From IMG/VR virus record IMGVR_UViG_3300032296_000353, positions 1 to 36,326 of that record: a stretch of DNA of 36,326 nt; one strand, given 5' to 3'. The position numbers and the translations under genes are program-made. The stretch is from a virus. The notes under the pieces are model-generated. The model worked only from the letters and a program-made list of their open reading frames with translations, did no database searches and was not told the origin of the DNA. How positions within the stretch are numbered: the first letter of the stretch is position 1; each line of letters starts with the position of its first letter. This document shows, one piece after another, positions 1-36,326 of the stretch.

Positions 1-123
1 GTTATTGCGTCCTAATGCTAAATGGGAAATATCTAATACGATGTTTACACGTTGGGATGATCCTAGACCATGCCCTAGTTGGGATGAGGTAGTTTGGGTA
101 ATGGATAAGATTCGTGAGTTTGA
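1..123. repeat. Terminal direct repeat, copy 1 (circular overlap)
   Basis: These 123 bases are identical to the last 123 bases of the window (36204-36326). The match is bounded only by the two ends of the sequence. An open gene reads straight through the join in frame, so this is the overlap of a circular or circularly permuted assembly, giving a unique length of 36,203 bp. It could also be a genuine terminal redundancy, but 123 bp inside a gene makes an assembly overlap more likely. Confidence 0.95.
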
Positions 124-208
124 GGACAGTATTCCTACGATATGGCTTGATGAAGATTTAAAGCGTATGCAGGGTGAAGTTGAAGAATTTGAAAAGGCGG
201 TTGCGTGA
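1..208 (+). CDS. Tail-fibre-associated small protein, 3' part (gene spans the circle junction)
   Basis: This is the downstream part of a gene that begins with ATG at 36157 and crosses the artificial ends of the window. Joined, it encodes 84 residues. The body holds a basic-aromatic stretch (RPNAKWEIS, TMFTRWDD) followed by SWDEVVWVMDKIREFE and an acidic helical tail. Short proteins of this style (XkdW-like) often follow phage tail fibre genes, and this one directly follows the glycine-rich adhesin. A role in fibre assembly or attachment is inference from position. Its TGA stop overlaps the GTG start of the next gene (GTGA at 205-208). The TTG at position 5 is not the true start, because the frame is open upstream across the junction. 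Confidence 0.85.
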   Translation, partial: LLRPNAKWEISNTMFTRWDDPRPCPSWDEVVWVMDKIREFEDSIPTIWLDEDLKRMQGEVEEFEKAVA

Positions 209-813
209 ATATAAATAACCTATTCCCGACTCCAGTTGCATTTTTCAAATTTGGTCGTGATTTAACTGAGACTGAGCTAGAGTTTATTAAAGGTCAAGAT
301 CATTACGCTAACGAAGGTAATACGACTAGCAAAGACAGAAAGATACTAAAGAATAAAGAACTGACAGAGATACGTGAGTTTATTGAAGATTCAATGTTGG
401 AATACTTTAAAGCAATACACGCTCCTAAGTTTGATGTGAGTTTATATTTAACGCAAAGTTGGGCTAACTATACGCAAGCTGGTCAGTACCACCATAAGCA
501 TGCGCATCCTAATAGCGTAGTGTCTGGTGTGTTTTATCCACAAGCTGATAGTAAAGTAGATAAGATTTACTTTTACAAAGATGGATACGAGCGTATTAAG
601 ATTCCTGCTGCTGAATACAATCCTTATAATTCTGAATCGTGGTGGTTTGAGGTTGGTGCTGGTGACTTGATTCTATTCCCATCGCATCTAACGCACATGG
701 TACAGACTAAAGAAGATGACAATACACGCATTAGCATAGCGTTTAATACGTTTCTAAAAGGTTATATAGGCTCGGATGAAAGTCTGACAGGTTTGCATTT
801 AGGGGAAGAATAA
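205..813 (+). CDS. 2OG-Fe(II) oxygenase (2OG-FeII_Oxy_5-like)
   Basis: A 202-residue protein that matches the phage 2-oxoglutarate/Fe(II) dioxygenase pattern. A histidine-rich metal motif (HHKHAHPN, about residues 96-102) is followed by SGVFYP. A second metal-histidine region, LFPSHLTHMV, lies at about 158-167, and an arginine in DNTRISIAFN (about 175) would bind the 2OG carboxylate. The family hydroxylates proteins, nucleotides or small molecules using O2 and 2OG. The substrate here is unknown. It starts with GTG overlapping the upstream stop, with a purine-rich stretch at 193-200 as ribosome site, and it is translationally coupled to the next gene by TAATG at 811-815. Its place among tail genes suggests virion modification or a structural reuse of the fold; both are inference. 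Confidence 0.82.
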   Translation: MNINNLFPTPVAFFKFGRDLTETELEFIKGQDHYANEGNTTSKDRKILKNKELTEIREFIEDSMLEYFKAIHAPKFDVSLYLTQSWANYTQAGQYHHKHAHPNSVVSGVFYPQADSKVDKIYFYKDGYERIKIPAAEYNPYNSESWWFEVGAGDLILFPSHLTHMVQTKEDDNTRISIAFNTFLKGYIGSDESLTGLHLGEE

Positions 814-1172
814 TGGCGCATTATGCACAGCTTGATTCAAATAACGTAGTTACTCAGGTCATTGTTATTGATAACAAAGATACGGCTGATGCTAATGGCG
901 TAGAGAAAGAGTATATCGGTGCTGCGTTCTGTGAGCGTCTATTCGGTGGTACATGGAAGCAGACAAGTTATAACGGCAACTTACGTAAGAACTACGCTGG
1001 CATAGGTTACACATTTGACTCTACTAGAGATGCGTTTATTCCTCCTAAGCCGTATGCAAGTTGGACGTTAGATGCTAATGCTCAATGGCAGCCTCCCACG
1101 GCTATGCCTACTGATGGCAAAATGTACTCATGGAATGAGGAAACTACTTCGTGGATCGAAGTAAATGGCTAA
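813..1172 (+). CDS. Conserved phage tail-module protein, unknown function
   Basis: A 119-residue protein of a type common in aquatic phages next to tail genes. The N-terminus MAHYAQLDSNNVVTQVIVI resembles the start of many such proteins, followed by an aromatic-rich middle (WKQTSYNGNLRKNYAGIGY) and a Pro/Trp-rich C-terminus with ASWTLDANAQWQPP. The C-terminal half looks like the short Trp motif seen at the ends of fibre-associated proteins (W-x-L-D...W-x-P-P). It starts with ATG in a TAATG junction after a GGGGAAG ribosome site, and its last 8 bases overlap the next gene. A structural role is inferred from the neighbours. Confidence 0.7.
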   Translation: MAHYAQLDSNNVVTQVIVIDNKDTADANGVEKEYIGAAFCERLFGGTWKQTSYNGNLRKNYAGIGYTFDSTRDAFIPPKPYASWTLDANAQWQPPTAMPTDGKMYSWNEETTSWIEVNG

Positions 1173-1695
1173 TTACGTCGATTATGACTATTGGATACAA
1201 GGATATGGTCAAGGTGATTTAAGCCAGCCAGATCGCTATGTAGTTCAAGGTTATTGGGTAGATGGTTACGCAGAGTACGAAGATGAAACGTCAGTTGCGT
1301 CTATAACTGCTACTGCGACTGTTGTTGCTAATGCTATAAGAAATAGATTAGGCTCTGCTGCAATTACAGGCAATGCTCAATTAGAAATAAATATACAAGA
1401 TATTATAATTGGCAATGCTTCGATTACTGGTGAAGCAACAGTTACGGCTAACGGTGCATTTGTAACACTAGCAAACGCATCAATAACTGGTAATGCTGCT
1501 TTCTCTGCTTTAGGTGGTGTTATCTATGGTGGGATTGCTAGAGTTAATGGGACTGGTACACTAGAAATTATTAACGTATCTGGCTATGAGTGGGTTGATG
1601 TAATTCCTGAAGGTGATGATTGGACTGATGTAAGCCCTAATGCTAATACTTGGCAAACGGTATCTTCTGAATCAAATACATGGATTAGACAGTAA
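1165..1695 (+). CDS. Beta-repeat structural protein, unknown function
   Basis: A 176-residue protein. The N-terminus is Tyr/Asp-rich (DYDYWIQGYGQGD). The centre carries imperfect repeats built on (N)A-S/A-ITGNA/EA (about residues 67-112), typical of beta-strand repeats in phage fibre and decoration proteins. The C-terminus is a triple W-x-x-V repeat (YEWVDVIPEGDDWTDVSP, then NTWQTV and NTWIRQ), a motif seen at the ends of many phage structural proteins. It starts inside the previous gene and ends in a TAATG junction with the tail-hub gene, so it belongs to the same operon. The exact virion position is not known. Confidence 0.65.
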   Translation: MANYVDYDYWIQGYGQGDLSQPDRYVVQGYWVDGYAEYEDETSVASITATATVVANAIRNRLGSAAITGNAQLEINIQDIIIGNASITGEATVTANGAFVTLANASITGNAAFSALGGVIYGGIARVNGTGTLEIINVSGYEWVDVIPEGDDWTDVSPNANTWQTVSSESNTWIRQ

Positions 1696-3344
1696 TGGCA
1701 AAGCAAAAGATTATCTTTGGTGAGTGGCTACCAGATCAGCCGGGTGTAACTGGTGCGGTAACGGATGCTATTAATTGCTATCCTGTAACTAACGGATATG
1801 CTCCATTTAGGCAGGAAGCTGACTATTCGGCTAATGCAAATCAGGATTTGCTCATTACTTTTGCTGGTAAGTATGCAGGAGTTACCAACCTATTTGCGGC
1901 TGGTGCTACTCAGGTTTATAAGTACAACTCTAGCAGTACAGCGTTAGATTCTGTAAGCACTACTTATACGACCACAGAGTCATGGGATGTGACTCAGTTT
2001 GGCTCTAAGATGATTATTGCCAATGGAAAGAATAAGTTACAAGCCTACGATATGTCTGGTGGGTCATCGTTTGCAGATTTGGCTGCTGCTGCTCCTGTTA
2101 CTAAGTATGTAACAGTAGTACGTGACTTTGTTGTGGCTGCTGATGATGGTAGCGACAATAACAAGGTTTACTGGTCTGACATTAACGATGAAACTGACTG
2201 GACTCCGGGTGCTGCTAGTCAATCAGATACGCAGATTCTTCCTGATGGTGGAGATATTACAGGTCTAGCGGGTGGTGAGACTGGCTTAATCTTCATGGAA
2301 CGAGCTATCTATCGTATGACTTATGTAGGTTCTCCGTTTTTCTTCCAATTTGACGCTATTTCTCGCACATTAGGCTGCTCTACTAATGGTTCTATTGCTC
2401 AATTCGGTGGAATTACGTACTTTCTATCGGATGATGGCTTTTATGCGTGTGATGGACAGAGCACTAAGAGTATTGGTGCTGAAAAAGTAAATCGTTGGTT
2501 CTTTGATAACGCTATTCCTAGTGAAATACGTATATCGATGAGTGCTACGGTTGATCCAGTACGTAAATTAATTGCATGGAACTTTAAAAATACGTTTGGT
2601 AGTCGTTATTTGCTGATGTATTCCATTGATTTAGGTCGTTGGAGCTATGCAGAGACTACTGCTACGTCAGTTGCGTATGGTTTAACTCCTAGTGCTACGT
2701 TAGAGCAGCTTGATATTTACTTTCTTGATGCTACAAGAACTGGAACGTACACACAAAGTGGGAATACTGTTACTGTTAATGTAACAGATCATGGATTAGA
2801 GACTAATGGTCAAATGAGGTTTGATGCAACGTCTGGTGCTGGCGTAGATGGAACATTTGCAGTAACTAGAGTTAATGCTAATTCGTTCACATTCCAAGCG
2901 GCTGCAAGTGCGACTATAACCAGTTCAAACTGCACAATAACATTTCCTAATCTTGATGTTACGTCAGAAGATATACCGTTAGATTCTCGTGTTTGGGCTG
3001 GTGGAATACTTATCTTTATGGGTGTTACAGGACAAAAGATTATCTCTTTTTCTGGTCAGTTTAAGTCTGCTGCTATAACGTCAGGTGATATAGATGTGGG
3101 TAGGTCTGTTATCACATTTGCTAGACCAGTCATTGACAATGGAACTGGTACTGTATCGGTGGCTAGTAGAGAACTGCTAGAAGATGGTATTTCGTTTAGT
3201 TCACCAGTAGCGGCTAATAGTGAAGGTGGAGTTCCTTTACGGTCTGCTGGTCGTTATCATAGGATTAAGATGAGTCCTACTAGTACGTCATGGAAAACGG
3301 CAGTAGCGACTGAAATAGAGATTGTTGGACAGGGTGCTCGATGA
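1695..3344 (+). CDS. Tail hub / nozzle-like protein (P22 gp10-type) with inserted beta domain
   Basis: A 549-residue protein whose N-terminal two-thirds read like the beta-propeller tail accessory proteins of P22-like phages: repeated blades such as YWSDINDETDW (about 154-166) and FMERAIYRMTYVGSPF (about 199-214), then FLSDDGFYACDG (about 242-253). About residues 345-415 form a separate unit (GTYTQSGNTVTVNVTDHGL ... DGTFAVTRV ... FTFQAA) that matches a small beta domain widely scattered in phage structural proteins, inserted in a loop before the frame resumes. In P22 this protein class closes the portal channel and joins it to the tail. The start is a TAATG junction. The propeller call is by pattern only. 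Confidence 0.65.
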   Translation: MAKQKIIFGEWLPDQPGVTGAVTDAINCYPVTNGYAPFRQEADYSANANQDLLITFAGKYAGVTNLFAAGATQVYKYNSSSTALDSVSTTYTTTESWDVTQFGSKMIIANGKNKLQAYDMSGGSSFADLAAAAPVTKYVTVVRDFVVAADDGSDNNKVYWSDINDETDWTPGAASQSDTQILPDGGDITGLAGGETGLIFMERAIYRMTYVGSPFFFQFDAISRTLGCSTNGSIAQFGGITYFLSDDGFYACDGQSTKSIGAEKVNRWFFDNAIPSEIRISMSATVDPVRKLIAWNFKNTFGSRYLLMYSIDLGRWSYAETTATSVAYGLTPSATLEQLDIYFLDATRTGTYTQSGNTVTVNVTDHGLETNGQMRFDATSGAGVDGTFAVTRVNANSFTFQAAASATITSSNCTITFPNLDVTSEDIPLDSRVWAGGILIFMGVTGQKIISFSGQFKSAAITSGDIDVGRSVITFARPVIDNGTGTVSVASRELLEDGISFSSPVAANSEGGVPLRSAGRYHRIKMSPTSTSWKTAVATEIEIVGQGAR

Positions 3345-4123
3345 CTCAGTTTCGCTCATTACCTATTGCTGGTGCTGATGTTCGTTCTGTGGCTGATGTT
3401 GTTAGAGGTCTTATGGACGGTAAATCTAACAATACTGGCTCCATTACACTAGCGACAGGAAACGCTACTACGACTACGTTATACGACGAGCGTATAGGCT
3501 ACGACAGCCTTATTTTCTTGGTTCCTATATCTGCTGCTGCTAATGCTGATTCAATGCCTTATGGAGCGTTTCAGAGCCTTGCAGACCAGACTGTAACGGC
3601 TAATACAGCCACAGCGATGACGTTGGATACTACTGACTATACTAACGGAGTGTATTTATCCAATAGTTCTCGGATGAATGTTAGGAATACTGGAATTTAT
3701 AACCTGCAATGGTCAGGTCAGTTTGTTAATAATGATTCACAGTTGCATGATGTTAGCGTTTGGCTAAGAAAGAACGGAACAAACATTGTAGGCTCAACAG
3801 GCTTTATATCGGTTCCTAATAGTCATGGTGGAGTTAATGGGCATACTATTGCAGGGTGGAACTATTTCTTAGAACTAGCTGCTAACGATTATATTGAGAT
3901 TTATTGGTCAGCTACTAATGCATCTATTAGCCTACAGCATTTTGATGCTCAGACCAGTCCGACTAGACCGAGTACAGCATCACTTATTACGACGATGAAT
4001 TATATTTCTCCTAACGCTTCAACTAATATATATGTATCTAATAGAGCGCAAGGAAGTGCTACTTTGAATCATTGGGCTAATAGTACGGCAGATAAAACGT
4101 ATGGTTATATTGTGGTGGGCTAA
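3341..4123 (+). CDS. C1q/TNF-like jelly-roll virion protein
   Basis: A 260-residue protein. The C-terminal half has the look of a C1q-like jelly roll: SRMNVRNTGIYNLQWSGQF (about 110-128), VSVWLRKNGTNIV (about 138-150), then NYFLELAANDYIEIYWSAT (about 174-192). Such domains occur in phage tail tips and head decoration proteins, where they trimerise and may bind sugars. The N-terminal part is Thr/Ala-rich with LATGNATTTTLYDERIG. It starts in an ATGA overlap with the hub gene and ends in TAATG with the next gene. Its position directly after the hub suggests a tail component. The ligand is unknown. Confidence 0.6.
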   Translation: MTQFRSLPIAGADVRSVADVVRGLMDGKSNNTGSITLATGNATTTTLYDERIGYDSLIFLVPISAAANADSMPYGAFQSLADQTVTANTATAMTLDTTDYTNGVYLSNSSRMNVRNTGIYNLQWSGQFVNNDSQLHDVSVWLRKNGTNIVGSTGFISVPNSHGGVNGHTIAGWNYFLELAANDYIEIYWSATNASISLQHFDAQTSPTRPSTASLITTMNYISPNASTNIYVSNRAQGSATLNHWANSTADKTYGYIVVG

Positions 4124-4521
4124 TGGAGTATAGATATATTGCTCCACAGGAACTACGTAATTGGTGGTCTAGCGTTAAGTTAGGCTTAGAGAAAATTAAA
4201 AGTAGGAGTCCAGAAAACTGGATAGTTGAAGATGTATATACGGACTGTTTCAATCAAAAGAGTCTGTTATTTGTGCTGATAGAGAACAACCATTACGCTG
4301 GATTCTTTGTTTTACAGCCACAAGGCGAAACAATGCATTTATGGGCTGCTTATTCGTTAGAAAATAGTTATGATGTTGTCGAAAATGCCTTAAAATACAT
4401 AAAGGGCATGGCTGCTGAAGCTAACGTCAAATACATAACATTTTCTAGCCATAGGCGAGGTTGGGCTAAAAGGGCGGCTAGTTATGGATTCCGTCCGAAA
4501 CAATGGATTTGTGAGGTGTAA
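4123..4521 (+). CDS. GNAT-like protein, possible internal virion/ejection component
   Basis: A 132-residue protein with the layout of a small GNAT fold: strands around WIVEDVYTDCF and SLLFVLIENNHYAGFFVL, then a helix and strand (VKYITFSSH), and a C-terminal RGWAKRAASYGFRPK that resembles the end of GNAT proteins where a helix and Tyr precede the last strand. T7-type phages carry a protein of similar size and appearance (internal virion protein gp13) just before the ejection proteins. A clear acetyl-CoA P-loop (Q/RxxGxG/A) is not visible, so catalytic activity is doubtful. Its neighbours downstream are the probable ejection proteins. Confidence 0.55.
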   Translation: MEYRYIAPQELRNWWSSVKLGLEKIKSRSPENWIVEDVYTDCFNQKSLLFVLIENNHYAGFFVLQPQGETMHLWAAYSLENSYDVVENALKYIKGMAAEANVKYITFSSHRRGWAKRAASYGFRPKQWICEV

Positions 4522-4523
4522 TT

Positions 4524-5258
4524 ATGGGTGGTGGCGGCGGTAGTCAAAAAAGTACAACAACGACGAGTATTGATCCTCGTATAGCTCCGTATGTTGAATT
4601 TGCCTTAAAAGAAGGTCAGCGACTTTATCAAGGTGCTGGTCCTAAATTCTTTGAAGGGCAGAACTATGTCTCTCCTTCAGAGGCTACTCAACAATCGCTT
4701 CAAATGGCTAGGGAACGTGCTCTAGGCGGTTCTCCACTCATTAAGGCTGCACAACAAGAGACACTAGATACAATCGCAGGACGAGGCGTTAATCCATTCC
4801 TAGCGGGTGCTTTAGAGCAGACGAATCGATTAGCTGGTGAGCAGTACAACAAAAACATTCAAGGTTTACAGTCTCAGGCTTCCTCTGCTGGTCGTTATGG
4901 CTCTAGTGCTATGGGTCAACAAGCAGGTCAGGCTCAGGACATCTTTGCTCGTGCTTTAGCGGAACAAGGCGGTCAGTTGGCTTATGGTTCTGCTGAGGCT
5001 GAACGTGCTCGTCAAATGGCTGCGGTTAATGCTGCCCCCGGAATGGCTAATGCTGATTACTTTGATATTAATCAGTTATTGAAAGTTGGTCAGGCTGGTG
5101 AAAGCTACGATTTATCTAAATTGCAAGCTGATATGAATCGCTTTAACTACGAGCAGAACTTGCCACAAATGAAACTAAGCAATTATGCGAATCTGTTTTC
5201 TAATGTTCCTCAAGGAAGTCAGACTACGCAGACTGCTACGCCGACAGGAGGCAAATAA
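4524..5258 (+). CDS. Internal virion / ejection protein candidate
   Basis: A 244-residue protein starting MGGGGGSQKSTTTTS, a poly-Gly/Ser/Thr head common in podovirus internal proteins. The body is rich in Gln, Ala and Gly (for example GLQSQASSAGRYGSSAMGQQAGQAQDIFARAL, here given only by its position, about residues 111-142) and is predicted helical. The C-terminus has NRFNYEQNLPQMKLSNYANLF (about 203-223). Proteins of this shape sit next to the ejection set in many podoviruses. No enzymatic motif is visible. It begins 2 bp after the previous stop and ends in TAATG. Confidence 0.55.
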   Translation: MGGGGGSQKSTTTTSIDPRIAPYVEFALKEGQRLYQGAGPKFFEGQNYVSPSEATQQSLQMARERALGGSPLIKAAQQETLDTIAGRGVNPFLAGALEQTNRLAGEQYNKNIQGLQSQASSAGRYGSSAMGQQAGQAQDIFARALAEQGGQLAYGSAEAERARQMAAVNAAPGMANADYFDINQLLKVGQAGESYDLSKLQADMNRFNYEQNLPQMKLSNYANLFSNVPQGSQTTQTATPTGGK

Positions 5259-5740
5259 TGGGTGAGCCAGTTACTACAGGAATAATGATCGGTGCTGCTT
5301 TAGGTGGTGGCGGTGCTGCACTTAAAGGTCAAGACCCACTTAAAGGTGCATTAATTGGTGGCGCTACTGGTGGTATTGGTGGCGGGTTTGCTGGTGGATT
5401 TGGCGCTGCTGCTAATCCTGCTAATGCTGCGCTTATTGCTCAACAACCTGCTGCTAGTATGGGAGCAATTAATTTATCTTCTCCTACCTTTATGCAACAA
5501 CTTACTGGTGGTGCGATGGGGGTTAAAGATGCTTTAGGTGGTGCTAATGCGTTTATGAGAGCAAATCCTACGACTTCACAGATTGGATTTGGTTTAGCTC
5601 AACAAGCATTTCAGCCAGACCAGCCTATGCCATACGCTCCACAAGGTCAGATTCAACGTGGTCCTATTAATCAAGTAGATTATCAGAGCCTATTGAACCC
5701 ACAAGGTCAGTATGTTCAACAACCAATTTCTTTGCTATAG
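5258..5740 (+). CDS. Glycine-zipper membrane-active protein, probable ejection component
   Basis: A 160-residue protein. Residues 5-55 form a strongly hydrophobic Gly/Ala zipper (GIMIGAALGGGGAAL, then KGALIGGATGGIGGGFAGG), the kind of segment used by phage ejection proteins to enter or span the host membrane. The rest is Gln/Pro-rich and apparently disordered. It lies between other ejection candidates in one operon, coupled by TAATG upstream and with a 7-bp gap downstream. The membrane-pore role is inference from composition and neighbours. Confidence 0.55.
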   Translation: MGEPVTTGIMIGAALGGGGAALKGQDPLKGALIGGATGGIGGGFAGGFGAAANPANAALIAQQPAASMGAINLSSPTFMQQLTGGAMGVKDALGGANAFMRANPTTSQIGFGLAQQAFQPDQPMPYAPQGQIQRGPINQVDYQSLLNPQGQYVQQPISLL

Positions 5741-5747
5741 GTGAAAT

Positions 5748-7748
5748 ATGGTAATTTCTGATTATTTAAGTTACTTAAACCCAGCGAATCTTAATGTATT
5801 CGGCATAGAAAACTCTGCGTATTCTGGTCTTTTAGAACCACAAGATGCGGCTGCATTATCTAAACGATCTAACATTGCTGGTTTATTAGGAACTGCTGCG
5901 GCTATTGCTCAAGGCATGGGTTCACAAGGTCCTAGACGTTCTGCTACACAAAATATATTGAGTGCATTAGGTACTGGTTATGGTGCTGCTGGACAAGCGT
6001 ATCAAGGCGGTATTGAGCAAATGGTTAATGCTCAGAAGTTAGCTCAAATGAAGTTGCAAATGCAGCAAAATACAGCTACGCAAGCAGCTATCAATAAATT
6101 GAGATTAGACCCTAATATTGATGAAACTACAAAAACAGCTTTGCTTGTTGACCCAACAGGAACTATTAAAAATCTTTCTGAGATGCAGCAATTTAGGAAG
6201 TTGCGTGAACAATATTTGCCACCGCCTCCTGCGGCGGCTCCTACTGTCCCCGGACAAATTGAAGGTCAAGTATTACAAGAACAATCGGCTGCTGGTAAGT
6301 CAGAAATTTCTCAACTTGAAACAATGAGAAATGGATTTTTGGCTGATGCTCAAACTTATGCAGTTTTAAGAGACTCTGTTAAATCAAAAGCAGCATTGGA
6401 AAGTGCTGATAAGATTCTTGAGCGTCAACAACAATTGATAGCTTCTGATATTGATATTAAAGACAGAATTAAAAATGCTCCACCGGGATTTGTGCAGCAG
6501 TATGAAACTGTTTCAAAAATTAAAGAAACTTTAAAACCAAAAGATTATCTTGATGCTATTCAAAAAATTGACCAAGCTGTATTAGAGTCTCGTAAACAGT
6601 ATCGCTATGATGGTATTACTGGTCAATACGCATACAATAAATATGGAACAATGGATGCAAGTCAATTAAATCCAGATGAAAGACAAGATGTATTAGCATT
6701 TGCTAATGCTCCTAATCAGGCAGATATATTAAGTAATCTCATATCCTCAAAACGATTGCAAGCTGAACGTGGTGTAGGTGTCTCAATGCCTAAATCTCGT
6801 GAGGAATTCTTAAGAAGTCAGCCTACGACTGCTCTTGTCGTTCCTACTGCTCCTGTTGTTGAAGGGCAAACTGCACCACGTATTAGAGGATCGTTAGAGC
6901 CAATGGTAGATGCTCCTGCTCCTATGGTTGCTCCAGAATTGCAACGTGCTGCTGAAGTTCCTGTTGTCCAACCACAAGCAGTTCAGCCACCAGTAGTAGC
7001 ACCAACTATTAGACAGCCACAGGTTCAGCCACAAGCGGTTGCTCCTACTATTAGGCAACCACAAGCTATTGCTCCTAGTGTTCAGACACAAGCTCAACCT
7101 GCACCACCTAAAGCTAAACCATTAGTTGATATTGGTAAAACTGTTCCATTAATTAAACAACCAGATATAAAAGTTCCATTAGCTACAAAACAAAAGTTAT
7201 TAGAGCAGCAAAATGGTGCAACTTCAGCGACTTCTTATGCTCTTACAAATATTAAAGATGCGAGAGATGTTGCTAAAAGTTTGTTAGATAACCCTATGTA
7301 TATAAAAGCATTATCTGGCGCATTTGCTCCTAAGTTAAGTGAATACCCTATTGGTCCTGCTTATGATGCTAAACAAATACTAGATAACTTGCTTGGTCGT
7401 TCATTTATTACTGAAATAGCAGAGATGAGGGCTAATAGTCCTACTGGCGGCGCTGTTGGTAATGTTGCTGTTGCTGAAATGGAAGCACTTTCAAAGATTA
7501 GAGGTGCGTTAAAAGTTGGTATGTCAGAAAAAGAACTAAAAAACCAATTACAAACGTATATTAATAATTCTGATCGTGCATTACGTGGGATACCAAAAAG
7601 ATACGCAGAGATTTATGGTTATGACGGTCAATTTGACGATATTTTGACAGGTACTGTTATTCCTCAAGGTAATAATCAGCCAGTTGACCCAATAACACAA
7701 GAACTACAGCGTAGGAAACAAGCAGCTAAAAAAGGGAATAAGCCATGA
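5748..7748 (+). CDS. Large internal virion (ejection) protein with Pro/Gln-repeat linker
   Basis: A 666-residue protein with three visible parts. The N-terminal 120 residues have short Gly/Ala segments (SNIAGLLGTAAAIAQGMG). Residues about 125-345 are helical and charged with coiled-coil character. A linker (about 370-470) is made of Pro, Gln, Val and Ala with the repeat APTIRQPQ present twice. The C-terminal 190 residues form another helical domain ending in QRRKQAAKKGNKP. No enzyme motif is seen. The size, domain style and place just before a second glycine-zipper protein fit a podovirus ejection protein, but there is no diagnostic family motif. Confidence 0.6.
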   Translation: MVISDYLSYLNPANLNVFGIENSAYSGLLEPQDAAALSKRSNIAGLLGTAAAIAQGMGSQGPRRSATQNILSALGTGYGAAGQAYQGGIEQMVNAQKLAQMKLQMQQNTATQAAINKLRLDPNIDETTKTALLVDPTGTIKNLSEMQQFRKLREQYLPPPPAAAPTVPGQIEGQVLQEQSAAGKSEISQLETMRNGFLADAQTYAVLRDSVKSKAALESADKILERQQQLIASDIDIKDRIKNAPPGFVQQYETVSKIKETLKPKDYLDAIQKIDQAVLESRKQYRYDGITGQYAYNKYGTMDASQLNPDERQDVLAFANAPNQADILSNLISSKRLQAERGVGVSMPKSREEFLRSQPTTALVVPTAPVVEGQTAPRIRGSLEPMVDAPAPMVAPELQRAAEVPVVQPQAVQPPVVAPTIRQPQVQPQAVAPTIRQPQAIAPSVQTQAQPAPPKAKPLVDIGKTVPLIKQPDIKVPLATKQKLLEQQNGATSATSYALTNIKDARDVAKSLLDNPMYIKALSGAFAPKLSEYPIGPAYDAKQILDNLLGRSFITEIAEMRANSPTGGAVGNVAVAEMEALSKIRGALKVGMSEKELKNQLQTYINNSDRALRGIPKRYAEIYGYDGQFDDILTGTVIPQGNNQPVDPITQELQRRKQAAKKGNKP

Positions 7749-9358
7749 GTGACTTATCCAATGTTTCTACAAAAGACCTTGAATACGCATCTCGTGGGCA
7801 ATGGGATAAAGTCTCTACTCAAGGGTTAGAGGCTATTTCTGCTGCTCGTGGTATGAGCACTCAAAATCAGCCTTCTGTTGTAGCTCCTGTTCCTTATAAT
7901 CAATTTGCAGAAGCAGCTAGGGCTATGGCTGGTGGATTTGCGTTTCAATCTGCTGATGAGATAGAAGCTGCATTACGTTCAGGTGCTATTTCTGGTCCTG
8001 AATACACAAAGATTAGAGATCAGTTAAGAGCGCAACAAGGTCAATATAAACAAGATATGCCGGGTGAATCATTGGTAACTGAAACTGGTGGGGCATTAGC
8101 CATGCCTGCTGCTACGTTAGTTAAGCCAATAACTCGTGGCTTAGGATTTTTAGGTGATGTGCTGCTTGGTACTGGTATGGGTGCTGCTACTGGTGTAGGT
8201 ATGGCTCCTGAAATGAGGCAAGCACCAGAGGAAGCTATTAAAGGCGGTATATTAGGTGGTGGTCTTACTGGATTATTTAGTGGTGGCAGTAGGCTTTTAG
8301 CTCCTAATGTTCGTCCTGAAGCTGCTGCATTACGTGAGCAAGGTATCCCATTAACTCCGGGTTCTGCATTTGGTGGTCGTATTCAGCAATTAGAACAATC
8401 TGCTGAAAGTATGCCTTTTCTTGGTCGTATTGTTACTGGCGCAAGAGAGCAGCAATTTGAGAAATTTAATACGCTTGCATATAACAAGGTTTTAAACAAT
8501 CTTGATCCTAAACTTAAAGTTCCTAGTAATCTTGTAGGTCGTGATGCGTTTAACTTTGTTGAACAGCAAATTCAGAATCAATATCAGAATGTAGTTCCTA
8601 ACTTACGTATTTCTTACACTCCTCGTGTTGAGCAGTCGTTTGATGCAATTAAGAATCGTTATTCTGGTACTAAGTTGCCAGAAGATTTACGTAAAAGTTT
8701 TGCGACTTATGTAGATGGGTTAAAGGTTGATTTTTCTGCAACTCAGGTAATGAATGGTCGTAGAGCACAGGCTATTAAGCAGGATTTAGGTAATTTATCT
8801 GCTGCATATTCTAAAGAAACAGGTCCTAATAGATTACTAGCTGATGCTTATCGTGATCTTCAGGGTTTGTATATGAGCACAATGAAGAATCAAAATCCTG
8901 TATATGCTAAAGAATTACAAAAAGTAGATTCAGCTTATCGTGATTTTGTTAGAGTTCAAACTGCTGTTGGAAAGACTCGTGGTGAAGCTGGCGTATTTAC
9001 TCCTGCACAATTAGAGGCTTCTGTGCGTCAAGCTGATCGATCTGCTCGTAAAGGTCAATTTGCTCGTGGTTCTGCTCCCATGCAAGATTTGTCAGGTACA
9101 GGCGTAGATATTTTAGGCACTAAAGTTGCTGATAGCGGTACTGCTGGTCGTGGTTTAACTGCTGCTGCACTTACTGGCGGTTTAGGTATGGTTGATCCTA
9201 CAACAGCAGCATTAACAGGATTATCTACGCTACCGTATTTTAATGTTGGCGAAAAGTTACTATTTTCCCCGAGAAATCCAACATTCTCAGAAGCAGTTCA
9301 AAGAGCTAGGTCTGCTGCTCCATTTGCAATTCCCGGATTGCTTGGTTTAACTCAATAG
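7745..9358 (+). CDS. Internal virion (ejection) protein with glycine zipper
   Basis: A 537-residue protein starting in an ATGA overlap with the upstream gene. Residues about 55-90 are helical with ADEIEAALRSGAISGPEY. Residues about 114-190 are a hydrophobic Gly/Ala stretch (GFLGDVLLGTGMGAATGVGM, then GGILGGGLTGLFSGG) that could insert into a membrane. The long helical part after that (about 195-440) contains QQFEKFNTLAYNKVLNNL and ANSKY-like spacer helices. A second hydrophobic Gly/Ala region follows (TAAALTGGLGMVDPTTAAL). This pattern is typical of phage DNA-ejection proteins that form the trans-envelope channel. Function is inferred. Confidence 0.6.
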   Translation: MSDLSNVSTKDLEYASRGQWDKVSTQGLEAISAARGMSTQNQPSVVAPVPYNQFAEAARAMAGGFAFQSADEIEAALRSGAISGPEYTKIRDQLRAQQGQYKQDMPGESLVTETGGALAMPAATLVKPITRGLGFLGDVLLGTGMGAATGVGMAPEMRQAPEEAIKGGILGGGLTGLFSGGSRLLAPNVRPEAAALREQGIPLTPGSAFGGRIQQLEQSAESMPFLGRIVTGAREQQFEKFNTLAYNKVLNNLDPKLKVPSNLVGRDAFNFVEQQIQNQYQNVVPNLRISYTPRVEQSFDAIKNRYSGTKLPEDLRKSFATYVDGLKVDFSATQVMNGRRAQAIKQDLGNLSAAYSKETGPNRLLADAYRDLQGLYMSTMKNQNPVYAKELQKVDSAYRDFVRVQTAVGKTRGEAGVFTPAQLEASVRQADRSARKGQFARGSAPMQDLSGTGVDILGTKVADSGTAGRGLTAAALTGGLGMVDPTTAALTGLSTLPYFNVGEKLLFSPRNPTFSEAVQRARSAAPFAIPGLLGLTQ

Positions 9359-9365
9359 GTGCATT

Positions 9366-10679
9366 ATGGCAAAGAACAAGATTAGTGAATACAGTGCTAC
9401 CGCATCCAATAACACGGATATTGGCGGTATTAACATAGCTGAGGGTTGTGCTCCATCGGGTATTAACAATGCTATACGCGAGTTAATGGCACAGCTTAAA
9501 GATCAGCAAGCTGGTACTGATGCTGATGGCTTTGTCGTAGGTGGTGCATTTACTTCGTCTGGTGGTGCTGTATTTAGCTCAGGTACGACATTCTCTGGCT
9601 CTGTAGTAATGAGCAGTACCGTGACCATGAGTGGAACTAACAATATTGGTAATACGACAAGTTCTACTATTCTTAGTGGTTCAGTTACTCAGACTAGCGG
9701 CTCTGTATTGTATTTAGATGCTGCTGCTACGACTTCTGCTGCTCCTCCATTATCGTGGAGTGGTGATACGAATACAGGTATCTACCGTCCTGCTGCTGAT
9801 ACGTTAGCGTTAGTTACTGGTGGTACAGATCGACTAAGAATTGGCTCTACTGGCATCGTTAATGTTGGTGGTGCTGTAGTTATTGGCTCTGGTGATGCTA
9901 CTACGTCAGTTGCAGGAAGTATATTGCGTGGTCCTAGTAGTGCAGGAACGAATATAGCTGGTGGCGACATTGAGATTCAAGCAGGTAACGGTACTGGTAC
10001 TGGTGGTTCTGGAAACATTGTTTTAAAGACTGCTGATGTAGGTTCGTCCGGCTCTACTGCTAATACGCTAACTCAGCGTTTGTTGATTACCCCTAAAGGT
10101 GGCTTTTCGTTTGGTGGTGGTGCGACTAGCTACGGTACAGCAGGTCAGGTTCTAAAGTCTAACGGTGATGCTCCTCCGTCATTCGGTAATGTTGGTCCTA
10201 CTTCTGCTACTGCTCAATCTGCGTCTGGTTCTAGCATTGATTTTACAGATATACCAGCTACAGCTAAACGAGTTACTGTTTTAATTAGGGGTGTTTCGCT
10301 AAGTAGTACAGGTGATATTTTAATTAGATTGGGTACAGCTAGTGGATTTGTTGGTAGTGGATATATAGCGAGTACGTCTGCTGCTAATAATGGTGGAACT
10401 ACATCAATTACCACTTCAACATTAGGATTTCCAGTATATTCAAATGCAGCGGCAAGAGTTATACACGCAACAATGACATTACATTTAGTAGATACTAATT
10501 ATTGGTTGCAAAGTCATATTTTACAAACAAGTACCTCTGCAATTAATGGAACTGGAGCAGGAACAATTTCTCTTTCTGATGCATTGACTAGTATTCGTAT
10601 AACTACGCTTGGAGCTAACGGTACTACAATTGGCGGTGAGACATTTGATGCAGGTACTATTAATATTTTTTACGAATAA
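9366..10679 (+). CDS. Tail fibre-like protein
   Basis: A 437-residue protein whose N-terminus (KISEYSATASNNTDIGGINI, then GCAPSGINNAIRELMAQLKD, about residues 4-46) is a widespread attachment domain of phage tail fibres and spikes. The middle is a Ser/Gly/Thr-rich repeat region (about 60-125), then WSGDTNTGIYRP (about 132-143), a motif frequent in fibre shafts. The C-terminal 170 residues (from SGSSIDFTDIPATAKRVTVL) look like a beta-sandwich tip. It is probably a second receptor-binding or baseplate-anchored fibre. It lies between the ejection proteins and the lysis genes, 7 bp after the previous stop. Confidence 0.7.
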   Translation: MAKNKISEYSATASNNTDIGGINIAEGCAPSGINNAIRELMAQLKDQQAGTDADGFVVGGAFTSSGGAVFSSGTTFSGSVVMSSTVTMSGTNNIGNTTSSTILSGSVTQTSGSVLYLDAAATTSAAPPLSWSGDTNTGIYRPAADTLALVTGGTDRLRIGSTGIVNVGGAVVIGSGDATTSVAGSILRGPSSAGTNIAGGDIEIQAGNGTGTGGSGNIVLKTADVGSSGSTANTLTQRLLITPKGGFSFGGGATSYGTAGQVLKSNGDAPPSFGNVGPTSATAQSASGSSIDFTDIPATAKRVTVLIRGVSLSSTGDILIRLGTASGFVGSGYIASTSAANNGGTTSITTSTLGFPVYSNAAARVIHATMTLHLVDTNYWLQSHILQTSTSAINGTGAGTISLSDALTSIRITTLGANGTTIGGETFDAGTINIFYE

Positions 10680-10681
10680 TC

Positions 10682-10867
10682 ATGGATAAAGTACAACTTA
10701 CCGATGAGCAAATTGACCAGATTGCTGAGAAAGCTGCTGAAGTTGCTTTTAAAAAGATTTACGAAGAAGTAGGTCGGTCAGTTGTTAAAAAGATATTCTG
10801 GGTTGTTGGTGCTGGTGCTCTAGGTTTAATGTTCTGGATGGCTGGTAACGGTCAACTGCCTAAATAG
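10682..10867 (+). CDS. Small one-TM protein of the lysis region
   Basis: A 61-residue protein with an amphipathic N-terminal helix (LTDEQIDQIAEKAAEVAFKK) and one C-terminal transmembrane segment (IFWVVGAGALGLMFWMAG, about residues 39-56). It starts 2 bp after the fibre gene and comes before two more membrane-anchored proteins and a holin candidate. It could be a holin accessory or antiholin; small one-TM proteins of this kind are common in phage lysis regions. No specific family is recognised. Confidence 0.6.
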   Translation: MDKVQLTDEQIDQIAEKAAEVAFKKIYEEVGRSVVKKIFWVVGAGALGLMFWMAGNGQLPK

Positions 10868-10869
10868 AT

Positions 10870-11583
10870 GTGGACCCACTTACACTTTTAGCATTAGCTA
10901 ATGCTGCTGTAGCGGCTGTAAAGAAGGGATGTCAGTTATACAAAGATATTAAAGGTGCAGCAGGAGACGTAAAGGAAGTATTAGACGATCTAAAGACTCA
11001 GTTTCATAAGATACCTAATCCTTCTAATGCTCAAGTAGTCCAATATAACCAAGAAGTAGCTAGGATTCAGGAGATAGCTAAGGCTGATCCTAACGATGTA
11101 TTTACCGATATTGGTAATCAGTTAGGTGCGTTATTAGATGCACAGGATCAGTTAGGTAAGGCTTTATTAGCAGAAGAAATACAGATTAAGACTGCCTATA
11201 AAGGTGAAGAATCAGTAGGTCGCAGAGCATTACGTAAGATTATTATTGAAGCTAGAGTTGACTCAATGATGGCTGAGTTACGTGAAATGATGGTGTATCA
11301 GGCTCCAGCAGAACTCGGCTCATTGTGGGCTAAGTATGAAAAGACAGTAGAGAAGATTGTTGCAGAACAGGAAATTGCTCACGCTGAAGAACTTAGATTG
11401 GCTAATATAGCAAAATGCCAACGGGAAAATATAAGAAGAAGAATCAAAAAACAAATGACATCAGTAGTCGCGGTGCTGTTCATAACGTGTTGGTTTCTAT
11501 GGCTAATGATACTAATAAGAACGAGCCACACATACCGTGGACTCTACTCATCTCCTTGGTGGTCTTGTGTATTGTGCTCGTAA
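10870..11583 (+). CDS. Tail-anchored helical protein of the lysis region; 3' end overlaps another gene
   Basis: A 237-residue protein starting with GTG at 10870 (an ATG at 10868 is in another frame). The N-terminus MDPLTLLALANAAVAAVKKG and the long helical body match a family of phage proteins that end in a single C-terminal membrane anchor. Here the anchor is TSVVAVLFITCWFLWLMILI (about residues 194-213). The last 169 bp (11415-11583) also carry an open -1 frame that continues downstream as another membrane protein. An A6 run at 11446-11451 lies where the two frames would join. Either both frames are used as overlapping genes, or the ribosome slips, or the run contains an indel. Function unknown. 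Confidence 0.6.
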   Translation: MDPLTLLALANAAVAAVKKGCQLYKDIKGAAGDVKEVLDDLKTQFHKIPNPSNAQVVQYNQEVARIQEIAKADPNDVFTDIGNQLGALLDAQDQLGKALLAEEIQIKTAYKGEESVGRRALRKIIIEARVDSMMAELREMMVYQAPAELGSLWAKYEKTVEKIVAEQEIAHAEELRLANIAKCQRENIRRRIKKQMTSVVAVLFITCWFLWLMILIRTSHTYRGLYSSPWWSCVLCS

Positions 11584-11708
11584 TTGCATTGCCTGTGATG
11601 GGCGTAATGTATCTTGATATGAATAATGCAACAATTGCAGCTAATGAAGAAATACGCAAGATGAAAGAATTACGCTTAAAACTGTTAACTGAAATGCAAG
11701 GACAATAA
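11499..11708 (+). CDS. Small membrane protein, spanin-like layout (overlaps upstream gene)
   Basis: From ATG 11499 the product has 69 residues: a short polar head (MANDTNKNEPHIPW), one transmembrane segment (TLLISLVVLCIVLVIALPVM) and a charged helical tail (EEIRKMKELRLKLLTEMQGQ). This is the N-in, C-out layout of an inner-membrane spanin, but it is very short and no outer-membrane lipoprotein partner is evident beside it. The frame is open back to an ATG at 11415, and neither start has a convincing ribosome site. That leaves room for translational coupling or a -1 frameshift out of the 10870 gene. It ends in TAATG with the holin candidate. Confidence 0.55.
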   Translation: MANDTNKNEPHIPWTLLISLVVLCIVLVIALPVMGVMYLDMNNATIAANEEIRKMKELRLKLLTEMQGQ

Positions 11709-12193
11709 TGCTTACCCTACTCTCTACATTTATGTCGTTCTTATCGGGTGGACTTCCTAGTCTGCTTAATTTCTTTCAGGATAAGTCTGATAAGAAGCAT
11801 GAATTAGCTATGGCTAATGTTCAAATGCAAATGCAGCTAGAGATGCAGAAAGCTGGCTTTCAGGCTCAAGAACGTGTTGAGGAAATACACACAGAGCAGA
11901 TACAGATACAGACAGCCTCAGACGAGCGTAAAGCACTCTACAACCACGATATAGAGATCGGTAAGGGTGCTAGTCAATGGGTAATCAATGCTCGCGCTAT
12001 GGTGCGTCCTACGGTCACCTACGGTCTATTCTTCCTGCTAGTGGCTATCGATATAGCTGGAGTCTGGTACGCATGGACTCAGAACGTGCCATTCAAGATT
12101 ATGATCGATGAGGTATGGGATTCTGATACTCAGTTGATTTGGGCATCTGTTATAGCGTTCTGGTTTGGTACTCAGGCATTTGGCAAAAAATGA
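11708..12193 (+). CDS. Holin candidate (3TM-holin-like)
   Basis: A 161-residue protein with a hydrophobic N-terminus (LLSTFMSFLSGGLPSLLNFF), a charged coiled-coil middle full of Gln, Glu and Met (about residues 25-85), and two C-terminal transmembrane segments (TVTYGLFFLLVAIDIAGVWY at about 101-120 and IWASVIAFWFGTQAF at about 144-158). Phage proteins of this architecture next to a lysozyme are usually annotated as holins of the three-TM type. It is coupled by TAATG upstream, and its stop overlaps the ATG of the lysozyme (ATGA, 12190-12193). The order holin then endolysin supports the role. Confidence 0.65.
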   Translation: MLTLLSTFMSFLSGGLPSLLNFFQDKSDKKHELAMANVQMQMQLEMQKAGFQAQERVEEIHTEQIQIQTASDERKALYNHDIEIGKGASQWVINARAMVRPTVTYGLFFLLVAIDIAGVWYAWTQNVPFKIMIDEVWDSDTQLIWASVIAFWFGTQAFGKK

Positions 12194-12666
12194 AGGTATC
12201 AGACTCAGCTAGGTCGGTAATCGCTCATCACGAAGGTGTGAGATTAAAACCGTACCGATGTCCTGCTAGGTTATGGACAGTTGGCGTAGGTCATGTAATT
12301 GATCCTAATCACGCTAAGGTTCCGTTTGAGGAGCGCAATAGTCTAGCGATCCCTGATGGCTGGAATCGCAAATTTACAATGGATGAGGTCAATGCAATTC
12401 TTGCGGCTGATTTGCAGCGTTTTGAACGAGGTGTATTACGTTATTGCCCTAGTGGGATTACTCAAGGGCGGTTTGACGCTCTGGTCTCTTTTGCATTTAA
12501 CGTAGGGCTAGGTACGCTACAGAGGTCAACTCTACGTCAGAAGCATAATCGTGGAGACTATGAAGGTGCGGCTGATGAGTTCCTGAAGTATTGTAAGGCA
12601 GCAGGTAAGGTTCTCAAAGGTTTAGAAAATAGAAGAAAAGATGAGCGTGCTATGTATCTAATGTAA
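12190..12666 (+). CDS. GH24 lysozyme (endolysin)
   Basis: A 158-residue T4/P21-type lysozyme that cleaves the MurNAc-GlcNAc bond of peptidoglycan at lysis. From the ATG at 12190 the catalytic arrangement is E15-x8-C24-x5-T30 in HHEGVRLKPYRCPARLWT, the E-(D/C)-T triad spacing of the family, followed by VGVGH. Conserved downstream parts are RFDALVSFAFNVGLGTLQRS and the C-terminal GLENRRKDERAMYL. The frame is open upstream to 12139, but that stretch merely overlaps the coding end of the holin; the ATGA start is preferred. No signal peptide is visible, so export would depend on the holin. Confidence 0.92.
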   Translation: MKVSDSARSVIAHHEGVRLKPYRCPARLWTVGVGHVIDPNHAKVPFEERNSLAIPDGWNRKFTMDEVNAILAADLQRFERGVLRYCPSGITQGRFDALVSFAFNVGLGTLQRSTLRQKHNRGDYEGAADEFLKYCKAAGKVLKGLENRRKDERAMYLM

Positions 12667-12667
12667 T

Positions 12668-12696
12668 TTGTAATATGATTACAATAAGTATATGAT
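12668..12696 (+). promoter_or_regulatory. Promoter candidate with overlapping operator-like palindrome
   Basis: TTGTAA (12668-12673) and TATGAT (12691-12696) are separated by exactly 17 bp, a good match to a sigma-70 promoter. The -35 region is part of a perfect 17-bp palindrome, TTGTAAT-ATG-ATTACAA (12668-12684), which looks like an operator for a dimeric regulator. The likely transcription start is about 5 nt before the ATG at 12708, leaving almost no leader. This is the only clear gap in the late operon between the lysozyme and the Cys-rich protein. Confidence 0.55.
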
Positions 12697-12707
12697 ATAT
12701 AGATCAA

Positions 12708-12908
12708 ATGCCTAAAGTCAAAATACCTGATGACTGTATGCCAGCATGTATTAGCTGCGCTTTCTACACTTGCGAACCTAAAGACGATTTAGGTTACTGC
12801 AACCGATACCCACCTACGTTAATGGAAATAGAAGGTAACTTTGAGAGTTGCTTTCCTGTGACTGAGCGTACCGATTGGTGTGGTGAATTTATCCGTAAGG
12901 TGAACTAA
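12708..12908 (+). CDS. Small Cys-rich protein
   Basis: A 66-residue protein with seven cysteines (C10, C14, C17, C22, C31, C48, C58), arranged partly as CxxxCxxC and then C-x4-C. This could bind a metal or an Fe-S cluster; it is not a classic zinc ribbon. The ends are PKVKIPDDCMP and DWCGEFIRKVN. It follows the promoter candidate closely and is coupled to the phosphoesterase gene by TAATG at 12906-12910. Small Cys-rich proteins of this kind are common in aquatic phages and have no assigned role. Confidence 0.65.
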   Translation: MPKVKIPDDCMPACISCAFYTCEPKDDLGYCNRYPPTLMEIEGNFESCFPVTERTDWCGEFIRKVN

Positions 12909-13864
12909 TGGCTGTTAAATTGACTGATGATGAATTTATGGGTTTTTGGGATAAATTCGGTAGCGTAAAGGAAGTAAGCAAAGCATCAGGCATGAGTCTT
13001 AGAGGCGTTAATGCCAGACGAAGAAAACTAGAAGCAAAAACAGGGAAAATGCTTGTTGGCAATAGCCCAAGAAGTCCAGACTTTAAGATTATGTATGCTG
13101 GCAATGGGATTAGAACTAAAGCAGAGCTAGAAAATGGTGTGATTATGGTGGCTTCAGATTGCCATTATTATCCGGGAATTATATCAACGGCTCATAAGGC
13201 TTTTGTTAAGTTAATACCCGAATTAAAGCCGAAGATGATCGTTATGAACGGAGACGTTTTTGACGGTGCTGGTATTAGTCGGCATGGTCCGATAGGTTGG
13301 AACTCTACTCCTAGCGTAAAACAAGAACTAGAAGCGTGTTCAGACCGTCTATACGAGATTGAGAGCGCATCTAAGAGTGCCAAACTACATTGGACATGGG
13401 GTAATCATGATCTGCGCTTTAACACTCGTCTAGCGTCTCAGGTAGGGACTGCATTTGAAGGCGTTAAAGGAATGAACCTAGCGGATCACTTTCCTCGATG
13501 GAAGTTCTCTACGTCATTAATGGTCAACGAGCATACAATGATTAAGCATCGTTATCATAATGGCATCCATGCGGTATATAACAATACAATGAAGTCTGGT
13601 ACGTCTATAGTCACAGGGCATCTTCATAGTTTAAAGGTAACTCCGTGGACTGATTACAATGGTACGAGATACGGTGTAGATACAGGCACTATGGCTAACT
13701 TAGATGATCCTGCGTTTGATTATGCGGAGGATAACCCTAAGAACTGGCGGTCAGGTTTTGCTGTTCTCACCTTTTGGGAGGGAAAGCTCATGCCTCCAGA
13801 ACTATGCGAGGTTATCTCCGAGGGTCTAGTGTACTTCAGAGGTCAGGTAATTGAGGTTCCTTGA
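12908..13864 (+). CDS. Calcineurin-like metallophosphoesterase with N-terminal HTH-like segment
   Basis: A 318-residue protein with the full metallophosphoesterase motif series: DxH at D84/H86 (SDCHYYPG), GDxxDG at 115-120, GNHD at 165-168 and GHLH at 237-240, so two metal ions can be bound. The N-terminal 45 residues (KFGSVKEVSKASGMSLRGVN, then RRRKLEAKTG) look like a helix-turn-helix. The fold hydrolyses phosphomono- or diesters; phage members may process nucleic acid or protein phosphates, and the substrate here is unknown. It is coupled to the Cys-rich gene and its last 29 bp run convergently into the MazG-like gene. Confidence 0.88.
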   Translation: MAVKLTDDEFMGFWDKFGSVKEVSKASGMSLRGVNARRRKLEAKTGKMLVGNSPRSPDFKIMYAGNGIRTKAELENGVIMVASDCHYYPGIISTAHKAFVKLIPELKPKMIVMNGDVFDGAGISRHGPIGWNSTPSVKQELEACSDRLYEIESASKSAKLHWTWGNHDLRFNTRLASQVGTAFEGVKGMNLADHFPRWKFSTSLMVNEHTMIKHRYHNGIHAVYNNTMKSGTSIVTGHLHSLKVTPWTDYNGTRYGVDTGTMANLDDPAFDYAEDNPKNWRSGFAVLTFWEGKLMPPELCEVISEGLVYFRGQVIEVP

Positions 13865-14156
13865 CGAAGATACCACCTGCGTTCATGTGTCCTTTACGAT
13901 CTTTAATCTCATCGTAAGCAGACTTTAAACAATGGGTTAGATCGACATTCTCAAGAGCAGCAACATTAATGAGACATACAAGAACGTCGCCAAGTCCATC
14001 AATAATGTCTGCGCGGTTTCTGTTGATAAGAGCTGTGTGTAGTTCATGCATCTCCTCTTGAGCTTTACGATATTGAGCTACTGATGTGCTATTCGGGATG
14101 ATTCCTCTGGCTTCACTCCACCGAATAACGTCTAGTTCTATTAGATTCCAACTCAT
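13836..14156 (-). CDS. MazG-like nucleotide pyrophosphohydrolase
   Basis: A 106-residue all-helical protein with the MazG/NTP-PPase signature: EEMHEL (residues 34-39) as the E-x-x-E metal motif and ADIIDGLGDVLVCLIN (about 49-64) carrying the second set of acidic residues (D53, D57). The family hydrolyses (d)NTPs to monophosphates and pyrophosphate; phage versions are thought to adjust nucleotide or alarmone pools. It is the last gene of the leftward arm, starts in an ATGA overlap with the preceding gene, and overlaps the convergent phosphoesterase gene by 29 bp. Confidence 0.85.
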   Translation of the reverse strand: MSWNLIELDVIRWSEARGIIPNSTSVAQYRKAQEEMHELHTALINRNRADIIDGLGDVLVCLINVAALENVDLTHCLKSAYDEIKDRKGHMNAGGIFVKEPQLPDL

Positions 14157-14389
14157 TCACCCTTCTCCTTTAGATAGTTCATCATTTCTGCGTTCATTTT
14201 AGCTTGCGCCCATTTCTGTGGTCCTGATAGCTGCATCAATGCTAGAGAAAACTGTACAAAGTTTTGTAGCTTCTCTAACTCTAGCTCGTCCACTTCTCCG
14301 TTACGGATACCGTTTAATACTGCTGATATACCTTTGCGGTTGCCATCAATAACGGCTTGCCAGTCGTAGTTTATTTTATTCTTAGGCAT
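14153..14389 (-). CDS. Small helical protein, unknown
   Basis: A 78-residue protein, helical and charged (YDWQAVIDGNRKGISAVLNG ... LEKLQNFVQFSLALMQL). No membrane segment, Cys motif or known family is recognised. It overlaps the upstream gene by 8 bp and the MazG-like gene by 4 bp (ATGA), so it is translated in the same leftward operon as the XRE regulator and the MazG-like protein. Confidence 0.65.
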   Translation of the reverse strand: MPKNKINYDWQAVIDGNRKGISAVLNGIRNGEVDELELEKLQNFVQFSLALMQLSGPQKWAQAKMNAEMMNYLKEKGE

Positions 14390-14699
14390 TTTTTGCTTTC
14401 AGCTTTTCTTCAACATCAATTGTAAGTTCTGCTATTAAAGAACCAAGTCTTAATAAATCTTCTTTAGTAAATCCAGCATTAACTATTAATACATCAGCCT
14501 CATCATCCGTCAGCCCTACCCATTCTTTTGGCTCAGTATAGTTAGGTTTACCACCTGAGTACGTCTTTACCCACGGTTGTCTATTTGCAGCTTCCCATCC
14601 TTGCATAGCCCAATAAAGAGGCGTATGTTTTACAACATCAAGATCGTCAGCCATTTCGTCGCCATTCCACCACTCAAAGAATTTATCTTCATTTGTCAT
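14382..14699 (-). CDS. Acidic hypothetical phage protein
   Basis: From the ATG at 14699 the product has 105 residues. It starts TNEDKFFEWWNGDEMADDLD and continues with TPLYWAMQGWEAANRQPW, a pattern common in phage proteins that act as small acidic accessory factors. The C-terminus is helical (TKEDLLRLGSLIAELTIDVE). An ATG two codons upstream (14705) is also possible, but the 14699 start forms an ATGA overlap with the stop of the preceding gene, as seen throughout this operon. No function is recognised. Confidence 0.65.
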   Translation of the reverse strand: MTNEDKFFEWWNGDEMADDLDVVKHTPLYWAMQGWEAANRQPWVKTYSGGKPNYTEPKEWVGLTDDEADVLIVNAGFTKEDLLRLGSLIAELTIDVEEKLKAKNA

Positions 14700-14890
14700 T
14701 TGCATATTCTTTCTTTAGCTTCTTTGAGGCTAGAGTTCATTAGCCAAGCAGAGCATTGAGAATCGATTGTAAAGGCATTTTTACCGTCTCTAAAGCCAGC
14801 GTTATAGGCTGACTGTACTCGGGTAGTAAGAACAGAAGAACACGCCCATATCGTCGCTAATGCAGCCGTAAAGATAATTAATACTTTCAT
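14696..14890 (-). CDS. Small secreted or membrane-anchored protein
   Basis: A 64-residue protein with a hydrophobic N-terminus (MKVLIIFTAALATIWACSS). Cys17 follows I-W-A, which is only an imperfect lipobox, so it may be a lipoprotein or a one-TM protein. The C-terminal half, with SQCSAWLMNSSLKEAKERICK, has two further cysteines and would lie in the periplasm if exported. It is coupled by ATGA both to the XRE regulator (14887-14890) and to the next gene. A role in superinfection exclusion would be speculation. Confidence 0.6.
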   Translation of the reverse strand: MKVLIIFTAALATIWACSSVLTTRVQSAYNAGFRDGKNAFTIDSQCSAWLMNSSLKEAKERICK

Positions 14891-15078
14891 AACAATTCAC
14901 GTATTTGTTTAACTGGCATTTTAAATGTCTCATGGATTTTTAAAATCATGTCTGCTGAAACATTAATTACTCCGCTACGAATCTTGCTTATTGTTGGTGC
15001 TTTTGTTTTTAATAAACGGCTAAGTTCAGCATCGTTTTTTACTTTATAGCGTTCTTTAATAAAATCTAACAATTTCAT
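14887..15078 (-). CDS. Cro/XRE-family helix-turn-helix regulator
   Basis: A 63-residue protein made almost wholly of an XRE-type HTH domain: KNDAELSRLLKTKAPTISKI (about 14-33) forms the helix-turn-helix, followed by NVSADMILKIHETFKMP. This size fits a Cro-like repressor that binds operators as a dimer. It starts after a GGAGT ribosome site and just downstream of the terminator at 15092-15118, so it probably has its own promoter or depends on read-through. The palindrome at 12668-12684 is one possible target, but this is untested. With no integrase in the window, it is not evidence of lysogeny. Confidence 0.85.
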   Translation of the reverse strand: MKLLDFIKERYKVKNDAELSRLLKTKAPTISKIRSGVINVSADMILKIHETFKMPVKQIRELL

Positions 15079-15091
15079 AGTTACTCCAGAA

Positions 15092-15118
15092 TAAAAAGAC
15101 AGGAGCCGAAACTCCTGT
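15092..15118 (-). terminator. Rho-independent terminator, leftward
   Basis: On the minus strand the sequence forms ACAGGAG-TTTCGG-CTCCTGT (arms 15112-15118 and 15099-15105), a 7-bp stem with a 6-nt loop, followed by CTTTTTAT. It lies after the SSB-like gene. A second hairpin, GCCAC ... GTGGC (about 15122-15139), comes just before it in the transcript. Confidence 0.75.
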
Positions 15119-15146
15119 TAAAGCCACGGAGGAGAGTGGCGAGAGA

Positions 15147-15401
15147 TTAAAAGGGAATATCTTCGTCAGGGTCAGCCGCTACTACAGGCTTATTGACAGG
15201 CTTAGGTGCTGCATCATTCTTAGGACGTACCGATAAGCTAAAGAACTTCTTACCGTCTTTCTTGCTTTCTTTAAGCCATCCTGATAACCAGAAGTCAGTA
15301 CCAGCTACATTAACGCTACCACTATAGTCTGGATGGTTCTCAGAGGTTTTATTCTCATTGCGGTATAAAACGCCTCTATCAGTATTGTCGTATTCAGTCA
15401 T
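15147..15401 (-). CDS. SSB-like ssDNA-binding protein (acidic DEDIPF tail)
   Basis: An 84-residue protein from the ATG at 15401, which has an AGGGAA ribosome site and starts 1 bp after the ERF stop (the ATG at 15434 would overlap ERF). Residues 1-60 are strand-rich: NTDRGVLYRNENKTSENHPD, then GSVNVAGTDFWLSGWLKESK, as in small phage DUF736-like proteins. The C-terminus PDEDIPF matches the acidic tip by which SSB proteins recruit partners. A ssDNA-binding accessory to ERF recombination is likely from both tail and position. The OB-fold assignment is inference. Confidence 0.7.
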   Translation of the reverse strand: MTEYDNTDRGVLYRNENKTSENHPDYSGSVNVAGTDFWLSGWLKESKKDGKKFFSLSVRPKNDAAPKPVNKPVVAADPDEDIPF

Positions 15402-15402
15402 A

Positions 15403-16062
15403 TTATTTCCCTGTTGAAAATTTCTTAATTGCACTACGCTCTTTACTATCTAACCTACTCCAAAATGCTGTCTTTTCGTCTGCTCCAAACTTTTGCAGAT
15501 TAATGTAATCAATTACTCCTTGCATATCATTACGCTGCATAAGCATACGTACATCCATAGCTATGTTTTCGATCAGTTCTTTAGTCTCATCATCCATGCT
15601 ATCGAATACATCTACGGTAATAGGCTTGGCTGACTTAGGTTCGTCTTTCTTGATCGTAGCGTCCACAGCATCGTGCTCTGTAATCTCTAGGGCATTAAGC
15701 ATTAGGTATCTACGCAAATAGGTATGCATTGAACCTAAAGCCTGTATAGGAGGTGCTTTACCTGCTCCTGCTTCTGCTATAGGACTAGAAAAGTAAATCA
15801 CTCCACCAAACTCTGAGTCAACGATACGCAGGGTAGCTTTATCATCAATTATGCTAAAGACTGAACATAGACCTAGATTGTCAAAGATGACGTTAATGCT
15901 AGGCAGGAAGTCTGCCAGTTCAAAGTATTTGAATCCTGCGAATGAGTTAAAGCCTGATTTCTTTAATGGTTGTTCTTGTAGTAATACTCTGGCTTTTTGC
16001 AGCTTGCTATATACAAGCCATTGCTGCTGTTCGTGCTGTTCCTGCAATTGATAGTCATTCAT
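15403..16062 (-). CDS. ERF-family single-strand annealing recombinase
   Basis: A 219-residue protein with the ERF core: QKARVLLQEQPLKKSGFNSF, then GFKYFELADFLPSINVIFDN (about 43-62), and QALGSMHTYLRRYLMLNALE (about 106-125), the family's most conserved block. The C-terminal 70 residues are a helical extension (RLDSKERSAIKKFSTGK). ERF proteins form rings on ssDNA and anneal complementary strands during phage recombination and genome circularisation. It has an AGGAA-type ribosome site before 16062 and is followed directly by the SSB-like gene, forming a recombination pair. Confidence 0.9.
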   Translation of the reverse strand: MNDYQLQEQHEQQQWLVYSKLQKARVLLQEQPLKKSGFNSFAGFKYFELADFLPSINVIFDNLGLCSVFSIIDDKATLRIVDSEFGGVIYFSSPIAEAGAGKAPPIQALGSMHTYLRRYLMLNALEITEHDAVDATIKKDEPKSAKPITVDVFDSMDDETKELIENIAMDVRMLMQRNDMQGVIDYINLQKFGADEKTAFWSRLDSKERSAIKKFSTGK

Positions 16063-16075
16063 AGTAGATTCCTAT

Positions 16076-16246
16076 TTATCTGAATTTTTTATACTGAACA
16101 ATATTGGTAGGTTGTGTTTTCTCAGCAGTTGATATTTTTGTAGCCGTTTTTTGCTCCTTTCTATATTTAGCGAAAGTCTTGCGAATGTCCGTCTTAGCAG
16201 CCGTAACGTAGTCTTTCTTGTAGAGTATGTTTTTTTCATCTGTCAT
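16076..16246 (-). CDS. Small basic protein, unknown
   Basis: From the ATG at 16246 the product has 56 residues, Lys/Thr-rich (KKDYVTAAKTDIRKTFAKYR, then EQKTATKISTAEK). A longer frame begins at 16291, but that N-terminal part is unlike the rest and 16246 gives a more typical start; neither has a strong ribosome site. It ends 13 bp before the ERF gene. Possibly a DNA-binding accessory by charge only. Confidence 0.45.
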   Translation of the reverse strand: MTDEKNILYKKDYVTAAKTDIRKTFAKYRKEQKTATKISTAEKTQPTNIVQYKKFR

Positions 16247-16333
16247 AGTGAGCAAGCCAAAATGTAGAGTAGAAGCATTATTACACCACAAAGTATTGGA
16301 CGTTGTGCAAAATAATCGTTAGTTTTGAGCAAT

Positions 16334-16531
16334 TTATTCATAGTTATCATTTGATTCTAAAATATTAACAAGTTCATGTATTTCTCTAGGAGCTATCAGT
16401 AACGCTTCGTAAGCAATCTCTAGTATTTCTTGCTCCTGAGTAGTCTTAGGTTTCTTGTCTAAGTTCTCAGCCAGTAACCGTAGGGCATAGACAATCTCAG
16501 CTACTTGCCAATTGTGCATGTTAGTTTTCAT
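16334..16531 (-). CDS. Small helical protein, unknown
   Basis: From ATG 16531, 65 residues: TNMHNWQVAEIVYALRLLAE, an EQEILEIAYEALLIAPREIH helix, and an acidic end (ESNDNYE). The frame is open to 16627, but that part overlaps the upstream gene; the 16531 start overlaps it by only 11 bp and has AAAGG upstream. No family recognised. Confidence 0.6.
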   Translation of the reverse strand: MKTNMHNWQVAEIVYALRLLAENLDKKPKTTQEQEILEIAYEALLIAPREIHELVNILESNDNYE

Positions 16532-16718
16532 ATTCAGCCTTTGCGCGGTTTTCTGCTGCTCTAGCTTCTGAGTATGCGTAATCGTTACTAAGCGTATTAA
16601 ACCCTTGATAGTATGTCCACTCACCATCTACTAAGACTTCAACGATAAGGTCGTATGTCTCGGTAAATGGGCTACCTTTAGAAACTGTGCGAACTGTTGC
16701 GGATTTATTTGTATTCAT
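16521..16718 (-). CDS. Small phage protein, unknown
   Basis: A 65-residue protein: SATVRTVSKGSPFTETYDLI, then VEVLVDGEWTYYQGFNTLSN and an Ala-rich helical end (AYSEARAAENRAKAEY). The start has a clear AGGAGA ribosome site within a leader that is nearly identical to that of the gene before it (16736-16906). It looks like a small beta plus helix fold. Function unknown. Confidence 0.6.
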   Translation of the reverse strand: MNTNKSATVRTVSKGSPFTETYDLIVEVLVDGEWTYYQGFNTLSNDYAYSEARAAENRAKAEYEN

Positions 16719-16735
16719 AGTATTCTCCTAGTTGA

Positions 16736-16906
16736 TTAAATGTAATTCCACGGTTTTGCGCCAATTTGTTTTGCTGTTTTTTTTGCGTAAGTTTTTGTTG
16801 CAAATTCTTGTTCTAAAATAATGTTTTCTAATAATGGTTTAATGCCATTTACGATAGTTAATTTCCAGCCGTTTTTTACTTTAGTTAAATGTGCTGTAAG
16901 GTACAT
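16736..16906 (-). CDS. Very small leftward early gene (56 aa)
   Basis: A 56-residue frame reading on the minus strand from ATG 16906 to the TAA at 16736-16738: starts MYLTAHLTKVKNGWKLTIVN and ends KQIGAKPWNYI. It fills the gap upstream of the 16718 gene and is preceded by AGGAGA at the usual spacing. The composition (basic, strand-helix) is protein-like. It is the first gene of the leftward arm, directly at the divergent point. Function unknown; it resembles small phage proteins that copy a short beta hairpin plus helix. Confidence 0.65.
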   Translation of the reverse strand: MYLTAHLTKVKNGWKLTIVNGIKPLLENIILEQEFATKTYAKKTAKQIGAKPWNYI

Positions 16907-16970
16907 TGTATTCTCCTAGTTAATTAATATTGTGTTGCAGCGAAGAAACTATAACCCAGCACAATCTTGG
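16907..16970. promoter_or_regulatory. Divergent control region between the leftward and rightward arms
   Basis: Only 25 bp separate the leftward ATG (16906) from the earliest possible rightward start (GTG 16932); with the ATG at 16971 there are 64 bp. The stretch is AT-rich and contains the palindrome TTAATTAA and the leftward ribosome site (AGGAGA on the minus strand). Promoters for both arms must sit here or inside the first genes, but I cannot assign convincing -35/-10 pairs. Confidence 0.4.
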
Positions 16971-17378
16971 ATGTCAACAACTTTTTTAGATTATTTTATG
17001 TATATCCCAAGAATAGGTAGCCGTAGAGCAGAATTTATTGATATTGTTAATAAATCTGGCGGTATTACGGTTGAAAGAATCGTCAAACAGTACGGAATGT
17101 TAGGGTTTCCAGACGTATTGAATATCACTAGCGAACTGAGAAAATTAGTCAGGTACAAGTGTATTAAGAACATTGGTGATGTATTCTTTCCTATTTATAA
17201 AGATGCTCCGGCTAAGTTTGAGGAAGATAAGAACCTAGTTCCACCTAGAGAACCTGTACCATTTACGCCACTAAAGACATTTCCACCTACCGTTAGTCCA
17301 CGAGGTCAACCAATTGAAAGACGAAGTTTCAAAACCTGCAAGTCAAACGTCCGCTATCAAGGAAAAAACGACCTATAA
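16932..17378 (+). CDS. Winged-helix-like protein, first rightward gene
   Basis: 148 residues from GTG 16932; an ATG at 16971 (residue 14) is an alternative start. Residues about 30-90 (SRRAEFIDIVNKSGGITVER, then DVLNITSELRKLVRYKCIKN, then IGDVFFPIY) read like a helix-helix-wing DNA-binding domain. The C-terminal part is Pro-rich (PPREPVPFTPLKTFPPTVSP). As the first gene of the rightward arm it is a candidate early regulator or replication initiator accessory. No family name can be supported. The next small gene starts inside its 3' end. Confidence 0.6.
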   Translation: MLQRRNYNPAQSWMSTTFLDYFMYIPRIGSRRAEFIDIVNKSGGITVERIVKQYGMLGFPDVLNITSELRKLVRYKCIKNIGDVFFPIYKDAPAKFEEDKNLVPPREPVPFTPLKTFPPTVSPRGQPIERRSFKTCKSNVRYQGKNDL

Positions 17379-17484
17379 CTTCTCTATGCAGAAGTGTCCT
17401 AGTTGCAAGCAGACAAGAAGTGCTATACAGTTCAGGACTTCAGAAATTTGCCGTACTTGCTTGAAAAGGCAAGTTGCAGTATAG
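17314..17484 (+). CDS. Small zinc-ribbon protein (56 aa)
   Basis: A short open frame, +1 to the upstream gene and overlapping its last 65 bp. From TTG 17314 (GAGG at 17302-17305, 8 bp upstream) it encodes 56 residues with a polar N-terminus and two CxxC knuckles, CPSC (28-31) and CRTC (46-49), the spacing of a compact zinc ribbon. An ATG at 17386 would leave 32 residues and still include both knuckles. Similar mini zinc ribbons are common in aquatic phages. A nucleic-acid-binding role is inferred. Confidence 0.55.
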   Translation: MKDEVSKPASQTSAIKEKTTYNFSMQKCPSCKQTRSAIQFRTSEICRTCLKRQVAV

Positions 17485-17584
17485 TCAAGGGGATTGGCTA
17501 GAGTAGCTCTCGAAAAGACGCTTTATCACCGTCCTGCCTGATCCCACCATTTTGTGATAACTACCCGATGATATAGGGGCAAAT
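17485..17584 (+). promoter_or_regulatory. 100-nt structured leader before the replication genes
   Basis: No gene is seen here. Two stems are interleaved: GGGATTG (17490-17496) with TGATCCC (17539-17545), closed by two G-U pairs and followed by ACCA (17546-17549), and TTATCAC (17523-17529) with GTGATAA (17554-17560). Together they would form an H-type pseudoknot or two alternative folds. A short CCC (17564-17566) could also cover the GGGG ribosome site (17576-17579) of the next gene. It is about 60 nt, too short and without a T-loop to be a normal tRNA. A regulatory role is inference. Confidence 0.35.
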
Positions 17585-18247
17585 ATGCATTTCTACCAAT
17601 TCAACATTGGTGACTACGCTAGTCACACACGCCATTTAAATCCAATAGAAGATATTGCTTATCGTAGATTGTTAGATATTTATTATCTACATGAACGTCC
17701 GTTGAGCGACTGTCCATCAACCGTTGCACGACAGATCAACATGCGTGAATATGAGACCGAGGTTAATGACGTTCTTAGTGAGTTTTTTCAGCTTACTGAT
17801 GGAGGATGGGTTAATCCTAGAGCAGATAAAGAAATCGCTAAGTATCAACAATTTATAGATGCTGGTAAACGTGGGGCTGCTATAAGGTGGGGTAAGGCAG
17901 AGCATAAGCCAGACTATTCAGAGGCTAATGGGGAGGCTATTACCCCCCCTAATGCCACCCCAATGCTAAACAATAAACATAAAACAATAAACAATAAACA
18001 TAATATAGATCGTCCTGAGGACGTATCACAATCTGTATGGGATGATTTCCTTTTACATCGTAAAGCTAAAAAAGCCACCGTTACAGAAACAGTATTATCG
18101 TCAATCCGTAGAGAAGCAACTAAAGCTAAGTGGACTATGGAAGATGCTTTAAAGGAAACTTGCGCTAGGAATTGGCAAAGTTTTAAAGCTGAATGGGTTA
18201 TTAAAGAAGTTCAATCAAAGCCACAAGCATTAGTGGGGTGGAAATGA
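17585..18247 (+). CDS. DUF1376-family replication protein
   Basis: A 220-residue protein whose N-terminus is the DUF1376 signature (FYQFNIGDYASHTRHLNPIE, then DIAYRRLLDIYYLHERPLSD). This domain is found in phage and prophage (YdaU-like) proteins encoded before helicase loaders or helicases and is thought to act as a replisome organiser. After an Asn/Lys-rich linker (about 125-140) a C-terminal helical domain follows (SVWDDFLLHRKAKKATVTET ... WKSFKAEW-like). It starts after GGGG in the structured leader and its stop overlaps the next start (ATGA, 18244-18247). Confidence 0.82.
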   Translation: MHFYQFNIGDYASHTRHLNPIEDIAYRRLLDIYYLHERPLSDCPSTVARQINMREYETEVNDVLSEFFQLTDGGWVNPRADKEIAKYQQFIDAGKRGAAIRWGKAEHKPDYSEANGEAITPPNATPMLNNKHKTINNKHNIDRPEDVSQSVWDDFLLHRKAKKATVTETVLSSIRREATKAKWTMEDALKETCARNWQSFKAEWVIKEVQSKPQALVGWK

Positions 18248-18648
18248 TAGAGAACATACTCAGCCGCCTAGAGAAGGTTAAAGGTCGTAACGGGGCTTAT
18301 ACGGCTTGCTGCCCTGCTCATACGGATAAAAGTCCATCCTTAGCGATAAGAGAATTAGATGATGGTCGTATCCTAATGAAATGCTTTGCAGACTGTAGCG
18401 TCCAAGACATCATGGGTTCTATCGGAATGGAGATAGGCGATTTATTCCCTGACACAAATAAAGACTTGCCTCCGGTCAAGAGAAAGTATTATGCTACAGA
18501 CTTGCTCAGAGTTATCGAATTTGAGGCATGGGTAGTAAGCGTAGCAGCTTACTCAATGAGCACAGGTAAGCAATTATCTGATACCGATAGAGACAGAATG
18601 AAAGTAGCACAGGCTAGGATAATGGAGGCAGTTAAATATGTCGGATAA
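18244..18648 (+). CDS. Primase zinc-binding domain protein (no catalytic domain)
   Basis: From ATG 18244, 134 residues. The N-terminal half is a CHC2-type primase zinc domain: CPAHTDKSPSLAI (C23, H26) and MKCFADCSVQDIM (C47, C51), giving a C-x2-H-x20-C-x3-C site. In DnaG and T7 gp4 this domain is joined to a TOPRIM or RNA-polymerase domain; none is present here or next door. The C-terminal part (TDLLRVIEFEAWVVSVAAYS) is helical. It may recognise priming sites and use the host primase, or be a helicase co-factor. It overlaps the helicase gene by 11 bp. Confidence 0.8.
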   Translation: MIENILSRLEKVKGRNGAYTACCPAHTDKSPSLAIRELDDGRILMKCFADCSVQDIMGSIGMEIGDLFPDTNKDLPPVKRKYYATDLLRVIEFEAWVVSVAAYSMSTGKQLSDTDRDRMKVAQARIMEAVKYVG

Positions 18649-19639
18649 TATTTTTGCAATAGCGGAACGACTTTTTGAAGATCGTCAGATAATAAAGTCT
18701 GAGAGTATTGATTTTGATAAGTATTATAAAAATACAGATTTATCGGCTAATGTTAAATCAGCAACTAACTGGCTAGACGAGATTTACCAGAATTACGTTG
18801 ATCCTGAAAAGACTGATGATGCTGTTATGCCGTGGTCTAAGACGCATCAGGACGTTAAATTCAGGCTAGGTGAGGTGACAGTATATGCAGGTAGTAACGG
18901 AGGCGGTAAGAGCCTTGTAACGGGTCAGATAGCGTTAGGTTTGATAAAGCAGAACCTAAAGGTATGCATTGCCTCATACGAAATGAAACCTGTAACTACT
19001 ATTGTCAGGATGTTAAGGCAGTTCGCAGGTGAGAATATTAATATTCCGCTAACGCATGACAAGGAGGGATACATTCGGGCTTTATTGGGTCGATTTACGG
19101 GTTTCATTGACGAGAATCTATTTCTTTACGATCAGCAGGGTTCTACAACTCCACAGAAAACAATAGCAATGGCTAGGTACTGTGCTGTTGAGCTAGGTAT
19201 CAAACATATCTTTATCGACTCATTAATGAAGTGTGTAGTGGCTGAGGACTCATTAAACGAGCAGAAGTCATTTGTTGACGAGCTTTGTGCATTGGCTAGA
19301 GACCATCACGTACACATTCATTTAGTTCACCATATCCGTAAGTTGCAGTCAGAGGAAATCCAGCCGGGTAAAACCGATTTAAAAGGTTCTGGAAGCATTG
19401 CAGATCAGGTGGATAACGTGTTCTTAGTCTGGCGTAATAAAAAGAAGGAAAACGCTCGTAGGAACAATGAGGACTATGACGAGAAGCAGCCAGATATGTT
19501 TCTAATGTGCCAGAAACAGCGTAACGGTGAGGCTGAGGAGTTCTATGGGATGTACTTTGAGCACAATTCGCAACAGTTTATTGAGACGTTAGGCGGTCAG
19601 CCGATTGACTTTGATAACCGTGGAGCATTTCGTGCCTGA
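18638..19639 (+). CDS. DnaB/RecA-like replicative helicase
   Basis: A 333-residue RecA-fold ATPase. Walker A is GSNGGGKS (85-92), Walker B is HIFIDS (190-195), then IHLVHHIRK (227-235) as the motif H3-like segment, and DLKGSGSIADQVDN (about 247-260) as in DnaB/T7 gp4 helicases. QKQRNGE near residue 291 could supply the arginine finger. There is no N-terminal primase or zinc domain, which the previous gene seems to provide separately. It would unwind the replication fork 5'-3' as a hexamer. Start at ATG 18638, overlapping the upstream gene. Confidence 0.87.
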   Translation: MSDNIFAIAERLFEDRQIIKSESIDFDKYYKNTDLSANVKSATNWLDEIYQNYVDPEKTDDAVMPWSKTHQDVKFRLGEVTVYAGSNGGGKSLVTGQIALGLIKQNLKVCIASYEMKPVTTIVRMLRQFAGENINIPLTHDKEGYIRALLGRFTGFIDENLFLYDQQGSTTPQKTIAMARYCAVELGIKHIFIDSLMKCVVAEDSLNEQKSFVDELCALARDHHVHIHLVHHIRKLQSEEIQPGKTDLKGSGSIADQVDNVFLVWRNKKKENARRNNEDYDEKQPDMFLMCQKQRNGEAEEFYGMYFEHNSQQFIETLGGQPIDFDNRGAFRA

Positions 19640-19844
19640 TAATTCAGAAGGACACAGACACCGTTGCGAAGTAAGGCAGGTATTGAAATGGCGTACTCAA
19701 GATAGAAACAAAGCCATCGAATATCTGTCTATTGTCCGCAATAAGCGCGGAGATAGAACGGCTCAGTTGCTAGAGAAAGATTGTAAGGAACAATGGCAGT
19801 TAGGCTCAAGAGGAGATGAAGGCGTATGGTTTTCAAAAGGGTAG
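19605..19844 (+). CDS. Small basic protein, unknown
   Basis: A 79-residue frame. TTG at 19605 has AGGCGG 8 bp upstream and overlaps the helicase end; GTG at 19620 and 19629 are alternatives. The body is charged: NSEGHRHRCEVRQVLKWRTQ, then SIVRNKRGDRTAQLLEKDCK, and a C-terminal GSRGDEGVWFSKG. It could bind nucleic acid, but no domain is recognised. It is followed by the nuclease gene, which overlaps it by 19 bp. Confidence 0.55.
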   Translation: MTLITVEHFVPDNSEGHRHRCEVRQVLKWRTQDRNKAIEYLSIVRNKRGDRTAQLLEKDCKEQWQLGSRGDEGVWFSKG

Positions 19845-20125
19845 ATACTAACCAGACTCAGATCGTTAAGGCTTTACGTGATATGGGTTGTACTGTTGAG
19901 CATTTACACGCAGTAGGTAAGGGTTGTCCTGATATTGTGGTTGGATTTAAGGCTAGAAATTTCCTACTGGAAATCAAGGCTGATGATAAGAAGGTACTTA
20001 CTCCAGATCAGGTCAATTGGCATCGACTCTGGAAGGGTCAAGTAAATGTAGTTACAAGCGTAGATGATGCTAAAAACTTAATATGGAAACTATCAGATGA
20101 ATATCGATCCGAACGAAGCAATTAA
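19826..20125 (+). CDS. VRR-NUC-like PD-(D/E)xK nuclease
   Basis: A 99-residue protein with the compact nuclease core: GCPDIVVG (D36), LLEIK (E49 and K51) and then LTPDQVNWHRLWKGQVNVV, the pattern of phage VRR-NUC or Holliday-junction-resolvase-like nucleases. The first 30 residues are a helix (VDTNQTQIVKALRDMGC). Such enzymes cut branched or flapped DNA during recombination or replication. The match is by motif alone. It is overlapped by the next gene by 29 bp. Confidence 0.8.
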   Translation: MVFKRVDTNQTQIVKALRDMGCTVEHLHAVGKGCPDIVVGFKARNFLLEIKADDKKVLTPDQVNWHRLWKGQVNVVTSVDDAKNLIWKLSDEYRSERSN

Positions 20126-20423
20126 CTTTATGATTAAGAACTCCGAGGCTTATGCACTAGCTAAGGCTCAGGTAGTTTACTTAACGGAATACCGTAAGAC
20201 AGTTAAATCTCAAGGTATTTTGCGTAGTTTAAAGAATACGGTAGTTGAAAAAGAAGCTGATGCTTATACTACGATTGAGTATAAAGAGTGCGTAGAAGGG
20301 CTTAAAGAAGCTGTTGCAGAGGCAGAGAGATTACGTTGGATGCTGGTCGCTGCTCAGGCTCGTGTTGATTGCTGGAGGTCGATGGAAGCGTCGAATCGTG
20401 CTGTGGAAAGAGCGACTTTGTGA
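20097..20423 (+). CDS. Helical phage protein, unknown
   Basis: A 108-residue protein: YALAKAQVVYLTEYRKTVKS, then YTTIEYKECVEGLKEAVAEA and RLRWMLVAAQARVDCWRSME. This is one long pair of helices, common in phages close to Ref-like or Holliday-junction nucleases. Its 3' end overlaps an antisense gene (20302-20601) by 122 bp. Confidence 0.7.
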   Translation: MNIDPNEAINFMIKNSEAYALAKAQVVYLTEYRKTVKSQGILRSLKNTVVEKEADAYTTIEYKECVEGLKEAVAEAERLRWMLVAAQARVDCWRSMEASNRAVERATL

Positions 20424-20601
20424 ACGGATCAAATGTCTCCTCGTCGTATAGTAGCCATTCGTCTGCATCTTCATCAAAGTACATCCAGACACAGGATTCG
20501 TTATCGTATTTCCAGACAACTCCGTCATCATCCATTTGCATGAGTTCGACTTCTTCAGCTTCAAACCAGAAATCTTGACCATCGATAGATATGCCGTACA
20601 T
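20302..20601 (-). CDS. Lone antisense acidic protein (Trp/Tyr-Asp repeats)
   Basis: A 99-residue protein on the minus strand within the rightward arm. It has a strong ribosome site (GGGAGG, 5 nt before the ATG). The N-terminal 65 residues are very acidic, with repeats of a hydrophobic/aromatic and Asp/Glu pattern: GQDFWFEAEEVELMQMDDDG, then VVWKYDNESCVWMYFDEDAD. The C-terminal part is Pro/Gln/Ser-rich. Such DNA-mimic-like charge could suit an inhibitor of a DNA-binding protein, but this is inference. It overlaps the 20097-20423 gene by 122 bp. The + frames over 20369-20578 look like its shadow. Confidence 0.55.
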   Translation of the reverse strand: MYGISIDGQDFWFEAEEVELMQMDDDGVVWKYDNESCVWMYFDEDADEWLLYDEETFDPFTKSLFPQHDSTLPSTSSNQHEPEQRPASNVISLPLQQLL

Positions 20602-20668
20602 AGCAGCCTCCCAGTTGGAGAAATAGTAGCAAACCTAAATGAAATTTACGTTAATAAAGGTTAAAAAT

Positions 20669-20863
20669 ATGGATAAAGTTTATTGCGATAATTGCAACTG
20701 GATTGGTGAACGTGACGATGTTCTAAGAGTACGTTGTGGATATGTATTTGATGATGCCGTAGATGTATGTCCTGAGTGCAATCATCCTGAGACAATATCA
20801 TCAGTTAAATCGTTATGGAGAAAGCGTCAAATTGACGAAAAACGAGAAGAAATACCTGTCTAA
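20669..20863 (+). CDS. Small zinc-ribbon protein
   Basis: From ATG 20669, 64 residues with two CxxC pairs plus one more Cys: CDNC (6-9), C23 and CPEC (34-37). The remainder is charged (SVKSLWRKRQIDEKREEIPV). An ATG at 20639 in the same frame is possible, but 20669 has a better ribosome site (AAAGG). Typical of small phage zinc fingers; a regulatory or nuclease-helper role is possible. Its end overlaps the next gene by 32 bp from the TTG 20832 start. Confidence 0.65.
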   Translation: MDKVYCDNCNWIGERDDVLRVRCGYVFDDAVDVCPECNHPETISSVKSLWRKRQIDEKREEIPV

Positions 20864-21134
20864 AGTTGCTGATTTAGGTTGTATAATTTGCTATAGGCTA
20901 GGGTATGCAGGGACTCCTGCTGAGATTCACCATGTCAGAGGTTTAGGCTTGGGAATGGGAGTTAGGAGTTCGCATTACGATACGTTACCGCTTTGTCCTA
21001 CGCATCATCGTGGGAACTCCGGCTATCACGGAATGGGACGTAAAGCCTTTGAGCGTCAGTACGAAACGACTGAGCATGAGTTACTTAAACAAGTTAGGGA
21101 AATGCTAAATGATGAAGAAATCGAAAGCCGATAA
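20832..21134 (+). CDS. Ref-like RecA-dependent nuclease (HNH)
   Basis: The core AEIHHVRGLGLGMGVRSSHY followed by LPLCPTHHRGNSGYHGMGRK is the His/Cys pattern of Ref-type HNH nucleases, with CIICYRLG earlier for the zinc site. The C-terminal ETTEHELLKQVREMLNDEE is helical. The best start is TTG 20832 (about 100 residues, KNEKKYLSKVADLGC); the frame is open to 20763. Phage P1 Ref cuts DNA at RecA-bound displaced strands. Its company here (ERF, SSB-like, VRR-NUC) fits a recombination function. Confidence 0.75.
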   Translation: MTKNEKKYLSKVADLGCIICYRLGYAGTPAEIHHVRGLGLGMGVRSSHYDTLPLCPTHHRGNSGYHGMGRKAFERQYETTEHELLKQVREMLNDEEIESR

Positions 21135-21303
21135 AAAGATGAGTAAAGTCTATAACGAGTTTAAGGCTGGCACTCTGCATAGTGGTAAAGGTGGTCCAGT
21201 AGTTACGTCTAAGAAACAAGCGACCGCAATTATGTTGAGTGAAGCTGGCAAGTCATTACCTAAGCGTGGTCAACGTACAGCAAAGAACAAGGCTAAGAAA
21301 TGA
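21109..21303 (+). CDS. Small Lys-rich protein (DUF6496-like)
   Basis: A 64-residue basic protein: SKADKKMSKVYNEFKAGTLH, then SGKGGPVVTSKKQATAIMLS, EAGKSLPKR. The layout MSKVYNEFKAG-L-SG-GGPVVTSKKQA-AI-LSEA-K resembles the small DUF6496-type proteins. These are widespread in aquatic phages and bacteria with no known function. It begins inside the Ref-like gene and its TGA stop overlaps the next ATG. Confidence 0.7.
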   Translation: MMKKSKADKKMSKVYNEFKAGTLHSGKGGPVVTSKKQATAIMLSEAGKSLPKRGQRTAKNKAKK

Positions 21304-21461
21304 AAACAGGACTTTACAGTAATATTCATGCTAAACGTAAGCGTATAGCTGAAGGTTCTGGCGAGAAAATGAAAAAGGTTGGTGCTAAAGGTGCTCCAAC
21401 TAAGGCTGACTTTAAGCAAGCTGCTAAAACTGCTAAACCTGCTAAAAAGGCAAAGAAATGA
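21300..21461 (+). CDS. Tiny Lys/Ala-rich protein (53 aa)
   Basis: A 53-residue frame from ATG 21300 (ATGA overlap with the previous stop) to TGA 21459-21461: KTGLYSNIHAKRKRIAEGSG, then EKMKKVGAKGAPTKADFKQA and an AKTAKPAKKAKK tail. The conserved look of YSNIHAKR-RI-GSGEKM-KVGAKGAPT and the coupling on both sides make it a real gene. It is very basic, so it may bind nucleic acid or be packaged in the virion; neither can be shown here. Confidence 0.7.
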   Translation: MKTGLYSNIHAKRKRIAEGSGEKMKKVGAKGAPTKADFKQAAKTAKPAKKAKK

Positions 21462-21709
21462 TTAAGCGTGGCAAAGAGGAATTTGCTGGCTATAACAAGC
21501 CCAAGAAAACTCCTAGCCATCCTACCAAGAGTCATGCTGTTCTTGCAAAGGACGGAGACGAGGTTAAATTGATTCGTTTTGGTCAGCAGGGTGTAAAGGG
21601 CAGTCCAGACGGTAGCAAGCGTAATGAGGCTTTTAAGGCTCGTCATGCTGGCAATATCGCTAAAGGTAAAATGTCAGCCGCTTTTTGGGCTAATAAAGTG
21701 AAATGGTGA
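21458..21709 (+). CDS. Small basic conserved phage protein
   Basis: An 83-residue protein: KRGKEEFAGYNKPKKTPSHP, TKSHAVLAKDGDEVKLIRFG, QQGVKGSP, then NEAFKARHAGNIAKGKMSAA and FWANKVKW. This pattern (GYNKPK-TPSHPTKSH-V-AK-G--K-IRFG-QG and K-RH--NIAKGKMSAA-WA-KVKW) is common in small phage proteins of aquatic genomes. The start overlaps the previous stop (ATGA). The third of three basic mini-proteins in a row. Function unknown; a conserved strand and helix are seen, not a disordered tail. Confidence 0.75.
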   Translation: MIKRGKEEFAGYNKPKKTPSHPTKSHAVLAKDGDEVKLIRFGQQGVKGSPDGSKRNEAFKARHAGNIAKGKMSAAFWANKVKW

Positions 21710-21712
21710 GTT

Positions 21713-22174
21713 ATGAAAGAGTGTCCTATAGTCTGCTCAGACATCCAGCTTAATCTCAAGAACCGAGATTGGGCATTTAAGAACGTAGGCTATGGTCCTG
21801 CTAATCCTGATTCACCAGAGGACTTCTGGCAGATTCGCGCTAAGGAATGGGCTACTAGTCCTAAAAACGCTCAGACGATGAAATGTGGTAATTGCAGCGC
21901 ATTTATCCAGACTCCTGAAATGATGGAATGTATCGTTAAAGGTATTCAGGGCGAAGAATCAGATAACGAGACGTATGCTAACGAGGTCGTGGGTAGTGCT
22001 GAACTAGGATACTGCGAGTTGTTCGAGTTCAAGTGTGCTGCTGATCGTACCTGTTCAGCGTGGTTGGTTGGTGGACCTGTAACTAAGGCTATGACTGACA
22101 AGCAAAAGACTATGTTGAAAATGGCTAAACTGGAATATTCCAATGACGATGACGAATATTCCGAAGACGCTTAA
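21713..22174 (+). CDS. Conserved Cys-rich phage protein
   Basis: A 153-residue protein with eight cysteines: C4 and C8 (ECPIVC), C58 and C61 (KCGNC), C73, C101, C108 and C114 (YCELFEFKCAADRTCSAW). The arrangement looks like two metal or Fe-S sites. Proteins of this type occur in many aquatic phages, some called high-potential iron-sulfur-like; that link is uncertain. The C-terminus is acidic (NDDDEYSEDA). Its last 32 bp also encode the start of the methyltransferase gene. Confidence 0.7.
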   Translation: MKECPIVCSDIQLNLKNRDWAFKNVGYGPANPDSPEDFWQIRAKEWATSPKNAQTMKCGNCSAFIQTPEMMECIVKGIQGEESDNETYANEVVGSAELGYCELFEFKCAADRTCSAWLVGGPVTKAMTDKQKTMLKMAKLEYSNDDDEYSEDA

Positions 22175-22691
22175 TCTAGGTTCCGGTAAGGATTGGAAAG
22201 ATTCATACTTTAATGCTGATATATTACTCAGAGTTAATCCTGACTGGTGGTGCGACATATCTAAAATCGAGTTTGGTCAGGTTATCGACAGTCCTAGATT
22301 TGGCAAGGTTACGATAGAGAAGGGAATGTTTAAGAAAATCGTTGCAAATGACGTTTTAGAGCATATACCTGACTTAATTCAAGCAATGACTAACTGTAAG
22401 GACTTGCTAGAGGTTGGTGGAGAGTTTCACATTAACGTACCTTACGAACTGTCTTTAGGTGCTTGGCAAGACCCGACTCACGTTCGAGCGTTCAACGAGA
22501 ATAGCTGGCTGTACTATACAGAGTGGCATTGGTATCTAGGGTGGGAAGATCGGTTTAACCTAACGTCGATGGAGTTTAAGCTGTCAGAGTTTGGTCAGGA
22601 GTTGTTAGATAAAGGTACTCCTGATAGCGAAATCTTACGTACTCCTAGAGCAGTAGATTCTATGAAGGTGATCCTTTGCAAGCAATCGTAA
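22143..22691 (+). CDS. SAM-dependent methyltransferase (class I)
   Basis: A 182-residue protein with LNLGSGKDW (motif I, residues 10-18), IVANDVLEHIPDLIQAM (about 66-82) and GGEFHINVPYE as the motif IV-VI region, so a class I SAM methyltransferase of the type found in sugar-modification clusters. The substrate is unknown. It starts inside the previous gene and its 3' end overlaps the glycosyltransferase by 16 bp, so the two are probably made together. It is small and lacks a separate target-recognition domain; DNA methylation looks unlikely. Confidence 0.8.
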   Translation: MTMTNIPKTLNLGSGKDWKDSYFNADILLRVNPDWWCDISKIEFGQVIDSPRFGKVTIEKGMFKKIVANDVLEHIPDLIQAMTNCKDLLEVGGEFHINVPYELSLGAWQDPTHVRAFNENSWLYYTEWHWYLGWEDRFNLTSMEFKLSEFGQELLDKGTPDSEILRTPRAVDSMKVILCKQS

Positions 22692-23392
22692 TTGCCACAG
22701 TAAATAGCCCAAGCATCCACGTATTATTGGAGAGTATTAATCAATATGCAAGAGACTTGCCAGTTTACATTAGTGGAAATAGTGTGGAGTTATGGGGAGA
22801 AGTTAGAGGCAGACTTAAAGATAATCGAGTCATATTCCGACCAAATTTATCTGCCAATTTCGGAGATGCGTATAATGCAATTGTCTCTTATGCCTTTGCC
22901 GATGGGAACTACGATTCACTAATCATTGCTAATGACGATGTAGTATTGGCTCCCGATACTATTGAAAAGATGCAAGCAGATTACAAGTACGTCAGCAAGT
23001 CATTTAAGGTTGGATTCTTAGGTGCAAGATCAGATTACGTACTACCTGCACAGAATATACGAGTAGCAGAGGAAGATGACGTATTCTCAGCGTTAAAGTG
23101 GGAAAGCGAATTGCACATTAAGATGACTGATGTTATCGCTCCTATATTTGCAGCTATAAGTAAGGAAGCATGGGATGTGGCACAATTCCCTAGCACTAAT
23201 TGGTATTCAGACAATATAATATGTCACGATCTAAGCAAAGCAGGATATTTTCACTTTGTCAGTAGAGGTTACGTTCATCATGCAGGATCGCAGACGGTTG
23301 GAAACGACTTTGCTAAGTGCCATGAAGAACCAAGAGAGTGGATAAAGCAGCACAGACCAGATATGTACGAGGTTTTTTATGGCAGAGTATAG
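22676..23392 (+). CDS. GT2-like glycosyltransferase
   Basis: A 238-residue protein with a GT-A fold pattern: an N-terminal strand (AIVIATVNSPSIHVLLESIN), NLSANFGDAYN (about 57-67), and LIIANDDVVLAPDTI (82-96) with the DxD-like NDD for UDP-sugar and metal. A later section (APIFAAISKEAWDVAQFPST) matches the usual acceptor-side loop. It probably transfers a sugar to a glycan or virion protein. It starts with TTG after AAGGTG and overlaps the methyltransferase. The end overlaps the polyvalent-type gene by 14 bp. Confidence 0.75.
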   Translation: MQAIVIATVNSPSIHVLLESINQYARDLPVYISGNSVELWGEVRGRLKDNRVIFRPNLSANFGDAYNAIVSYAFADGNYDSLIIANDDVVLAPDTIEKMQADYKYVSKSFKVGFLGARSDYVLPAQNIRVAEEDDVFSALKWESELHIKMTDVIAPIFAAISKEAWDVAQFPSTNWYSDNIICHDLSKAGYFHFVSRGYVHHAGSQTVGNDFAKCHEEPREWIKQHRPDMYEVFYGRV

Positions 23393-25460
23393 GGTTCCAA
23401 CTCAAGCAGAATTAGACCGACTGCTATATATGCAGGGGCTTCAAGGTAAAAGCAATCAACAGATTATTGATGAGAATTTAGCTCGCGGTACGACTATTCA
23501 ATCATTGCCAGAGAATTTCTTTCAAACTGCATCGGCTGGTGCTCGTCGTGTTGGTGACTATGTAAATCAGGCAGGTAATGTCCAGCAAATAGTAAATAAG
23601 CTATTCCCGTCCAATATTGGCAATTCTCAGCGTCAGGTTCCTATACCTACCAGTTTTAACTTTGCTCCTAAACAGGCTCCAACTGGTGAAATAATACCTG
23701 CTGGATTGCAGACTCAGAGCGTTCCTGTAGCAAGCATATTGCAAGCAATTAAACCTGCTGATGTATTAGGCATTAGCGGTGCTGAACGAACTTATGGTGC
23801 TTTAGGTGCTGGCAAGGCTCCGCAGCCTTTGGATGTTGTAGATACGTTAGGAGTTGGTGCTATTGGATTAGGGGCTACAGGTGGGCTTTTAAAGGCTACT
23901 AAAGGGCTTCCTATTGGCATGAGCATACAAGAGGCTAAAGGATTGTTGCAAACTGCCCCTAGATCAGAGATTGGCTTTTATAGTGCTGTTGAACAAGCTG
24001 CAATGGCAAGTCCTAGAAAGTCTGCAACTGGTCAGGCTTTTCTAAATGACATTATGAAAGGTCAGGATGTACGTGCTGACGAAATCAAATGGATGGGGTT
24101 AGATGATTATCTAAAAGGAAAGCAAAACGTAACTAAACAGGAAGTTCAGGATTACATTGCTAATAACCGAGTAAATGTTAAAGAAGTTCAGTTAGGTGAT
24201 ACCAAATTCAATAAATTATCTGATGAAGAACTTATCAATGAATACATTAGGATTAGAGGATACGATCCTATTTCTGATGGTGAGGCATTGACTAGGAATG
24301 AGATGCTTTACGAATTAGAAGGAATGAATAGGACTGAATCAGGGAGTACAAAATTCGGTCAATACACATTACCCGGTGGTGAGAACTACCGTGAGTTGCT
24401 GCTGACGATGCCAGCTAAACCATTAACTGAATCTGAAGCAAGAATAGTATTAGGTGCTGCTCCAAATGCTAAATTATCAGCAGCAGATATAGCTTATGCA
24501 AGTAGAAAAAATGTTGACGAATATAAATCTTCACACTTCGACCAGCCAAATATTCTAGCTCACTTGCGAGTCAATGATCGTGTAGATTCTGATGGTAAGA
24601 AGATGTTGCTAATTGAAGAAGTTCAAAGCGATTGGCATCAAGCTGGTAGGGATAAGGGCTACTCAACAAAAGAGTTACAAAATAATTTAAAAGAATACGA
24701 GGCTTTATCTAGAAAATATGCAATTAAACAAGAATTGTCGCTTGATGAATATAATAGGCTACAAGAGTTGCGACCACTTGTTTCTGGGAAAGCTGGCGGA
24801 GTACCAGACGCTCCATTTAAAGACACATGGTATCAATTAGCATTAAAGAGAGCTATTCAACACGCAGCAGAGAACGGCTATGATCGTATCGGATTGACAA
24901 CAGGTAGTCAGCAAGCAGCTAGGTTTGATTTAAGTAAGCAAGTAAATGAAATTACTGTTCCTATGGTTAATTCTGATGGCACAAGATCAGTAAGGATTAC
25001 TCCTACTACTGGAACAAGCATAAAACTAATGGTTGATAAAGATGGCGTAGTTACTGGATATGGCTCTGGAAGCACACAATTTTCAGGCAAGAAATTAAAT
25101 GAAGTTATCGGAAAAGAAATGTCTGATAAAGTTATGAAAGCAGAGCCAGAGACTAATTTCTCTGGTCTTGATCTTCAAGTTGGCGGCGAAGGCATGAAGA
25201 AATACTATGACGAGATATATCCTAAGTTCTTAGACAAGTACGGCAAGAAGTGGGGAGCTAAGATAGGTGATACTACTATTACAACAGGACGATCAAATGT
25301 AGGCGGTATGCCTTCAATGTATCCAGATAAAGAGCCGATACGTTACATAGATATAACTCCAGAGATGAAAGCAGGAGTATCTAAAGGACAACCACTATTC
25401 GCAGCAGTTCCAGCAATACCAGCAGCAGGACTACTTGCACCACAGGAAAAACGTAGATAG
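23379..25460 (+). CDS. Polyvalent-type phage protein (LPD-domain), possibly ejected
   Basis: A 693-residue protein with two halves. Residues 1-190 hold a short helix (YRVPTQAELDRLLYMQGLQG), linkers and a Gly/Ala hydrophobic stretch (VDTLGVGAIGLGATGGLLKA), as in ejection proteins. Residues about 340-690 contain blocks typical of the large polyvalent protein-associated domains: FDQPNILAHLRVNDR, LLIEEVQSDWHQAGRDKGYS, KDTWYQLALKRAIQHAAENG, YDRIGLTTG, DLQVGGEGMKKYYDEIYPKF, and IDITPEMKAGVSKGQPLF. In other phages these blocks sit in giant multi-domain proteins injected with the DNA. The chemistry is unknown. Confidence 0.7.
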   Translation: MAEYRVPTQAELDRLLYMQGLQGKSNQQIIDENLARGTTIQSLPENFFQTASAGARRVGDYVNQAGNVQQIVNKLFPSNIGNSQRQVPIPTSFNFAPKQAPTGEIIPAGLQTQSVPVASILQAIKPADVLGISGAERTYGALGAGKAPQPLDVVDTLGVGAIGLGATGGLLKATKGLPIGMSIQEAKGLLQTAPRSEIGFYSAVEQAAMASPRKSATGQAFLNDIMKGQDVRADEIKWMGLDDYLKGKQNVTKQEVQDYIANNRVNVKEVQLGDTKFNKLSDEELINEYIRIRGYDPISDGEALTRNEMLYELEGMNRTESGSTKFGQYTLPGGENYRELLLTMPAKPLTESEARIVLGAAPNAKLSAADIAYASRKNVDEYKSSHFDQPNILAHLRVNDRVDSDGKKMLLIEEVQSDWHQAGRDKGYSTKELQNNLKEYEALSRKYAIKQELSLDEYNRLQELRPLVSGKAGGVPDAPFKDTWYQLALKRAIQHAAENGYDRIGLTTGSQQAARFDLSKQVNEITVPMVNSDGTRSVRITPTTGTSIKLMVDKDGVVTGYGSGSTQFSGKKLNEVIGKEMSDKVMKAEPETNFSGLDLQVGGEGMKKYYDEIYPKFLDKYGKKWGAKIGDTTITTGRSNVGGMPSMYPDKEPIRYIDITPEMKAGVSKGQPLFAAVPAIPAAGLLAPQEKRR

Positions 25461-25484
25461 CATGACATCCAGAGGATAATGCAA
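25461..25484 (+). repeat. Intergenic repeat, copy 1
   Basis: CATGACATCCAGAGGATAAT and the following GCAA directly follow a TAG stop and include the ribosome site of the 25479 gene. It matches 25707-25730 at 18 of 24 positions, with the ends identical. The two copies flank one small gene. Confidence 0.55.
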
Positions 25485-25706
25485 ATGAATGCAATAGAAC
25501 TATCAGTAGGAGTATATGCAGCTCCAGAATGTATTACTCAATGGCAAAAAAGCATACCAAAGAGAAAAGATGGAAGATTAGATAGACGTAATCCAGATGC
25601 AAAGGAATTCTATAGATATATTGATAATATGGAATATCTAAGTATTCAAGCAATGCAGAATGATGAGCCATTTAGATTAATGAGTAAGTCTGAGTGGTGG
25701 ATTTAG
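25479..25706 (+). CDS. Small protein between two spacer repeats, unknown
   Basis: A 75-residue protein. Starts ATG CAA ATG (25479 or 25485). Sequence features: IELSVGVYAAPECITQWQKS, then RRNPDAKEFYRYIDNMEYLS and a Trp-rich end (SKSEWWI). No domain recognised. It lies between two similar spacers (25461-25484, 25707-25730), and may have been inserted between the polyvalent gene and the packaging genes. Confidence 0.55.
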   Translation: MQMNAIELSVGVYAAPECITQWQKSIPKRKDGRLDRRNPDAKEFYRYIDNMEYLSIQAMQNDEPFRLMSKSEWWI

Positions 25707-25730
25707 CATGACACCGGAAAGGTAATGCAA
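25707..25730 (+). repeat. Intergenic repeat, copy 2
   Basis: CATGACACCGGAAAGGTAAT followed by GCAA lies between the TAG stop of the 25479 gene and the ATG of the small terminase at 25733. It supplies that gene's ribosome site (GGAAAGG) and matches copy 1 at 18 of 24 positions. Confidence 0.55.
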
Positions 25731-25732
25731 AA

Positions 25733-26065
25733 ATGGAAACAAACGAAGTTAAAGAAACAAATAAAAACTGGAAGGTTGGGGATGGAACAGCAGGACCCGG
25801 TAGACCTTCTGGAGTACCTAATAAGAGTACGGCAGTAGTGCGTAATGCTATTGCTACGCTACTAGAGAAGAACGTGCCTTACATGGACAGATGGCTACAG
25901 AGGGTAGCTGAAGGCGATGAGGTCTATGGACTAAAGCCTGATCCTGCTAAGGCATTGGACTTAATGCAAAAGCTAAGTGAGTACCATATACCTAAGCTAG
26001 CTAGGACTGAGGTAACAGGTATAGACGGTGCACCACAACAGCATGTGGTTACATGGCAGAAGTAA
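25733..26065 (+). CDS. terS: Terminase small subunit-like protein
   Basis: A 110-residue protein starting ETNEVKETNKNWKVG and then GPGRPSGVPNKSTAVVRNAI, a basic Gly-Arg-Pro motif followed by a helix, as in many small terminases and DUF5681-like proteins. DPAKALDLMQKLSEYHIPKL is a helical segment. It overlaps the large terminase gene by 13 bp. Small terminases bind the packaging site as rings. The role is mainly from position just before the large subunit; the sequence alone is not diagnostic. Confidence 0.65.
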   Translation: METNEVKETNKNWKVGDGTAGPGRPSGVPNKSTAVVRNAIATLLEKNVPYMDRWLQRVAEGDEVYGLKPDPAKALDLMQKLSEYHIPKLARTEVTGIDGAPQQHVVTWQK

Positions 26066-27327
26066 TCGAGATCGCTTACAAGCCACGTGAGCAGCAAAGG
26101 CTTATTCATGAGGCTATAGACAAGCATAGGTTCACAGTAGTAGTGGCTCATCGTCGTATGGGCAAGACTGTTAGCGCGATTAACCATCTAATCAAGGCTG
26201 CCATTGAGTGCACTAAACAAAACCCACGATTCGCCTATATTGCTCCAACTTATGCTCAATCCAAACGTGTGGCATGGGATTACCTGTTGGAATTTACTCG
26301 TCCTCTTGGGGCTGTGGCTAACATCTCAGAGCTTAGGGTTGATTTTTGGGGTAGGCGCATTAGTCTTTACGGTAGCGATAATGCTGATAGCTTGCGTGGG
26401 CAGTACTTTGATGGCGTTATCCTTGATGAAATAGGCGACCAGAATCCAAAGATATGGAATGAGGTTATACGTCCAGCGTTAGCGGATAGGAATACAGACG
26501 AGTCTCCTACTTGGTGTCTATTCATTGGGACTCCAAAAGGTAAAAATCATTTCCTAGACTTCCGTGATAGAGCTAAGACTGCTGAAGGTTGGGCGTTGCT
26601 AGAGTTTAAGGCTAGTGAAACTAAGATTCTTAGCGAGAAGGAACTTTGGGCTGCTCGTAAGGAGATGGGTGACGATAGGTATTTTCAGGAATTTGAGTGC
26701 AGCTTTGATGCCGCCGTTACTGGGAGCTATTTTGGGCAGATTATCAACGATCTTGAGGCGAAGAACCGGATCACCACTATCGAACGTGATGACTTATGTA
26801 AGTCTTATGTTGCTTGGGATTTGGGGATTAGCGATTCTACTTCTCTGTGGGTTGCTCAGGTGGTTGGAAAAGAGGTACGACTCATTGACTTCACGGAGAA
26901 CCACGGAGTCGGTTTGGACTGGTATGTACGCTGGCTCAAAGATAACGGCTACGAAGGCTACACGCAGTTCTTGCCTCATGATGTCGAAGTCAGAGAACTA
27001 GGCACAGGAAAGAGCCGTAAAGAGGTTTTACAGGAAGCTGGACTGGATATAACTGTCGCTCCTCGTTTATCGATTGCAGACGGCATACAAGCCACCAGAA
27101 GGCTATTGCCGCAATGTTGGTTCGATCATAAGACTAAGACAGGTCTGGATGCTCTCAGGAACTATCGTAGAGAGTATAACGAACGTCAGCAGGTGTTCTA
27201 TGACAAGCCGCTTCACGACTGGTCTAGCCATGCTTCAGACGCTTTCAGGTACTTAGCGATAAGCCTTGACCAAGACGAGACTTCATGGCAGTCAGATTTG
27301 CCCATTAACACTAAATGGATTGTATAA
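26053..27327 (+). CDS. terL: Terminase large subunit
   Basis: A 424-residue packaging motor. The N-terminal ATPase has VAHRRMGKT (31-39, a Walker A variant), GVILDEIGD (121-129, Walker B with D125/E126) and LFIGTPKGK (156-164, coupling motif). The C-terminal RNase-H-like nuclease has VAWDLGISDST (253-263, D256) and SSHASDAFRYLA (391-402, D396). The protein drives DNA into the prohead and cuts the concatemer. The headful versus cos mode cannot be read from this. A TATAAT lies across the end of the gene. Confidence 0.93.
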   Translation: MAEVIEIAYKPREQQRLIHEAIDKHRFTVVVAHRRMGKTVSAINHLIKAAIECTKQNPRFAYIAPTYAQSKRVAWDYLLEFTRPLGAVANISELRVDFWGRRISLYGSDNADSLRGQYFDGVILDEIGDQNPKIWNEVIRPALADRNTDESPTWCLFIGTPKGKNHFLDFRDRAKTAEGWALLEFKASETKILSEKELWAARKEMGDDRYFQEFECSFDAAVTGSYFGQIINDLEAKNRITTIERDDLCKSYVAWDLGISDSTSLWVAQVVGKEVRLIDFTENHGVGLDWYVRWLKDNGYEGYTQFLPHDVEVRELGTGKSRKEVLQEAGLDITVAPRLSIADGIQATRRLLPQCWFDHKTKTGLDALRNYRREYNERQQVFYDKPLHDWSSHASDAFRYLAISLDQDETSWQSDLPINTKWIV

Positions 27328-27328
27328 T
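27323..27328 (+). promoter_or_regulatory. Possible -10 element before the portal gene
   Basis: TATAAT overlaps the terminase stop, 27 bp before the portal ATG. The best -35 (TTGCCC) would need a 19-bp spacer, so this is weak. Confidence 0.2.
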
Positions 27329-27354
27329 TGCGAAAATCCTAAGAGGAACGCATT

Positions 27355-29457
27355 ATGATGGATGAAGGCAAAGTAAAAGGTATTGTTGAGAACGAAATAG
27401 ATAACTCTATTGGCTATCTTGACACCGAAACTACCGAAGATCGTAAGAGGGCATTAGAGTATTACCTAAGATATCCTTACGGTAATGAGCAAGAAGGTCG
27501 CAGCCAGATCGTAACTGGTGAGGTAGCTGAGGCTATCGATGGTGCATTGCCACAATTGATGCGTGTATTTACGACTACTGAAGATATTGTCTATTTTGAG
27601 CCTAAAGGTCCACAAGACGAGGAATCAGCTAGACAGGCTACGGACTACTGTAATTGGGCTTTCTATCGTGATAATGATGGGATGCTTATCCTTCACAACT
27701 GGTTTAAAGATGCTCTGCTGCAAAAGGTAGGCGTAGTTAAGTCGTACTGGGATGAAAAGACAGACGTAACTAAGGAAGAATACGAGAATCTATCAGAGGA
27801 TGAGTTAGCTCTATTGCTATCGGATCAGACTCTAAAGGTTATCAAGCAGAAAATAGAATACACAGAGCAAGTTGATATGATGGGTAATGTTATCCAGATT
27901 CCTAGCTTTGAAGTGTATGTACAACGTATTAAAGAATCAGGTCAGGTAAAGATTGAGAATGTTCCTCCTGAAGAATTCCTTATCTCTAAGTCAGCCAAGA
28001 CTATTGAAGATGCTAGCTTTGTAGCGCATCGTCGGTTGATGACTCGTTCAGAGTTAATTGCTATTGGCTACGATCAGGATACAGTTGACGCTTTGCCAAC
28101 TTATAATGATCTTGAGTTCAGTCCTGAGCGTATTGCTCGTTTCCCTAACGGTGAGCAGCCAGACCAAAACACTAGCTTAGACTTCTCTATGCAGACGCTA
28201 GAGGTGTACGAGTGCTATATCCGTATTGATGAAGATGATGACGGTATTGCTGAGTTGCGGCGTATTGTCTATTGCGGTTCTGAGATACTTGAGGACGAGG
28301 AAACAGACTATGTTCCATTTCACTCTATCTGTCCTATTCCTATTCCGCATAAGTTCTTCGGTCAATCGCTGGCAGATCGAACGATGGATATTCAACTCCA
28401 GAAGTCCACGATTACACGACAGAGCTTAGACAATCTGTATCTAACTAACAACAATCGAGTCGGCGCTGTAGATGGTCAGGTCAACATGGATGACTTGCTC
28501 AATGCTACTCCGGGTGGTGTTATCCGCTTAAAGAATCCTAATGCGTTGGTTCCTCTAACGGTTCAGAGTACGTTCGGTCAGGCTATGCCTATGCTGGAAT
28601 ACTTGGATGCAGTTCAGGCTAAACGTACAGGTGTTAGCGATTCACAGCAAGGACTTGATCCAGACATTCTGAGTAATGTTACGGCTACGGCTGTAGCTGC
28701 CATGATGAAGTCTAACTCTGGCAAGTTGGAGTTGATTGCTCGTATCTTTGCTGAGACAGGCGTAAAGAGTCTGTTTAAAGGCATCTTGCATCTATTGGGC
28801 AAGTATCAGGACAAGCCTCGTGTCGTTCGTATGCGTGGTAAGTACGTTCAGTTTGACCCTAGAACATGGGCTAACCAGTACGACATCAGCGTTAATGTGG
28901 GTCTAGGTTCAGGTGACAGAGATCAGAAGTTGGCTATGTTGCAAATGGTTCTAGCCAAGCAAGAGCAGATCATTCAGCAGTATGGTCCATCTAATCCTTT
29001 GGTATCTATCGGTCAATATCGCAATACTCTAGCGAAGTTCATTGAATCGGCAGGTTTCAAAGATGCTAACGAGTTTATGAATGAAATTACGCCAGAGCAA
29101 AATGCTGCGTTATCTCAGCCACAGCCTCCATCCCCAGACGCACAGGCAGAGGTTGCTAAGATGCTGGCAGAGGTGGAAAGAGAAAAGACACAGGCTAAGT
29201 CTCAGATTGATGCGGCGAAACTTGACCTTGAGAGGCAAATGCTTGAAGCCGAATTTACCCGAAAGGGCATAGAAATCAATATGAAGAACCAGAAGGACTC
29301 GGCTGAGATTCGTATTAAAGAAGCTGAGTTAGCAGTTAAGCAATTGCAAGCTGTACTGGCTATGGACTTAGCTGACGAGGACACAAAGAACAAGCAGACT
29401 GAGTTGACGTTGAAAGCTCTGCGTGAACTAGGTGCATTGACTAAGGGTATGGCGTGA
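27355..29457 (+). CDS. Portal protein (podovirus P22/SU10-like)
   Basis: A 700-residue portal. N-terminal blocks such as RALEYYLRYPYGNEQEGRSQ and IVTGEVAEAIDGALPQLMRV (about residues 29-80) and FKDALLQKVGVVKSYWDE are typical of the long P22/SU10-like portals. The core includes GQSLADRTMDIQLQKSTITR (about 340-359) and RTGVSDSQQGLDPDILSNVT (about 423-442). The C-terminal 120 residues form a charged coiled coil, the crown/barrel, beginning near AEVAKMLAEVEREKTQAKSQ. It forms the 12-mer at the head vertex. Start ATG 27355 with AGAGGAAC upstream; an ATG at 27358 is equally possible. Confidence 0.88.
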   Translation: MMDEGKVKGIVENEIDNSIGYLDTETTEDRKRALEYYLRYPYGNEQEGRSQIVTGEVAEAIDGALPQLMRVFTTTEDIVYFEPKGPQDEESARQATDYCNWAFYRDNDGMLILHNWFKDALLQKVGVVKSYWDEKTDVTKEEYENLSEDELALLLSDQTLKVIKQKIEYTEQVDMMGNVIQIPSFEVYVQRIKESGQVKIENVPPEEFLISKSAKTIEDASFVAHRRLMTRSELIAIGYDQDTVDALPTYNDLEFSPERIARFPNGEQPDQNTSLDFSMQTLEVYECYIRIDEDDDGIAELRRIVYCGSEILEDEETDYVPFHSICPIPIPHKFFGQSLADRTMDIQLQKSTITRQSLDNLYLTNNNRVGAVDGQVNMDDLLNATPGGVIRLKNPNALVPLTVQSTFGQAMPMLEYLDAVQAKRTGVSDSQQGLDPDILSNVTATAVAAMMKSNSGKLELIARIFAETGVKSLFKGILHLLGKYQDKPRVVRMRGKYVQFDPRTWANQYDISVNVGLGSGDRDQKLAMLQMVLAKQEQIIQQYGPSNPLVSIGQYRNTLAKFIESAGFKDANEFMNEITPEQNAALSQPQPPSPDAQAEVAKMLAEVEREKTQAKSQIDAAKLDLERQMLEAEFTRKGIEINMKNQKDSAEIRIKEAELAVKQLQAVLAMDLADEDTKNKQTELTLKALRELGALTKGMA

Positions 29458-29684
29458 AGAAATCAGATTGGGCAAATAACCTACTAAGAGACGATTACTT
29501 CATCGATATGATGGAAGAACTCAGAGGTATGGAGATAGCTAAGTTTTTAAATAGTGGCTATGGGGATATAGAGACACGCGAAGAAGCGTATCTACGTCTC
29601 AGAGTCTTAGAGTCCATTGATAACTACATTCAAGGATTGGCAGATCAGAAGATCATTGACGAAAAAAAGTTAAAGATTTTGTAG
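29454..29684 (+). CDS. Small head-module protein, unknown
   Basis: A 76-residue helical protein starting with GTG in a GTGA overlap with the portal stop: KSDWANNLLRDDYFIDMMEE, then YGDIETREEAYLRLRVLESI and a DNYIQGLADQKIIDEKK tail. No known domain. It sits between portal and scaffold in the head operon; a morphogenesis factor is possible. Confidence 0.65.
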   Translation: MKKSDWANNLLRDDYFIDMMEELRGMEIAKFLNSGYGDIETREEAYLRLRVLESIDNYIQGLADQKIIDEKKLKIL

Positions 29685-29705
29685 TCCGAATCGTCCGGTT
29701 GGCGA

Positions 29706-29711
29706 TATAAT
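29706..29711 (+). promoter_or_regulatory. Possible -10 element before the scaffold/capsid genes
   Basis: TATAAT at 29706-29711 lies 13 bp before the scaffold ATG, with AAGGAAA as ribosome site. No good -35 is seen at 16-18 bp, so a phage or weak promoter is only possible. Confidence 0.25.
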
Positions 29712-29724
29712 TAAGGAAACATAA

Positions 29725-30678
29725 ATGAGCGATACTCAGAACACGACACCGGAAGGTAGTGGTGAGTTAACGGTAGAAGGTGCAGCTAACGCTTTCTTGA
29801 GCATGATGGATCGGGAAGATGGCTCCGATAAGGAACAACCAGAATCCGCTTCAGAAGCTAACGAAAGCGAAGCCGAATCAGAGGAATCTGAGGTAGAACA
29901 GGAAGATGACGGTGAGGAGCAAGAGCAACCCACGTATCTAGTCAAAGCGGCTGGAGAAGAACGTGAGGTAACGCTTGATGAGCTTATCAAGTCCTATCAA
30001 CTTGGCACGGATTACACCAAGAAATCGCAAGCTGTAGCAGAGGAACGCAAGGTAGTCGAAGCCGAGCGTCAAGCAGTTCAGGAAGCCAAGCAGATGCGTG
30101 ATACGTACGCGCAGAGACTTGAGATGATTGAGCAGATGCTACAGCCGCAACAAGAGGAAAATCTTGAGTACCTGAAAGAGACTGATCCTATTGGATACTC
30201 TGTAAAGGTAGCTGAGATGATTCAGAGAGATAAGCAACTGGCTGCTGTACAAGCTGAGAGATCACGAATTAATCAGCAACAGGAGCAGGATAGACAAGCA
30301 CAGATGCAGCACGTAGTGGCTGAGGAAATGCAGAAATTGTCTAGTGCTATCCCTGAATTTACTGATCCTGCTAAGGGTGAGGCTATCAGAAATGATATTC
30401 GCGCTTTTGGTAAGCAGATTGGATTCTCTGATAATGAATTAGCGGCTGTCTATGATAGTCGGGCTGTACTAACTCTGTATAAAGCGATGCAGTACGATAA
30501 GTTAGTTGCTAGTAAGCCAGCGATAACCAAGAAGGTGAACGAGGCTCCTAAAGCGATTAAGTCAGGCGTAAGCAAACCTAGAGATAGTAACGCTGAAGAA
30601 ACAAGGAAGCTAAAGGCACGAGCTAAGTCTAGCGGAAGTGTCCGCGATGCAGCTAGTGTATTTGAACGATTTTTATAA
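29725..30678 (+). CDS. Scaffolding protein candidate
   Basis: A 317-residue protein. The first 75 residues are extremely acidic (SEANESEAESEESEVEQEDD), then EEREVTLDELIKSYQLGTDY, long helices rich in Gln and Glu, including AVQAERSRINQQQEQDRQAQ, and a basic C-terminus (ETRKLKARAKSSGSVRDAAS, VFERFL). This acidic-to-basic, helical design just before the capsid gene is the usual shape of podovirus scaffolds, where the basic end docks to the capsid. No protease motif is visible. Confidence 0.8.
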   Translation: MSDTQNTTPEGSGELTVEGAANAFLSMMDREDGSDKEQPESASEANESEAESEESEVEQEDDGEEQEQPTYLVKAAGEEREVTLDELIKSYQLGTDYTKKSQAVAEERKVVEAERQAVQEAKQMRDTYAQRLEMIEQMLQPQQEENLEYLKETDPIGYSVKVAEMIQRDKQLAAVQAERSRINQQQEQDRQAQMQHVVAEEMQKLSSAIPEFTDPAKGEAIRNDIRAFGKQIGFSDNELAAVYDSRAVLTLYKAMQYDKLVASKPAITKKVNEAPKAIKSGVSKPRDSNAEETRKLKARAKSSGSVRDAASVFERFL

Positions 30679-30689
30679 GGAATTGAATC

Positions 30690-31649
30690 ATGGCTATTTA
30701 TAATGCTTATGACGCAATCGGTCAGCGTGAAGATTTGACCGACATCATTTACGACATTTCGCCTACTACTACTCCATTCATGAGTTCTATTGGCAAGACT
30801 AAGGCAACGGCTGTTTTCCACGAGTGGCAGACCGATTCTCTTGCAGCAGCTACCACAAATAATGCTGCCGTTGAGGGTGCTGACGCTTCCGATGCTACTT
30901 TGTCACCTACTACTCGCTTGGGTAACTACACACAGATTCTGCAAAAGACTATCAAAGTCTCTGGCACTCTGGACACAGTTAACAAAGCAGGTCGTAAGTC
31001 TGAGAAGGCATACCAGTTGGCTAAGGCTTCACAAGAGCTGAAGCGTGACCTCGAGACTATCCTGTTGGCTAATCAAGGTCGTTCGGCTGGTACAACTAAC
31101 TCTACTGCTCGTAAGATGGGTTCGTTGCTGTCATGGATCAAAACTAACTCTGTTGCTAATACTACTGGTGATCCTACAACTATCGGTGTATCAACTCGTA
31201 CAGACGGTACAGCACGTACATTTACTGAGGCTCTGCTGAAAGAAGTAGTAGCTGAGGTATTTGCTTCGGGCGGTACTCCTAAGATTCTGATGGTTGGTGC
31301 TACTGGCAAACAGAAAGTATCTAGCTTCACAGGTCTGTCGGCTTATCGTTATAACGTCAATGCTGGTGGTGGTGGTGCTGTTGGTGCTGCAACTATCGTC
31401 GGCGCGGCAGACGTTTATTTGAGCGATTTTGGTTCAATGAGCGTGGTTCCTAATATTTTTATGCGTACACGCGATGCTCTGGTACTCGATCCTGAGTACG
31501 CTGCAATCGCTTATCTGCGTCCATTCATGACTAACGAGCTTGCTAAGGCAGGTGATAGTGATAAGACCCAGATACTTGTCGAATGTACGTTAGAGGTAAA
31601 AAACGAGGCTGCACATGGTATCGTTGCAGACTTGAATATGGCTCTTTAA
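30690..31649 (+). CDS. Major capsid protein (DUF5309/SU10-like)
   Basis: A 319-residue protein with the N-terminal signature of the SU10-like capsid family (YDAIGQREDLTDIIYDISPT, then TTPFMSSIGKTKATAVFHEW), a Gly/Ala-rich middle and a C-terminal IFMRTRDALVLDPEYAAIAY, ECTLEVKNEAAHGIVADLN. HK97 fold is expected. It lies after the scaffold and is followed by a strong UUCG hairpin, as expected for the most expressed gene. GGAATTG is the ribosome site. Confidence 0.9.
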   Translation: MAIYNAYDAIGQREDLTDIIYDISPTTTPFMSSIGKTKATAVFHEWQTDSLAAATTNNAAVEGADASDATLSPTTRLGNYTQILQKTIKVSGTLDTVNKAGRKSEKAYQLAKASQELKRDLETILLANQGRSAGTTNSTARKMGSLLSWIKTNSVANTTGDPTTIGVSTRTDGTARTFTEALLKEVVAEVFASGGTPKILMVGATGKQKVSSFTGLSAYRYNVNAGGGGAVGAATIVGAADVYLSDFGSMSVVPNIFMRTRDALVLDPEYAAIAYLRPFMTNELAKAGDSDKTQILVECTLEVKNEAAHGIVADLNMAL

Positions 31650-31655
31650 TAAGAC

Positions 31656-31684
31656 TGCCCCTGATCTTCGGATTGGGGGCATTT
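31656..31684 (+). terminator. Hairpin terminator after the capsid gene
   Basis: TGCCCCTGATC-TTCG-GATTGGGGGCA forms a perfect 11-bp stem (two G-U pairs) closed by a C(UUCG)G tetraloop, followed by a short TTT (31682-31684). Its U-tract is short, so it may be leaky and reduce, not stop, downstream expression, or protect the capsid mRNA end. Confidence 0.75.
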
Positions 31685-31694
31685 ACGAGGACTT

Positions 31695-31991
31695 ATGGAC
31701 TATAGACAACAGGTTGTACATGCGGACGGTGATGGCGGCATTATCATCGAGACTAAACAGGATGTTACTGAGATATTAGACAGTAATACCCATATCAGAG
31801 AGATAGACAAGGCAAGACAAGGAAATCTTAAAGAATTACATCACGTAGCTCGAATACCTTTTACGGTCATTGATGACTTGAACAAGAAAGGTATTATGAA
31901 AGGTTTTGTAATTGTTGATGATCCTGCCTTTGCTCGGTGGCTCAATGATTCCGATAATGCACAATGGAAAGTCTATAGGGGTAACGTCTAA
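31695..31991 (+). CDS. Small phage head-module protein, unknown
   Basis: A 98-residue protein: RQQVVHADGDGGIIIETKQD, VTEILDSNTHIREIDKARQG, then a C-terminal VIDDLNKKGIMKGFVIVDDP, AFARWLNDSDN. Found in many phages close to the capsid gene. It is the first gene after the capsid terminator (GAGG ribosome site). Function unknown. Confidence 0.7.
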   Translation: MDYRQQVVHADGDGGIIIETKQDVTEILDSNTHIREIDKARQGNLKELHHVARIPFTVIDDLNKKGIMKGFVIVDDPAFARWLNDSDNAQWKVYRGNV

Positions 31992-32677
31992 TGGGAACTA
32001 CTGTCGGAGTATGTGTTCCCGCTAGAGATGAAGTTCATACTGGCTTTGCGTTTGACTTTGCGAAGATGGTAGGACGAGATTCTAAGTTTCGGTGTGGTTC
32101 TAATGAACACGGCTTAAAGTTATACACAATGGCTGGTACGTTGATATTTGACCAGAGAGAAAAGCTGGTTGAAGCTGCGTTAAAAGATGGTTGTGACTAC
32201 ATTCTGTTCATTGATTCAGATATGCGGTTCCCTAGCGATACGATAGAGATATTATTAAGCAGGAATGTACCGATTGTCGGAGTTAATGCGGTAACTAGAC
32301 GCAAGCCTACGTTACCTACAGCATTGAATTTAGAGATAGAAAAAGATGAAAATGGCAAGATTATTAATCATGCTTGGCATAAAATAGACTCCAAAGGTAA
32401 AGAAGGTATTGAGGCTTGTACGGCTGTAGGTGGTGGTGTTGTAATGATTCACAAAGATGTATTCGAGGCTACTAAAAAGCCGTGGTATGACGTAGGCTGG
32501 GGTTCTAAGGGCATTATTGGCGAAGATGTACATTTCTGCGTCAAGGCTTTAGATAATGGATTCCAGACGTATGTAGATCACAGTCTGTCTATGCATATAG
32601 GTCACATTGGAACGTATGAATACCGATGGGATGATGTAGAAGATGGGGCTGTGGAGAGACACAACTCAGGGAAATAG
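31991..32677 (+). CDS. GT2-like glycosyltransferase in the head module
   Basis: A 228-residue GT-A enzyme. Residues 71-85 give ILFIDSDMRFPSDTI with DSD (75-77) for the nucleotide-sugar metal, VGVNAVTRRKPTLPTALNLE (about 96-116) and IIGEDVHFCVKALDNG (175-190) with ED (178-179) as a catalytic pair. The C-terminal HSLSMHIGHIGTYEY fits the family. It starts in a TAATG junction and precedes the adaptor gene by 2 bp, so it is embedded in the structural operon and may glycosylate a virion protein. Confidence 0.78.
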   Translation: MGTTVGVCVPARDEVHTGFAFDFAKMVGRDSKFRCGSNEHGLKLYTMAGTLIFDQREKLVEAALKDGCDYILFIDSDMRFPSDTIEILLSRNVPIVGVNAVTRRKPTLPTALNLEIEKDENGKIINHAWHKIDSKGKEGIEACTAVGGGVVMIHKDVFEATKKPWYDVGWGSKGIIGEDVHFCVKALDNGFQTYVDHSLSMHIGHIGTYEYRWDDVEDGAVERHNSGK

Positions 32678-32679
32678 TT

Positions 32680-33294
32680 ATGGCATTTACGAGCTATACG
32701 GATTTAAAGACTACGATAGCAAACTATCTAGCTCGTAGTGACCTAACAGACCAGATTCCAGACTTTATATCTCTGGCTGAAGCTAGGCTCTCTAGGGAGC
32801 TTAGAACACGCAAGATGCTCGTTGTAGCTCGTGCTGATACCGTAGCAGGTACAGAGACTATCGGGCTTCCTAACGACTTCCTAGAGATGCGTGACGTACA
32901 TTTACGTACTACTCCTGCTAGTCCAATAACGTATTTGTCTCCTAATGCTTTTTTTGCAATAGCTAGGACGACTGATTCAGGTAAGCCATTGAACTATACG
33001 ATTCTATCGTCAGAGATTCAATTCGCTCCTATTCCTGATACTGCTTATAGCGCACAAATGCTGTACTACTATAAGCCTCCAGTCCTAAGCTCCACTAATC
33101 CATCGAATGTATTTTTAGCTAACTATCCTGATGCTCTGCTTTATGCTGCATTGGGGGAAGCTGAACCGTACCTAATGAACGATGCAAGACTCCAGACTTG
33201 GGGTGCTTTGTATGATCGTGCTATTTCAACAATCAATGTGGCTGACCAAAGTAGTGAATATGGCGGTCAACCTATGACAATGTCAGTGAGGTAA
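32680..33294 (+). CDS. Head-tail adaptor (SU10-like gp6-type)
   Basis: A 204-residue protein starting MAFTSYTDLKTTIANYLARS, then QIPDFISLAEARLSRELRTR and LPNDFLEMRDVHLRTT, the clear signature of the podovirus adaptor that binds below the portal. The C-terminus contains NYPDALLYAALGEAEPYLMN. It forms the ring between portal and tail hub. Position right after the glycosyltransferase and before a tail-fibre-like gene fits. Confidence 0.8.
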   Translation: MAFTSYTDLKTTIANYLARSDLTDQIPDFISLAEARLSRELRTRKMLVVARADTVAGTETIGLPNDFLEMRDVHLRTTPASPITYLSPNAFFAIARTTDSGKPLNYTILSSEIQFAPIPDTAYSAQMLYYYKPPVLSSTNPSNVFLANYPDALLYAALGEAEPYLMNDARLQTWGALYDRAISTINVADQSSEYGGQPMTMSVR

Positions 33295-33297
33295 ATC

Positions 33298-33684
33298 ATG
33301 GCAGAAATGAGTAATTACTTAGAAAATGCGCTAATTAACGGAACTCTGCGTGGTACGACTTATACCGCACCGACTACGACTTTCTTAGCTTTATATACGT
33401 CTGATCCTACTGATGCAGATACAGGCACAGAGGTATCTGGTGGATCGTATGCTCGTCAGTCTATTACGATGGGTGCTCCTAGTAACGGTGCATCAACGAA
33501 TAGTGCTGCTATCGAGTATCCACAATGTACGGCTGACTGGGGAACTGTGACCCACGTAGGTATTCGTGATGCGGTAACTAGCGGTAATCTGCTTTATCAC
33601 ACAGCATTGGATACCAGTAAAGTAATTGCAAATGGCGATATATTTAAGATAACTGCTGGTAATTTATCAGTCACTTTAGCGTAA
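33298..33684 (+). CDS. Conserved tail-fibre-linked protein (Gp80-like)
   Basis: A 128-residue protein: MSNYLENALINGTLRGTTYT, then TTFLALYTSDPTDADTGTEV, SGGSYARQSI and EYPQCTADWGTVTHVGIRDA, matching a broad family of phage tail proteins annotated as tail fibre-like. The layout is beta-rich. It lies between the adaptor and a fibre gene. Its exact role is unknown. Confidence 0.75.
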   Translation: MAEMSNYLENALINGTLRGTTYTAPTTTFLALYTSDPTDADTGTEVSGGSYARQSITMGAPSNGASTNSAAIEYPQCTADWGTVTHVGIRDAVTSGNLLYHTALDTSKVIANGDIFKITAGNLSVTLA

Positions 33685-33692
33685 GGTAAATT

Positions 33693-34511
33693 ATGTCAAC
33701 AATTGTCACTCGTGCTGGTAAAGGTTCGGCACTAAGTTTTGCAGAGGTTGATGCCAACTTTACGAACCTAAATTCAGACAAAATACAGTCAGGTAATACG
33801 GTTGCTTCATTAGCAATTACTAGCGCAACTATTAGCGGTGGAACGATTACTGGCATTACTGACTTAGCTGTGGCTGATGGTGGTACAGGTGTTAGTACGC
33901 TAACAGGTATCGTTAAGGGTAATGGAACGTCAGCGTTTAGTGCTGCGACTGCTGGAACGGACTTTGTTGCTCCGGGGGGTGCTTTAGGTACGCCTAGCTC
34001 TGGTACGTTGACTAATGCTACAGGTCTGCCAATATCGACTGGTGTTAGTGGCTTAGGTACTGGCGTTGCTACGTTCTTGGCTACTCCTTCAGCAGCAAAC
34101 TTAGCGTCTGCGGTTACTGAGGAAACTGGCTCAGGATCATTAGTATTTGCTACGTCTCCAACTGTCAATAATCCGACAATCACTAACTACGTTGAGTCTG
34201 TTGTGGCTATTGGTACGGTCACAACATCCAACACATTGTCTTTGACTAACGGTACAGTTCAGACAGCTACGCTAACAGCTTCCACAGCGTGTACGTTTAC
34301 TATGCCTACAGCTACAGCAGGTAAATCATTCATATTGTTACTGAAACAGGCTGCATCTACTGGTAATGGTACGGCTACGTTTACTGGCGTTAAATTTTCT
34401 GGTGGTACTGCTCCGACGATTACAGCTACGGCTGGAAGAATGGATATTTTGACATTTACGGCTGACGGAACTAATTGGTACGGAAGTTTTATTCAAAACT
34501 TTACACCATAA
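33693..34511 (+). CDS. Tail fibre-type protein with beta repeats
   Basis: A 272-residue protein: an N-terminal KGSALSFAEVDANFTNLNSD motif common to phage fibres (attachment domain), then repeats such as TISGGTITGITDLAVADGGT and SPTVNNPTITNYV, and a C-terminal FTGVKFSGGTAPTITATAGR, MDILTFTADGTNWYG. It may be part of a trimeric fibre ahead of the glycine-rich adhesin, which it precedes by 9 bp. Confidence 0.7.
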   Translation: MSTIVTRAGKGSALSFAEVDANFTNLNSDKIQSGNTVASLAITSATISGGTITGITDLAVADGGTGVSTLTGIVKGNGTSAFSAATAGTDFVAPGGALGTPSSGTLTNATGLPISTGVSGLGTGVATFLATPSAANLASAVTEETGSGSLVFATSPTVNNPTITNYVESVVAIGTVTTSNTLSLTNGTVQTATLTASTACTFTMPTATAGKSFILLLKQAASTGNGTATFTGVKFSGGTAPTITATAGRMDILTFTADGTNWYGSFIQNFTP

Positions 34512-34520
34512 AGGGTAAGA

Positions 34521-36152
34521 ATGTTTGCTTATACTAAGTTAATGCAAGCGTTGGCTGTAAGTGGTGGCGGTAATTACACCGTCATTCAGCGTTTTCTTGC
34601 TTCTGGAACGTGGACTGCTCCGACAGGTGTAACAAGTGTTAATTACCTTGTTGTAGCTGGTGGTGGTGGTGCTGGAAACGGTGGAGGTGGCGGCGGTGCT
34701 GCTGGTGGTTTTAGGACAGGCACAGGATTTAGCGTAACTGCTGGTACTGATTACACTATTACAGTTGGTGCTGGTGGTGCTGGAAAATCAAGTGCTTCAA
34801 ATGGTTCTGGTGCGGTTGGTTCAAATTCAGTATTTTCAACCATTACTTCTAACGGCGGTGGTTTGGGTGGAGGTGGCGGTTCTCCTACTGGCGGTGGCAA
34901 TGGTGGTTCAGGAGGCGGTGGTGGTGGAGGTGGAACTGGAACCGCAACGGCTGGAACTGGGAACACTCCTTCAACGTCTCCAAGTCAGGGAAATAATGGT
35001 GGAACTGGATATGCTCTTTCTGGTGTTGTCGGCATTGGTGGAGGTGGTGGTGCTGCCGGAGCAACTGGTGGAAACGCACAAACATCTTCTCCTTATTTAG
35101 CTGGTAATGGTGGAAATGGAACTGCATCAACTATTTCGGGTTCATCAGTAACCTATGCTGGTGGTGGTGGTGGTGGATTATTTTCAATTGGTGGAACTGC
35201 TGGTACTGGTGGAACTGGCGGCGGCGGTAATGGTGCTGCAAATACTAGTTCTGGAATTGCTGGAACTACAAATACTGGAAGCGGTGGTGGAGGTGGCGGT
35301 GGTAATGGTGGTGCAGGTGGTGATGGCGGCTCCGGCATAGTCATTCTTTCTTACACCGTAGCATCACAAACAGTCTTTACGTTTAAATCATCTACTGCTT
35401 GGGTAGCACCAACAGGCGTGACTAGCGTTGATTATTTAGTCGTTGCAGGTGGTGGCGGTGGTGGTAGTACTTTAGGTGCGGGTGGTGGTGCTGGAGGATT
35501 TAGAACCGGAACAAGTTTATCTGTAACTGCTGGTACAGAATATACAATTACTGTTGGAGCAGGAGGTGGAGGAGCACCAGTAAATACGGCTAATGGAACT
35601 TCCGGTGGAAATTCAATATTTAGCAGTATTACTTCTAATGGCGGTGGTGGAGGTGGCGGCAATACTTCAGGGCCAGCTACATCTGGTGCTTCAGGAGGGT
35701 CAGGCGGTGGAGGCGGTGGAGGCACTGGAACAAATACTGCTGGAAGTGGCAATACACCATCAACTTCACCATCTCAAGGTAGTAATGGAGGTGCTGGCTC
35801 AAGTGCTACTTGGTATGGTGCTGGTGGAGGTGGTGGAGCAAGTGCTGTAGGTGGAGCTGGTTCTGGAACAGTTGCTGGAAATGGTGGCAATGGAACTGCA
35901 TCATCTATTTCAGGCTCATCTGTAACATACGCTGGTGGCGGCGGGGGTGCTGGATATGGCCCTGGTTCAGGTCAAAGCGTTACTTCTGGAACTGGTGGAA
36001 CAGGCGGCGGTGCTAATGGTAATTCTGGCGGTGCTGGAAATGCTGCTACAGCGAATTTAGGTGGTGGTGGTGGAGGAGGTGGATATACTGGAACTGGTCA
36101 AGTAGGTGGTTCTGGCGGCTCTGGCATCGTAATTATTAAAATTAACCAATAA
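34521..36152 (+). CDS. Glycine-rich adhesin with two tandem units
   Basis: A 543-residue protein made of two similar units, each starting W-(T/V)-APTGVTSV-(N/D)-YLVVAGGGG (W31 and W294), then GGFRTGT, YTITVGAGG, SITSNGGG, poly-Gly/Ala/Ser runs, SSVTYAGGGG and GGSGIVI. The period is 263 residues (789 bp). Such long glycine-rich stretches can fold as polyglycine-II helices, as in the receptor-binding adhesin (gp38) of T4-like S16, so this is a good candidate for the host-binding tip. It is followed after 4 bp by the small junction-spanning gene. Confidence 0.75.
   Translation: MFAYTKLMQALAVSGGGNYTVIQRFLASGTWTAPTGVTSVNYLVVAGGGGAGNGGGGGGAAGGFRTGTGFSVTAGTDYTITVGAGGAGKSSASNGSGAVGSNSVFSTITSNGGGLGGGGGSPTGGGNGGSGGGGGGGGTGTATAGTGNTPSTSPSQGNNGGTGYALSGVVGIGGGGGAAGATGGNAQTSSPYLAGNGGNGTASTISGSSVTYAGGGGGGLFSIGGTAGTGGTGGGGNGAANTSSGIAGTTNTGSGGGGGGGNGGAGGDGGSGIVILSYTVASQTVFTFKSSTAWVAPTGVTSVDYLVVAGGGGGGSTLGAGGGAGGFRTGTSLSVTAGTEYTITVGAGGGGAPVNTANGTSGGNSIFSSITSNGGGGGGGNTSGPATSGASGGSGGGGGGGTGTNTAGSGNTPSTSPSQGSNGGAGSSATWYGAGGGGGASAVGGAGSGTVAGNGGNGTASSISGSSVTYAGGGGGAGYGPGSGQSVTSGTGGTGGGANGNSGGAGNAATANLGGGGGGGGYTGTGQVGGSGGSGIVIIKINQ
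34593..35345 (+). repeat. Adhesin repeat unit 1
   Basis: First of two tandem coding units in the glycine-rich adhesin; spans from FLASGTWTAPTG to GSGIVI. The matching unit starts 789 bp downstream with no net length change. Confidence 0.75.
35382..36134 (+). repeat. Adhesin repeat unit 2
   Basis: Second tandem coding unit, from FKSSTAWVAPTG to GSGIVI. Anchor codons (W31/W294 and the final GSGIVI) keep the same 789-bp offset. Confidence 0.75.
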
Positions 36153-36156
36153 ACAC

Positions 36157-36326
36157 ATGGAAACTAAACTCTACAGAATGTATGGCATTGATATGGCAAT
36201 GTCGTTATTGCGTCCTAATGCTAAATGGGAAATATCTAATACGATGTTTACACGTTGGGATGATCCTAGACCATGCCCTAGTTGGGATGAGGTAGTTTGG
36301 GTAATGGATAAGATTCGTGAGTTTGA
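36157..36326 (+). CDS. Tail-fibre-associated small protein, 5' part (continues at 1-208)
   Basis: ATG at 36157 lies 4 bp after the adhesin stop. The N-terminal peptide (ETKLYRMYGIDMAMSL) leads in frame into the sequence that restarts at position 1. The unique part is 36157-36203; from 36204 on it is the copy of the first 123 bp. Together with 1-208 it forms a complete 84-residue gene. The role is inferred from its place after the adhesin. Confidence 0.85.
   Translation, partial: METKLYRMYGIDMAMSLLRPNAKWEISNTMFTRWDDPRPCPSWDEVVWVMDKIREF
36204..36326. repeat. Terminal direct repeat, copy 2 (circular overlap)
   Basis: Identical to bases 1-123. See the first copy: it marks the overlap of the circular molecule, not a second gene copy. 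Confidence 0.95.

What the first reader, a model, noticed from the sequence alone, without database searches (positions are those of the whole stretch)
23379..25460. Stand-alone polyvalent-type protein with an ejection-like front half
Seen: blocks such as LLIEEVQSDWHQAGRDKGYS, YDRIGLTTG and DITPEMKAGVSKGQPLF in the C-terminal half, and a hydrophobic Gly/Ala stretch near residues 150-175. Known: these blocks belong to large polyvalent-protein-associated regions, usually parts of giant injected phage proteins with unsolved chemistry. Inference: here the region is separate, 693 residues, encoded between glycosylation genes and the terminases rather than with the other ejection proteins, which could allow its own activity to be studied in a minimal form.
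Basis: partly seen in the sequence, partly recalled or inferred. Interest (0 to 1): 0.6.

Follow-up and report, generated by a model that had tools for sequence, protein, structure and literature searches.

The report
Swappable, loop-shuffled phage effector gene
A phage gene next to the DNA-packaging genes joins a fixed front part to an interchangeable enzyme-like back part, and the back part's loops are shuffled between related phages, as expected of a protein that attacks a fast-changing host target.

Summary
The 693-aa ORF is real, and its C-terminal two-thirds is an uncatalogued module (no Pfam, NCBIfam or PDB sequence match). The module also sits in giant polyvalent phage proteins beside ART-PolyVal, LPD1, LPD37, LPD38 and MuF_C.

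(1) The core (residues 192-682) folds confidently in silico (pLDDT 87). All 50 listed structural matches are GNAT acyltransferase-fold proteins (best Z 9.2), but profile-profile comparison and the CoA-loop motif do not support GNAT membership. (2) The same locus in relatives (methyltransferase, GT-like, [N-module + X], terminase, portal) carries three different X: this core, an ADP-ribosyltransferase, or a phrog_3170-type domain. DNA homology to the sister phage in L320 stops at residue ~161 and resumes before the terminase genes. (3) Conserved blocks coincide with the predicted GNAT strands and helices. They alternate with hypervariable cassettes at ins1-ins4 (36-43 allele clusters each) that assort almost independently: 117 combinations in 127 proteins. 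(4) A sister phage 92-95% identical at neighbouring proteins is 57% identical here.

Best reading: a minimal exchangeable injected effector, of GNAT-like fold in this phage, with loops diversified by recombination for target recognition. Virion packaging and chemistry remain untested.

The parts
23379..25460 (+). complete ORF, 693 aa: N-module + GNAT-like-fold core
   Evidence: relatives
23379..23951 (+). N-module, residues 1-191: constant part, fused to three different C-terminal modules at this locus in relatives; inferred packaging/delivery part
   Evidence: low-confidence model
23835..23918 (+). Gly/Ala-rich hydrophobic stretch, residues 153-180
   Evidence: not above composition-matched chance
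23952..24194 (+). conserved block c1, residues 192-272: helical lead-in and predicted GNAT beta1
24195..24353 (+). hypervariable cassette ins1, residues 273-325 (alpha1-alpha2 position of the GNAT fold)
   Evidence: 97% DNA identity to L005 against 82-84% in the flanking blocks
24354..24416 (+). conserved block c2, residues 326-346 (LPGGENYRELLLTMP): predicted beta2; invariant G333 G334 Y337 E339
24417..24527 (+). hypervariable cassette ins2, residues 347-383
24528..24662 (+). conserved block c3, residues 384-428: predicted beta3-beta4; invariant H386 H395 R397 E414 Q416 S417 D418 (candidate active-site strip)
24663..24797 (+). hypervariable cassette ins3, residues 429-473 (helical hairpin)
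24798..24926 (+). conserved block c4, residues 474-516: PFKxxW motif + predicted alpha3-beta5
24927..25172 (+). hypervariable cassette ins4, residues 517-598
   Evidence: 98% DNA identity to L003 against 84-91% in the flanking blocks
25173..25286 (+). conserved block c5, residues 599-636: predicted alpha4-beta6; invariant G605, Y610, P615 (Y610 candidate general acid)
25287..25334 (+). variable loop ins5, residues 637-652 (beta6-beta7 loop)
25335..25403 (+). conserved block c6, residues 653-675 (IRYIDITPEMKAGVSKGQPLF): predicted beta7 and C-terminal helix
22143..22691 (+). methyltransferase-like gene, constant left flank of the exchange locus
   Evidence: phrog_6636; Methyltransf_23
22676..23392 (+). 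weakly GT2-like gene, constant left flank; overlaps the ORF by 14 bp
25733..26065 (+). presumptive small terminase gene (by position and weak phrog_15261), right flank
26053..27327 (+). terminase large subunit
   Evidence: phrog_2
27355..29457 (+). portal protein
   Evidence: phrog_1216

Best explanation
The gene encodes a minimal, single-effector version of a polyvalent phage protein. A constant N-module (residues 1-191) inferred to get the protein into the capsid and/or the host carries an exchangeable C-terminal effector. In this phage the effector is an enzyme-like domain of GNAT (acyltransferase) fold, predicted to act in the host early in infection on a variable host target. Its active site is probably the invariant strip on strands beta2-beta4 (Y337, E339, H395, R397, E414, Q416, S417, D418) with Y610 on alpha4. 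The loops around the fold (ins1-ins5) probably set which target is recognised. They are replaced wholesale by recombination between phages, and the whole effector is sometimes replaced by an ADP-ribosyltransferase or a phrog_3170-type domain. Shown by sequence: module boundaries, shared presence in polyvalent proteins, effector exchange, cassette shuffling, genomic linkage. Predicted: fold. Inferred: packaging, injection, catalysis, target recognition by the loops.
For: Core model pLDDT 87, pTM 0.78. All 50 VIA rows are GNAT-fold proteins, colinear over model residues ~74-478: ICL2 C-domain Z 9.2, rmsd 3.5, 147 aligned; AtaT Z 9.1, rmsd 4.0, 126 of 160; Tetrahymena Gcn5 Z 8.4, rmsd 3.2, 133 of 163. 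The first, independent model gave the same answer. The six conserved blocks correspond in order to predicted beta1, beta2, beta3-beta4, alpha3-beta5, alpha4-beta6 and beta7, and the variable cassettes to the connections. Invariant polar residues hold at ~30% identity. Module found in polyvalent giants with ART-PolyVal, LPDs and MuF_C; viral-structure hits are all large phage proteins, some named ART-PolyVal or LPD. Effector exchange at one locus: of 27 N-module loci, 14 carry this core, 10 the phrog_3170-type domain, 3 ART-PolyVal over Pfam cut-off; DNA homology to L320 is 90% to window 23861, absent to 25704, then resumes. Cassettes: 36-43 allele clusters per position, 117 combinations in 127 proteins; of 566 pairs with core >=90% only 13 share all four cassettes and 305 share none. 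Against L024, helicase, GT-like, TerL and portal are 92-95% identical but this protein 57%. Always near head, packaging, tail or ejection genes.
Against: Profile-profile comparison with GNATs gives no signal beyond shuffles; Foldseek PDB hits are weak (best E 0.047); Z ~9 is only a little above the tool's stated background. The GNAT pyrophosphate-loop motif R/Q-x-x-G-x-G/A is absent before alpha3, and the Gly-containing QAGRDKGY segment is not conserved in the Pelagibacter-phage branch, so CoA may not be the donor. No virion proteomics, host or target known. The N-module model is poor.
Confidence: 0.55

Rival explanations
1. Non-catalytic GNAT-fold ligand-binding or scaffolding domain of a head or packaging protein, with loops that contact fast-evolving partners in the virion or terminase complex.
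For: Among the top structural matches is the C-terminal domain of M. tuberculosis ICL2, a GNAT-fold domain that works as an acetyl-CoA-sensing regulatory domain (PMC6788997). Tight linkage to terminase and portal genes. The CoA loop motif is missing.
Against: Terminase, portal and scaffold show none of the hypervariability in the same genome pairs (0-3% of 25-aa windows under 35% identity against 17-39% here). Strongly invariant polar residues look catalytic. Replacement by an ADP-ribosyltransferase at the same locus does not fit a structural role.
Confidence: 0.2
2. Polymorphic toxin of a temperate phage, MuF-type in style: a delivered toxin with cognate immunity used against competitors.
For: Constant N-module with several exchangeable C-terminal modules in the DNA-packaging region resembles MuF toxins (PMC5576092).
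Against: No MuF domain. In many relatives the downstream terminase gene starts 8-85 nt after the stop, leaving no room for an immunity ORF; the 75-aa ORF downstream in the window has no relative among the loci. The constant GT-like/methyltransferase genes upstream are not effector-specific.
Confidence: 0.12
3. Intracellular modification factor made after infection and not packaged, for example acting with the neighbouring methyltransferase and GT-like genes on phage DNA or envelope glycans.
For: In the window lineage it overlaps the GT-like gene by 14 bp and follows a methyltransferase-like gene.
Against: In other lineages it lies between TerL and portal, beside an internal virion protein, or after a major head protein, without those genes. 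The same module is part of giant polyvalent proteins together with MuF_C and ART domains.
Confidence: 0.13

Closest known systems
Polyvalent proteins (Iyer et al. 2017, PMC5512222)
   Same: The core module is found inside them next to ART-PolyVal, LPD1, LPD37, LPD38 and MuF_C; late or virion gene neighbourhoods; the paper notes solo versions of such domains near phage structural genes.
   Different: Here one effector per protein, not 2-15 domains. The module matches none of the LPD models in Pfam. The paper describes two RimI-like GNAT families in polyvalent proteins, one next to ART; whether this module is one of them could not be tested, because its alignments and BAR32501.1 are not on hand.
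MuF polymorphic toxins of temperate phages (Jamet et al. 2017, PMC5576092)
   Same: Constant N-terminal part, exchangeable C-terminal effectors, DNA-packaging gene neighbourhood.
   Different: No MuF domain; no conserved small immunity-like ORF downstream in many relatives; also diversifies inside the effector, by loop cassettes.
GNAT acyltransferases (Gcn5, NatD; AtaT, KacT and TacT toxins; ICL2 C-domain)
   Same: Predicted fold and order of elements; Glu on beta4 and Tyr on alpha4 are candidates for base and acid.
   Different: No sequence or profile similarity; no R/QxxGxG/A motif before alpha3; five inserts and an extra invariant PFKxxW and H..H.R / ExQSD signature.
phrog_7348 'endolysin' (2564 positions)
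   Same: The only family model that matches residues 377-631 (E 1e-26).
   Different: The match covers positions 1800-2070 of a giant protein, so the lysis label belongs to another part and is misleading here.

Membership tests
Polyvalent proteins | two or more disparate effector domains in one polypeptide | tested here: not met
   Only N-module + one core in the window protein
Polyvalent proteins | domain shared with established polyvalent proteins | tested here: met
Polyvalent proteins | encoded among virion or late genes | tested here: met
Polyvalent proteins | packaged in the virion and injected | not testable with these tools
   No proteomics available
GNAT superfamily | fold beta1-alpha1-alpha2-beta2-beta3-beta4-alpha3-beta5-alpha4-beta6-beta7 | tested here: met
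   Predicted model only: 50 of 50 VIA rows GNAT-fold, best Z 9.2, rmsd 3.5, 147 aligned; element order read
GNAT superfamily | R/Q-x-x-G-x-G/A pyrophosphate loop before alpha3 | tested here: not met
   alpha3 is preceded by PFKxxW; QAGRDKGY is branch-specific
GNAT superfamily | sequence or profile similarity to known GNATs | tested here: not met
   Pfam; hhalign at the level of decoys and shuffles
GNAT superfamily | acyl-CoA binding and acyl transfer | not testable with these tools
   Needs biochemistry
MuF polymorphic toxins | N-terminal MuF domain | tested here: not met
   No Pfam match
MuF polymorphic toxins | constant N-terminus with variable C-terminal effectors | tested here: met
MuF polymorphic toxins | small immunity ORF directly downstream | tested here: not met
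   Gap to the next gene only 8-85 nt in many relatives; the window's 75-aa ORF has no relatives among the loci
   No match in the window protein, while L326, L335 and L336 at the same locus do match
Pfam LPD1-40 | match to an LPD model | tested here: not met
   the module also stays uncovered by LPD models in the giants

The most novel reading that the evidence does not exclude
A virion-delivered enzyme of GNAT-like fold, with a non-canonical donor site, whose target specificity is set combinatorially by four or five independently exchanged loop cassettes. It would be a phage repertoire of shuffled recognition loops on one catalytic core, itself one of several warheads exchanged on a common delivery module at one locus.
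Probability: 0.35. Interest if true: 0.87.

Novelty: new variant of a known kind. Interest (0 to 1): 0.7.

Why it matters
Polyvalent proteins are usually giants whose many domains cannot be assayed separately. Swapping natural alleles could show which loop reads which target and whether the N-module is the delivery signal. If loop shuffling is real target recognition, it would be a protein-level counterpart of exchangeable recognition domains, and would point to an undescribed, diverse host target early in infection.

Tried and rejected
(a) Family libraries for the window protein: no Pfam or NCBIfam match above cut-off; the phrog_7348 'endolysin' label is an artefact of a giant profile. PDB by sequence and by profile: nothing. 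(b) GNAT homology by sequence: profile-profile with 15 GNATs, full and with inserts removed, is no better than decoys or shuffled columns, so the GNAT call rests on predicted structure alone. The VIA list shows no ADP-ribosyltransferase, nuclease or protease fold among its rows; it re-ranks Foldseek's candidates only, so this excludes none of them. (c) Hydropathy of the N-terminal stretch is not above shuffled composition. (e) Scans of viral contigs with distant members L089 and L082 found nothing. (f) The N-module has no relative among named phages and none among the other window proteins tested. (g) Papers: no publication found on this module or its loop shuffling; only open-licence papers were searched. 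(h) Metagenome chimerism as the source of mosaicism: unlikely, since switches fall at the same block borders in many independent contigs while terminase, portal and scaffold stay uniform.
Full report
Observation. The ORF at 23379-25460 is intact and 693 aa long, and contains the three quoted sequence blocks. The record is a 36,326-base virus contig with an exact 123-base direct terminal repeat (1-123 = 36204-36326), so the genome appears closed at about 36.2 kb. Gene content is that of a tailed phage with a P22-style order around the ORF: presumptive small terminase, large terminase (phrog_2), portal (phrog_1216), scaffold (phrog_3927) and major head protein (phrog_1328) directly downstream. 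A DNA-ejection-protein match (phrog_4287) lies at 4524-5258. Directly upstream are a methyltransferase-like gene and a weakly GT2-like gene.

What the region is. No Pfam, NCBIfam or PDB sequence matches it. The one PHROG match, phrog_7348 'endolysin', covers positions 1800-2070 of a 2564-position profile and says nothing about lysis. Most of the closest are stand-alone proteins of 650-870 aa. The C-terminal module (residues ~192-675) also occurs inside large proteins: two copies in a 2387-aa protein of Dolichospermum phage Dfl-JY45 with four ART-PolyVal stretches; a Hydrogenophaga-bin protein of at least 3917 aa with MuF_C, LPD37, six ART-PolyVal stretches and LPD38; a plasmid protein with twelve ART-PolyVal stretches and LPD23; and HTVC028P gp34, which lies between internal-protein genes. 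No curated domain model covers the module in these giants.

Fold. With 78 sequences the core (192-682) is predicted at pLDDT 87 and pTM 0.78. Foldseek against the PDB gives weak but consistent acetyltransferase hits (best E 0.047). VIA-align's 50 listed entries are all GNAT-fold proteins, with Z 7.0-9.2 and 109-148 residues aligned colinearly. The first full-length model, made from a different alignment, gave the same list type. Z near 9 is only moderately above the stated background. The uniformity of the list, the colinear order and the coverage of most of a GNAT domain make the fold assignment likely (about 0.8). Profile-profile comparison gives no support, and the CoA pyrophosphate-loop motif is not met. 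I therefore call it GNAT-like in fold and do not file it as a GNAT.

Candidate active site. Invariant or nearly invariant across ~30% identity are G333, G334, Y337, E339 (beta2), H386, H395, R397 (beta3), E414, Q416, S417, D418 (end of beta4), P479 and W484 (entry of alpha3), G605, Y610, P615 (alpha4) (window numbering). E414 on beta4 and Y610 on alpha4 fall where GNATs often keep a general base and a general acid (general knowledge). This assignment is inference.

Exchange of the whole effector. A scan with the N-module alone returned 27 loci. Fourteen carry this core. Ten (L320, L323-L325, L327-L332) carry another module with the signature FRAVHDAFGHGIRGNSFG...ETRGQNSFVNY, matching phrog_3170 where tested (L320, L331). 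Three (L326, L335, L336) carry ART-PolyVal above the Pfam cut-off. Where neighbours are present, all lie in the same order: GT-like, [N-module + X], terminase, portal. Against L320, whose N-module is 89% identical to the window's, DNA homology of 90% runs over 22676-23861, stops at about residue 161, and resumes at 25705. In another lineage L311 shows the same exchange with a different N-module. The phrog_3170-type domain also co-occurs with this core in giant proteins (L085; Nostoc phage lysin), and a Rhodococcus phage E3 protein with it is annotated as structural. A constant carrier with at least three effectors, one of them a recognisable ADP-ribosyltransferase, is the main reason to read the GNAT-like core as an effector.

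Exchange of loops inside the effector. In the alignments the core splits into six conserved blocks and five variable inserts. The blocks coincide in order with predicted beta1, beta2, beta3-beta4, alpha3-beta5, alpha4-beta6 and beta7; the inserts are the connections. Among 127 non-redundant proteins ins1-ins4 fall into 40, 43, 41 and 36 allele clusters at 60% identity, and 117 of 127 proteins have a distinct combination. Of 566 pairs with core identity of at least 90%, 305 share no cassette, 171 one, 65 two, 12 three and 13 all four. Single-cassette switches are plain: L270 and L276 are 97-100% identical in DNA over the conserved blocks and 95-99% in ins1 and ins4, but 52% in ins3. Cassettes also move between backbones: window ins4 is 98% identical in DNA to L003 while the flanking blocks are 84-91% and the N-module 66%; window ins1 is 97% identical to L005 with flanks at 82-84%. 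Spearman correlation of cassette identity with core identity is only 0.29-0.38, and 0.14-0.25 between cassettes, against 0.65 between core and N-module. These counts come from partly related sequences and single-linkage clusters, so they describe the pattern and are not a formal test.

Control. In the same genome pairs the neighbours do not behave this way. Between the window and L024, helicase, TerL, portal and the GT-like protein are 92-95% identical, while this protein is 57% identical with 39% of its 25-aa windows below 35% identity. TerL, portal and scaffold have 0-3% such windows in all pairs tested; GT-like and helicase reach 19% and 15% in the more distant pairs. The N-module evolves under stronger constraint than the core in the closest pairs (dN/dS 0.08-0.11 against 0.39-0.50), although exchanged cassettes inflate the core figure.

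Genomic placement. In 57 of the first 80 loci (some near-identical) a terminase gene lies downstream of the gene. In about eight it directly follows TerL and, where checked, precedes the portal. In others it is beside an internal virion protein (phrog_6651), after a major head protein, or at the end of the tail gene block. The placement is not tied to one gene but always to virion or packaging genes, which fits a late, packaged protein. Packaging itself is not shown.

Mechanism. The best-supported scheme is: made late with the head genes, packaged through the N-module, released into the next host, where the effector modifies or binds a host factor. Loop cassettes surrounding the fold would decide which factor or allele is recognised, and recombination at the conserved blocks, which serve as homology arms, spreads new loops among phages. 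Shown: modules, exchanges, linkage. Predicted: fold. Inferred: packaging, delivery, catalysis, role of the loops.

Comparison with the known. The architecture works like MuF polymorphic toxins (constant N-part, variable C-part, packaging locus; PMC5576092) without a MuF domain or a consistent immunity ORF. The core belongs to the polyvalent-protein domain pool (PMC5512222), whose authors noted solo domains near structural genes and two GNAT families, one beside ART. Whether this module is one of those families could not be checked, and if so the fold would be partly anticipated. The effector exchange at a terminase-side locus and the shuffled loop cassettes were not found in the papers searched. 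Rated as a new variant of a known kind.

Noticed in passing
window 1-123 and 36204-36326: Exact 123-base direct terminal repeat: the contig appears to be a closed genome of about 36.2 kb.
   Followed up: yes
L320, L323-L325, L327-L332, L311: A second unassigned effector module (signature FRAVHDAFGHGIRGNSFG...ETRGQNSFVNY, phrog_3170 where tested) shares the carrier N-modules; its relatives occur in 202 phage records, mostly mycobacteriophages, and in a Rhodococcus phage E3 protein annotated structural.
   Followed up: partly
L326:5001-6413, L335:3281-4666, L336:5001-6500: The ART-PolyVal versions also look mosaic by eye: conserved ends with a quite different central stretch of roughly 70-100 aa (sequences).
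   Followed up: no
ins1 and ins3 cassettes (e.g. L024 ins1, L232 ins3): A few cassettes recur at a different insert position (65% identity over 40 aa), suggesting that loops can also jump between sites.
   Followed up: partly
window 25479-25706: 75-aa ORF between this gene and the presumptive small terminase, without relatives among the loci; similar sequence (tagcatgacaYc..) follows both stop codons, as if the small gene had been inserted with a copy of the junction.
   Followed up: no
L107, L108: HTVC028P-type relatives in which the gene is broken into several ORFs: decay or sequencing errors, not resolved.
   Followed up: no
L093 (P. aeruginosa plasmid p382): A plasmid-borne protein (record CDS about 5000 aa) with 12 ART-PolyVal stretches also carries this module at residues 3044-3477 of the part held, uncovered by any Pfam model.
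   Followed up: partly
window 34521-36152: Protein with two Gly_rich_2 stretches and a phrog_2295 match just before the repeat; 2OG-Fe(II) oxygenase gene at 205-813.
   Followed up: no
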